Shown piece after piece: positions 1 through 64,000 of a stretch of 64,000 nucleotides of DNA. The notes under the pieces were generated by a model. It searched no databases, was not told the origin of the DNA, and worked only from the letters and a program-made list of their open reading frames with translations. Each line of letters opens with the position of its first letter. Within the stretch, counting starts at the first letter, position 1. Source of the DNA: Antedon mediterranea (lineage: Eukaryota > Echinodermata > Crinoidea > Comatulida > Antedonidae); contig NC_092680.1 of assembly GCF_964355755.1 (NCBI RefSeq), positions 4,689,001 to 4,753,000 of the forward strand, in the 5' to 3' direction. Position numbers and translations under genes: made by a program.

Positions 1-1479
1 GATGATGCAGTTTTAGAACCGTAAGTTGCTGAAACATAGTTTAAACCTAACATTTCAATTCAATTCATCTTTTGTTTCAGACAAACTGTTCATATAGATA
101 TACAGTATACAATAAAAAATCAAAGAAATACAAAGCATTATGTACAGTGATGACAACCATAACAAAATCATAGTAGTGCCTCTATCCATTTGATATTGAT
201 ATTGATATCATTCGTTTCTTTATTTCAATATTTCATTTTTTATATAGTTTAGAGAGATTATAGTAATTCAGTTAAATATGCAGAGATATCATTTCCCTGT
301 GTAGCTACTGTACCTACAGAAGAAATTGCGCAAGTAGGACATGACTAAATGATGTTTATATTGTTTGAAGGTTTGCATGGCGAAAATCAATATGTTGACA
401 TAAATTAAACGTTATGTAGTTCTGAAACTAAGAAACTCAAAGAAAAAAGTTCTTTTCAGGATTACTGTACAGATACATGTTTACTGAAAACTTTATACAA
501 CATATGAATTATTTATTACAAAAAATGATCTAATTATCACATAAATGTTATTTATGTTTGATTGATAATTATTTTTTTATTTTGTTTCAGAGAAGAAGCT
601 GAAGCATTAGCAAAGCGTTTAAAATTAAGATTTTATCGAACGTCTGTAAAAGAAAATCTAAACATAGAGGACGTGTTTCGATATTTAGCCGATAAATATA
701 TCCAAAAGTTACAATCAACCGAAACGGAAGACAATGAAACAACCAATGCTAAAATTGGTAAGTATAGTATGTGACAAAAAAATGTGATGTGCCCATTATA
801 TGGACATGATTATGTCATATCACTACCATATTTGGGCATATCACTACTATATTTGGGCATATCACTACTATATTTGGGCATATCACTACTATATTTGGGC
901 ACATCACACTTTTTTTGTCAAACTATAGTTTGATAGTATAGACAGAGCTTTAGAGAAACTATGTCATGGGTAATATACTCCACCTCTCTATTTTAGGGAA
1001 GCATATGAACACTCCCTTTAGGTCACATTTAGGAACCTACAGTATTCTAAAGTCTGTCCCACAGAAATTTCTATGAAATGTAGCATCCCTGTGGCATCCA
1101 TTTTAAAGGAATTTTAGTCATGGGACTAAACAAGAAATATATGTATTCATTGTGTTACCTAACCCTTTTCAGACATTTCAGACAGTGTTTTATTTTACTA
1201 TTATTATAAATAATGCATATAACATAATGGTGTCAAAATACTATAAAATGAGGAAATTTATTTTAGGACTTCTACTAAAACAGCACTCTACAAATAGAAT
1301 ATATAGAAGTGCTAAAATAATTGTTTTATTTTACAGGTATTTTTAATATATCAACACCCACATCTACCACGACAAATTCAGGTGAAAAGAATGTAGATGG
1401 CGTTATACAACTGAAACCAAACAAGCAAAGAACGAAGGGAAAGAAACATCCATTGAAGGCCTTTTGTACTATCCTCTAA
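1..1479 (+). CDS. RAB23: RAB23 small GTPase, 3' part of gene (last three exons)
   Basis: Coding exons are 1-20, 591-757 and 1337-1479 (stop TAA 1477-1479). Introns begin GTAAG at 21 and 758 and end CAG at 590 and 1336; phases agree. The visible 109 residues start DDAVLEP, continue EEAEALAKRLKLRFYRTSVK and end AFCTIL. This matches the C-terminal third of RAB23, including the G5 nucleotide-binding box (TSVK) and the PNKQRTK stretch before the tail. The terminal CTIL is a CaaX-type prenylation signal; Leu in the last place predicts geranylgeranylation. RAB23 is a membrane-bound Rab that restrains Hedgehog signalling and acts in ciliary traffic (family knowledge). The G1-G4 boxes lie before the window. 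BAG2 lies downstream on the other strand. A MITE starts about ten bases after the second donor site. Confidence 0.9.
767..951 (+). mobile_element. MITE-A copy 1 (RAB23 intron)
   Basis: Member of the family described at 13769-14061. The left end is worn and lies against the RAB23 splice donor. Four 21-bp internal units follow, and the right end reads GATAGTATAGACAGAGCTTT. Confidence 0.75.
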
Positions 1480-1848
1480 AATAATGGAATCTTCCATCTT
1501 ATATGTTCGCATGTGTTTTCTTCCGGAATATTCCAATATACCAGGTTTTCTGGAGAATTATGACTTTTTAGGCTGATGTATAATGTTTAGCCAGGATAAA
1601 GTCAAATCATCACATTTCCCAGGAGTATAAATTGGCCCATTTTGTATGGATCAATAAGCCACCTTGAATTACTCCTAAGAACAGATTGACACTCCAGTGT
1701 ATAATGTGAGCATGCAATTGTTACTTATGAAAGTACCGGTATATATACTCTCCAAGCATACTATCTTGTTGAGCTTTGATATTTAATATAATAATGTCAT
1801 CACATCATTTATCCACCAGATTGTCAGTGCTGTATCATCACATTATAA

Positions 1849-2088
1849 CAAGCAAATTCTGTAAAGCATCTCATGTGGTGCCTGTATTTTTAGGGGTTAC
1901 TGTGGGTAGGTTATATGCATGATATAGGCATCACATGTGAAACACATGAGTTTCTAGAAATGTTTATCACAAGCAAATTCCTTAATAAAGCATCTCATGT
2001 AGTGCCTGTATTTTTAAGGGTTTCTGTAGGTAGGGTATATGCATGATACAGGCATCACATGTGGCTCACACATGAGTTGCTAGAATTT
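1849..2088. repeat. Tandem duplication of a hairpin-forming ~122-bp unit
   Basis: Two diverged copies (about 1849-1970 and 1971-2088) both start with AAGCAAATTC and end near GAGTTTCTAGAA or GAGTTGCTAGAA. Within each, TCATGTGGTGCCTGTAT is followed about 30 bases later by its inverted partner ATAGGCATCACATGTG, so each unit can fold. Related fragments lie near 4088-4175 and 26120-26220, so this looks like a dispersed foldback element that was then duplicated in tandem. Confidence 0.7.
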
Positions 2089-2753
2089 TACTGTGGTAGT
2101 GGTAAATTCAGTACAGTACCGATTATCGCATTGATGATGACATAATTTTAATGTTGAAATATTTAAATGTATTTCATTGCTTGGAGTATTAAATATAATT
2201 CCATACTTGACTTTTGTATCTTTATAATGATCATATTCTGGGACTGTATAGAACTCTCCAAAGAGAATACTTATAATACAGATATGAGGCACTTATTATT
2301 ATACAGTAATCTGCACTATAATATTTTAATACATAGTATAGTATATATTATTATTGTTTTAACATAATATTAATAACTATTGGCTGCGATTTTTCTGATG
2401 ACTAATTATCTTGTATGTATAAATAATAAAGGTACACATATTGGTATTGGAAGAAAATAGCTCTCTCTTAACTAATGTTTTCTATAATGTGTGAATGTTT
2501 TCATTCAGACGGTGAAAAAGTTGATTTTTGTAATGTAAACAATATCATAATTTAATAGTAAATTGTTATGAGTATTAATTATAAAGTCGCAAATATCTTT
2601 AGGAATATTTTTATAACCATGAATTTATATAAGATTTGATCCAGTATTCTAAATGTTTAGATTTACCAATGGTATAAGAATGTTACATGGCTGAAGTGAC
2701 TATTTTATTCATAGCTACCTGAAGAAATCACACTAACTTAAGTTGTTTAACTT

Positions 2754-2840
2754 AAGCTCTGTCTACACTATCAAAATGTATGTGACAAAAAAATGTGACA
2801 CGATGATGATTGTATATATCACCACCATATTTGTCAAACA
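2754..2840 (+). mobile_element. MITE-A copy 2, right end missing
   Basis: Left end AAGCTCTGTCTACACTATCA is well kept. The body shrinks to one TATCACCACCATATTTG unit, and the right inverted repeat is lost after TTGTCAAAC. Confidence 0.7.
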
Positions 2841-5208
2841 ATTATGTTACACAGTCATGTGTGTGAAGAGTATGGTGAATGATTAGACAATTTTTACTCA
2901 ATTTAACCACTTTCATTCAATTCATATACCCTCTCCTTTTCTAAGAACAAACGGAATATTGGAGCTTTGCAAAGATATAAATAGTATCTTGATGTTCATT
3001 TACAGTAACATTTGAACATCATTTATCGAAAGACATTCTGACTATTCTGGTACCAAATCTATTTTCCGTATGTCCATCTTTCTATTTATTTATTATTGTT
3101 CTAAGTAAAAATATGTAATGTCGTTTTGAATGTTTTTAAATCAAAATGTTTATGCTATTTTATCTAAATTAATCCTTGAAAGCTAAACCACCTTGTGCAT
3201 AAAAGAAAGCCATCCAAAATTTGTGCTAAAATTATAATCTAAAATTTCAAGAGCCTTAATATTCAATAGCCTAATATTCGAGAACCTTAATATTCTAGAG
3301 CCTTAATATTCAAGACTAGAGGTACTCTATAAAAACTAGATTTGAACTTGTCACTTTGACGAGTTATTAATTATAATTACAGCCAGCCTGCCTACCAATA
3401 ATGTACTTTTTGAAATTTGATTTGTCAAAGTTCAAATGTGAACGGAACAGTATAAAAATATTAAATGACTATTTCACATAGTACTGTATCTCTTGGCATG
3501 CTTGCAGTTATACAGTTTAAATAAAATTTAAGGGGTGGGATTATATACTTGGATTGCATTAAAATGGTTTAGTATCTGAAATCTAGCTTAAATTAGGGGT
3601 GGGATTATATTCAAGCATGGGATACATAATATACTACAGCACATTGAGCGCATGCTTACTATTATATTATATGAGCTATATAAGAATGAAAGTTACAGGT
3701 AAATTTTGGGAAATTGGTGATAAAATGTCACTGTAATTTTAAAAGAAATGTGGATAAAATAAAATATATTGTGCTTAATACAGTAATTGGTTTGGTAATA
3801 ATTTTAATTTGTTTGTGATTTTGGCTTGTACGTTAACGCAACAATAATTTATTTTTATACATTTACCCTAATTGAAAGAATTATTGTTATTTATTTAATA
3901 CACTTCTACTATATACTTGATATTAATACCTTGATACTTGCAGCACTACATTCATTTTTTTAGATTAAATGTATAAATTATGAAATATTGTACCATATTT
4001 ACCTTTTTATTTTGTAATACTTGTTAGAGAATTGGTAAAAGCAAATAAAAAAATTTTATCTTATTCATATTCTGCAATACAGTGTCATGGATACATATAT
4101 ATCACATGTGTTGCCTTTATTATGCTACTGATGGTAATACAGGCATCACATGTGAAAGACATTTGGTCTGTATTACAGAATGTGCCTGTTAAACACTAAA
4201 CAAATAAAAGATACAGTACAGGGAAGGCATGCTTTTCAAAATATATTATAGTTGTAGTATTAAACGTTTTTAATTAATTTAAAGCAGTATTTTTCCGTAT
4301 AATGAAAACTATCTCGGATTATATTTAATTTTCCTGATGAAATGTGACATTGAACTATACAGTAATTAATTTTCGACAATAAATAATTATATTACGTCGT
4401 ATGATTATCTTCGTAGCTTTGTGTAAGGTAATTGATTTACAATGTGGCAATGTCATGATTTTGATTAAACCATAATTTAATATTAGATGCAGACTTATTC
4501 AAGGTGAAAATGTTGTCATCAATCAATAGGCTTATTAATGTACAGATAATACAACTTGCCTTATTACAGTTTTAATATTTAGACTATAGTGTTGTTATAG
4601 CCAATCATGTATTTTATATGTAATGTGTGCGTAAGTATGAATATTGATGACGTTGGGGGCGCTTTTTGGTTATATAAACACGACTGCTGCTTATGTGACG
4701 TTATTCTACAGTATGTATTATGATAACGAAATAAAAACATTTTTTACAAATTCGGTATAATCATGATCTTTCTTTATCGTGTCCATTGGTCGATGACAGA
4801 ACGTTTAAATTGTCTAAATTTGTAAATATAGGTATGACATGCCATGTGTGCAAAAGTGTTGGGATTTTGTGTACAAATATATTAAAGCTGAATTACTTTC
4901 TAGAAACTAGGTATTCTGTCCATATCCCATAAAACATGTGGCAGTTACAAACAAATAGGGGAAAAAAATTTAACTGAAAACAAAATATTAGTTATTTTAT
5001 AATTTAATAAAATGCATATTTATTTTTCAATCGAGGATGTACAAATCAAGGAGTGGGAAGGAGATATATAGTATAAATTCTACACTTACTCAATATTTGC
5101 ATCTTTACAACAATAAAATTTAAGTAAAACTACATCTTTATGTTAAATATAACCATCAAATTCAAATTACTTATGTCAAGAATGTACACTGTACTAACAA
5201 CATTGGTA

Positions 5209-5433
5209 AAGCTCTGTCTACACTATCAAACTTTATGTGACAAAAAAAATGTGATGTGCCCATATGGACATGATGTCATATCACTACCATATTTAGGCAT
5301 ATCACTACCATATTTAAGCATATCACTACCATATTTAAGCATATCACTACCATATTTAAGCATATCACTACCATATTATGGCACATGATACTTTTTTTTC
5401 AAACTACTGTAGTTTAATAGTGTAAACAGAGTT
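5209..5433 (+). mobile_element. MITE-A copy 3
   Basis: Both ends are present and flanked by TA. There are five tandem 21-bp units with a private variant (ATATTTAAGC) shared by the inner units, showing local amplification after insertion. Confidence 0.8.
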
Positions 5434-6141
5434 TAAATATCTTTAATATCAAAGAAACAGTGTCTATCAGCTATTAAACAAACGTATCAAAACAACAAAA
5501 TAATTAGGTACAAACAATGTACAGTTAACAATATAATGTACAGTGTATTTAAAATCAGCTGATTTCTGTTTACTTACTTATTTTCTAATCTAGTGATGCA
5601 TACTGTAATTTATTTTGAAATTTCAAAATTATTTTTTTAGGGTAAAAGTAATAGTTTTTTTTCATTGAAAAATACTAGTTATAACATTGCAAACTTGAAT
5701 ACAGATAAAAATACACTAAAGTTGTCATTGCAAGAAATATATTATAATGTGTCTCTTGACTGAAAACACTTGCATCTGATGTTCTATTTTAACATGAACG
5801 AGCTAAGAATGTAACACACAAGTATATTATTGCCATTTCATTCACAGGAGAACGCGATTTTAGTAACACCATTAATTAATCATAATAATTTATGATTCTT
5901 GATTAAAATAATTGATAAAAAACATACTGGACAATTTGGAAAAGGAACCCCTCCCCATGACCAACATCCAGGTGTCAAATTCAAGTTTGAATCAACTGGA
6001 AACAATTAAAACCAGTAAAGTAAACTAGTTAATAACCAAATCACAGTTAAACCAGTTAATTCCTACTAGTTTTACTGTTAACCTTGATTTTTTAACTGGA
6101 ATTTTCTTACGGGCCTCCCTCAATCCTGAATACGGGCCTTA

Positions 6142-6967
6142 TTAGGAAAATTCTTTGCACAATTCATCAACAGATTTTTCTGAATGAACTAACGCAGACC
6201 ATAACGCCTGTAACCGCTTCTTGACCTCTTTTTGATCCTCAGCCGCACAGTCCAACAAAATCGCTTGAAAGTGGTAATCTAATGTACCATCACCATCCGT
6301 CGTACATGTATTAAGGTACCGCGTTATTTTTTCACGTGTTCCCGGTGTATCCGACTGTATATCTGCCTTTAGTTTCTTCAGTATATCTTTGATTTTCAAT
6401 ATTGCCTTTTCTTGGTGAGTACTTCTCACGGTTATCACACTCAGTTCGACAGTGATGCACCGCTTGCACAAACGGTCTATGTACAATTCTAGTTCGTCTT
6501 TTTTCTCTGCAAAACAAAAATAAAATAAGTATTATAGTTAGTGTAGATAGTGCTAGGACATTTTTACTATTTTGTTATACAGTTATGTATGTACCTGTAC
6601 TGAGTCTGTACCTTTATTGTTAGAGGAATCATCATTAATTGTCATAATCATAATTTAATAGGGGCCTACTGTATTACTATTAATACTTTTTATTTTTAAA
6701 TTAGAATAATAACAATCTAATACGTATTTACTTTTACGGCCCTTGCTTACCCTCTGTTAAATCACTTATTGCCTGGCTTTCTGATACTTTATTTATTTTT
6801 TCTAAAATTTCCTGTTTATCCTCTTGGAGTTTTTTGGCTGTGTCCCTAAAGGATTCAACTTGTTTTTCCAGTTCATCCAATGTAATTAGCAAGTAATCAA
6901 AAATAGGATCGTCGCAAATTGCCAACATTTTTTCATCGTTTGGTTTTGATGAGTTCTTATAAGCCAT
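6142..6967 (-). CDS. BAG2: BAG2, BAG-family Hsp70 co-chaperone
   Basis: Two coding exons on the minus strand: 6967-6751 (ATG at 6967) and 6506-6142 (stop TAA). The donor is G|GTAAG at 6750 and the acceptor is TTTTGCAG before 6506; the split codon gives Glu. The 193-aa product (human BAG2 is 211 aa) has an N-terminal coiled coil (DELEKQVESFRDTAKKL), the stretch LTVEVSV-like RCITVELSVITVRS, and a C-terminal BAG-like helix with ILLDCAAEDQKEVKKRL, matching the ALEDQKKIKRRL of vertebrate BAG2. BAG2 releases nucleotide from Hsc70 and inhibits the CHIP ubiquitin ligase in the cytosol (family knowledge). An in-frame GTG lies upstream at 6976, but the ATG fits the family's MA start. It faces USP14 head to head. 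Confidence 0.92.
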
Positions 6968-7560
6968 TTTCCCCACTTGACCCTTTTGTAATGCTTGGAT
7001 AGAAAAACAGATAAAAAATATTAAAAAGTGCTTATAAACATGAATTTTAGTTGGTTCTTATTATTTTAAAACATCAACCTAGGCAAGGCCTACCTGCCAA
7101 AAATTCCCAAATATCAAAAAGACGACCAAGACGTAAATAATGATTCCGCCCTCTAACTATATACAAATGTCTCGATCACATTATAAATGAAAAATTAAGT
7201 AATATATCTGATTTAATTAATAAAAAGTACCTTTCTTTTATAAAAATAGATATAATTTCATATATTTTTTATTTAATTATTACTTTTTCAGTATATTTGT
7301 TTTGTATGAAGTAACAACATATCATTATAATTTAACGCAATATTTTCCGATAAAGAAGGAAGATATTCAAACGATTACTAACTGTGTCTATTTCCACGTG
7401 GTTAACGTAATATTATACAGATAGATTAAATTTAATCCGTTCAAATAGCTAGGTACACAATTTGTGCAGACTAAACGTTAAACGCTAGATCGCCGTGGCC
7501 GCCCGTGTGAAAGTTTTGGAGTTTTCACTTTTCTATACTATTACTACAAATACTTAAAAT
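6968..7560. promoter_or_regulatory. Candidate bidirectional promoter of BAG2 and USP14
   Basis: 593 bp separate the two start codons, which point away from each other. The interval must hold both 5' UTRs and both promoters. It contains a palindromic E-box CACGTG at 7395-7400 and a more GC-rich stretch (7487-7510) just before the USP14 start. No TATA box could be assigned with confidence. Confidence 0.55.
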
Positions 7561-10500
7561 ATGCCTATCTTCAAAGGTTTGTTTGTTCATAATTAAAAAG
7601 TCATGCATTACGTATGCCTGGGGAGAAGTATTAGTTAGGCCAAGGCCTATAGGCTAGAGACTTTTATAGTTTAAACTTTAGTAGCCGGCCTGTGACCTCG
7701 GTCCTCGGACGGAGCTACACTCACCGCCACTCTTCTCTGCACGTCACGTCACGTCTGTGCATGAGTTTGGCTGGCCTAGGCCTAGACCCTTTTATTAATT
7801 TAAGCGCTATTGCTGTTTCGCTAGGCCTACTACTACATTAGGCTAGGCCCTAGGTTAGATAAAGGCCTAGCCTAAAAACTGTTTCATACATTTATTTCAG
7901 ATTTGAAATTTTAACACAAAAAAAGATCTCTCACTTCACACAAATAATTATTATAATAAATAGCCCTAGGCCTAAGTACTGTAGTAATAGTAGTGTTATG
8001 CGCGATTTGAACGATTTGCGCAATTTGAAATTGCGCAAAAAAAATCCTTGCGCAATTTGAATTGAAACATGTGTTTCAAATTGAGCAAGCAACGTATTAA
8101 ATTGCGCAAGTAATCTGCAAATTGCGCAAGGTTTTTCGACAGATTGTGAAATCATGTACACCCATATTTTTATAGTAATTTCTAAGAATGATTCAAAATT
8201 AAAGATAAATATCGCATTTCCTTATTTTAGTAGTGCAAATATTGTTATAAGTTAGCATACCGTCGAAGAACCGACGAAGCAAAACGAAGCGGTGGTGTTC
8301 CACCAGGCGGGCACGGCGCGGGCGGCCGGCTATACTACTCTAGCCTAGCTAGGGTCTGGACTACTGATACTGACTAGGTTACATGGCCTAGCTTAAACTA
8401 ATATTAAAAACTTAAAAATTGAGTATTAAACATTATCTTCATTGAAATGGTCTTATTTATATAATAAAATACTAAATTTTAAACTCCTCTGCCTAGGCCT
8501 AGCCTACCCATGTATGGGAAAATTTACAGTTCGTTTTCAAAATGCGCAAAGGTGTCATATTGCGCAAGAACTATCTTGCGCCATTTACAAATTGTGCAGC
8601 GCAATTTAAAATTGCGGAAAGATTTTCTTGCGCAATTTGAAATTGCGCAAGTTGATTGCGCAATTTGAATTTGCGCCAAAAAATCCTTGCGCAATTTGAA
8701 ATTGCGCAAGAATTCTTTGCGCAATTTCAAATTGCGCAAGGATTTTTTTGCGCAATTTCAAATTGCGCAAATCGTTCAAATCGCGCATAACAGTAGCCTA
8801 TGTCTACTACTAGACTAGGAGGTAGGCCTAGGCCTAAAACTGATCCGTAATTCAAGTTTGTTTTTAAACCACCAGAGTTTCAGACATAAATAAGGGTAAG
8901 GCCTAAAAAAAGCCTGGAGAGGCTAACAATTTTTTTTTAAATCTAGTAAACGTGAAATGGGGACGAGAGAAATTTGAGAAGGTAGAATGTAACACAGATG
9001 AGCCGCCGGAACTCTTTAAAGCACAGCTGTTTGCACTATCAGGTGTGCAGCCTGACAGGCAAAAAGTGATGTTGAAGGGCGCTGTACTGAAGGAAGAGAA
9101 CTGGGGAACGTTTAAATTGAAAGATGTAGGTTTACTACTTAAACAATTATGCATTTGTCTACAAGAATTGTTTTTATTTGTTTTTTGATAAAAAGGTGCA
9201 GTACAGTATTCAGAGCCGAATCCATGATTGTTAACGGCGAGTGCATAATAGGCCTACAGTATAAAAATGAATAGTCTGTCAAAATGAGGTAGCTGTGCCC
9301 TAGGTCTCACTCTCCTGGATCCAGCACAGCATTACCTTGTCAGTAACACAAGGTTACTTTATTTCCTCTCAAGTTTTTTTTTTTTTTTTATTCTTTTACT
9401 GGCCAATATATTCATACCAAGTAAACACACTTTGAATTTGAAAATTAAATTACATATTTATATAACCATTTTCATTAAGTTTATGGAAGATAAACTGGTA
9501 TGTTTTAATTATATTTTAGGGAACTACATTTCTGATGATGGGAACTGCCGATGAGCTACCAAAAGAGCCACTTCAGAAGACCATGTTCGTAGAAGATATG
9601 AGCGACCAACAGTTAGCAACTGCAGTATGTGTATACAATAAGACTTAATAATAAATACTAAAGTTGGCTATTTATCTAACTGTAGTTTAATATATCTATC
9701 AAGTACAGTGTGTAAATTTCCTGGTACTCAAACATGGTATAATGCTCTGCCTACACTATCAAACTTTATGTGAGAAAAATGTGTGCTGTGCCCAAATATG
9801 GTAGTAATATGACATCATGTGCATATATGGGCACATCAAATATTTTTGCCAGTTTGACAAAGCTTTATATTATACAACTCAGTCATATCCAAATATTTGA
9901 GAATCAATTTCTTTTTCTTATTTTCGTTTAGCTCAACGTTCCAGCTGGTCTAGAGAACCTTGGCAACACTTGCTACCTGAACTCAACTCTCCAATGTTTT
10001 CGAAGTGTGCCTGAACTACGAGATTCTCTCAAAAAGTATGCATCGCTAAAAACTTTTTTTTATTTATTCAAACAAAGCTTTTTTAAGGCCTAAAATTATG
10101 TAGTCGACTATCCCAATAAAGAACTCTCTGAAAACCAGATACTCTCCCAATATCACACTTTTCTCAAGGTTCAAAGGTCCCAAATTCTTTTTTTACAATT
10201 AAAAACGTATTTCAAATACCAAACCTTCCGGAAAACCAGACATATTAGGCCAGCCCAAAGGTGTCTGGTATTGGTAGAGTTTGAACTTTTAACTTGATTA
10301 TGTTAAACAGTTATGACTTTTATGATTCTATTATAAATTTTGTTACAGGTTTTCTGGTAGGATAAACCCATCAGTAGTTGATATTCAACCAGCAGAATCC
10401 ATAACGTCCAGTATTCGGGATCTCTTCTTGCAAATGGACAGCACCTCACAAGATGTGCAGCCAATCATGTTACTACGGTTAATGCATCTGGCATTCCCAG

Positions 10501-13500
10501 AATTCGCAGAAAGGGCAGAAAATGGTGCTCTTAAACAGCAGGTAAAGTAACTGTATTAACAAAAAAACAATATAATTAATATAAATTCTGTTCAATAAAC
10601 AATAACATTTTAACTACATAATTCCTGTTTGATATCCCTATCTATTTATAAATTGTTATAGCACCCTCTATTGTTTTTTCATAAACATGGGCCCTCTGTT
10701 AGATAAAATGCAACATAGCTTTGTGTGAATATTTATTTTGTTATTTATTTATTTTGTTATTTATTTATTCATTATTGTCTTTGAAATGTGCTTATAAAAA
10801 CACTTTATCATAATTATATACAATAAATAAATGTTCATAATTATATACAATAAATAAATGTTCATAATTATATACAATAAATAAATGTTAAAATGTTGTA
10901 CCTACTAAATATTCAATTAATATATTAATATATTTATCTTATATTAAATACTACCTTTTTATTTCTATGTCTGCAGGATGCCAATGAATGCTGGATCCAA
11001 TTATTCCGTCAACTTGAAGACCAACTCCCGGCAATCACAGCACCTGCACAAGAGGAAGGCGGAAGTGCCGTTGCTGCTGCAGCTCCATCTCCAAGGTCAA
11101 GTTTTATGAAGCAATATTTCGGTGGTGAATTCAAGTGCAGGTAAGTACATTATCCAGAGGTCCCAAGATTTTGTCCTACTGTTAAAATGAATCTGAGAGT
11201 CTTAGTCTATTTATGTTTGTTTATGTATAAAATATTACGTATATACATAATTATGTAAGAAAAATGTCTAAAAGACCTTTCATAAATGTTTTGATGATTT
11301 CTATTGAACTATGATTGAATAGAATACTTAATTAAAATTACAATAAAACCTTCTATAGGACGCCCCTACCTTTGAAATGAAAAAAGAGTGCTATATGGTT
11401 TTACATTATAGTGAACAACCAGGAGTCACCGCCTATTCAGGGGACACTTTGTTGGGTCAGGAAGGTTACCCCTTAATAGAGGTTAAACTGTATCTTATGG
11501 TATATCATCAGTAATAATTTCCTGAAATGTAATCTTTTAACTTGCCAACCATGTACAGTATGCAACAGCGTGAATAACCAGGAATCTTTGTTGGGTCACG
11601 AAGGTGTTTCCTTAATAGAGTTGTATGTTATGGTTTATCTATAACTAAAAATTAAGTGATCTTTTAACTTGCCAACCATGCATGTACAGTGGGAAGATCC
11701 AGTATTTTGAAATAATAGAGGCCCAAGGCCTAAAAAGTGTGGAGTTTTTTAAGAAGTCTTTTAATATAACCTAATGTCCCTATACAATGTAAATCAAGAA
11801 GTAGGTGATATTAATGATTAAGAATTTGCATTGCTTTTTTTTTTCAACTTAGTTTAAAGTGTGATGAGTCCGAGGAAGAACCAGTCAAGTATTCCACTGA
11901 AAAGTTTTCCCAACTAAGTTGTTTTATTTCACAAGATGTTAAATACATGCACACAGGTCTTAAATTGGTACGTTTGAAATGATTATAAAACATGAAATAT
12001 ATTTAGAAATAAATCAACACAAGATATCTCAAATAATTCTGAATCATAACATTTCCATCAGCTATTAGTTCATTTATTTATTTTTTATATATTTAGGCAA
12101 AATGCCAAGAATAACCATAAGCGAATTCATTAACTATTATTCTTAAATGTGGCAATCCCATTAACAATACAAACATATATAAGATGCATCTACATAAACA
12201 AAGTCTTAATACAAGTCTTTGAGAGTGGACATATGACAGGGCTTGAACCCAGGACCCTTGAATTGGTAGCCAAGCATTATAACCACCAAGCCACAACTCC
12301 ACTCCACTTTAATACAACACAAACTAGAGAGGGTGCTCTTTAAAAGGAAAAAATATGTGTGTGATGTGCGACTAATAAAAGTTAAGGTGGCTGAGTTATA
12401 TAACATTATTTACTGTTTAGTCTTTACATTTTTTTTTTTTTCAGAAAATGAAAGAAAACATAGAAAAGAACTCGCCAACTTTAAAAAGAAATGCAGTATA
12501 CACAAAAACGGTAAGAATATATGTGTACTGTGCTGTACTGTTCGAAAATTGATTGTATGTTAGTAGTTAAAAGTTTTTTTTTACTTTTTTTGTGCAGTTG
12601 TTGATAAATAAAAATAAATGTCACTTCATTCATTCAATACATTATCTATTTTTCATAATTTTTTATTAAATCTTTTTTCTTTTTTTTTCTCTTGCAGTCG
12701 GTGATCAATAGACTTCCAGCATACTTGACCGTTCAATTTGTCCGCTTTTACTACAAAGAAAAAGAAAGTGTTAACGCGAAGATACTAAAGGTACTCAAGC
12801 CAAGATTTTTTTCTGTTAATGATATATTTTGATAAAATAGTTATTATAGTATTATTTAACACTGTAGACACTAACACAATAACAAACATTATTTGTATAC
12901 ATTACATGATTTTTACTTTGTCATACCATAGGGAAATCAATTACAAATGCAAAATTACTGCAGTACAACCTATAGCATTTACATTTCAACCAATGTAAAC
13001 TTACTGCAGTAATAACATTTGATCATCATTTCTTATAGGATGTTAAATTTCCAATGACCTTTGATGCATTTGACCTTTGCTCGGAAGAACTTCAAACAAG
13101 AATGACACCAATAAGAGGAAAGTTTAAAATTCAAGATGACAAAAGAGCGATGGAAGTCAGTAAGGTTAGTTCCTACTCTCAAGGAGAGGCCCAGTGACCC
13201 TAATGCTCTGATTTGTTGTTTAATTTGTTTACAGTCAACTGCTTTTAAGAGGACACCCTTGAGTCCTAACAAAGTGTCCTCTTGTGGGTTGGGGGTCCCT
13301 GAATAGAGGTTTCTTAAGGGGTTTTACCGTAATAAGATTTACTTCATTATTTCTTAAAGTTGATTTCTTATCACAATAGGCAAAAGCTGCAGGTAAAAAA
13401 GCACCAGCGGAAAAAGAGGACGTCAAATACCTACCCTATAACTTGGAAGATGGTGAGTGGGAAAGTCAATTATAACATTTAACTTAAGATTTTAAGATAA

Positions 13501-16500
13501 AACCAAAGATATTTTAGAGATTCTTAGATTAAGATTTTCAACACCAGATATCTACATTTATATTTAAATCTTCATAAATCCTTTCTTGCAGACGTAGGTA
13601 GCAATAACAGTGGTTATTATACATTACAAGCAGTGTTAACGCATCAAGGGAGGTCGAGTTCATCGGGGCATTACGTTGGATGGATACACAATAAAGGAGG
13701 TTAGCATGTTTTTTTTTTAGTTTTGCTGGTTTGACAATAACATGTTTTTCGAAGCCCTGTCCTAAGTGAAGCTCTGTCTACACTATTAAACTTTTATTTA
13801 TGTAACAAAGAAAATCTGATGTGGCCATATGGACACGATGATGTCATATCACTACCATATTTGGGCATATCACTACCATATTTGGGCATATCACTACCAT
13901 ATTTGGGCATATCACTACCATATTTTGGCATATCACTACCATATTTGGGCATATCACTACTATATTTGGGCATATCACTACCATATTTTGGCATATCACT
14001 ACCATATTTGGGTACATCATTTTTTTTTTGTCAAACTAGTTTGATAGTGTAGACAAGGCTTTACATTATCTGATTTCTATTTCAAGATTGAGAATGAGGC
14101 AGCTTTAGGATTAACATCTTTCCTCTGAAATTACTGAATTTAATTTTTCCTTGTTCTATGGTTTTGACATATTTACACTGCTAGCCTATTTCTTGCTGGC
14201 ATTGTTTACAGGAATCATCCTGGCTATATACTTCCCTATCATTCAGCTTTCTTGCTGGCATTGTTTACAGGAATCATCCTGGCTATATACTTCCCTATCA
14301 TTCAGCTTTCTTGCTGGCATTGTTTACAGGAATCATCCTGGCTATATACTTCCCTATCATTCAGCTTTCAAATCAAAAAAACCCAAATGTGCTGTCAGGT
14401 TGTAACAACCTTTAATTGTCACCCAAAGAGATTACTGTATAATGTATCAATCTCTACATTACCTAAAGGGATTATATTAATGTATTAACACTAATCTGTA
14501 CGTTACCTAGAGGGATTATATTAATGTATTAACACTAATCTGTACGTTACCTAAAGGGATTATATTAATGTATTAACACTAATCTGTACGTTACCTAGAG
14601 GGATTATATTAATGTATTAATACTAATCTGTACGTTACCTAGAGGGATTATATTAATGTATTAATACTAATCTGTACGTTACCTAGAGGGATTATGTTAA
14701 TGTATTAACACTAATCTGTACGTTACCTAGAGGGATTATATTAATGTATTAATACTAATCTGTACGTTACCTAAAGGGATTATATTAATGTATTAACACT
14801 AATCTGTACGTTACCTAGAGGGATTATATTAATGTATTAATACTAATCTGTACGTTACCTAGAGGGATTATATTAATGTATTAACACTAATCTGTACGTT
14901 ACCTAGAGGGATTATATTAATGTATTAACACTAATCTGTACGTTACCTAGAGGGATTATATTAATGTATTAATACTAATCTGTACGTTACCTAGAGGGAT
15001 TATATTAATGTATTAATACTAATCTGTACGTTACCTGGAGGGATGAAGAGACTTCTATTTCTGCCTTGTAGCCAAGGTTGTCGAATTACCTAAGATTAGC
15101 AGGCAACTGCTGTGAATGTTATTTGGAAGTATTTAATTAAATGTTTAATTAACTGACTGAGTTAATTAGGAAAATATAATTCGCAAATGTGCTAGATATA
15201 ATTAGAAAAACTGCAATATCAGAAAGCTGATTTTTATCATGCTGTACTTTTATGTTGTAATGTTGTATTGATGTCAACTCAAATTTTAATACACCCTCTA
15301 ATTTGAAACCTTTTTCAAAATCACACATTTTCAGGTCCAAAATGTAAAATTTCATTCGGAAATCAGGTTTTTTGTACCAGCCCGAAGATGTCCAACAAAG
15401 TTATCAATGTCATTATTTATTGTTGACCTCTCATGTCAATCATTGGTTAAGTAAGATGTATAGGGTTTGTTTAAATCCGACAAAAAAGTGTGTGAATAAA
15501 TTTATCGGCTGAAGAAATTTGGAAAGTTTCAAATAACCGTTGGAAAAAAAAAATATTTTGATTGACCATGTGTGCCCTGATTAAACTAGTACCATCTTGA
15601 CTGTTTTAACACCTGAGCTCATTGCATTATGGGTATACATAGCTCTGTCTACATTATCAAACTAGTTTGACAAAAAAAGTGTGATGTGTCCAAATGTTGT
15701 AGTGATATGCCCAAATATGGTAGTGATATGCCCAAATATGGTAGTGATATGACATCATCATGTCCACATTTATTTTTAGGCACATTTTTTTGTCACATAA
15801 AGTTTGATAGTGTAGACAGAGCTTTAGCAGAAATATAAAATTAGAAGTTTTAATCTATTATTAAATTAACTGTTAGTTTGTAATTTTATAAAGCAGAAAC
15901 AGGTGAATAGATCAGTCATAATAGATTGTAAAACTAATAATAAACAGGTCATTAATTAGTGCGTTATTATCTTATTTTATAATGCAGATTAAATTGCCTG
16001 GGCAATTCGTTAAAGATTTCTGTTGGTCAGTGCAAATTGCATTTCTATTGTCCATTTTGTTTGTTAGGGAAATCGTGTACGATGACTGGTAAGGAAGTCC
16101 ACCTCTGCCATCTCATACTCTTATAATCAAATACTTCCTTAGCACATTAACGAGAAACATCACAATAACTTAATTAATTAAAGTCAGCATATTGACATTA
16201 GTCAGTGAGCTCAACTACAGTGTCAATGTAATGGAGGTAATGGGTGTGTTCGCAGTGTGTACCGTTTAACACCGCAACGTGTAGCTTACACATGCACAAG
16301 GGGCAGACCCACAGTGTCAGTGTAATTAAAATGGGTGTGTTTGCGGTATGTTAACAGGTGGCTCATGGCTAGTATTCACACCTGTGATTATCATTGAATT
16401 GACAACTGCAGATGTGTATCAAGCTATGTTGAGTTCAATGACTTTTCCAATTATTTGTTTTTCCAAACATACATTAGAATTTACTTTTCTCACACAACTA

Positions 16501-17808
16501 AAAAAACAACATATTTAAGCAATTACTACAGTCCATGACTGTACTTTGTGTAAAGCTATGTCTACACTATTAAACTAGTTTGACAACACAAATATGGTAG
16601 TGATATTCCCAAATATGGTAGTGCAATGGTATCATGTCCATATTATGGGCACATCACATTTTGTAGTCACATAAAGTTTGATAGTGTAGAAAAAGATCAA
16701 CTCTGGATCTTCTCCTGTAAAGACTATATGCAGTAACAATAACATTTGACATTTGACATTACAATACATTAGAATAGACTGACAGTTTGGTAGTTATCAG
16801 AAAGTTGGTTGAATAATATGCCACATTTTAGCCTACTGTATGATTGCAATATTACTGTCATTTTTTATAAAAATTGTTATTTTAGTTTTTCAGTATTTAG
16901 ACTGTCAATTCCGTTGACCATTCACTTCCCTTGACCGTTCATTTCCCTTGACCGTTCATTTCCAATGACCATGACTTGTCCTATTTCATTGTGTCCTTGT
17001 TATGCGGACTTCCAGAAGTAAATTTAATCACTCAAAAATTGTTTTTTTAAATGTAGTAAAAATAGTCAGTAAATTATGTTTTTATTAACCCACTTTTTGA
17101 TAATTAATCATTTACTTCCTTGACCATTCATTCTGACTGACCATCATACCATCTTTCACCATGCACCCCTTACACTGACTTCCTTAAGCAACTTAGTCAC
17201 TTAAAAATTACGATTTGTTGTATGCATTGTAATGAAGAACAAATATAAGCACTTAGAAATATAATTGATTGATAATGACTGGAGTATGTCAAGCAATAAT
17301 CATTTGACAAACAAATGACAGTTACTGTGTTGACAAATACAGTACACACTGTTGAAGAACCCCTATTAAGGGGACTCCTTCAGGACCAAACAATGTATTA
17401 ATGGGAGTTGCTTATAGTGTTTAAAATTGTTCTTGAGAAAGTGTCCCTTTAATAGTCGTGTCCCCAAAGAAAGAGATTTCTACTATTTTATATTATAGTA
17501 CTGTAAAAAAAAGAAAGGAATTGAATATATTTTAGTCAAAAGTTTTAATTTTCAGTGTGTTCAACCCATATTTATTACTTATTTTTTCTATATATTTTTC
17601 AGAGGAATGGCTCAAGTTTGATGATGACAAAGTTACTCCTATCTTTGAAGAGGACATTTTAAAACTATCAGGGGGAGGAGACTGGCATTGTGCATATGTA
17701 CTGATATACGGACCAAAGAGGCTAATTGATGATGAGGGCGCTACATCAGAAACTAACAGTGACCAACCAGAGAAAGCGGCTGAAGAACCCGAAAAAATGG
17801 TTGAATAG
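7561..17808 (+). CDS. USP14: USP14, proteasome-associated deubiquitinase
   Basis: Thirteen coding exons join in frame to 515 aa (human: 494): 7561-7576, 8947-9125, 9520-9624, 9932-10035, 10349-10541, 10977-11140, 11853-11967, 12445-12510, 12698-12790, 13039-13164, 13380-13452, 13592-13699, 17603-17808. All introns are GT-AG. The first exon carries only 16 coding bases (MPIFK plus one base), supported by the family start MPLYS. Residues 1-75 form the ubiquitin-like domain that docks on proteasome subunit Rpn1. The USP domain follows: Cys box GLENLGNTCYLN (nucleophile C114), QQDANECW, FVRFYYKEKESVNAK, His box SSSSGHYVGW (H438) and FDDDKV (D454). The triad is complete, so the enzyme should cut ubiquitin chains from proteasome substrates. 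The acidic tail after GPKR is longer than in vertebrates. Intron 12 is 3.9 kb and full of repeats; the other introns are mostly short. Confidence 0.96.
7994..8792. mobile_element. Foldback element with palindromic GCGCAATTTGAAATTGCGC repeats
   Basis: It lies wholly inside USP14 intron 1. The left end TGTTATGCGCGATTTGAACG is mirrored at the right end as CGTTCAAATCGCGCATAACA. Flanks on both sides read GTAG (7990-7993 and 8793-8796), a likely 4-bp target duplication. Both arms are built from tandem near-palindromes of about 20 bp (about 7994-8140 and 8538-8792), the right arm holding more copies. The middle contains a CpG-rich stretch (about 8258-8335). There is no transposase frame, so it is non-autonomous. 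Confidence 0.75.
9742..9865 (-). mobile_element. MITE-A copy 4 (USP14 intron 3)
   Basis: Short copy with a single CCAAATATGGTAGT unit in the reverse orientation. Left end TGCTCTGCCTACACTATCAA; the right end has decayed to AGTTTGACAAAGCTT. Confidence 0.7.
10808..10888. repeat. 27-bp tandem repeat, three copies
   Basis: Three essentially identical units of TCATAATTATATACAATAAA plus TAAATGT lie in USP14 intron 5, just before exon 6. The near identity suggests recent expansion. Confidence 0.85.
11345..11640. repeat. Dispersed repeat with CCCCTTAATAGAGGTT motifs
   Basis: Segments such as GGGGACACTTTGTTGGGTCA and TTAATAGAGGTTAAACTGTA occur here twice in USP14 intron 6. Relatives lie near 13188-13335, 17345-17485 and 49780-49935. 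No inverted ends could be defined, so the class is unknown. Confidence 0.5.
12205..12302 (-). mobile_element. tRNA-derived SINE head (USP14 intron 7)
   Basis: Read on the minus strand, GTGGCTTGGTGG resembles the polymerase III A box and GGGTTCAAGCCC the B box, about 40 bases apart as in tRNA genes. It does not fold into an intact tRNA, so it is called a SINE and not a gene. The element probably continues below 12205, but its tail was not delimited. Confidence 0.6.
13188..13335. repeat. Dispersed CCCC/TTAATAGAGG-type repeat (USP14 intron 10)
   Basis: It contains TTTTAAGAGGACACCC, AAAGTGTCCTC and TGAATAGAGGTTTCTTAAGG, the same theme as 11345-11640. It occupies much of the intron between USP14 exons 10 and 11. 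Confidence 0.45.
13769..14061 (+). mobile_element. MITE-A copy 5, longest, eight internal 21-bp units
   Basis: Reference copy of the family. Ends: AAGCTCTGTCTACACTAT and, inverted, ATAGTGTAGACAAGGCTT. Next to the ends are TTATGTAACAAAGAAAATCT and TTTTTTTGTCAAACTAGTTT. The body begins GGACACGATGATGTCATATC and then repeats TATCACTACCATATTTGGGCA eight times with small changes (about 13846-14015). It encodes nothing; the repeated open frame is a product of the 21-bp period. TA next to several copies suggests a Tc1/mariner-type target, by inference. Confidence 0.85.
14192..14368. repeat. 59-bp tandem repeat, three copies
   Basis: Three practically identical units starting CTTGCTGGCATTGTTTACAG lie in USP14 intron 12. 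Starts are 14192, 14251 and 14310. Confidence 0.9.
14452..15044. repeat. 44-bp minisatellite, about 14 units
   Basis: The unit is CTGTACGTTACCTAGAGGGA followed by TTATATTAATGTATTAACAC and TAAT. Thirteen copies of CTGTACGTT start every 44 bases from 14496 to 15024, preceded by one worn unit at about 14452. Units differ at only a few sites (AGAGGG/AAAGGG, AACAC/AATAC), and the variants alternate along the array. It is in USP14 intron 12. Confidence 0.92.
15641..15824 (-). mobile_element. MITE-A copy 6 (USP14 intron 12)
   Basis: Complete copy in reverse orientation, with CCAAATATGGTAGTGATATG units and good ends (AGCTCTGTCTACATTATC and GATAGTGTAGACAGAGCT). Confidence 0.82.
16553..16695 (-). mobile_element. 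MITE-A copy 7 (USP14 intron 12)
   Basis: Left end AAGCTATGTCTACACTAT, two reverse CAAATATGGTAGTG units, and an eroded right end (GTTTGATAGTGTAGAAAAAG). Confidence 0.78.
16909..16970. repeat. Short CTTGACCGTTCATTTCC repeats
   Basis: Three to four units of about 17 bp in USP14 intron 12. Further loose copies lie near 17115-17160. Confidence 0.65.
17345..17485. repeat. Dispersed CCCCTATTAAGGGGAC-type repeat
   Basis: ACCCCTATTAAGGGGACTCC and AAAGTGTCCCTTTAATAGTC fit the family at 11345-11640. It lies just before USP14 exon 13. Confidence 0.45.
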
Positions 17809-17924
17809 AACTGGAACAGAAAGCTGTCAAGTTAAAAACCAACGTAACTAATTTAAACATTTTTTTTATGCACATGATATGAAGATAAGCACTGTAAATT
17901 TAGCTTCTACAGTAATATAATATT

Positions 17925-18215
17925 ATAATATCCTGGATTTATATAGCGCCTAATGTTGTGAAATCTCTAAGCACTGAACATTATTACCCGTCCATCGAAC
18001 ACGTATGGAAACATATTCCCATAATGCAGCTAGTAATCAGTGCAAAGTTGTGTCTAACCGGGTACCTATTTATACACCTGGGTGGAGAGAGGCAAACATA
18101 AGTAAATTATCTTGCCTAAGGATACAAGCAATGCTGCGAGAGTTGGATTCGAACCACGACTTCACGATCATTAGTCCAACATCCAACACACTGAGCGACA
18201 CACCCACAACCCGTA
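17925..18215 (-). mobile_element. tRNA-headed SINE with long body
   Basis: On the minus strand the head reads TGTCGCTCAGTGTGTTGGA (A-box-like) and GTGGTTCGAATCC (B-box-like) at about 18215-18145. A body follows that contains, on the plus strand, ACACCTGGGTGGAGAGAGG and TTATATAGCGCC. The body looks like a conserved SINE central domain; a fragment of its end (TTTATATAGCGCAAAA) recurs near 61997. An open frame over 18005-18229 is incidental. Confidence 0.65.
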
Positions 18216-19157
18216 GCTATTGGTTCTAACATTCTAGCATGTCAAAGCCTATAACTGGTGTTCTGCACATTTCCATCAGGCCCACACTAGAGTAGTTTGA
18301 GAACCCCTGGCCTAGAGTATTTATCAGCCCAGCTCTGCTGATAGCTGAATGGCCACCATAACTAATTTCCTTCTTTTTCAGATACTGTCTCTTTACTACA
18401 GTAGCATTTACATGGTATTTGCATACTGCTATTTAAAAGCGAACAACTAAATCTTAAACTTCTGCAAAGTTGAAATCCTACGAAAAATGAAACAATAGTT
18501 TACAGTATACAAAAGCAAAAAAACGTTGTCTGTTGGTAGCATGTGGTCAAAAGCTATCTGTAAAAAATGTCCCTAGAAATGTCACACCATTTCTATACAC
18601 TGTATACTGCATCATATCTCATATCACACACAAGAATCAAGTGAGTGACTTGAAGTAAAATAAGTATATGGATTCATTACTGAGAAACGTAAGGCTTACT
18701 CATATAAATACAGGCATTTAGTAATGAGAAGAGGTGTAAGCAGTTACAATGCTATGATTTTGCGATAAACATGATTATAGCAATACGTTTTAACTTCTAT
18801 CAGAAAAAAACTGCTTTACCTGTGCTTTAGTTGTGTGCTAGACATAAATACCACTGCACAGAACTGTATTTATGCAAATGAAAATGTTCATATATGGTGC
18901 TACAGGAGCTAATAGTAATGTCTACTATGAAAGCAGTGACTTCTGCTAGTGTGGTGTATCTGGGAATTACCATTATCCACCATGAAATTTCATTCCAACT
19001 TTAGCATTTCTTCAAAATCTTAGGTTGTAAGTAGGGACCAGCACTGGTTTTTCTGTTGGGCCAATCAAAAAAAAACCTTATTCAATTGAAATTGCAAATA
19101 CATAACAGAAAAATATTTTGTGATATTGATTTAACAATCTGCATTTAGAAATATATC

Positions 19158-19256
19158 GCTCTGTCTACACTATCAAACTTTATGTGACAAAAAATGTGAT
19201 TTGAGCATATCACTACCATATTTGGGAAAACTAGTTTGATAGTGTAGACAGAGCTT
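19158..19256 (+). mobile_element. MITE-A copy 8, minimal
   Basis: About 99 bp with good inverted ends (CTCTGTCTACACTATCAAAC and GTTTGATAGTGTAGACAGAG) and only one 21-bp unit. It is close to the likely core element. Confidence 0.8.
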
Positions 19257-20160
19257 AAAGTTGATTATTTACCAACCTGAAATAGAAAATTGTAGAGAAA
19301 ATTGCAGCTTATACTGCCCTCAATGTTTAATGTTAATAATTTTGAATTCAGCGTACATGTGGTCTAATATTATAGGCTGTAAGATGTTGGAAATAATAAT
19401 AATAATAAAATCATATTTGAATTATAATGTTGGATTAAATTAATCTAATTTGCATTTGTTACACCTGTGTTTGTCAATATCATTTTGTGCATTTTGACAC
19501 CTGTTTGTATCGACAATGCCATAATTATTTATCCCAAACTCTATTTCGGTCCTGGTCTGATGAAAATTTAATAAACTTATTGACAGTTTGAATTTCTCTA
19601 GGTCAGGTTTAAATGTTATTAGTGAGTTGCACAATATTGTATGTATTTTATAATATTAAAGATATATTGTCCCCCTGAAAAAATAATTCTTAAACAATAT
19701 TTTTGGTGAATATGCCATTTTAATGTCACGTAATAGTTCACTTCTGACCGAAAATTGGATCGAAACTTCAATTTAAAGCAAAAAAAAATAGTCAAATTGG
19801 CTGACAGCGAATGGGTTTTTTGTTGAATTCAACCATTTATTTTGTCATTTTATAAGTGAAAACATTATTTACTTTTTGTTTTTTTTTCTACGAAAGTGAT
19901 AAACTTTATTTAGACTACTAAATAACCTATTCAAAGTCCGACTTAATTAATCTTCATTTTCATCTTTAAGTAAAAATATGATGTCTCCAAATATACCACA
20001 AGTGTTTCCTGTGTTTGCTTTAATTTTAATTTGTAAGATATAAAGGGTTATTAAACCCCTTTCACGTCGTCTGGGCAACAATTCCAGAGTTTACACACAC
20101 CATGCAAAATGCATGAACTTGTGAAAGGAGTAAGTCCGAAAAGTTCGATCCCATCCTATA

Positions 20161-20320
20161 CTTTTCCCAAGTCTGTATTGTTCTCTTTTTTTATGTTAGT
20201 CGGCGTGTTGATTTTGTCCTGAAACACAAGTCAAGTGTATACGTATGAAACGCCATATTTGCCAAAATATGTATCTTTTTAAAGTCAAAACACCGTCTGG
20301 AACCCAGACTAGATCCCATC
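20161..20320 (+). repeat. Dispersed repeat B, copy 1
   Basis: It shares TTTATGTTAGTC, TATACGTATGAAACGCCATA and AAGTCAAAACACCGTCTGGAA with the copy at 34740-34950 (opposite strand) and, in part, with 21597-21705. No ends or coding capacity were recognised. Confidence 0.6.
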
Positions 20321-21596
20321 CTTGATCCAATTTTATGTTCAAGCATTGGACAAAGGTTATGTCTTTGTTTGAAGTAGGTAGATATCATGCATATTTCTAT
20401 TACCTAATATATATTTTTAATAATTAACTATAAATATCATTTTTTTCGAATGCGTAACAAAAATAAATGCAGCATCATTCAAAACGTGGTGCACGCGATA
20501 ATTTCCAAAATCGCGACAGTTTCCATAAAGACGCTAGATTGTTATCCTGCATGTCAATCACTCCCTCTACTTTACAAAATGCCACTTTGACATTCCTACT
20601 GAAATTTTAAAAATAATAATTCATATTTCACCTGTTTCATATTAAGCAATTACGTAAAGTCGCCATTCCGTACTGGATTTTAATTCCAAGGCCTTTACCT
20701 TGCAAATAATAGGACTAGTTTGATGTAAATGTTTGATTTAAAATAGGCATAATTAATCAGAATCTCTTGCACGCAACTTTTTAAAATTCAATAATCTATT
20801 GTACCCTGTATTTGGATGTTTGTTAATACCAGGAAAGAAAGAATTATATTCTTTATTCCGTTGATACCAGTTGCCCATAACCTTCCTCTTCGATTGAAAT
20901 GTATCTCCACATATACCAGGCCAAGTTCCCAGCGTTCCCCCGAGTGCAGTGTTCAGCTCCGCGTACCAATTGGCACCGTTTCTACTAATCCAGGGACGTT
21001 ATAATAAATGTTTATCCAGGGACGTTCCAGTGTTCTTACACTAAACGTACTGTTTAATTGATCCGATTCAATATTATCAATTTAAGTTCCATAAATACTG
21101 GACCTTCACCTTGCCATGATATCATTCAATGATATCTCCATGACTATTGACCAACCGGAAAGATTTCAAAGACAAACCTTCATAAAGAGATATAAATATT
21201 CGCTGCAGGGTGTCTGTCTTGAAGTACATTGTATACTGATTCACTTAAAATTATTTTAATTTTGAAATGAACTTAAGACACGTTATAACGGCCTACGAAT
21301 TATACGTGGACGAGACTCACCGTCTTAGTATTAAAGCTAAATTGATTTTAACGATTTATTATTGTTTGAAAAATAAACCACTTTTATTGCGGATCCTTAT
21401 TATTATTCGTAAACAATGTGAACTACTGCATATATCGTTGAATATATGTTTTTTTTTTATTAGATTGCATTTTTCTGACGTATTGGCCCATCGTTCCATT
21501 TTAAGCATTTTTTTTAATTGTTAATAATAAATGTATGGAGACCGTAAGGTGTACAATTTATTATTATAAACCAAGGTTTACACCCATGAAACTAGA

Positions 21597-21705
21597 CTTG
21601 CTCCAAGTATGTATTTCTCTTTTATGTTAGTCCACCAGTGGACCTTTCGATTTTTTTTTTATATTATATATATATGAAACGCCATATGTGCCTTTACTAA
21701 TTATG
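21597..21705 (+). repeat. Dispersed repeat B, copy 2 (fragment)
   Basis: It shares TTGCTCCAAGTATGTATTTC, TTTATGTTAGTCCACCAGT and ATGAAACGCCATATGTGCC with the other two copies. Confidence 0.55.
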
Positions 21706-22372
21706 GGCTAGAACCTATGATTTTATATCCGAAGGCTTTACCTCACTGGCTAGATCCTAGTCTACCATGATACATGCTTCACATAAAATACCAATCATCT
21801 GGTATCCGGCCAGGTGAATAACCTAGCCTATTGTGGTTAGCGTTCTATCCCAAAATGATATCAAATATTTGTTCAGTATTATATTATCTATAGCCACGAT
21901 TAAATGGAAATATCGTGATGGTTCAACACACTGCGTCATAAGTAAGAGTGAACCTCACGAAATCTACAATTCCGATGAAAGGGCACTTAGATCATAGGTT
22001 AAAAGTCCGTCATAAAGACGTACCTTTAAAAAAAAACAATATACTGTATTATTACCGTATTCAACTACTACAGTAATCAATGTTTCATCACTTCATTACT
22101 TTTTAATCATTATTAGGGAGAATAGAATAATAATGCTTAATGATAACCTGTCTGTAATAAACATACCGATTCAATTTACGGTACATCATTATGTAAACTA
22201 TGTTTTATTAGCTGTTTGTTCTTCCAAGAATCATAAACAAACAACATACGTACAAACAGACCCATGCATGATATGTATTTCGAAGGAAAAACCCTATGAT
22301 TACCGTGTCTCAGAGCCGAGTTTAAATGCCAATTTTTAAATCAAAATAACCACAAGTCCAGGAGAAGGCGTC

Positions 22373-22692
22373 TTAAGCTTGGTTTCCACTAAATCGTGGT
22401 TCCACTAGCGACGCAACGCAAGGATGTAACGCAACGCAAGTGAATTGACCAATCACAAGCGATGGCTTATTCGCTTGTGATTGCTAACTGTCTATAACTT
22501 CGCTTGTCATTGGTTAAAACGCTTGCGTTGCGTTTACGTCCTAATTTTTGGGTTACGTTCTAGTGGGAACCAAGCTTTAGACGCAAGGACGTAAACGCAA
22601 CGCAAGCGTGTTGACCAATGACAAACATTTAGAATTCTCCATCGTTTGTGATTGTTCAACTCCTTGTGTTGCGTCTCTGGAAACCAAGCATT
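22373..22692. mobile_element. TTAA-flanked foldback MITE (family T), full copy plus adjoining partial copy
   Basis: From TTAA (22373-22376) the element reads GCTTGGTTTCCACT and ends in the inverse AGTGGGAACCAAGCT at about 22576. Inside are inverted GACGCAACGCAAG blocks around GATTGCTAACTGTCTATAAC. A second, incomplete copy of the same arms continues to about 22692. It belongs to the same subfamily as 50819-51004. Confidence 0.72.
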
Positions 22693-22872
22693 ATAGAAAA
22701 TATGTATGTATTTATAGACGACTCTAATGTCGCCGAAAGCATTTTAAAATTTGTTTTTTAAAAAAAGTAATAAAATTCGAATTATGTTAAAGTAAATTTA
22801 AGATCGGCGCCACGTTTTTAATAATTCCTTCATAAACTTTCTAAATCATTATGATTTCATAATGAAATGTAG

Positions 22873-23157
22873 TCAGCCGTGAACTGTGTTACACATTTTG
22901 CTGCTCAACGCTGCGCAAGTGTCTGTGTTTTGTCTGGCAGCGTAACGATGCCGCAGGGGGCTGTCAGGTGGGGATGGTACAAGATTTTGACTCGTATCAA
23001 ACGGGTTTATTAAGCTAGTCCTATAGTTGCGATGTTTATCGTGATTTTTTTCCCCTGATGAGTAGTAGTTGAGTGAATTGAACGGTGGGTTGGATGAGTA
23101 ATAGGAAGGAGGCACTCCTGTTATTAAATCCAACAATTCTGTGCTGTCACCGTCGAT
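22873..23157 (-). CDS. Possible terminal coding exon, unknown protein (weak)
   Basis: An open frame of about 94 codons after a TAA at its upstream side ends in TGA at 22873. The product is rich in Ser, Pro, Asn and Tyr (GVPPSYYSSNPPFNSLNYYS, LVPSPPDSPLRHRY), and the DNA is more GC-rich than its surroundings, both of which suit real coding sequence. Possible acceptors GTGACAG and GCACAG lie near 23140, but without a good pyrimidine tract. No family is recognised and no partner exon was found up to 40 kb. It may also be a chance frame. Confidence 0.22.
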   Translation of the reverse strand: MDGDSTELLDLITGVPPSYYSSNPPFNSLNYYSSGEKNHDKHRNYRTSLINPFDTSQNLVPSPPDSPLRHRYAARQNTDTCAALSSKMCNTVHG

Positions 23158-23624
23158 GTTTTAAGTAAATCATAAAGTGTTGGTTAAACGAAGTAAAATG
23201 CAAGGTGAACATAATTTAGCAATGAAAACTATTACTGTAAAATGACAACTTTATTAAGTTTAATTTATATAATTTATCCGTAACCTCGAGACCTCGCGAG
23301 TGTCTGTCCAGTATCAAATCTGTCTATTCTTCGAACCAACGTAAATCAAAATATTATCTAGGATTCTCTCTGTGTTAAAGTGGGAATACATATATACAAA
23401 AAAAAAACCTGTGAAAAGGCGCACTGATGTTGGTTCGATAATAGACAGACAAAAACCTCTGTATCATAACAGGTCAACGTTTACATCACATTAGTAGACC
23501 AGAAGAAATTGAAAAAAAAATCCTCCTACTGCTAATACAGGTAGGGTACAACTCTCCCCTGCTTTGCTTACTAATATCACTTTGTTTAAATTTTTGCACG
23601 GTACCGTATTGTCTAAGTACGTTA

Positions 23625-23649
23625 TAATAATAATAATAATAATAATATT
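23625..23649. repeat. (AAT)n microsatellite
   Basis: About eight AAT/ATA units. Confidence 0.85.
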
Positions 23650-26276
23650 TATCGGTTACTATCCTTTAAAAAACGGAGGAACACTCGCGGAACAAGAGGT
23701 TCGACCTATACAAAATGTTTAAAGAAATAGTAGTTACAATATATACACAGATACAAAAAGTTAATAACGGTTCACAATTACAAACGTCAAACGCAAATTC
23801 TACGGACTTAATACAGTAACAAAAAAAATATCTAAAAATAAAAACGTTGCTATCCAATGCATATTTCTTTAACAAAGCTATGAATAGAATTATTTGGATA
23901 TAGTAATACGTAGGGGAGAGGGCATGACATAAAGTACCCGATTTATTTCACGATTTGGTAATAAACAGAACAGTTATTCAAGTGCCAAGTGTTCAATTAC
24001 CCTGTATATATTGGCCCTGAAATATTAAACATCTTCCAAAATCAAAACATAGTAATTAGGTATCATGTTTTCCTGTTCCATAGACAAAATAGTAAGTTGC
24101 TGCTAAAGCGGAAATTAGGAGGCTCTAGCCATTATTTTTGTTTTTATTGCTTTGACTGTTTTGCCTTGTCATAATAAATGTTTTCGTTCAGATGTTATAA
24201 TGCCATTGACAAACTTTGGAGGGTACCCATGAGTAGTAAACTATGTATGATTATAGCATGAAAATATATAGGCATAATGTGTAAAAAAATATTCTAAGTT
24301 TCAAAATAAATACTTTATGCCTGGTTATAGATTGTTTTATTGCTCTTGTAGCATTTCTTAATTTTAACTGTAATACTTATATATAGCATTACGTGTTATA
24401 AGTATTGATTTCCAGAATAATCTATATATTCGTTTCCAGGAAAATCGATATAGTGGTTACATCACAACATCTTATTACCATCTCGAGTTATCTGTATCTT
24501 CAATGTGGACTGAAATGTTAAATAGCACGCCCTCTATCCGCATTTTGCCAAAGATTTTAGGAAGGAACTTCTAGTATTTAGTTCGGTCAGAGTTTCTAAG
24601 CTTAAAATTAGGCTTGTATTTAACTAAAATGTACGTTAATTGACATAAATAGAAGTTACTTCGTGATACACTCTGATTCATTATTGTAGAAAACAAGGAG
24701 ATGGAAATTAGTGAGAATAAACCAACGTAACCTTGTTTTAAAAGATTCTTATTTTAGTTTTGTTGGAGATTCAGTTCGGTAGGTCTGCTGTCAAAATACG
24801 TAACGTGAGACATTGGACTGGCAAGCAATCATAAATTGTAGGTTTACCGGTAGTCGGATACAAAAATGATGTCTGTACTTCATTTTGTAATCCTTAGAAA
24901 TGAAAAAATAAAGTTTGTTCTTCCTGTTTGTTTCCAACCGCTTTGAATAAGTCAATGTATGATGGATAACTAAATGGAGCGTACAGTATACGAAGAATCG
25001 AAGAATTAGAGGTTATTACTGCATTCGTGAAGGCGGTCATTGCTCTCTCTGCCCCCCTCCCCCCACCCCTTGATGAAAGAAAGAATCTTACATGGTATAG
25101 CATAATCGCCTTAAAAATGTGAATATTCCTTTATGCTGTTCTGAACACCTTTTCACCAACTTTCTGTGCCTTCCTGTTTCAAATAGCACGTTGCGTTCCC
25201 TTTCATGTTTGTAGTATTTTTCTTCAAACAAATACTGAGAATTTACCCATATCAGTAACATTATGAAGATGCTTATAATAAAGATTGAAAGGGGTGAGTG
25301 GGGGGAGGGGGGTTCTTTTCAATATTCCAAAATTATCTTTAAATACAAGTATAACCTTCGCGTGCTAAACCGTTTGGTGCCATCGAAACATTAATTGTCT
25401 CCGTCCTGGTGCATGGATGTAAAATTGTACAATTCCAGATCTTATCAGGGAGATCCTTTCCGCATAAACTTAGAGAATGTTTGGTTTTTAGCCAATATTT
25501 AATATCATGTAAAACTAAACAGGAATATGGTTATACCAGACAAAAATCTTATGTCGTGCTTCATTATTAGTTTATTTTCTCTATAGTTAATTAAAACATG
25601 TTTGGCAATTTTGCCTAAAATATTTGGTCAATTTCCAGCTAAAAGTGAATGTAAACAGACTGCTGTTCCAAAAGTGTAACTGTTTTAATGACACCAGACG
25701 CCATGGCAACATTTTCTTCAATGTGTGACATTACATTAAATTTTGTTTTTCGTTTCTTTAAATGGAATAGATGCGATTATATTTTTATTTGAGTATACTT
25801 GTTATTGATAATGCCTCTTGGTCAAGGAGACACGGATGTATGAACCTAGACAATCTGATGTATCTTAGATTACCCATTGTGGTATACCGGTATTTGGAAA
25901 AACCCCGTTTAAGGGAATATTTAAACTAACTGTTTAAACTTTGATTATTCTAACGTAGTAGAGGCGCCTGTTTTGGGGTTAAATTTGTTTGAAAAATAAC
26001 ACCGTCTTACCTACTGTAGCTTTACTTACATTATGATATTATTAAATACAGTAGAGCTAGCCAACTTTCGCTATTTAATTTATTAATAATGTGTCCTGTA
26101 TCATAGAAATATTATAGAGTACATTGCACTATGTGACACCTGTATCAAGCCATAAGCCTTATCTAGCCATTATCTTAACATAATACAGGCTTCACATGTT
26201 ACACTTACTGTGACACTGTATTACATAATTTGCCGAATATACAGTAAAGAGATCGGAAGTAAGTGTGTGTAGTGTA

Positions 26277-26401
26277 AAGCTCTGTCTACATTATCTAACT
26301 TTATGTGACAACAAATGTGATGTGCCCATATATGGACACAATGACGTCATAATTACATTTTTTTTTAGTCACACTATAATTTGATAGTGTAGAAAGAGTT
26401 C
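26277..26401 (+). mobile_element. MITE-A copy 9
   Basis: Begins AAGCTCTGTCTACATTATCT and ends TTTGATAGTGTAGAAAGAGT. The body keeps GTGATGTGCCCATATATGGA but has no full 21-bp unit. Confidence 0.75.
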
Positions 26402-29400
26402 TCATCTTCATTAAACAACATGACGTTGAAGAAATGGATAACGTTGAATATGAATACACAACATGTGTACTCTTAATATACATTTTAGTTTCCTGAATGG
26501 AGGATTTAAAACAATATTCATCTTGTTCGAGTGAGTTTCTCCGAATAGAGCTGACGTAATTAAAGGTTTTTTAAAGGAATTGATGGAACATGGATCACTG
26601 TAGTTGAATACGTATAAGAATTTCGTGTATTATTCATATACTGTCCATAAGCAAAAAAATTAACTGAAGTTTTAGCTGATCTTTCAGGCATCAATTTAAT
26701 TAACACAAAACATCATCTTAACGGAGGAGATTAGCTTAGTCCTTGCTTTTACCGGTACTATTTTTAGAGACATTGATCTTATTGGAAGTTATTAATTTAA
26801 TAGTGTAGACTTAGCGGTCTCAATTAGAAGCACAAGGACTCTCAGGTTCACAAATAACTAAAAATTATAAATATTTGCTTTGTGTTCCGTAACTTTTACT
26901 CTTGGATAATATAATAATGTTTGCTAAAATACTGTTACTTTAGTTTAATTAATTCTTTTTGTTTCACTTTCATAATAAATCAATTTACAATGTAATTAAC
27001 ACACGAAATACACTGTAATTTTCTTCTTTGGTTTAGTGTGATGCCGACTTTTAGTTTCAATCTCATTTTCTTAATTAGACTAGATTTGTTTGGTTTCATG
27101 CTGCATACTGAACGTTGTTTCATTTCAGGTGTAGAAGCCACAATTTCTGTCGAATAATCTATTGTTTGCTTCTTGTTTTTATTTATTTATTTTATTTATT
27201 TATTTCATTTTATTTATTTATTCTTTATTTCAAGCCAACAGTGTAAAACACCAATAACAGGTTGAAAATAAAATAACTAAACTATAAAATATAAGCCAAT
27301 ATAAGTATATACCAAAATGTAAAATTATAAGTAATTTATAGTTATTCAATTCGAATACAAATTATATACATGATAAACCCGTAATTTAAAAAGAAAATAG
27401 TCACACGGAAGGCCATTTTAACGGTTTATTTGTCGTTTTTTAAAGTAAAGTGAGTTTTTATCCAAAACTGAAAAGTTTTAATGACCTATTCAAAGTTTGA
27501 AAGTCCAAATTAGGAAGGGGTTGAAGGGGAGAGGGTTAATATATCTTTAATGTTGTTTCACAGTGGAAAGGAGCTGTTTAACAAATTGGCAAAACTAGAT
27601 TTCAATGAAGTTAAGATATGTTAGTGCAGTTTTATTAAACTATATTATTTTTGTCGACTAAATTAAACTTAATTATAGACCTAGACTGAATAAGTGAACA
27701 TCTGCTGGTACAGGATCATAGCTGAATAAATTATAAATGCAATTCATTATATCTTTATTTCCTAAATATTACCCTCCTCCAGGGTAATTAACTGCATTAC
27801 GGACGTGTGTTAATATTGATAGTTTAATAGTTAGTTTAATATTGCTATTCGGTCCCACGACGAGTTGACTGTGGTCGAGTCGACCGACTTCCAATAGACT
27901 GACAAGTAAATATTGTATCCCTCCCGACGTCCACTTATAGATCTTGAAGTTCAACTCTGACCTTAAGCCTGGGGTGCGCGCATACACTGTCTTGAAGTTC
28001 AACAACTTAACCCACTGACTTTAGACCTGGGACGCGGGCACACTGATCTGGTTAGTTCTGATTCTAAATCAATTTTATATCAGTTATGATAAAGTATCCC
28101 CAATGGTTTAAATATCAGTCTGACATCAGTACGATTAGTATATTTAAACCCACGCCTGCGTGGTTGTTGATTAGAAACTTAAGATATATAACTGTATAGA
28201 GAATAACCTTCTGGATCTGCTTTCTCCATGCTGTACAACCATCAAACATGGTTTCCTACTGTTAGTATTAGTCAGCGTCGTAAAATCAGACAAGATTTCA
28301 AGACATACGTACCATTCACAAGTCTGTTAACCTATGTCCACTCTGTCGCGCTTTTTTTTTTAAACGAACTCTTTTTTTGCCTATTCATTCATTCAGTATT
28401 TTTATTTAGATTTGTTAATTGTTTGCTTGCACTTTTGCTGTTTTCCATTTTATAAATCTACGGTAAAGTTAATGTTTTCTATTTTTTATTTACTTTTTGT
28501 TTTGTTATTATTTTATTATTTCATTTATCTGTCGCTTATTTACAATAATGACATGGATTTAAGGAGGTTCATTCATTGTTTTTAATAATTTAGTTGTAAA
28601 AAAAGTTAGTTAAACCTTTTTGAATCAATTGATTTAGTTTTGTAAAAGCTCGAAATTTTGGCATAGGCCCCAAATACGGCATTATCTATGTTCCATTATT
28701 TGTCCTAGATTACAACCTACATAATATAATCTATTATTCAGTAAAATACAAAACAATTTAAAGGTTTGATTGCATAAATACAACCAATTTTTTAGATAAA
28801 ATACTGAAAATAGACACAAATTTTAAAAATAAATCAGTATAAATTGATTGACAAATTGAGTAGCTAGTTTGATCTGTACACCCGACACTTTGCGATCTTT
28901 TTATTTTTAATGGTTGGTTGCTTCCTTCCAGTTTTTCTATGTATCTAATGCGTCCTTTCACTAAAAAGATATTATAAAATAAGCTTAACATGGGACGACG
29001 GGGTATTCTAAATTATGATTAGTATTTTATTAGTTTTAAAGCTTTATAAGATCCATTCTGAAAACCTAGAATTCGTATAATATAAGGTTGCGTTGTTTCA
29101 GTTAGAAAACGTATCCTAGGAGGAGGAATCAACAGATAATGTCTTTAAAATATAAAATCATTGCATCAATTAAAAATGCAGTATTTTAGGCCTAAAAAGC
29201 AGTAACCTTTCGGTTTCTTTGGCCGATTTTTAAATAGATTGAAACCTATAGCAATAACCCATTCGGGGTACGCATTGACATAATACAGACGAAGACTTTT
29301 TTATTATTATTTATATGTATATAGGCCTACTAATCTGAATTATCTCATTTTCAGGAGGTAATTCTCTGTTGTAATGTAATAATTGATATATGATGTATGA

Positions 29401-29746
29401 TTACCTTTATAAAACTTACATTCATAATTTAAAAGTTTGAAGGCGCCAGTAAAGTTACCGACAGAAACTTTCAATTTCATTAGAACATTTCGTATTAGGT
29501 ATTTTGAGATCGTAATCGGACAGTTTTAATATTTCAGTTAAGATCTTAAAGTGAAAATGACATTATCGTTCTAGGCCTTTTGTGGGACGTTTGTATCTAT
29601 GAAGAAATATTTTATATGTCTGAACATATAGTCATCAGAACGAACAAATGCTCAGAGAGAATACCAATTGATATAATGTTACATTCATTATCAAATTGAA
29701 ATTCATCTTATAGTCTTTCCTGTTTTCTTATAAACAAACATCATTT

Positions 29747-29881
29747 AAGCTCTGTCTTCACTATCAAACTAGTTTGACAAAAAAAAGTGTGATGTGCCCA
29801 AATATGGTAGTGATATGACATCATCGTGTCCATGGAACATCACATTTTTGTTACATAAAGTTTGATAGTGTAGACAGAGCT
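29747..29881 (-). mobile_element. MITE-A copy 10
   Basis: Left end AAGCTCTGTCTTCACTATCA, right end TTTGATAGTGTAGACAGAGC, and one reverse CCAAATATGGTAGTGATATG unit. TTA/TA flanks. Confidence 0.82.
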
Positions 29882-31112
29882 ACAAAGCTTCTTTTTTTTA
29901 TCTATCTGAATAATCGATGAATGAAGTAAAAATAAGAAAATTAAAAGCAACATGTTGTAATAATAACACGCGACATCATTGTTGTATAAATATTATATGT
30001 CTACGATAATTATGATCTTTTGTTTGAAGATTTGTGACTATTTACAAACTGTTTAAAACACCTTGACATTTTCAGTAGAATAACACAGCGTAACCTTTTC
30101 AATAATTGAAATAATTATTATTTCTAACTAAATATATAGGAAAACTAGTACTTTCGGTCATTGTTACTTAACATATTGACCTACAATTTGGCTTTACAAA
30201 TCATCATGTCCTTTAAAATGACAAACAGCTGATGTGATTTCATGAAAATGTTCGAAATGTAGGCTAAAAATATCAGAATGCGGAATTTCATATTAGCCGT
30301 TGTCAATTTGCATTAATATATTTCGACGTTAGACTTCGTTTGTAATTATAACTAGGCGGATGGAGTAACTATTAGGGCTAATGAATGTACTGCCCAAAAG
30401 TGATGGCTGGCGTAGTTACCAAAATTGGGATTCAATTGTATTTTATCGGAAACAAACTAATGGTATTTCTTGTACCGTAGTCAAACTGTATGGAGAAAGA
30501 AACAAATGAGAATTGAAACCAAACGTTAACATCATGCTACTTTTAGAAATCTTACGGATATACAGACAACACTTGTTGGTTTTTACGTCTATGACGTGTA
30601 GACCTACGACCTACGTACGAGAACTTGCATTGATATAATCAAGTTCAGGCGCGCGCGTACAACAATCAACGCGCGCGTACAATTGCAGTACCATTGTCAT
30701 ACTCATTATTTGAACGCCACATGTACGTACGTGTGTGCTGTGATCATCTTGCCGGAATTTACCACCTTGTACGACAAATCAAAATAAATGACTACAACGG
30801 TGTATGTTGACAGTATTACCGTTAATAGATATTTTTAAATATGTAGCAATAGACATATTTTGGCGTTGTCTGTTAGCACATTCAATTAACGGAAAATCGA
30901 AAGGTTGACAAATACGGTCAGACATGACATGTAGCATTATTTACCCCAGTAATGACTTTCCGAGGTGTTTTTACTGTTAATGTAAAGGAAATAACGTTTT
31001 TCTAGACGATTACTCACCGAGGTCAATTTGGTATCTTCGGTAGTAAATCGTCGACAGATTATTATAGTCTTTTCAGTTTTCAAGAGTTGGAAAACAAACC
31101 AAATTATACTAT

Positions 31113-31643
31113 AAAGCTAGGTCTATACACTATCAAACATTATGTAACAAAAAAATGTGATGTGCTTATCCATATGGACATGGTGATGTCATATCACTAC
31201 CATATTTGGGCATATCACTACATGTATTTTGTATTTATTTATAGTCATCACATTTTTAGTGTATAATATTTTGAAGCCTATTTCTCTATGCCATTTTTGT
31301 TATTGTGTACTCGTTTTTGTAATGTTACCGTTCTTTGTTTTTGTCGCTCAAGTTTATGTTAGGACCCACCCCATTAGAAATAAGTTGGGGTTTTTTCGAC
31401 TTTATGGGCTATCCTAGGTTTCTTGTGTACTGTGCAATACTTTGCATGTTTCTATTTGTTTGTTTTTTATCTTTGTCTTGTAATTGTATGTTGAAACCTG
31501 AATAAAATCAAATCAAATCACTACCATATTTAAGCACATCACAATTATCAAGTATTATTCTTCAGTGTCACCTATTGTTCTTTTATTGTAAAGCCCTGTC
31601 TACACCTTTTTGTCAAACTAGTTTGATAGTGTAGACAGAGCTT
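31113..31643 (+). mobile_element. MITE-A copy 11, interrupted by another insertion
   Basis: The left part (31113-31221) and right part (about 31517-31643) are split by about 295 bp. The inner block has a 3' part GAAACCTGAATAAAATCAAA followed by a short TCAAATCAAA run, which looks like the tail of a non-LTR retrotransposon. An extra end sequence at about 31589 suggests a further partial copy on the right. Confidence 0.68.
31222..31516 (+). mobile_element. Probable non-LTR retrotransposon 3' fragment nested in MITE-A
   Basis: It interrupts the MITE at its CACTAC motif and ends in (TCAAA)-like repeats after AATAAA, typical of 5'-truncated LINE insertions. A 62-codon frame (31229-31417) has no recognisable reverse transcriptase motif, so the class is inferred only from the tail. 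Confidence 0.45.
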
Positions 31644-32924
31644 AACGATTAGCAAGTATTTACAGTATTTTAATGAGCCAATGTTGTTAATTCAATTCAT
31701 CACAGCACAACTATTTTGATACTGTCTGTAGACTGACCATGTACTATTGGACATTTTATTTTTTGGTTTAACATTGTCTTATTAACAAAGTAGCCTATGT
31801 GTTTAATACTAAATTCACTTTCTGAATGTTTTGTATGGTAGGCCTTACAAACAACTGAACTCGACTATTGATTGTTTTAATAGACTAAGAAATAAACTTT
31901 TACTTTGACATGGTAACGTGTTGCATTCCTATGCCGCATTCACACTTAGTCCGTTCCACAAGTATGTGTGTGAATAAATGTGCTTTAAAAAATTACAGTT
32001 ACTCATCGTCGTTTATTCTTTACCGGTTGTAAGGATATCATGATACTTTAACACATTAACACAAAGAAAGAGGGGTTTTTCTATATTTTATAGTCGTACA
32101 AGAACTTCTCTTTTCGATAAAGTCCAATGTATGGCTTAGTTAGTTAGATCCGTGTCAATAAATAACATAACTACAGTATCGATAAAAGAAATTCGGTTAT
32201 CTTTATAACTAGAAAGTATACAATTCAAGCAAATACTAACGATTATAGGCCAAAATATGAAACTGACGTGTATCTATAGGTTGACTCATATATATATAGG
32301 TCTCTATTCGGTTTTAGATGTGATTTTTCTAAACAGAAAAAAGGTTCAATACTTTGTTGTATTTATCTTACGTCACAGACCCGTACTTGTAGGCCCAGGT
32401 ATCAAAGGTCACTAAATCCCCTCGTAAGTAGTATAGTAACCTATGGGAGTATTGCAAGGGACTGCCTCCCATGGGGAATCTTATAGCTTACATACTAATC
32501 ACTTGGGACGAACTGGACTTATGAGATCGACCTATTGTAGTACCACTTTAGGAGTTTAATCTTGTGTTGTAATATTTGCTGAGACACAAAGCGTATTTCG
32601 TTTTATTCGTAGGCCTAAGTATACGGTACAAGTTTAATTCATAAATATATCCGCTCGTGATTAATAGGCCTTAAAAAGTTTTATATTAATGTTTGTTAAC
32701 TATATAAAATATTGATAGACCTACTTCTTCCCTAGACATTTATTTCATGATGTTCAAGAGGTCAAACATTTTAATAATACTAAAATTAGAAGCCATCAAT
32801 TATAATTAAATTGTTATACACATAGATAGTAATTGAGAAAGTTCTATCAAAAGAATTTTTATGGAAGACATTCATTGTATTAACTTTTTTCTGATGGGGA
32901 TAAACCTCAGCTGGTACTAATACC

Positions 32925-33157
32925 TTAAAGCGTGGTTCCCACTAGCGACGCAACGTAACGCAACGCAACGACGTTTTGACGCAAAGTGCTGTATTACGAA
33001 TCACAAGTGGGAATCGACGACGAAACAACAATGCTAGCTGCAAATATCGCAGATTTGATTTCATACAGAGGCAGGGGTAAACACAATTATCGGAAGGGCA
33101 TTTTCTTACGTTGTGTAGGTTGCGTTACGTTTCATCGCTAGTGGGAACCACCCTTAA
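32925..33157. mobile_element. TTAA-flanked foldback MITE (family T, second subfamily)
   Basis: TTAA at 32925-32928 and 33154-33157. Ends AGCGTGGTTCCCACTAGCGA and, inverted, TCGCTAGTGGGAACCAC. The interior (GCAAATATCGCAGATTTGAT, TTTTCTTACGTTGTGTAGG) matches the copy at 53821-54039 and differs from the subfamily at 22373 and 50819. Confidence 0.8.
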
Positions 33158-33775
33158 TATGCCTATGACTTGTCCAGCTCTGGGATTCATATTGTTAATA
33201 GAATTGCTTAACCTTTTTATTTGAAATTCTATCTAATCCTTTCATGAAAGATGAGCTTAATTTCTTAAAGCTTGAAGTATATAACTTCTTGGTCTTCATA
33301 TTACATGATAAATTGAATTTGTAGACATCATGAGCTATTGATCCTTATTGGCTTTATTCCAGTATAGTGCACGACTGTACGCCCTTTAGATTGCGTATAA
33401 TTAATACAAGCCGACTGCAAAAGATATTGGCGTTTTTCCATAACATGAAACAATATACTGGGTAATTATAATTAATGTGTTATTCCTGATATTGAATAGT
33501 TCTTCCATGATTAAATTACATTCCGGCTACTTATACCTTTAGTTTTTATATTATTATAATCCATGTTAGCGTTTAATTTTGTTGGCATATTTTGACTATT
33601 GTCCGTGCAACGAAACAATACGTATATTGTAAATAATAGTGATTGGAGAGATACATACATACATTATATGTATAGGCCTCTACATTACAACTTAAGCATC
33701 ATTAAAAGCAATTGTTTATTGGCATCAAACGACCACGTTTTGCCTTGGGATGAAATGATATATTGCTAATATATA

Positions 33776-34103
33776 GTGTTTGATTGGATATGTTGTTTGA
33801 TTATAATTATTTAAATATTATGATAATGTCGTGTTTGATTGGATAGGTGGTTTAATTATAATTATTCAAATATTATAATAATGTCGTATTTGATTGAACA
33901 CGGTAGGTGTTTTAATTATAATTATTTAAATATTATAATAATGTCGTGTTTGATTGGATAGGTGGTTTAATTATAATTATTCAAATATTATAACAATGTC
34001 GTATTTGATTGAACACGGTAGGTGTTTTAATTATAATTATTTAAATATTATAATAATGTCGTGTTTGATTAGATAGGTGTTTTAATTATAATTATGTAAA
34101 TTT
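33776..34103. repeat. Minisatellite with alternating 55- and 60-bp units
   Basis: Six units start at 33776, 33831, 33886, 33946, 34001 and 34061. Units 2 and 4 are 55 bp (GTGTTTGATTGGATAGGTGG...); units 3 and 5 are 60 bp and carry a TTGAACACGGTAGG insert. The alternation means that later growth was by a 115-bp dimer, a small higher-order repeat. Confidence 0.88.
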
Positions 34104-34739
34104 GATTCATAAGTCTGCTATTGTATTGTGTAACGTGTAATATTTCAATTTCAATATGTGAATTGCAAAAAAAAGTCTTAAATGACTCTTAATCACTCTT
34201 ATAGTAAGTATAATGTAAGTAGACGATATCGCAGTATATTCGCCGCCTCGTCACAAATATTTACATCATTTCATAAATTTAATTTTTAAATATCGTCTGA
34301 GCAATCGATATTTAAATACGATCCTCTATGAATAAATTATTATACAGTACCAGGTCATATCAGCCAATGCCTATTATTCCTCAATCTCAATGCGTCACGT
34401 CTATTTCCACTTTTCAATTGTGTTTTTAATTGTAAGACGGCAATGTAATTAGGTCTATATTGATTCAATCTGAAATTTCATGATTCGTTTCCTATCGAAA
34501 AAACGAAAATGTTAACAACATTCAATTCACATACTTATGGTAATGTGACTTTAGTCATACAGTCTGTTTCGTGACATTAGTTTCGTGACATTAAGTTTCA
34601 CAGAGACCATAATAATTCTACCCCTTTAAAAGACCTACCGTTGTAGAGCTTAAGACATCTAAGTAAAATATCCAAAGACACGATGAAGTCATACAAATCG
34701 GGGTTTTCTTTTCTATAGAAGAATCCTGGGAACACTCCT

Positions 34740-34950
34740 ATACAGGAGACATCCTTTTTAAATGTGTACGCTATGTTCCAGATGGAGTTTTGACTTAACA
34801 TTAGTAAAAAGATCAATCGTTTTTTGCATATATGGCGTTTCATACGTATACTACTTGAGCTTGTATTTTCCAGACAAAAATTGAAGCGCCGACTGGTGGA
34901 CTAACATAAAAAAGACAATAAATACAGACTTGGAGCAAGTCTACCCTATG
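34740..34950 (-). repeat. Dispersed repeat B, copy 3
   Basis: Opposite orientation to copies 1 and 2: GGCGTTTCATACGTATAC, then GACTAACATAAAAAAGACAA and CAGACTTGGAGCAAG. The open frame at 34598-34843 overlaps it and is not taken as a gene. Confidence 0.6.
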
Positions 34951-36764
34951 TGAAACGAACGAACGAAAATGTTTTATATTTTAATACCACGGCCAATCCG
35001 TATGGATCTCTCATGGACCTAACGTCATGTATGTGTTGTTTTGTCGTTACTGGCCATCCATACTTTCAATGCTGTATCAAAAAATCAGATAACAATGCAA
35101 TATGTACGGTTGTGTTTGATTAAGCCTTTTAATGTTCTATTTCCTATATATCCTGGATATAGAATGGAAATTCAATATCATATCCAATAAAGTCGTTAAT
35201 GTCAAGGAATTTAATTTCGACTGATCGTTGCCCTGGGAGCGTCTAATCATGACTTATATTAAGACGGTTATTTATTATTCATCATTTTCTGCATATAGTG
35301 GTGATTTCATGGTTCCACTGACTTAATACGCTTTTGTTCTTTCTTTTTTGTAAGATTGAAGATATTAATATGGAAATTGTTTCTAGATATACATATGCTT
35401 AGAGACTTAAACTAGGTTATAGGTATTATTCACCGTGCCTATAAGTACCTGGTTTCATGGGCTAAATCATTATTCTCCATCCGCATTACACCTCCATAAG
35501 GAGTATATAATGTGTTTTGCATTGAGCTGGTTAACCATGTCTGCTCAGACTTACTGCCTAACTTCACATACAGTAACAATACAAAGTACAATCTAAAATG
35601 CCAGACCACACAGGATTAACAATAAGACTTATGTCCAGTTCAAAAATAGGTCATTTCGAATTGAAAATACTTATCGTGACCCTACCAGTGTTGACCGTGC
35701 ATCAAGTTAATCATCTGACCCCCATGTATAACTAACCCTCCTTATATAGGCTGTATATACCAAGTTCCATACTTTCACTAACCTTATCTTCTTTCACAAT
35801 AATTTCATAACTTACAATATCTCTCATTCATCTACCTTTAGCGTAGACTATACCGGTACTCCCTTACATTTTATGTTAACTTCTAACTTCTTCTTTTACC
35901 TCCTTACGTTGACTTTCCCTCTTATCCTCCCTTATCAATAGCATTATCAACATCTAAGTATTGCTTTCACTCATTTTCATCTAAAAGAATGAATTTAACT
36001 CAATACATCTATCTTCGTTTCATAATTTGTAACACACATAATGTGATTATGTACATTGTATTTTATACTTTTCCAAATGTACATTATTACGATGACATAA
36101 AAAGAAATTTTTTTTTTAACAATTCCAGATGAACTTTCAGCATCTTTGCTGTGTGTTTTAGATATCTTCACTTCATTTATTGACATTTTTATTCCAAGAT
36201 CAAAATAAGAACATACAAATAAAAATACGAATGCTATTTGAATGGGATATATAAATAGAAATCCAAAGCCAAATTACTGGAAAAAGTTGGAATTATTAGT
36301 TGCTGGATCACATTGAGATACAAATAAAATAAGCAAGGTAAACCAGAACGGTAAAGTAAAAACAGCTAGAAAGAGAAAGTGCCAATCTTTAGGAAAACAC
36401 TATTCCTTCGTCAGGGCTAAAGATATATCAATATAGATAAAATATCAAAGGAAAATCCTATGAACAATTTAACTGTTAATTCCTTCACTTGTCGGTATTG
36501 TATTTATTCACCCTAGAGTAACATTTACTTTACTAAGATAGATCCTTGAATAATTAGGTTATCCTTGCATGTTAATCTGATTAATACCTATGCGACAAAC
36601 AACTTGTAGATGATTGAACCGATTACAAAATTTGGATCTCAAACGTGAGTGTTTGTATATTACTATCTGAAAATGTAGACATTCCAAAGTGGCCCTAACA
36701 GAAAGGGGAAATATCAAAATCAAGATTAGCTGATAACAGTTACAGGTACAGAATAGTAAAAGTA

Positions 36765-36929
36765 TTTAGCCGATTTTCCACTAGGCGAATTTGTTCGCGC
36801 GAATCGAAGGCGTCAGCTAATACGCATGCGTAGAGAAGGATGTGGAAGATGTAAACATGAATACACATGCGTACAAGCTGGCGCTTTCGATTCGCGCGAA
36901 CAAATTCGCCTAGTGGAAAATCGGCTTTA
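36765..36929. mobile_element. 157-bp MITE with ~49-bp near-perfect terminal inverted repeats
   Basis: The element spans 36769-36925 between TTTA copies (36765-36768 and 36926-36929). The arms begin GCCGATTTTCCACTAGGCGA and continue AATTTGTTCGCGCGAATCGA; by eye they match at all but about two of 49 positions. The arm sequence is unlike families A and T, and I saw no other copy in the window. Confidence 0.82.
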
Positions 36930-37957
36930 ATCAAAGGTAAACGTTATGTAGGCCTATACGTTTTATGGTTGTGCGTACAATCTGTAATTTTATACTCAAA
37001 TCGCAATAAACAAAACTTTGGATAATATTTGAATGACTCTAAAGAACTATAAAGTTTGTAATAAAATCGGACAAAATAAACTATACTTCTAAGAAACAAC
37101 CAGGGCAATGTTCCATGTTTCTTATTCCTTTAACATGACTAGGCCTACTGAAAAAAAAATACATTTTTAAACTTATAAAAATATTTAATTTGTGATATTT
37201 CCAAGTTAAGTTCCTAATTTATTGTTTTGGGATACTTGTGTTTCCTTTTGTAAAGAAATTAATCTCATATGAAAAGTGGAAAAATCAAAAGTGGATACCT
37301 AAGTGGAATTTCTCAAATCTAAATTTAATGTGGAATTTTATGATTAATATTACCATTGTCATAATCAAAATTATAATAATCACTGTATTGACTTGAAGAA
37401 CTCGTTTAGTAGATTTATTATTAAGTTTAATAAGTGTTTTTATTAATTACTCTAATTGTTGTTATTGAATTTGTACATGAAACAAGATAATTAAGAACAA
37501 TTGACTATGTCATTAAAAACGAAATAATGAATCATCTATTCCAAAGTAAGAAAAACGTCAAACCCAGTATAGTTGAGAAAGAGATAATTAGTCAACAGCT
37601 GATACTCCAAGGTTGAGCAGCATGATGGGTAATTTGATTATGACGTCACATTGATAATTTTAAACTATCGTGTGCCATTGATACTAACATGTACTGGAAT
37701 TATTAACAGCTGACATGTACATTCAAAGTTGTTTATAATGTCATTGAAATTTGGGTTTTATTAATTATGTGGTTAGTGTTGTGCTAGCTAAGCTCATTCA
37801 CATCAAACACGAACTTGTTTTGACGGACGTACACACTCGTATTGAATCATCGATATCGGTTCGTTGGTCCAGATTAAGTGTGAATCTTTTCTAATGCTAA
37901 CGTTACTCTGCAATCGAAAAAACGTTTTTTCAACAAATTTGTACTTCACTGCATATT

Positions 37958-37979
37958 ATTATTATTATTATTATTATGT
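37958..37979. repeat. (ATT)n microsatellite
   Basis: About seven ATT/TTA units. Confidence 0.85.
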
Positions 37980-40338
37980 ATATTTTTTTCAAGAAGACTA
38001 AAGAAGATAAGATTAAACTGATAAATAAATTATATCACTTTTAAAGAATCTGGTCCTTACTGTAGTCAGTCATCGAAAAGGAGGTACTTTGGTTATAAAC
38101 ATGCAATATTTAGAAAAGATTTCCAAAAGTCTAGAGATCTCCACACACAATAGAGTTATGTACATTTATAATCACAGGATTATTACAACATATACTATTG
38201 TAAACAAATTAGTCATATATCTTAGTGGTTTTATATCTTGATTCTTTTAAAGTCTTCTTCTTATTACCAAGACTATTGTGTTTTCTTCAATGAATGATTA
38301 AAACATTTAAGTGTCTATAAGCGTGTCAATTGGGGTTGATACTTCCGTCTTCAAACTTAATAATAAAAGTGACAAATCCGTAAGGATGAAATCACGTTAA
38401 GCTCCCCTACAGTTGAAGTAGATTCAGGAACTATCATTTAATGCCAATAATGCCGAAGTATAACCAAGAGTGGATTAGGTCACATGTTGGGATACCAGTT
38501 ATTATCACAAAAACTTAAACATACTTTATATGCCTACAACATGTAATGGTATGCATATCACTAGCTACATTTACTTTCAACAAAAGTTGTAAATATATTT
38601 AGAAGAAAAAAAGTCAATACTTGTTTCATTTTTACATTTTTAAAAAGATACCTTTTATTTGTACAAAAAGACTATAGTTATAGAATACTGTAATCCATGA
38701 TTTTGGGAAGCAAATCGATTGCATTTCCTTAGCTTGTCTGGTTAGGATGAAGAAGATTTAATTTGACATTTTCATTGTGGGAATCTTTCAATATTTCAGT
38801 GCCTATGATATGTAGATTTGAACAAAAATATACTTTCGTTTTTCGATTAAAAAAAAAGTATCTGTATGTTCAGTGCGTGCGCATCCTGCCTTTACATACT
38901 ACTGCGCATGTCAGATGACCTGATACTCAATTATTATACAGTAAAAAAGTGAAAGTTTGTCAGCTTATCTGGCAAATTGTATGTATCTTATTAACTGTGA
39001 GGATTATAGACTTATTTACCGGTCGTAGGTTAGGATGTTGACTTAGAACCAGTGTGGTTTTAGAGGATGTGGAATTTATTACTGGGTCATGTTGAATAAC
39101 ATCACACTCAACATACATTCAAATATGAAATTCCTGTTCAATTATTTCAAACAATTATTAAGAACTACAAATCTTTATCACCTTGACACAAAATCTCATT
39201 TTGTTACTTTCATAAACTTAATTATTTGAATTTCTCCTTATGTATTATTTATAACAGTTTGTTATATTTAATAATCGCATCCTCAAACACTAATCATTTT
39301 TAATAATATAAAATATTAATTCATTATCAGCTTCCATGGTTTATCCTTCTTTTTAATGTTGTGTCCCTTTGTCCTTGATTTTTTTTTTTTTTTTTTGCCT
39401 TCGTTGTATTTCCTCCATCCATTTGTTGTTTTGTCAATTTGTATCAATACTTTTTAGAAATCACATAGAGAGAAATGTATTCATTTCATTCTCCAAAACA
39501 ATAATTTATTTAAAGTAAAATAAACAGTCATTACTATAAATATGAATGCAATATATTCATTTTCTTTATCAGAAATTATTGAAAGCTAAATTAGCCTGTA
39601 ACTTACTATACAATGATTTTTGTAGAACCAGCAGATAATCAGTATCATATGTGAAAATAGACATTTTCTTCTCTTTTTGTACGTGCCTGTTTTAAAAATT
39701 TTTATTTTACTATTTGTAATGTAGCCTTGTTTATAGCAGTAATGTTTTATAATGTTTGTCTATGTTTTGACGGAATCTAACTCGGTAGGAATGTAGCCTA
39801 CTGGATATAGATGTTACTAATATTGCATTGCTTTAGGAGTAGGCCTACTGGAAAAAGAGGAAATTACTGAGTCATGTTATAGTTAGTATTGTTTCAAATT
39901 GTGTGATTCATTTTATGATGAGATCAACATCATAAGTATTTGACTGTTTTGAATTCAATAACCTAAATTTGTCTTAAACCGAATAATGGACTTTATTGCG
40001 AGATATTCATCATGTTATGGCTCACTGTAATTGTAATCTAATTGAAATAAGCAGTAAAAGTAAGTCCAGATCTAAGTTCGGAGGAGGAAGTTTGTTAATA
40101 AGCTTGTCAGTTTTATATATCAGAGGTTCACACTCGAGCAAGGTAGAAAAAGTCGTCTGCTAAAGCGCGCGAGTATTTCACTTCCCCAGCAAACTCGTCA
40201 CTTCCCTCTGACTGATCGGCTAAGCGTATAAAGTTCCAAATTTCTAAGTGAGCGCTGATTTTCGTGCATGGATCAAACTTTGAGTCATCGGCAGGGGATC
40301 TAGGCAACCTTCGACTCTAGAGTTTCTGAGATAGAAAC

Positions 40339-40358
40339 GATATTGTTTTCAGTTGACA
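40339..40358 (+). promoter_or_regulatory. Start context / possible acceptor of the FAM167-like gene
   Basis: ATATTGTTTTCAG directly precedes TTGACAATGTC. It looks like a splice acceptor at 40352, so a 5' UTR exon may lie upstream. If not, the transcript starts in the more GC-rich stretch around 40130-40330. Confidence 0.4.
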
Positions 40359-43300
40359 ATGTCTTGGTTGATAAGCAAGGTTTATACTACTTTGAGAGGT
40401 GCCAATTCCTCAAGATCCACAAATAGCTCCGTAGCAACAACAAGATCATTTAGTGATGCCGATTCATTGGACCTTAACTGCACCGTCAGTCCAGGGAATA
40501 GCCAGAGATTTAGTTATATGTCATATAGTAGTGCTGATAAAGATGGGTCTTCGTGTGATGGATGGAGTCGACCGGAATCTACTGCAGGATCTATTCACGA
40601 CAGTGAGTGCCCAGATGGGTTAATTATAAAATTATATGGGGAAGATTACATATTTAGTGATGGCGAATATCGGCCAATGCACCGGGAACCAGAATCAAAA
40701 CGACTTTCCACAATTTCAATCAGCTGTTCCAACCAAAATAATGAGAACGAAAAGATTTTCTATGGAACGGATGTTAATGAACAACAATATGAATGGTCAG
40801 ATGAAAAAGAGGACTGGATTACACCCCTTGAATTTTGTGGCAGAAATAGGCAGTCTAAAAGGAGATCAGTAAGGCCTAAAAGTGAAAATGTTGACGAAAT
40901 GTGGACACGAGTCATGAAATCTGTAAATGAATCATTCGATGATGAAGACATGGATTTGAACAACACCACATTTGAAGATACTTTAAAACTAGCCACGACA
41001 CAGACTGTATCTGATATAGCCAAGAAAGAACCAGAATCAGACAATAACCAGCAAACGGTAAATTTTGACAATTGCATAAGAAATGTAAACAAAGAAAAAC
41101 AGGACAATTATATTGAAACAATTGAAGATAATAACTTCATAAATGATAATATAAACAATGATTTTATTATAAGACCTGAAACTGTACAACAGTATATAGA
41201 AGTAGACTCCCTTCCAGACTTTGATTTAGAGATTGTTTCGAAAGAGGAGGAAACGCAAGATGGTGCTGATATGTTTGTAAATGATGAACCAAAACCTGAG
41301 GATGAGGATGAATTTCGTTCTAGTTTAGCCGGAACGTCTGATATTCTAAGCGAAATTTTCAATCATTTTGGACTTCCATCTGATGTGGAGAACGAAGAAC
41401 CGTTTAAATCTGTTGAATCGACTGCGCATGTTCAGTCAATCTCGAAAATAGAGTGCGCACTCAACTCAGAAATAGATTCGTCTCGCGAGATTAAACATTT
41501 TGAACAACCAAAATCAACAACGTTTAGTAGAACTGGTAGCTACTCTTCATTAAGAGATATATTACCAGATGACGATGTCGGTCTCTTTGATGAACTTGAG
41601 TGTATATTCACTGATAAGCAGTGCTCACTTTTTGAGGATGAAGGATCCTTAAAAGAAAGCGATGAGATCAGTGCGCTGCGCAAAAGCATTGAGGATATCG
41701 TTAGTGAGTTAGACAAAAGAACACACAGTGAATTACAGCTCAAACGACTAAGACAATCCTTGAAAAAGCTTAGTAATTTTGGAACAAGAAGTATCAAGAA
41801 AAATAAACAACTTAAAACTAATTCGTCATCGGTTTCCTCGGCAACCGATACAGACGACCAGTGTGAACGCATGCATAACGCTTGCAGCAAGCCCATGAAC
41901 ACGCAGAATCCCCATTCACACGAAACCCATTCAAGCGGTAAAAATACATCAACATATTCTGATAATAAAGGGAGTTTGGATTATAGTTTTAACTTGAATG
42001 GCCTTGACTATGATCAGCCTATTGAACACGATTCTATAGAATATGCCGTAACAAATAACATATTCTCTGCTGAATCCGATGTGTTAGGTAAAAAGCAAAT
42101 AGAACGGGCAAATACACGCTTCATACCGTTTGTCGAGTCAATAAAGGCTTTGCGTTCGAATAGTGATGGTCAACAAAACGTGAAGCAACGCTTTAACGCG
42201 TTATTTAAAATCAAGGGGAAGCATACAGCTAGTAACGTTACACGCGGCGGTGAAGCTGACAAGAATCCTACTGAATTAATTCGGAACTTTCACAATAATA
42301 AGGATTTATTACTAAAAGATGATACTACCGAAAATAGCAACGGTGATTCTAAAGAAATCACATGTTCCGGAAATAAGGCAGGCGATAAATTGACGATGGT
42401 CAAAGTCCAGCCTGAATTTACATCGACTAAAATAAATAGAAGATATCGTAAAGCTTTTCGTACTGTAAAGTCTGATCAAGAGTCAATCAACGAGGATATT
42501 ATTAAGGGAGAAAGCGTAAATAGTGAGTACCCCCATGTTGAATTACACCATTTGCAAGATTGTACACAAGTGTTTGACTCTGAGTTAGGGTATGAACCAA
42601 CAAATGTTAGTGATGTTTCGCTAACGAATGCTGATTATAAAATGGGATGTATTAGTGTATACTGTAAATCAAAATCACAGGATACTGAACATTCAGAAGA
42701 TGGCAATTATTATATTAATAAGGGTGATAACCGACTTGTTTGCAATGAGGAGAATGGAAAATATGGATTCGAAAATTCCGTACTTGATAAGGATATTGAG
42801 GAATCCAGTCATGAAGATGAGCTGGAATCCAGGATAGCACACCGAGACCCCAGATTGCAAATCTCACTCAAGAATGACAGAAATAAAAATGGCATGAATT
42901 ATATTTTGCCGGAAATTCAGAGCGTGAGCCAAACCGAGTCATCATACAAACTAGGCACCGGTTTAACGAATGATTCAGCTTTATCAGTTGATTTCTTAAA
43001 AACTGAACAAGCGGACAAGGACGACCTCGACAGCGGGTTGGAGTGCCAGGACGAAGCTAGAGAGGAAGATATTGGTCGCTTTGACCTAAAACACACCAAT
43101 GAACTGTCTGAAAATTGTACTAAGGAACCCAAATACAACTCATCGTATTCCGAAGAAACAATTTCTATGAGTGATTTCAACGAGTTGCTCACTGACCGTC
43201 AAGAATACAGTAGCGAGGAAATTGAGAATTTTGTGGCAATTAAATCAAAGGAAACTGAAATTGATGATTATGACAAGATATCGGATGATGTAGATTCAGA

Positions 43301-46300
43301 CTCATTTTGGCAGGAACCTTTTGAGTTTTGTTCGAGTAACTCACCACTTAGCTCACCGTGTTTGGATGACCATGGTAAACAGAGTGCTACGGAAATACTT
43401 GAATTGTCAACACTATTCACTAACACTGTAGGCCAAAGCGATATATTTAATAGCATAGGCTACGAAATGGGGAATTCGGCAACGTCTGAGCAGCGAAGTA
43501 TTTCAGAGGACGATAACGATCACAATAAGGACGGATTTTGGGAAGTTGGTGTGAAAACAAGGCGATCGAGTGCGTTTGGAACGAAACGAGGGTCAAATAG
43601 AACATCGCAATTTTACGTTCCTCTGAGTGTCGAAGAAGATATAATCGTCCCTCAAACGGTAGGAGCGGTTTATTTAACTCCAGTTGAAGATTCTTCCACT
43701 GATGATCACATAATGCGGGATAATTTGACAGAGAGTTCCTTTGATGGAAGTCTACAGGATGGCAATCAAAGCGATTGCACTTCCGTTTCCTACAGCTCCT
43801 CGTTTGGCATTGCTTGTATATATAACGAGGATACAGAGACAGTACATAGTCACGAATCGGTAAATATACCTAATAATGAACGTGTTAGAACAGAAGATGC
43901 TGACTCTCTTATTAGTGCATCATCAACAGTGATAGATTCGGAAGAACATGTGAACGTCATCCAAAAACAATCGTCAAATCAGTCTATGAGTGCAATCAAC
44001 CAGGCTATTAATAACTCATGTTCAAAGATCAAACATTGGAAAAGTGTTGATGGTATGGTTTATCGTTTAAATGAAGATAGTAAACGTGATAAGAAACTGT
44101 TGGTTTCACTGGATCCAATTTATGATCGTCAAACTCTAACCAGCAACATGAATGAAGATTCCTTGATGAATCACGAGGAATTAAATAATAACTGTAATAA
44201 AAATGGTTTGACACTCAAATCGTCGGAAGTAGTTTTAAAGAAAAATGTACGGGTAGAAGAAATGACAGTTAATGAAATGGAAACAACAAACAGCAATGGT
44301 CTTGAACAAACAATAGAATGCTTAGAAGACGAATGGCAAAGAAATCGATTATTAAGAAAGAAAAAAAGAGATGACATGAAAAAAAGAGAGCAAGCTCTGC
44401 AGGACAAGGTTGATTGGGTTCGAGATGAAATCGTAAGTTTACATCATTTTTATAAACATAGGCCTACATGGATAATACGATTTAAATAGCTTTTACATTC
44501 AATGGCTCATGTCCTGAATAATTTGTTATGCAAATGATCGTCTATAGTAGCCATCTGGTACAACATACTGTTATTACCCTGTTTAAAATTATTCAAAAAC
44601 TGTATTTGATTTAACACAGTGTGTAAGTATACAAACACCATTTTAAACACAAATTTATCAACATGTATATTTATATAAACACAACAGGCAAATAACATTA
44701 ATTTTATATATGTATATAATTAATTCAAAAATTGCTGATAGTATATTGTAAATAAAGTGGCTATGGCTTAACCCTCCTTATATATTCCACTGCTTCACAA
44801 ATCTCGTAACAAAACAACATTTTACCTTTTGTTATATTAACGTATACACACTACTAAACAATCGCGCCCCGGCACTATAATGTATACCATTCTACACAAA
44901 GCTCAGTTTTTGTATTATCTTCACAAGGTATGGTGAACTATTTATTTACTGCATATCACATGTTAGGTAAATATACTTAAAAGTATGCCATGACATAGAT
45001 AATTCACAAGTCAAGTCCTGCACAAAGAGACAAAGTCCGTTAAATATAATTTTCTTCCATTGGTATGACTAACCCATATTATATCTGCCATAACTCCGGA
45101 AATCTATATAATAAATTTAACCATAAAATATATTCAACCACAGTACAAATAAGTTTTTATTATTCTTTTTTTTAAAAGAGAGGAAATACTAGCATAATAC
45201 TGGTAAATACTGAAAACTAAAATACTGTACAGAAATTACCAATAATCCTTAGTACTGTGAATACAGTAAATGCATGTATTTGGCTACAGAATGTTTTAAT
45301 CTTTAACATTTTGTTAATGTACATATGTCCAAAGTTACGTAATATTATTCAAGTAAACATGACAAAAACATGTCTGCTTTCCGGAATGTTATAAAATGAT
45401 CTACTAAATGAAATTAAAAAACTTTCTTACAAATTAAAAAAAAATATTTCAACAATAATTTTGAAATAACAAAATTAATAAAACAAAAAAATGTCAAATT
45501 TATTTTGGCTTCTGTGCTTCCCTTGTTTACTAAATAATGAAAAGCAAAACATGATTGAATAAAGCAAGCGACCGATATATTGTTCTATACTAAAGTTCTG
45601 TCTACACTATCAAACTCAAATGTGCCCAAATATGGTAGTAATATGACATCACCGTGTCCATATTTTGGCAAATCACTTTTTTTGTCACAATAAGTTTGAT
45701 AGTGTAGACAACGCTTTAGTACTAACATTATTGGGGAGAAGAACCTTGATCATCGTCTCTGCTATGGGTCCATAGACCCGAAAGTACCTTAGGCCTATCA
45801 ATTTCTTGATGAACGGTGTCATAACAGTATTCATGTAAAACTTGACATTTCTCGTCCATTTATTTAACATATTCCATATGTTATCGATAATAAAACACAA
45901 ACAAAAGGCGTCAATATTAAGAAGCAAATTGCCAACCATGATTACCAAGTAACTTTAGCTCATTTGTCCTCATTATTCGTCACGCGTTCCAAACTCATTA
46001 AGAATAGTAATGTTTACCAAATGAACAACATTATCATCTCGTTATTGTTGGTCACCTCATCTTCTCTGTCTTTGTAGTAGAGTTCCCACTGATTATATGC
46101 GTTGTTCTCGGTTGAGCGCAGCTGCTACCATACTTAAACAATAGGTTACATTAAGACTAACGATAAAAGTAGGTAAACATTACGTCAGACATGAAAATTA
46201 GGCCTAGGCCTACTTCATTATGCATGATGTTACCTACCTACTATTATTTCAATGTTGAACTATTATGATTGAATAGTCATTTTTAACACTGATATATGCT

Positions 46301-49300
46301 TAATATTAGTGCAGAGTGAATTTCAAAATAGTTCAGTATTCCGTATTAAAAATTAGCCTGTGTAAATTCTTTCCTCGGGCATGTTAAACATGTGATTAGA
46401 GGTTGTTGCGTGTGTCAGCATTTAGGAGGGCCTAAACATCCTATCTGCATCCTGCTTTAAGCTGAGCTAAGGAAATCATTACCAGTCACGCTTAATTGGT
46501 TAATTACCAATATTCTACGTTTTACTGTCATTTATTCTATTATTAGTCTATTAGAGATGACACTTTGAATATGCCAGTAAGAGCCATGTTGAAAAATGAA
46601 AAATTGCCCAAAATGTGTTTAATACCAACCGATTCTGCTACTGTCCCTAGGTGATATCTGTATAACTATAGAAAGTTATCCACGTTGCTGTCTGCATAAA
46701 TGCTGTACTTTTAACACCGTACACTGTCATGTAGCACAGTGTCTGTTAATTTAATACGCCTAATGATAAAGGATTGTTTCAACGCCAGTGCTAAGCTCTG
46801 TCTACACTATCAAACTTTATATGAACAAATATGTTATGTGCCCATATATGGATATGATGACGTCATATCACTGCCATATTTGGGCATATCACTACCATTA
46901 TTTTGGCACATCACATATCACATAAAAGTTTGATAGTGTATACAGAGCTAGTTGTATAATGGTGCTACCGATTTTGGACTGAAGAAACTGCACGTTAAAA
47001 CGTAAACAATAGAAATATTTTTTTTTTAAACATAGGCCTACATAACATTTACTATTAGGTTTTTTTGTGGCTAGTAATGGCAGTTTTTTTGTTGTTTTTT
47101 CTGATGAGTGACAAGACAACATTTATTAAGGGTTTAAATCAATTTTCTCTTTATTATCCTAAAACGAAAGCAGTTTTTATTTTTTTGTTTATTTTTCTTA
47201 TTATATCTGTCAATTCAATGCATCCTTTGCTTATTCATATTCATTCATCCAGGTAATTTTTCCTTCCTTTCATTGTCTCGACACTTGTTATGTAACAAGG
47301 TCATTTTCAAAGGTGATATTTTTGACGTCATAACTACCTAGATAGGATATAGTCAATGGATAAAGTAAAAGGCGCGGCGACTATCCCTAATTCCGACCCT
47401 GGACAGATTTATAATTATAATTTTCCTGATATACTGTAAAAAATGTACAGACAATTAACTTAAAGCAAATACATACACCGTGTATGCTATCATACATCCC
47501 TTTCGTATATCCAAAATTAGAATGTAGGCCTAATAATCATCTGGAAACTGAGGAAATTCATCGCAGCATATTCCACCCTGATCAGCACACTTTTCGGAAA
47601 GTGTAGGCCTACACAAGTTATAATGTGCACTCGCCCTATAAATTGGGATGTTACACTACATAACTTTCTCTCACGTGATATAGGTCATTAATACATTTTT
47701 AAATTGAAAGGTATACGCAGTGACCTTATACTTATTGTCTGTCTCACTACTGTACATACACCGAGATCATTAACATAATTTCTTTTGGCACGAACATACA
47801 ATATCTAAAGTAAACACATTATTTAACCAATACGCTCTATTAAACCTAGCAATTTGACACATAGGAAATAAGCACGGGATATCATAATTGTTATTAATAA
47901 ATTGAAGGTTTTTGGTTACCAAAGTAGGGCGACGTTAGGTTGTTTTATAGTGGGTGTAGTGTGTTTAAGAGGATGTTAGGCCTACTCTATTATTGGAGTG
48001 TGGAATTTACAGTTTTAATAAAGCCACATTTGATCCAATACGGTACATATCACACAACGTAAAAACTTTTTAGTTACATAGAACTGCCATACTCCAGTGA
48101 CCACGAGAGGCTTTAATTCAGGCACTAGTATATTCATAAACACTTTATTTTGTCATTAACAAGGTCATACATGGCTGCAGCCGCGTGCTCAAATTTGAGT
48201 TAGTGTTTACCGACCAACCGACCGACATAGTGAGCTGTAGAGTCGCGTTTTCACGCGACTAAAAACAAACAAGACACGATATATTTCTATAAGAAAGTTT
48301 TTTAAACTGCAATGCCACCGTAATTTGGCAATGATGCATGTAATAATTCTGATTGACCAGATGAACGCAGGACTGCAACTCTGTACAAGGCAATTTCTAT
48401 TCCGACGATGAAATCCCTGAAAATGGAATAATGTGTACTCAACCATTGTACTCTTCTTCATTATTCAATTCTGTACACAACAATAATGATACTTTAATAT
48501 AACAACCATGATCACGACAGAACAAGTATAATAATATGAGTTTGATAAAACCATAGAAACCTACATATATACAATTTCTTTGAAGTAATTCATTTAATAA
48601 TATATGCAGTATTGACTAAACCGCTGCTTTTAACATATGTTTATCTATACAATTCTCTTCACAATATTGGGTGTTTTCTTGTTTATACGATTACTCAGTT
48701 AGGTTGGCATGGTGATTTCCATTACACAGATATTAAACAGTAAGATGTTTAAACTGTCTATCGACAGTTTTAAATTTTTCTCAGATTTAAATCAACTTTG
48801 ACATGGAAATTTGCGAGTGAGTCAATGCCTGTTATAATTGTCGTATTTCCGACTGTTTCAACCTTTATGAATGTGCATATAAAGCGAGATAAAGCGTAGT
48901 AAAACATAATGCTATCTCTATACATTGTAGAAATTAATCAGTTACAGACCATAAATATACCAATATTAGGCTATTCTCGATAAAAATCGGTTGGGGCTGG
49001 CTGGATTGTTTGAGTACAACAAACTGATCCAACAGACCTAAACGTAGTAATTTTAGAATAATTTTTAGGCCTAGGCCTAGGCCTACACCTAATCGTATTT
49101 TGGCTATAAAGACTACATTCAGCATACTTTGTAACATATTGAAATACTGATATAACAGTACTCACTTCAAGTTATAGGCTTACTGTTTTTTTTTATTCCA
49201 TACTTCAATCATATTATAAATATTTCACTGTAATATCTCTATACGTCAACGTCTTTATTTTCTTATAGGTTCAAGGATGTCACGTGACCGTCTTGATTAA

Positions 49301-52300
49301 TTTCAATTATATTAAATATTCATAAGATTGGCTGATATCAAACATAGATTAAAATCTCTATCTTAATGATATACGGTAATCTCTCTTTAGGAATCATTAT
49401 GTTATTGTCCAATAATAATTTAGACCACAAAATAATGTTTAATTCTAAAAACTATCTTTATTTAAACACATCAAATTGTATTACAGTTTTTTTTTCTTTT
49501 TATGTTAAAATGATTTTAACCAAGTTGAATCATATCCTGGCAACCTTCCTGGCCATCATTGTCTCCTTTTTATAATATTGGGTCATTATGCAAGCCCTGA
49601 ATATTTCATAGGAAACCCCTCAAATGATACTTTAGTTTAGGCCTACATGTCAAATAATTTATTTAGAATGTTTGAATAAGATGTATATATATATATATAT
49701 TCATTTTATGAACCGTTGTAGCAAATTACTTTCTATAAATGTAGACCAATTTGCCTAAATTAAATTTGCCTAACGTAGAGCCTCTCCTTTGGGACACTCC
49801 TGAGTATACCCCTATTAAGAGGACAGTGAAACGAATATGGGGAAATATAAGTTTTACCGTTACAACCTATACCCCTATTAAAGGGACACTTTGTTGGATG
49901 GTCTCGGATGTGTCCCCTTATAGAGGATATACAGTATTATTTAGACCCTGTAAGCATACATATAGATAGCATTCCTAAACATGTTACGTGATTGTAGGCG
50001 AATTCAATCTTTCATGATGTTCAAGTTTTAAAATAATATTTACAGTAATACAAAAATGTGTAAATGAAAATACTGAATAATTATAATTTCTGTTGATTAG
50101 TAGTTTTATACATTACGGACCAGCTGTTTATAACGATGTATAATACAGAAATACTGGCAGATTATTGATTTCTAGCTAAATTATTTGTTGCACACAAAGC
50201 CCGTAATGAATCTGTAGAAGTATATAATTGATCGACTTTTTCGTTCGTATTTACCGTACAAACAATCATTATTAGCAGGATAAAATTCTATACTACGGTA
50301 CGGTAGCAATATGTGTTCAAGTTGTTTTGTAATTAATTAATATTGCATATACAGTCATAATGCGTCAACCTCTCCGCCTAAAAATCTTTCAATATTACCA
50401 ATTATTTATTCAATTTGTTTGTATATTAGGCCTACTAATGTTGTAATGGCCAGATTTTGAATTATAGAATAACCACCGTACCAATGTAGTCCTAGTAAAA
50501 AATAAATGAATAATTCTATAACCAAGGAGGAAATTGATAGTTTTAAATTAAACTCTATGCCTATATATAGTACATATACGGACTCGCGACATAAGGGAAA
50601 CTTTTTTTTTAATTCACTTTTCTTCCTTTTGTTACAGTATTTTGTTTATTTACATGAAATACAGGAACTTATTGACATCGATATATAATCTGAATAGAAT
50701 TAGTTGATTAAATCGTAATAATATTATACTTGATTTAAATTGATGGGTTAAAACTTCTTGCCAAGTCCAATGATCGCATTTTGAATTGCCGCCAATAGAC
50801 GCAATACTGCAGGATGGTTTAAGCTTGGTTCCCACTAGAACTTAACGCAAGGACGTAAACGCAACGCAAGCGTTTTAACCAATGACAAGCGAAGTTATAG
50901 ACAGTTAGCAATCACAAGCGAATAAGCCATCGCTTGTGATTGGTCAATTCACTTGCGTTGCGTTACGTCCCTGCGTTGCGTCGCTAGTGGGAACCACGCT
51001 TTAACATCTCTGACGTGATAACGTACGAGATCGGCACTGATAACGGAAGGCCTGTTCCAAGCAACTGATTCACACGCCTCATTCAGCAGTAAACGCCCTT
51101 TTCTCTTGTTACTATAGTACAAATATTTGAACAAAGTGAGCAGCAATGCTATAACATATTGCACATTCAATATAGACATAGACCTAACGTTTTCTGAGTA
51201 TATTATCGTTTTTAGTCATACTGAACCTTGGCAACAGTTTCGTGTTGAATCAGGGATAAGTTTCGATTCTGTTTCAATGAATGATTTCTGTTATAAACTT
51301 TGAACAATATTTTATATTATTTGTTTAGTTTTGCACAAGTTTTCCCGTAATTTAGTACCACGAAGATAAACTTCAAATTCATCAAAAACTCCTCAACCAG
51401 TGATGTGTACAATGGCATTAGAGAGCAACTGTACTTTTATTAATGAATTTTATCCCTCGAATTCACTCGAAAAATGCACGCGAAGTATTGTAAAAGATAG
51501 GAAACCTGTCACCAAACACGAGGATTGTAGGGGATTTTTATCTCATAATTCCCCATACCTCATAATCACTTCAATATTAATAATTAATAACATACAAGAT
51601 AACCATTTGATATTGATTCCAAATAACATAAACTACTGTTTAGTCATCTAACGTTGCTAAAGCTCAGTCTACACTATCAAACTAGTTTTGACAAAAAATA
51701 TGATGTGCCCAATTATGGTAGAGATATGCTTAAATATGGTAGTGATATGACATCATCATGTCCGGTCCATATATGGGCACATCACATTTTTTTGTCACAT
51801 AAAGTTTGATAGTGTAGACAGAGCTTTAAAATGATATTCCTTTTTATTGCATCTAAAAACAACACCAAATATTTTACGATTGTAAGTTTCTCTCTCGATA
51901 TCGTAATCTGTGTGTTCTTTACACTATAACGTGTTTATTATAATTGTGGTTACCAGCTGTCTATACGTTTCAAGTGTAATTCTCGAGGATATTTCAATAT
52001 TAATCATATTTTTTATAACAATAGTCTGCAGTATAAGTGCTATGAGGTCATACATAAATGCAGGTTTCACTTCCATTTCAACGTCTCCGTTTTGACAATT
52101 TTCTTTCTCATTTCATTTCAAGACCATTTATTTTTTCAATATAACAATTAATAATGATTAAAACATTTTAAAGATCATTATTGAGTAGCTTGTATCAGCA
52201 AAAATAATGTTTCATGTCACATGCAAGATTCCAAAGAAATAGATACCAAGAACAAACAAGAACAACAAAAAACATCTCAGAAATAATTGCTCACACATTG

Positions 52301-52890
52301 TAAAATACCGTAATTAAAATATCTTTTAAATGTATACGAAAAATGAATAGAATAGGAATTTAACATTATTAGATTTTCAACAAGTTGATTCCATGTTCGT
52401 GGGCCTGTAACAGTTAAAACGTGTGCAGTTATATTTAATCTGCAAAATGGTATTTGAAGGTAGAAAATTCTCTCATGTGTCAATATTAATTTTCTGAAAT
52501 TTGTTTCAAATACTGAAATTTGTTTCAAATTCTTAAATTTATTTTTGTTGTTTTCAGAAAAATATGAAAGAATTAGATAAGAAGCTCATGGATCAATTTT
52601 TCGAGTTAAGATCAGTTATCCACAAGATGACGTTTTCAACAAATCGACCAATCAGAGACTTGAATATATCAGATCTTGACGAAGAAGATGCTTTTTATGA
52701 AGATGCTGAAATAGTTGAATTTGATAAACAGTGTATACCCGCGCATGAGCAGTACATCCCAGCATTTAGGGGGCGAACTGTTTCTATGATGACTCCACCA
52801 TCTGAACGTCGTTTAAAACTATGGCCTCATAATAGGAGAATGCCGTCATTCACGTCAGAAGATGATGTACCATTAGACATGTTATTATGA
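40359..52890 (+). CDS. Very large acidic protein with FAM167-like C-terminal helix
   Basis: Two coding exons: 40359-44432 and 52558-52890, joined phase 0 across an 8.1-kb intron (donor ATC|GTAAGT, acceptor TTGTTTTCAG), giving about 1468 aa. The first ATG in the long frame is 40359 (MSWLISKVY). Most of the protein is Ser/Asp/Glu/Asn-rich and looks disordered. A short predicted coiled coil lies near residues 435-475 (EISALRKSIEDIVSELDKRT). Near the end, basic KKKKRDDMKKREQALQDK leads into VDWVRDEI|KNMKELDKKLMD, then QFFELRSVIHKM. This matches the FAM167 pattern WLRKEL..M...D..L..QL..LR.DI.KL (W1353, R1355 and following). FAM167A (DIORA-1) and FAM167B are small vertebrate proteins, so a 1.4-kb-codon front end would be unusual. 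Function unknown; the family call is tentative, the gene itself is secure. Confidence 0.8.
45592..45716 (-). mobile_element. MITE-A copy 12 (FAM167-like intron)
   Basis: Left end AAAGTTCTGTCTACACTATC, one reverse CCAAATATGGTAGTAATATG unit, right end TTTGATAGTGTAGACAACGC. Confidence 0.78.
46793..46949 (+). mobile_element. MITE-A copy 13 (FAM167-like intron)
   Basis: Complete copy flanked by TA. Ends AAGCTCTGTCTACACTATCA and TTTGATAGTGTATACAGAGC, with two to three 21-bp units. Confidence 0.82.
49780..49935. repeat. Dispersed CCCCTATTAAAGGGACAC-type repeat
   Basis: Two tandem-like blocks (ACCCCTATTAAGAGGACAG and ACCCCTATTAAAGGGACACT) end in TCCCCTTATAGAGGATATAC. Same family as in USP14 introns 6, 10 and 12. 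Confidence 0.5.
50819..51004. mobile_element. TTAA-flanked foldback MITE (family T, intact copy)
   Basis: TTAA at 50819-50822 and 51001-51004 bracket 178 bp with inverted ends GCTTGGTTCCCACTAG and CTAGTGGGAACCACGC. Inner arms carry GACGTAAACGCAACGCAAGC, and the loop GTTATAGACAGTTAGCAATC. The 4-bp TTAA duplication is the mark of piggyBac-type integration (family knowledge); there is no transposase. Confidence 0.85.
51659..51826 (-). mobile_element. MITE-A copy 14 (FAM167-like intron)
   Basis: TA on both sides. AAAGCTCAGTCTACACTATC and GATAGTGTAGACAGAGCTTT ends, two reverse units. Confidence 0.84.
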
Positions 52891-53773
52891 TTATAAGAAA
52901 GAACATTAATTTTTTTCCAATGCAAACTATTTATTAAAACAATTCTTCCTCATAACCTCTAGAGACTGTTGTAACGGGATTTCAAATTTCATTCCCAGTT
53001 CACACAGACTTTTTGGGATATTCGTAATCTTTTGAAATTGTATTGGATTCGACCGACCACCTGCAGTTAATACAGTTACTGTCCTATAGTTGCCAATATA
53101 AGATCTTATCAATGCCAAGGCTTAGTAAAATTAGCTCGTAACAGCTCATTATCCTATGTTCAGAATTAAATACGGGACCTTTACCTTTACCTGCCTAACT
53201 ACTGTGACAGGTTTGTTTTGATTCATAACAAATATAATAAATGTTATAAATAAAATAGCAGAAATGTATATATATCAATGCTATGAAAGAAAAGGGTTGG
53301 GGATTCTATTGTGTTCTATAGGCACAACAGAGCAAAAAATAAACCAATGTGGTAAAAGTGATTACACGCATTGTCGCCCGAGCACGACAGGCTCTGTATA
53401 ATCATATTATTTATAACAGGATGAGTGATTTAGTATTATAATAAGACTATTCTGACAAGATACTGGTGCTATTTTAATGTTCTATTAAACAAATAATGGC
53501 ATACCTTTATGAAGGTGTGTTGCCATATAATAAAGTTCAACTATTTGTTAGCATATTTGCTTTATTGACAATAAAGAGACACGGATGGTAATATTTATAA
53601 TATTATACAGTAATCTATACCGGTATCTTTTATTTTTAAAATGTGTCATTACGAAGCTAGCTGAAATGTAATACTTATAGGCCTAAAGAAAGTACAATAA
53701 TAGAACCTCTCCTTTGTATCAGGGTCCACAAATATTGTTAGAAACTTTCAACGGGGATATTATGCTTCTCTTA

Positions 53774-54113
53774 TTAAATGCTTGGACGCAACGCAAGGAC
53801 GTTAACGTAACGTAAGCGTGTTAAAGCGTGGTTCCCACTAGTGACGCAACGCAGCGACGTATCGACGCAAAGTGATGTATTGCGTAATCACAAATGGGAA
53901 CCGACAACGCAACAGTGCTGCAAAAATCGCAGGTTTGATTTCACGCAGCGAGGCGGGGGCAAACACAATTATTGGAAGAACATTTTCTTACGTTGCGTAG
54001 GTTGTGTTACGTTGCGTCGCTAGTGTGAACCAAGCTTAACCAATGAATAGCAATAGTTCGAATAATCCATCGCCTGTGATTGGTCAAGCACTTATGTTGC
54101 GTCACCTTTCACT
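53774..54113. mobile_element. Outer, split copy of family T foldback MITE
   Basis: The left half (53774-53820: CTTGGACGCAACGCAAGG ... AAGCGTG) and right half (54040-54113: CCAATGAATAGCAATAG ... GTTGCGTCAC) together match the arms of the intact copy at 50819-51004. They are separated by a second element inserted at the TTAA of its GCGTTTTAACCAATG segment. Confidence 0.72.
53821..54039. mobile_element. Inner family T MITE inserted at a TTAA of the outer copy
   Basis: TTAA at 53821-53824 and 54036-54039. Ends AGCGTGGTTCCCACTAGTGA and TCGCTAGTGTGAACCAAGC. The interior matches the 32925-33157 subfamily (AAATCGCAGGTTTGATTTCA, TTTTCTTACGTTGCGTAGGT). Confidence 0.82.
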
Positions 54114-54951
54114 GAATTATAGGAGTTCTACTGTACACAATAAAATCAAGATGCCTATAATGTATTTAAATCCAAGGTAACTTAAGGCAAAATAGTGGAC
54201 AATGCTAAATCATACCTCAAACAGTTAGAGAAAAATATCAATGTTTTTAATAATGTCAATGTATTTATAATCTTACAAATATTTATATTTCGTCTTTTTA
54301 ATAAACCACTTGTTAGGGTATTTATGAGTTATAAACGTTACTGGTACGTCATTATCTGATGACAATATTACTATTATTTTTTCTATAATTTTGTAATTGA
54401 AAAAGATGATAAAATAGTTGCAAAATTGTAATTGTTTAAAATTATTCGATAGACTCTACGAATGCTATAATTACAAATTCGTGCTTTTGTCAGTCTTCCA
54501 GCGTTAATACCTAGTAAAAAGGAAAAACAGAGTTGTCATTGTTGTCAATTTTAGAGAAAGATGTTCATCGAAAAAAAGGAACCATATAAACTATATAGGT
54601 TAAAAATAAGAGAAACAAAATAACTTTTATATTAAATGTGTAATTTGATTGTTTGATTTTTATATATAAGTATAACTTAGTTTATTATTATGTCGCTTGT
54701 ATGTCTATATAACCATGCTATATAAAGAAAATCAAACAGCAACAACATACAATCACGTGCTAAAAATGTATTAAGAAAAATCTGAAGCAGTGGGGTAGAA
54801 ACTCTTGCTACTTGCCAACTTGTGATTTCCTTCTTTGGTGGATCGTGACCATTTTCTAATTCTATAGGTTTGAGGAACAATGGAAAATGATAATATAGCT
54901 CACTTTTTTATGAAACACATTCTGAATTATAAGGCATGATAGGCCTTTATA

Positions 54952-55091
54952 AAGCTCTGTCTACACTATAAAACTATTTTGACAAAAAAGTATGATATGC
55001 CAAAATATGGTAGTGATGTGCTCAAATATGGTAATGATATGACATCATCCTGTTTTTGGTCACATAAAGTTTGATAGTGTAGACAGAGCTT
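54952..55091 (-). mobile_element. MITE-A copy 15
   Basis: Ends AAAGCTCTGTCTACACTATA and GATAGTGTAGACAGAGCTT; two reverse CAAATATGGTA units. Confidence 0.82.
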
Positions 55092-56361
55092 AAGAACAAA
55101 AATATTTAAATTAGAATGCATATTGTCAAAGCGCATGTTACTAGAATACCTTAATATTTTATGTGTAATAAGTAAATAGTTTCTGAAGTATGCTGTTCTT
55201 TCAGGAGTGATGCGGTCTATCCATCCATACATGTACAAAGCACGGATATTCCGCACGTTCATATATAATTTGATAAAATGTATATGATATATTTGTAAAA
55301 TTGATACAATAGAATTGAATAAAGTAATTTTTTTCGTCAAACAATGAGTTATGATTGATTTAGAGTGAGTTATATTTTTGTAAAAAAATTAACTTTCTTT
55401 CACTTTTACACTGATTTGCATTTGTCCATCTTATGTAATACATTTTTCCAAATAACATTTGATTACAATGGAAATATCTAAACACAAATGTTAAACTTTC
55501 ATTTTCGAAGAGTGGCTGTATACCGCGCTCCATCTGTAATAGCGAATATGACAATATGATGAGTTGTGGAATGTTAATGTTGAGGGCGTGCTGCGTAAAA
55601 TACTTTCTGCGTGTGCGTCCTCGAGTGCTCGCGGTGCATCTCCATGGTAATTAGGTACTTCGGTAGTGCTTAACCCGAGTAACTTTAACAAACTGATCTT
55701 GTTGTAAGGAATACATCCATGATGTAGGCTAGGCTAGGCCCTATACTTACTGTCTTTATTTTTATATACATTTTCATGGGAGTCTGAATGAAGGTAATTT
55801 AACCATACAGCATACTAGTTGCTAAAATCATTTCGCGTTATAAGTGCAGATTACTCATTTTCAAATAGCTAGGCCTAGCATATAGAGACACGCCTACCTA
55901 TGCCTCCTAAAATGCGGACATATAGGTCGTACCTATAAATATATAGCGTGTACCTGTAGCAATACGTACAGTGTAAAATCAGGGAAGAGTGAATTTCAAT
56001 CCCTGCTTTCTTTCACAAACCGCGACTTCCGACTCAATTCCCATGTTTGGAATCCCATTTTCCGGTAGCCTGGGTACGGAAGGAAAAGACCAGCTTGCCT
56101 GACACTTATGATTTTACAAACAATAGGTGTTTCCAATACTCCCATCATATCGATAAGGATCGATTAAAATATAAAACACACAAGCAAGGCCCATTGTATA
56201 TGTGCCCATATCACAGTTTTCAGCAACCCGATTTGATAGCAGTCACCTGGTATGTACCATATCGTATTATTTCTTTTATTAATACAAACTTTAAGTGCTT
56301 GATTTTAAATATAAAAACATTTATATTATTCTTTAAATTATCATTTTGTTTAGAATCATAT

Positions 56362-59351
56362 ATGGTTGATGGTAGCAACGTAGGTTCATGTGGAAAACAT
56401 AACTCTGAGTTTTGCAATCGTTCGCGCTACCGAGTAAAACCACTTCTCACCCCTGATCGTCTGCAGCTGGGAATGACGTCACGATCCTCCAAGATGTCAA
56501 ATACAACATTTCTCACAGCAAGTGGATTGATAATCATTTGTGTTGGATTATATTTTATCTGGACAAAATTTACGAAAAAAGAGGTTCGAGTTTACTATAT
56601 TTTCATATAATTAATATATGGACCAGGGAAAAGTGAAATTGTGTAATTTAACTCTGGACCTAATTTATAAACCCACAGTACTACCAATATTGCATTGTGT
56701 AGCCTATATAGACCAGTGCCACAGCACAACGTATTTGAATTACGGCCATCATGTCTATGATAAAATAAAGCATTATTACTAATAAATAAACTAATAAAAT
56801 CGTTATGTTTTTGTGCGGATTTTGATGACGAAAGAATGAGCCCATGCTGTTCTCTTAAGTTTCAGGTCGTATTTAGAGGTGGTGAATCTAGCTTATTTCG
56901 TAGTAATTTTCATAATAATAATAATAATAATAATACTTTAATTTTTATAATATAAAATATCTATATTCAAGTCTCAATTTTACATACAGGGAAAGAAAGA
57001 AAGACCTCGTAGTAACGAGAGACGCATTTCATTTGATTATGTAGTAACAATTAACGAACCTGTTCCGACATTCATCAAGAACTGTATCGAAATCATCGAA
57101 GAAAATGGTAAATATTGTATAGTATGTAATGAAGCTGTAGCTTGGTGGTTAACATGCTTGCCTCCCAAGGTTGTAACCCACGACTCTTTCAAATCCACTC
57201 CTTAAGCCTCAAATGCTTAGTTTATAAGCATGATACGTTATTAAACAGTTTATCCATCCTGTAATTGGCGAGTTTTTTGGATGCGTATGAAATTTTCATA
57301 CCAGCAAACCGTAAATAATGCTTATTGATAAAATGTTGCAGGATGGGAACGGCGGAGGAACAAAACCAATGTTGATAATGACGTTGTGACGTAAGTGATT
57401 ACATGATTAAGGTACCGTAATACTGTCATCATGTTTTAAAATTTATTTTGTATTTTATGCCTTTGTAGGAAGAGAACATCGCAACATATACCGTTCTCCC
57501 GGCAACAAGAAAAAAGTCGATAGAATATTAGACAATATTCAAGGTAACATTATAGATCTTTTGATGAATAAAACGCGGTGATTGAGCTTTTTAGACATAA
57601 CTTTCATTATTATCACAATCTAAAGATATGACTGTCAACAAGAATCAAGCATTATGATAATAACTCTTTTTTTACACTTTTAATCAAAAACTCTCCATTT
57701 AATAATTCAAGCCCATTCAACCCCCACCCATACTGTACCACTTTGTCTAGCCTTTTGTATAATCATCCTCTTACAATTTTTTTCTATTCTCTCGACTAGA
57801 TTAGAAAGTTTCAGTTTATTTATTTGTCCTCCACATTGTCTCTTATTTTTTCTACAAATATCCCTTTCTTCTACAATCTTCTATGTTTATAAAAGAATGA
57901 TAATAAACGATAAATATTAAAACAAAAGTTACCTAATTCTTTCTTCCCCAGATGCACCAACTTTGTTAGGACTAGAAGATGATATTGATACCATTTGCTC
58001 TTGTCTAAAAGCGTACATTGCTGCTCTTTCAAAACCTCTGATACCGTCTGAGCAGCAAAACGAATTCCTCAGAGTATTTACAGGTACAAATTAATTATTT
58101 TTCTAGAATACAATAATTAACTACAACTACAACTGCTTTAGTGTTTTCGAAGGTCCTCATTAGAATGTTATCTTTATACAAGACAGGCTTCATGCATATG
58201 GAGGATTTAAAATCGATTAGGTGACTGTGCAACCATGTTATTGTTAGTTCCTTATAAACAAACAACTTTTACACCAGTTATAAGTTCTTTAGTTTACACC
58301 AACATGTACTCCATTCAGACACTTCTTACTAATGGTTAATGAAGCACCAATAAAAAAATAAAAATTACACCATGTCTAAACTATCAAACTTTATGTTATA
58401 AAAAATGTGATGTGCCCATATATGGACATGATGATGTCATACCACTACCATATTTGTGCATATCACACTTTTTTTGTCAAACTAGTTTGATAGTGTAGAC
58501 AGAGCTTTAAAACGCTATGAAAACAATCGAGAGAAGTTTGAAATACAACATTTTATAAAAATCCAAATGCAGAATTTAAATAACATACTTTTTACAGGTA
58601 CAAACGAGCAGGAATCCTTAATGAGAATCATCCCAGAAATACCTACCAAGAACAGGAATGTGTTAGCCTCTCTCATGCTGCATCTCAATAGGTAGTAGGC
58701 CTATTGTTTATTAGTCCATAACAATGCATCTCTGGTTATATTTTTATGATAAACGACACATCATATATCATATTTATCACCATCAAACCACAATCACTGT
58801 ATATACGTTTCATGCGTATAGATCAACATTAAACTCTCTCTACACTATCAAACTTTATATGACAACAAAATATGATGTGCACATATGGACATGATGATGT
58901 CATATCAATACCATATTTGGGCACATCACACTTTTTTGTCAAACTTTTTTGATAGTGTAGACAGAGCTCTAGGCCTCTCCCGGTCACAATAATCATCATA
59001 CTCGTCATGTAATCATTGAAATTAAAATGATTTGTAATAATTATTTCCATAATCATCACAATCGTCATCAACACAAAATGATAATCTTTGCTTTTATCAC
59101 CATCTGTAAAATAATAGATGTTTTAATATATTGTCAACCAGTTAGATTGCCTAGTGTGAACACACCTTATCGTTTTTATTAACAGAATTGAGAGTATGAA
59201 CGCAACTTCTTCCAGTTTGAATCTTGCAATTTGCTGGTGGCCTTCGTTACTCCATCGAAACTTTACTGCTGTAGAAAATCTGGAACATGAATCGCCACGT
59301 TTGATCGAAATGATATCAGCAATGATAAGCCATGCAAACCAGTTATTTTAA
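56362..59351 (+). CDS. p190-like RhoGAP with predicted N-terminal membrane anchor
   Basis: Exons 56362-56583, 56990-57107, 57469-57543, 57952-58083, 58598-58691 and 59186-59351 (stop TAA) join in frame to 268 aa. Residues 49-68 (FLTASGLIIICVGLYFIW) are a predicted membrane helix followed by basic residues. The RhoGAP domain (about 95-268) starts VPTFIKNCIEIIEENG and has the arginine-finger segment NIYRSPGN (R122; usual form GIYRVSGN), LKAYIAALSKPLIP, RNVLASLMLHLNR and LNLAICWWPSLL. The last motif and the following FTAVENL resemble p190 RhoGAP (ARHGAP35/ARHGAP5) more than other families. It should speed GTP hydrolysis by a Rho-type GTPase at a membrane (inference). p190 proteins are about 1500 aa; this one lacks their GTPase-like and FF domains. 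The donor at 56584 (GTTCGA) is weak. The start is uncertain: an upstream frame (56047-56249) ends at a good GTATGT donor but is out of phase. Confidence 0.82.
56911..56934. repeat. (AAT)n microsatellite (RhoGAP intron 1)
   Basis: About eight AAT/ATA units. Confidence 0.85.
57131..57215 (+). mobile_element. tRNA-derived SINE head (RhoGAP intron 2)
   Basis: GCTGTAGCTTGGTGGTTAAC carries an A-box-like stretch, and ACTCTTTCAAATCC a worn B box at tRNA spacing. The A-box region matches the SINE at 12205-12302 on the other strand (GTGGCTTGGTGGTTA). Confidence 0.5.
58371..58507 (+). mobile_element. MITE-A copy 16 (RhoGAP intron 4)
   Basis: Left end worn (CATGTCTAAACTATCAAACT), right end intact (GATAGTGTAGACAGAGCTTT). 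One unit. Confidence 0.78.
58831..58970 (+). mobile_element. MITE-A copy 17 (RhoGAP intron 5)
   Basis: Ends AAACTCTCTCTACACTATCA and TTTGATAGTGTAGACAGAGC. One unit. Confidence 0.8.
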
Positions 59352-59984
59352 ACGAAGCAGATTAACTGTAAAACTAAATTGTGGAATAAAATTATCAATA
59401 AAAACTTTGCAATGAAAATGATTAGGGTTGTCTGCACTTTCCAGTATTTTTAGAAATTATCTTCCATTTTGTTAGTTTTTAGAATTAGTTTTAATTGACA
59501 TAATAATATTTTCTTTCTTTTAAAATTTAAACATCCAAACTTTTATTTAATATAAATTTCATTGTGTTAATTTAACTTCGTATTTTCTTCGATTCCGGTA
59601 CTTTTTTTACGTTTTTTTTTCTTTCTTTCTTTTTTGTGACGTACCGGTACAGGTACTTCTTTTACGTCTTTCTTTTTTTGTGACGTATCGGTACCGGTAC
59701 TTCTTTTACGTCTTTCTTTTGTGATGTACCGGTACGTTTTTTACTTCATATTGGGTACTACCTATTTAAAAGTATCGAGCATTTAAAATGTATTACAAAA
59801 TATCTTAAATAAACAATGTACAATTATAAACAGTAGTTTTAACTATATATATAAACAGTGCTCAATTTCTTTATAAAAACCAAGCCAAACAACTTTTTAA
59901 ACTATCATCAAAAATTTTACTTTTATGCAATTAAAAATCATGTTAAAATCAAGTTTAATCTTGTTTTTATTACTTTGTTTGTAT
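59352..59984. other. Convergent 3' ends of RhoGAP and P450 genes
   Basis: Poly(A) signals AATAAA for the RhoGAP transcript at 59385-59390 and 59397-59402. TTTATT at 59966-59971 is AATAAA for the P450 on the minus strand, only about 15 bases past its stop. Between them lies a GTACCGGTAC-rich tandem repeat. Confidence 0.65.
59596..59745. repeat. About 45-50-bp tandem repeat with GTACCGGTAC palindromes
   Basis: Three to four units combine GTGACGTACCGGTAC with TTCTTTTACGTCTTTCTTT. Copies start near 59596, 59643, 59690 and 59729. Confidence 0.7.
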
Positions 59985-62900
59985 TTAACTAATCCATTTG
60001 TTCCCTCGAGGAATCAATTGTATTTCAAACTGGTCCGCCACTCGAATCATATCTGGCTCTGATGGTTCAGTGCTTGTAGTAAGTTTACCTTGAGGTGCAG
60101 CTAAGCTGAACCTTTGTAGAACGGCGCCGAGAAGTGTAAAAACCATCATCTTAGCGAACTGTTCTCCTAGGCACATCCTCCTACCAATTGAGAATGGAAG
60201 GAAACTAGGCGGTGTGTAGATATTGCCTTCACTGTCGAGAAATCGGTCTGCATGAGAAAATAAAATAATAATAACAAACATGAATTTGTAATTCTTTATT
60301 CGAATAAATACGATATACAGTGGGTATGTAATTGTATCTAAATGCATTTACAATTTCTAAAAAAAGGTAGTGTAGTAATTTCAATAGAACATGCTTCCCT
60401 GAATTTTGAATGTCTAGTTCACCATCGTCGGACCACACTGCAATTACATAATCATTAATCAATTATAGCAATTAATCTATCACTGTATTTAATCAGAATC
60501 CGACCCCCAAAAATAGACAATTAACAATATCAATTTATTAATCGATAGCTGATCGATCCGGGTCATTAGCCTGCTCCTCACCTGGATTGAACTCAGCGGG
60601 TGAGGTCCATCTGGATGGGTCATGGTGAACCCACCACAGGTTAGATAACACCATCGTTCCTTTTGGTATTTTATACCCACAAATTCTACAAAAAAATAAG
60701 AAAGTACAGGCCTTTATTTAGTTTGTTCAGCTACTAAATTACTGTAAAGGACATTACGTGAGCATAGTTCCACTTAAATGCTTTCCACTGTCGACATTAT
60801 ACTACTATAGTTATGTATATAATATTTCCTTGGGATTTTTTTTCTTTTCTTTTTTATCTGTCTGTTTAAATATCATCTTTTTCTATAGGTATTCTGCTTT
60901 TTTTTTAACATTCTTTCTTCAACTGTTATCGTTTATTTTTTTATTTTTTACCTACATCTTGTTTACTGTCTTTTTTAAGTAAATAGGCCTAAATGTCACT
61001 TTGAATTTAATTGAATTGAATAGGTTATTATTCATTTGAACATAATAAGGATATATTTTTTAGTTATACGGTATAGGCTATGCTAAAAATTTGATGGCGT
61101 TTTTTCTTTTCTTTTATTCACATTAATAATGTTCTCACTCTGTGTCAGTGATAGTCTGATGGGGTCCATTGAGAGAAGAAAATGAACTATGACGTAAGAC
61201 TTCGAGAACTGTAGCTTCTAGATACCGTAAGTGGCACCTGTTTTTCCAAATTGGATATTGATTTGACGAGTTCTCGTCCAGTTCATTTTGTATCTTAGTT
61301 TGTACCTGTAAAAAATAAAACGAATTTATCATTTTTCCTGGTTTTTAAAATGGATCTTTTTTTTTTCAATGGGAAAAACGTCATAATGTAAGATGACACC
61401 GACAACGTCCAGTTCATTTTGTATCTTAGTTTGTACGCGGTAAAAAATTTAACAAATTTATCATAGACTATGATATTTTTCCTTGTTTTAAAATGGATTT
61501 TTTCAATGGAAGAAACGTCACATTGTAAGATGACTTCAATACTGTTTCACTCGAACAATACACGAAGATTTATTCTGTGTTTATATGCAGGGAGACTACC
61601 AATATAACTGTTACAATGAATGGTAGAGATTTTGTATTTCGTGAATTACCTCTTGGTTAACGGTTAGATATAACATTGCCCATCTTACGGTTTGAAATGT
61701 GGACTCAAAACCACTAGCAAACATTTCCCACGATGTCATAACCCCTTCATCTTCACTCATGCCAAGGCTCAAGAGGGCGTCAACAAAGTCTCTGACGTTT
61801 TCAGGTTTGTAGCTGCATTTGTGACGTTTGAATTCTCTCATAAAAACTTTTTCTCGGATGGAAATCAGCTGGTCAACCAATAGCTGTCGTTTGTTTGGAA
61901 AGATCTAGAAGACAAATAATATTATGAAATAGCTGAGACTCGATCGATTGCGATTCAGACGAAATATATTTTCTATAATGGGTTTAATGGTTTTAAATTT
62001 ATATAGCGCAAAATACAAATAGTCTCTATGCGCTGTTTAGCGTGAAAATGAAAATTTTGATGTAAAAAAAACCACGAAATAGCCTAAGAAAAACCGAATA
62101 AATTGACAAACAGAAAAAAAGACAACAGAAAAAAAAGTCCGAAAACGGAATCTTACACCGCACTGTTTCACTAACTTGTCAAGACAAGCTAGCTATTTAT
62201 TCACAAGTGTCATAGTTAATTAAACACCGTACATTACTTTAAACATTAGATTTTATACCATTCTTAAGATCGGATCAAACACCACCAATACCATTACCAG
62301 TTATATATTGAATACCGTCTCGTATAGTAAAGTACCAACCGTATTATAGCCGAGTAGGGTTCTCAGCGAAAGGCAGTGCCACTTATATTAGCCATATAAT
62401 CTCTTTTCGATCGTGGTGGAAGTCAACGTCCTTAAAGGACGATCCGGCGTATATCTGCAGGTACGGTTTCGAGTGCACGTCTGAGAGCAGCACTTACCTG
62501 CTGTATGGAGTTATTCGGTGTTTCCCTGTCGATAATTCCCTATTTTAGATAATTTGATGCAATATACTACGGTACTGTTTCCAATTGTGGCTCCTATAGA
62601 CCAAAAAAGAACGTTTTATGTTCTAACAATACCCAACAGTTTACTGACCTTAAAAAATGGGAAAACATCCACGATGTCACCTGGTTTGAGAACTATCTTC
62701 AGGTTATTATTCGCCTGAATGAGTTCCTCTAGTTCAGGATCACCGTCTTTATATCGTACACTACATGTAATATTCATAATAATATTCGTGATCACAACTC
62801 CTAACATGCCACTAGGATCAAACGCGTTGCGTTCCATGTTAAAAGAATTCAGTAACTCATCCACATCTTTGAACATCCCTGTACTTGTATCTTCAAAATA

Positions 62901-63356
62901 CCTAAGAAACTTTGATCGAAACGCTTTTGTTGACGCGTTTTTGCGTTTAACCCACGGTGTAGAGAAATTCCGGAAGGCAATACCTCCGTCGCCTCGCGAC
63001 AACCTGCCGATTGAGTATACATGTGGACGACCAGAGAAATCATCTTTTCTCAAGACAAAAGCTTCTCTAATAACCTCTGGACTATTGAGAACTAGCACAT
63101 CTTTGAATGCAAGTGACACCATAAAGACTTCTCCATATTGTTTACCTATTTGGTGTAGCGCGACGTAGGGCGGCACTTTCTTCATGAAAAGGTCGATGTT
63201 GCCAAGTATTGGGTATCCTCTTGGTCTTGGAACTCTGTGCTTTCCAGTAGAATATGCGTTTTTTCTTAAATAGAGAAATAAAAATAAGAGGCTGACTAAA
63301 ACCAAGGAAAGCACTATTCCTCCTTCTTCTGAGGAGGAACTTATTGTAAAAATCAT
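59985..63356 (-). CDS. Cytochrome P450, clan 2 (CYP1/CYP17-like)
   Basis: Five exons on the minus strand, 63356-62649, 61904-61650, 61305-61139, 60685-60582 and 60247-59985, join to 498 aa, a normal P450 length, with the first ATG at 63356. An N-terminal membrane anchor (GIVLSLVLVSLLFLFLYLR) and proline hinge (VPRPRGYPILGN) indicate an ER enzyme. KDDFSGRP is typical of the CYP1/CYP17/CYP21 group. Further marks are the I-helix ASGFEST (E303, S304; usually E/D-T), ExxR at E356-R359 (EVLR), FNPDRF and the heme loop FSIGRRMCLG with ligand C437. All essential residues are present, so it should be an active monooxygenase; substrate unknown, with steroids or planar xenobiotics plausible from the family. 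The third exon's acceptor region is duplicated in the intron beside it. Confidence 0.93.
61267..61545. repeat. Tandem duplication including the start of P450 exon 3
   Basis: About 61267-61407 and 61407-61545 are two copies: each has GTCCAGTTCATTTTGTATCT then TAGTTTGTAC, a TTTATCAT and TTTTAAAATGGAT stretch, CAATGG and AAGATGAC. The first copy contains the real 5' part of P450 exon 3 and its acceptor. The second lacks the rest of the exon and its acceptor is changed. Confidence 0.75.
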
Positions 63357-64000
63357 AACTATATTGATAACGTTGATATAAAGTTTGCGGTATGTTGATA
63401 AAGCTACTCAATTGCCAAAACGAACATTAAAACAAGTCTGTTCACTTATATTTAAGAACTAGAATAAGAACGCGCGTAACCGCTAGGTCTGCTATTAAGA
63501 TATTTGCATATACCGTGGGTAGGTCTACTCACATCTGGCAAGTGTATATTATAAGCTTACCTTTAAATCCTAGTAAATTGATAAGCCTTCCTTATCTCTA
63601 AGAATTCTATTTAAATTTCTATTAAATATAAGTAAAATATAACGAGGCACAAGAAGAGCGTTTAATGATTTGTGAAATGTTTTACAGTAGACCTAAAGTC
63701 AGTGTAAAACTCTAACTGAATGACGTCACATGATCTGAATGAAGGCGGCTCAGCCGGCCGATCATCCACGCGACTTATTATCAAAATACCGTGTTTCATT
63801 ATTTTATAGAAATAAATACTTGGGTAACGGTACGCATTTTGTTGTTTTGACAATCATTATTATCTTATCAAAACAGTGCTTTTGTCATCAACATTTCTCA
63901 CTATCAATGAATCATTATTATAATAATATGATAGGTTCAGACCCAACATTTTTCTGTATGTTGTAGATGAACCACACCTCCACCCATGTGTTTCTTCAGT
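63357..64000. promoter_or_regulatory. Upstream region of the P450 gene
   Basis: It should hold the P450 promoter and 5' UTR. The sequence is AT-rich. TGACGTCA, a CRE-like palindrome, lies at 63721-63728. No further exon was seen up to the window end. Confidence 0.4.

Follow-up and report, generated by a model that had tools for sequence, protein, structure and literature searches.

The window analysed here, a stretch of 64,000 nucleotides from the crinoid Antedon mediterranea (positions 4,689,001 to 4,753,000 of contig NC_092680.1, termed C11 below), carries on its plus strand a six-exon gene at 56362-59351 with GT/AG introns and a single 268-aa frame. The gene model runs from an ATG at 56362 to a TAA ending at 59351, exactly the span proposed in an earlier sequence-only reading of the locus. 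Exon 1 (56362..56583) contains the ATG, a hydrophobic segment, and the start of a basic stretch and ends at the donor GAG/gttcga in phase 0. Exon 2 (56990..57107; phase 0 in, phase 1 out) encodes the putative juxtamembrane basic stretch GKKERPRSNERR and the start of a RhoGAP domain, exon 3 (57469..57543) the finger loop NIYRSPGN with Arg122, exon 4 (57952..58083) the conserved Lys158 (in CLKAYIAALSKPLIP), and exon 5 (58598..58691) the middle of the RhoGAP domain, ending with HLNR in phase 2. Exon 6 (59186..59351) contributes Asn226 in NLAICWWPSLL, the C-terminal helix region, and the TAA stop codon. Two AATAAA polyadenylation-like signals are located on the same strand at 59385..59402, 34 and 46 bases 3′ of the stop.

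On the upstream side, a large acidic protein is encoded on the plus strand at 40335-44432 and 52558-52890. Its first exon comprises about 1,360 codons, and its charged, coiled-coil-like end seems to run on into the second exon about 8 kb away; the large acidic open reading frame (ORF) gave no match to a Pfam family. This gene was modelled by eye with an exon end at 44432 and an exon start at 52558, and its coding sequence ends in a stop at 52890, some 3.5 kb upstream of the RhoGAP gene's ATG. On the downstream side, cytochrome P450 exons on the minus strand (59985-60347 and 62616-63407) face the RhoGAP gene tail to tail. Because the upstream plus-strand gene ends in a stop codon and the P450 exons occupy the opposite strand, the RhoGAP gene looks like a compact gene in its own right. 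An Rfam scan of the window gave no match at gathering scores. The sequence TTTGATAGTGTAGACAGAGC was present 27 times in the window with at most two mismatches (0.01 expected), for example at 54954-55089 and 58833-58967, often as inverted pairs about 100 to 180 bases apart, as in a short inverted-repeat (MITE-like) element; within the RhoGAP gene, intron 4 contains one copy and intron 5 a pair.

Residues 100 to 238 of the predicted protein form a RhoGAP domain that covers positions 1 to 146 of the 148 positions of the Pfam profile (E = 5.8e-28; 98.1 bits compared to a cut-off of 24.5). Sequence comparison with PDB entries identified ARHGAP35 (3.6e-22) and ARHGAP5 (8e-20) as the nearest relatives, followed by RACGAP1 (1.3e-15), ARHGAP15 (7.1e-12), and N-chimaerin (1.3e-5); the latter three and other RhoGAPs share the RhoGAP domain with the window protein and have lower scores. 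A tree of 18 rows placed the window domain, the human proteins ARHGAP5 and ARHGAP35, and the p190 RhoGAP encoded on contig C7 of the same genome in one clade with support values of 97/96, with the C7 protein as the nearest relative (91/85) and ARHGAP15 outside the clade. The branch of the window domain was very long (1.88). Of 20 RhoGAP loci fetched from the genome, 13 entered the tree; the partial loci L005, L012, L015, L018, L019, L020, and L021 were excluded. Two alternative placements, both chosen after the tree had been seen, were rejected: with locus L017 and ARHGAP15 (p-AU 0.021) and with locus L009 (p-AU 0.033). A position outside the other p190 proteins was not rejected (p-AU 0.149).

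To locate p190 features, the genome was searched with the families characteristic of the p190 regions upstream of the GAP domain. RhoGAP-FF1 gave one match and RhoGAP_pG1_pG2 two matches, all on C7; none was found on C11 in these genome-wide searches, which can miss matches. We infer from order, strand, and nearness that the FF1 and pG matches and the p190-type GAP exons on C7, read from locus L001, belong to one gene, the genome's full p190 RhoGAP gene at about 22527524-22605588 on the minus strand of C7, which is separate from the window gene. A search of the genome with the window protein returned, beyond the gene itself, a single match with an E-value below 0.001, which was the last GAP exon of the C7 p190 gene (4.5e-4). 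An exon-by-exon search with the RhoGAP profile gave 53 matches among which the window gene itself was absent, so that other diverged RhoGAP copies may have been missed as well.

The exon structure points to the same relationship. The intron phases are 0, 1, 1, 1, and 2 in both the window gene and the C7 p190 gene, and the four intradomain breaks map to alignment columns 32, 56, 104, and 152 in the former and 32, 57, 104, and 152 in the latter; for exon 2, the phases and the break at its end are identical in the two genes. As a control, eight of the 13 loci in the tree were inspected using the ends of HMM segments rather than checked splice sites, and none of the eight broke at all four p190 columns. 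Individual breaks did overlap: L009 starts and ends near two p190 columns, L011 ends near one, L007 ends at one, and L008 ends near one and perhaps also starts near one. As single breaks are common to other RhoGAPs, single intron positions are not specific for p190. Based on the shared intron phases and positions together with the grouping in the tree, the window gene derives from a duplication of the 3′ end of a p190 gene, has since diverged, and carries a different first exon. An origin as a retrocopy of p190 was rejected, as the introns are retained. The earlier proposals that the GAP domain is most similar to ARHGAP35/5 and that the protein is short and has none of the GTPase or FF domains of p190 were thus borne out, the latter for the FF and pG domains, by the PDB ranking, the phylogeny, the shared introns, and the restriction of FF1 and pG1/pG2 matches to C7. 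Judged by its domain content, the gene is p190-derived and not a p190 protein, because FF1 and pG1/pG2 features were not found for it.

The extent of divergence raised the question of whether the copy is still functional. Across the five GAP exons, the window gene and the C7 p190 gene are identical in 64 of 193 amino acids and 268 of 579 bases, the window sequence contains no stop codon, and identity by codon position is 45, 64, and 30%; in the alignment used for the tree, 58 of 178 residues are identical. We mutated the codons of C7 p190 to equal divergence without selection, a crude simulation with fixed base frequencies and no indels. None of 2,000 simulated sequences remained free of stop codons, and the number of identical amino acids was 30.6 on average and 45 at maximum. 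As no simulation stayed open and the best one kept 45 identities compared to the 64 observed, we conclude that selection has acted on the reading frame throughout most of its existence. That the locus is a pseudogene, as its fast divergence and one weak donor site might suggest, is very improbable in view of the neutral simulations and of six exons with GT/AG borders joined in one intact frame.

In place of the FF and pG regions of p190, the window gene shows a hydrophobic segment at about residues 48 to 67 (window positions 56503-56562), followed by the basic stretch and the RhoGAP domain. The Kyte-Doolittle hydropathy over 19 residues peaks at 2.03 for residues 48 to 66. Among presumed noncoding ORFs starting with ATG in window positions 10001-39000 and 53001-56000, values of at least 2.0 were reached by three of 64 with at least 40 residues and by one of eight with at least 70 residues, which means that chance yields helices of this kind infrequently, yet not exceptionally, in the AT-rich DNA of the window. 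The net charge, counted by eye, is about +5 on the GAP side of the segment and about +3 on the other side, a difference favoring a topology with the C-terminus in the cytosol.

Several properties of exon 1 bear on its use. It is enclosed by an open frame of 205 codons (55993..56610, plus strand) containing an in-frame upstream ATG at 56200; a frame of this length was seen in one of 300 dinucleotide shuffles of 53001-57000, and of 500 shuffles restricted to the local 1.1 kb, none yielded a frame as long as 200 codons. Exon 1 joins exon 2 in phase 0, like the p190 exon preceding its GAP exon; a phase that suits both exon 2 and the p190 intron at this place would arise by chance in about one of three cases. 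The codon score of exon 1 was 0.028, compared to a noncoding mean of −0.159 and a coding mean of 0.175 (30 stretches), and this value was reached by 3.4% of 6,360 presumed noncoding windows; the second half of the exon scored −0.127. The scores of the other five exons ranged from −0.005 to 0.228, indicating that the codon test has little power when exons are short. The donor GAG/gttcga agrees with the consensus at five of nine positions, as does one further donor of the gene; its four remaining donors taken together span five to six, and five p190 donors six to nine. Protein and DNA searches of the genome, in which weak matches can escape, found no second match to exon 1. The poor donor, the intermediate coding score, and the lack of a homologue of exon 1 are the weak point of the anchor reading; exon 1 probably serves as the first exon of the gene. 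Three sources of this region were considered and dropped: another gene of the genome, sought by protein and DNA search and not found; the p190 exon preceding the GAP exons, which is unsupported by the bases, as the 3′ end of exon 1 matches no better than shuffles (14% as good); and, for the upstream ORF, a repeat, since 55700-56361 has no second copy.

Since exon 2, the first GAP exon, has no ATG of its own, some first exon must precede the GAP exons, and this leaves room for a soluble, p190-derived GAP-only gene that uses another first exon or donor, with the hydrophobic ORF being a chance frame in AT-rich DNA. Such a gene would agree with the weak donor and the intermediate codon score of exon 1. 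It could also use an alternative in-phase donor at 56379, which lies before the helix in the same ORF, matches six of nine consensus positions, and if used would drop the helix. Two upstream ATG-AAG micro-exons in phase 0 at 53509 and 55788 have donors matching seven of nine positions, and there are 20 candidates in total for a phase-0 first exon with donors of at least five of nine. However, two-codon first exons are also expected by chance, the ORF of exon 1 exceeds all the other candidates in length and is unusually long in comparison with the shuffled sequences, and it ends at a GT in the phase that exon 2 requires. We consider a soluble product rather unlikely.

The gene might also extend in the 5′ direction. 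An acceptor-like tttgtttag precedes a possible 5′ part of exon 1 (56354..56361, plus strand), and as there is no stop codon between it and the ATG, a 5′ untranslated region or a coding exon further upstream would be possible. A start at the ATG at 56200 would give an N-terminal exon of 128 residues with a second hydrophobic-looking stretch; the open frame 5′ of 56354 has a noncoding-like codon score of −0.148. These features would fit a longer gene of which the model covers the 3′ end, with further coding exons upstream that are either receptor-like or belong to the neighboring large ORF. This is quite unlikely, as the upstream gene, in the by-eye model, ends in a stop codon and C11 has no match to p190 FF1 or pG1/pG2. 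For the same reasons, the neighbor stopping at 52890 and the matches being confined to C7, upstream exons of a full p190 protein are unlikely. A possible promoter, TATAAATATATA, was noted at 55934-55945, upstream of the RhoGAP gene.

Regarding catalysis, Arg122, Lys158, and Asn226 are all kept in the alignment of the tree rows; the finger arginine and a conserved lysine are named as key RhoGAP residues in an excerpt of PMC2386819, and the arginine finger also in an excerpt of PMC9378701. The finger (residues 119 to 126) reads NIYRSPGN in the window protein, GIYRIPGK in C7 p190, and GIYRVSGN and GLYRVSGN in the human p190 proteins. Because C7 p190 of the same genome already has the proline, the serine-to-proline change and the resulting R-x-P-G finger are not peculiar to the window gene. 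The earlier description of the finger was thus correct for the retained catalytic arginine and overstated the oddness of its neighbors, among which only the change of glycine to asparagine is particular to this copy: glycine is present in all 15 other tree rows covering this position, and in 15 of 16 when L012, which is outside the tree and has Phe there, is counted. L012 (G000:C7:25369400-25370400) is a RhoGAP-like exon whose finger, apparently SFIIRIPG, also lacks the usual glycine.

The window domain also lacks two residues of the N-x-M loop, the methionine of which is kept in 16 of the 17 other tree rows. With the finger glycine changed and this loop shortened, GAP activity may have been lost. 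In an excerpt of PMC2386819, p85 is described as inactive although it retains the arginine finger, a precedent by which the window domain should not be called active from its sequence. Together with the long branch, the two changes would fit a membrane-anchored but catalytically weak or dead protein that acts as a decoy or scaffold binding GTP-loaded Rho proteins. We give this prediction a modest chance, as the three residues Arg122, Lys158, and Asn226 are all retained and the arginine that follows the lysine in other RhoGAPs is already replaced by Ala or Ser in the human p190 proteins and in C7 p190.

On balance, we slightly favor the prediction of a membrane-bound p190-type GAP without autoinhibition that arose by partial duplication of p190 and acquisition of a new first exon. 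In this scenario, a DNA-level duplication with retention of introns would have copied the last p190 exons to another chromosome, where the GAP exons acquired a new first exon that codes for a signal-anchor helix. The gene would then yield a small membrane protein of the single-pass type, its N-terminus facing outward and its basic stretch and GAP domain lying in the cytosol beside prenylated Rho-family GTPases; if anchored, the protein would act solely on GTPases of the same membrane. A helix of moderate hydrophobicity next to a basic flanking region would also suit a protein of the mitochondrial outer membrane. The middle region of p190 is reported to mask the GAP domain (excerpt of PMC9840978), and as this region is missing from the window protein, no autoinhibition would be expected. 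A polybasic region preceding the GAP domain of p190 is described as binding acidic phospholipids and shifting activity from RhoA to Rac1 (excerpt of PMC6523970). Its candidate counterpart in the window protein, TKKEGKKERPRSNERR, is basic but short; it would be held permanently at the bilayer, perhaps with a preference set by the lipid. Such a protein is predicted to switch off Rho or Rac constitutively and at a restricted place. That the p190 catalytic module, membrane-held and unmasked, has the lipid switch from RhoA to Rac1 locked on by its architecture is a more speculative prediction, which we consider doubtful.

Compared to the p190 RhoGAPs ARHGAP35 and ARHGAP5, the window gene has in common the GAP domain, the conserved lysine with the following arginine replaced, and a possible counterpart of the basic stretch just before the domain, whereas it differs in having a hydrophobic segment instead of FF1 or pG1/pG2 matches and asparagine instead of the finger glycine. 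With C7 p190 it further shares the CWWP motif, the R-x-P-G finger, the four intradomain intron positions, and all five phases, but it lacks the C-terminal tail. A search of the open-licence literature, covering titles and the beginnings of abstracts among the papers listed, found no transmembrane or membrane-anchored animal RhoGAP and no p190 duplicate. Plant formins resemble the window gene in that membrane anchors and RhoGAP-type domains have been shuffled within one protein family, but there the anchor is found in Class I and the RhoGAP-like domain, which has lost the finger arginine, in Class III (excerpt of PMC2386819).

If the favored reading is correct, the crinoid gene would encode a permanently membrane-bound form of an enzyme that is otherwise kept under control, and this form would lack the usual shielding. 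As p190 is controlled by masking of the GAP domain and by lipid contact, its anchored catalytic end would represent a natural test of these controls. It would also be an example of how a regulator can be converted into a location-bound enzyme by partial duplication and a new first exon.
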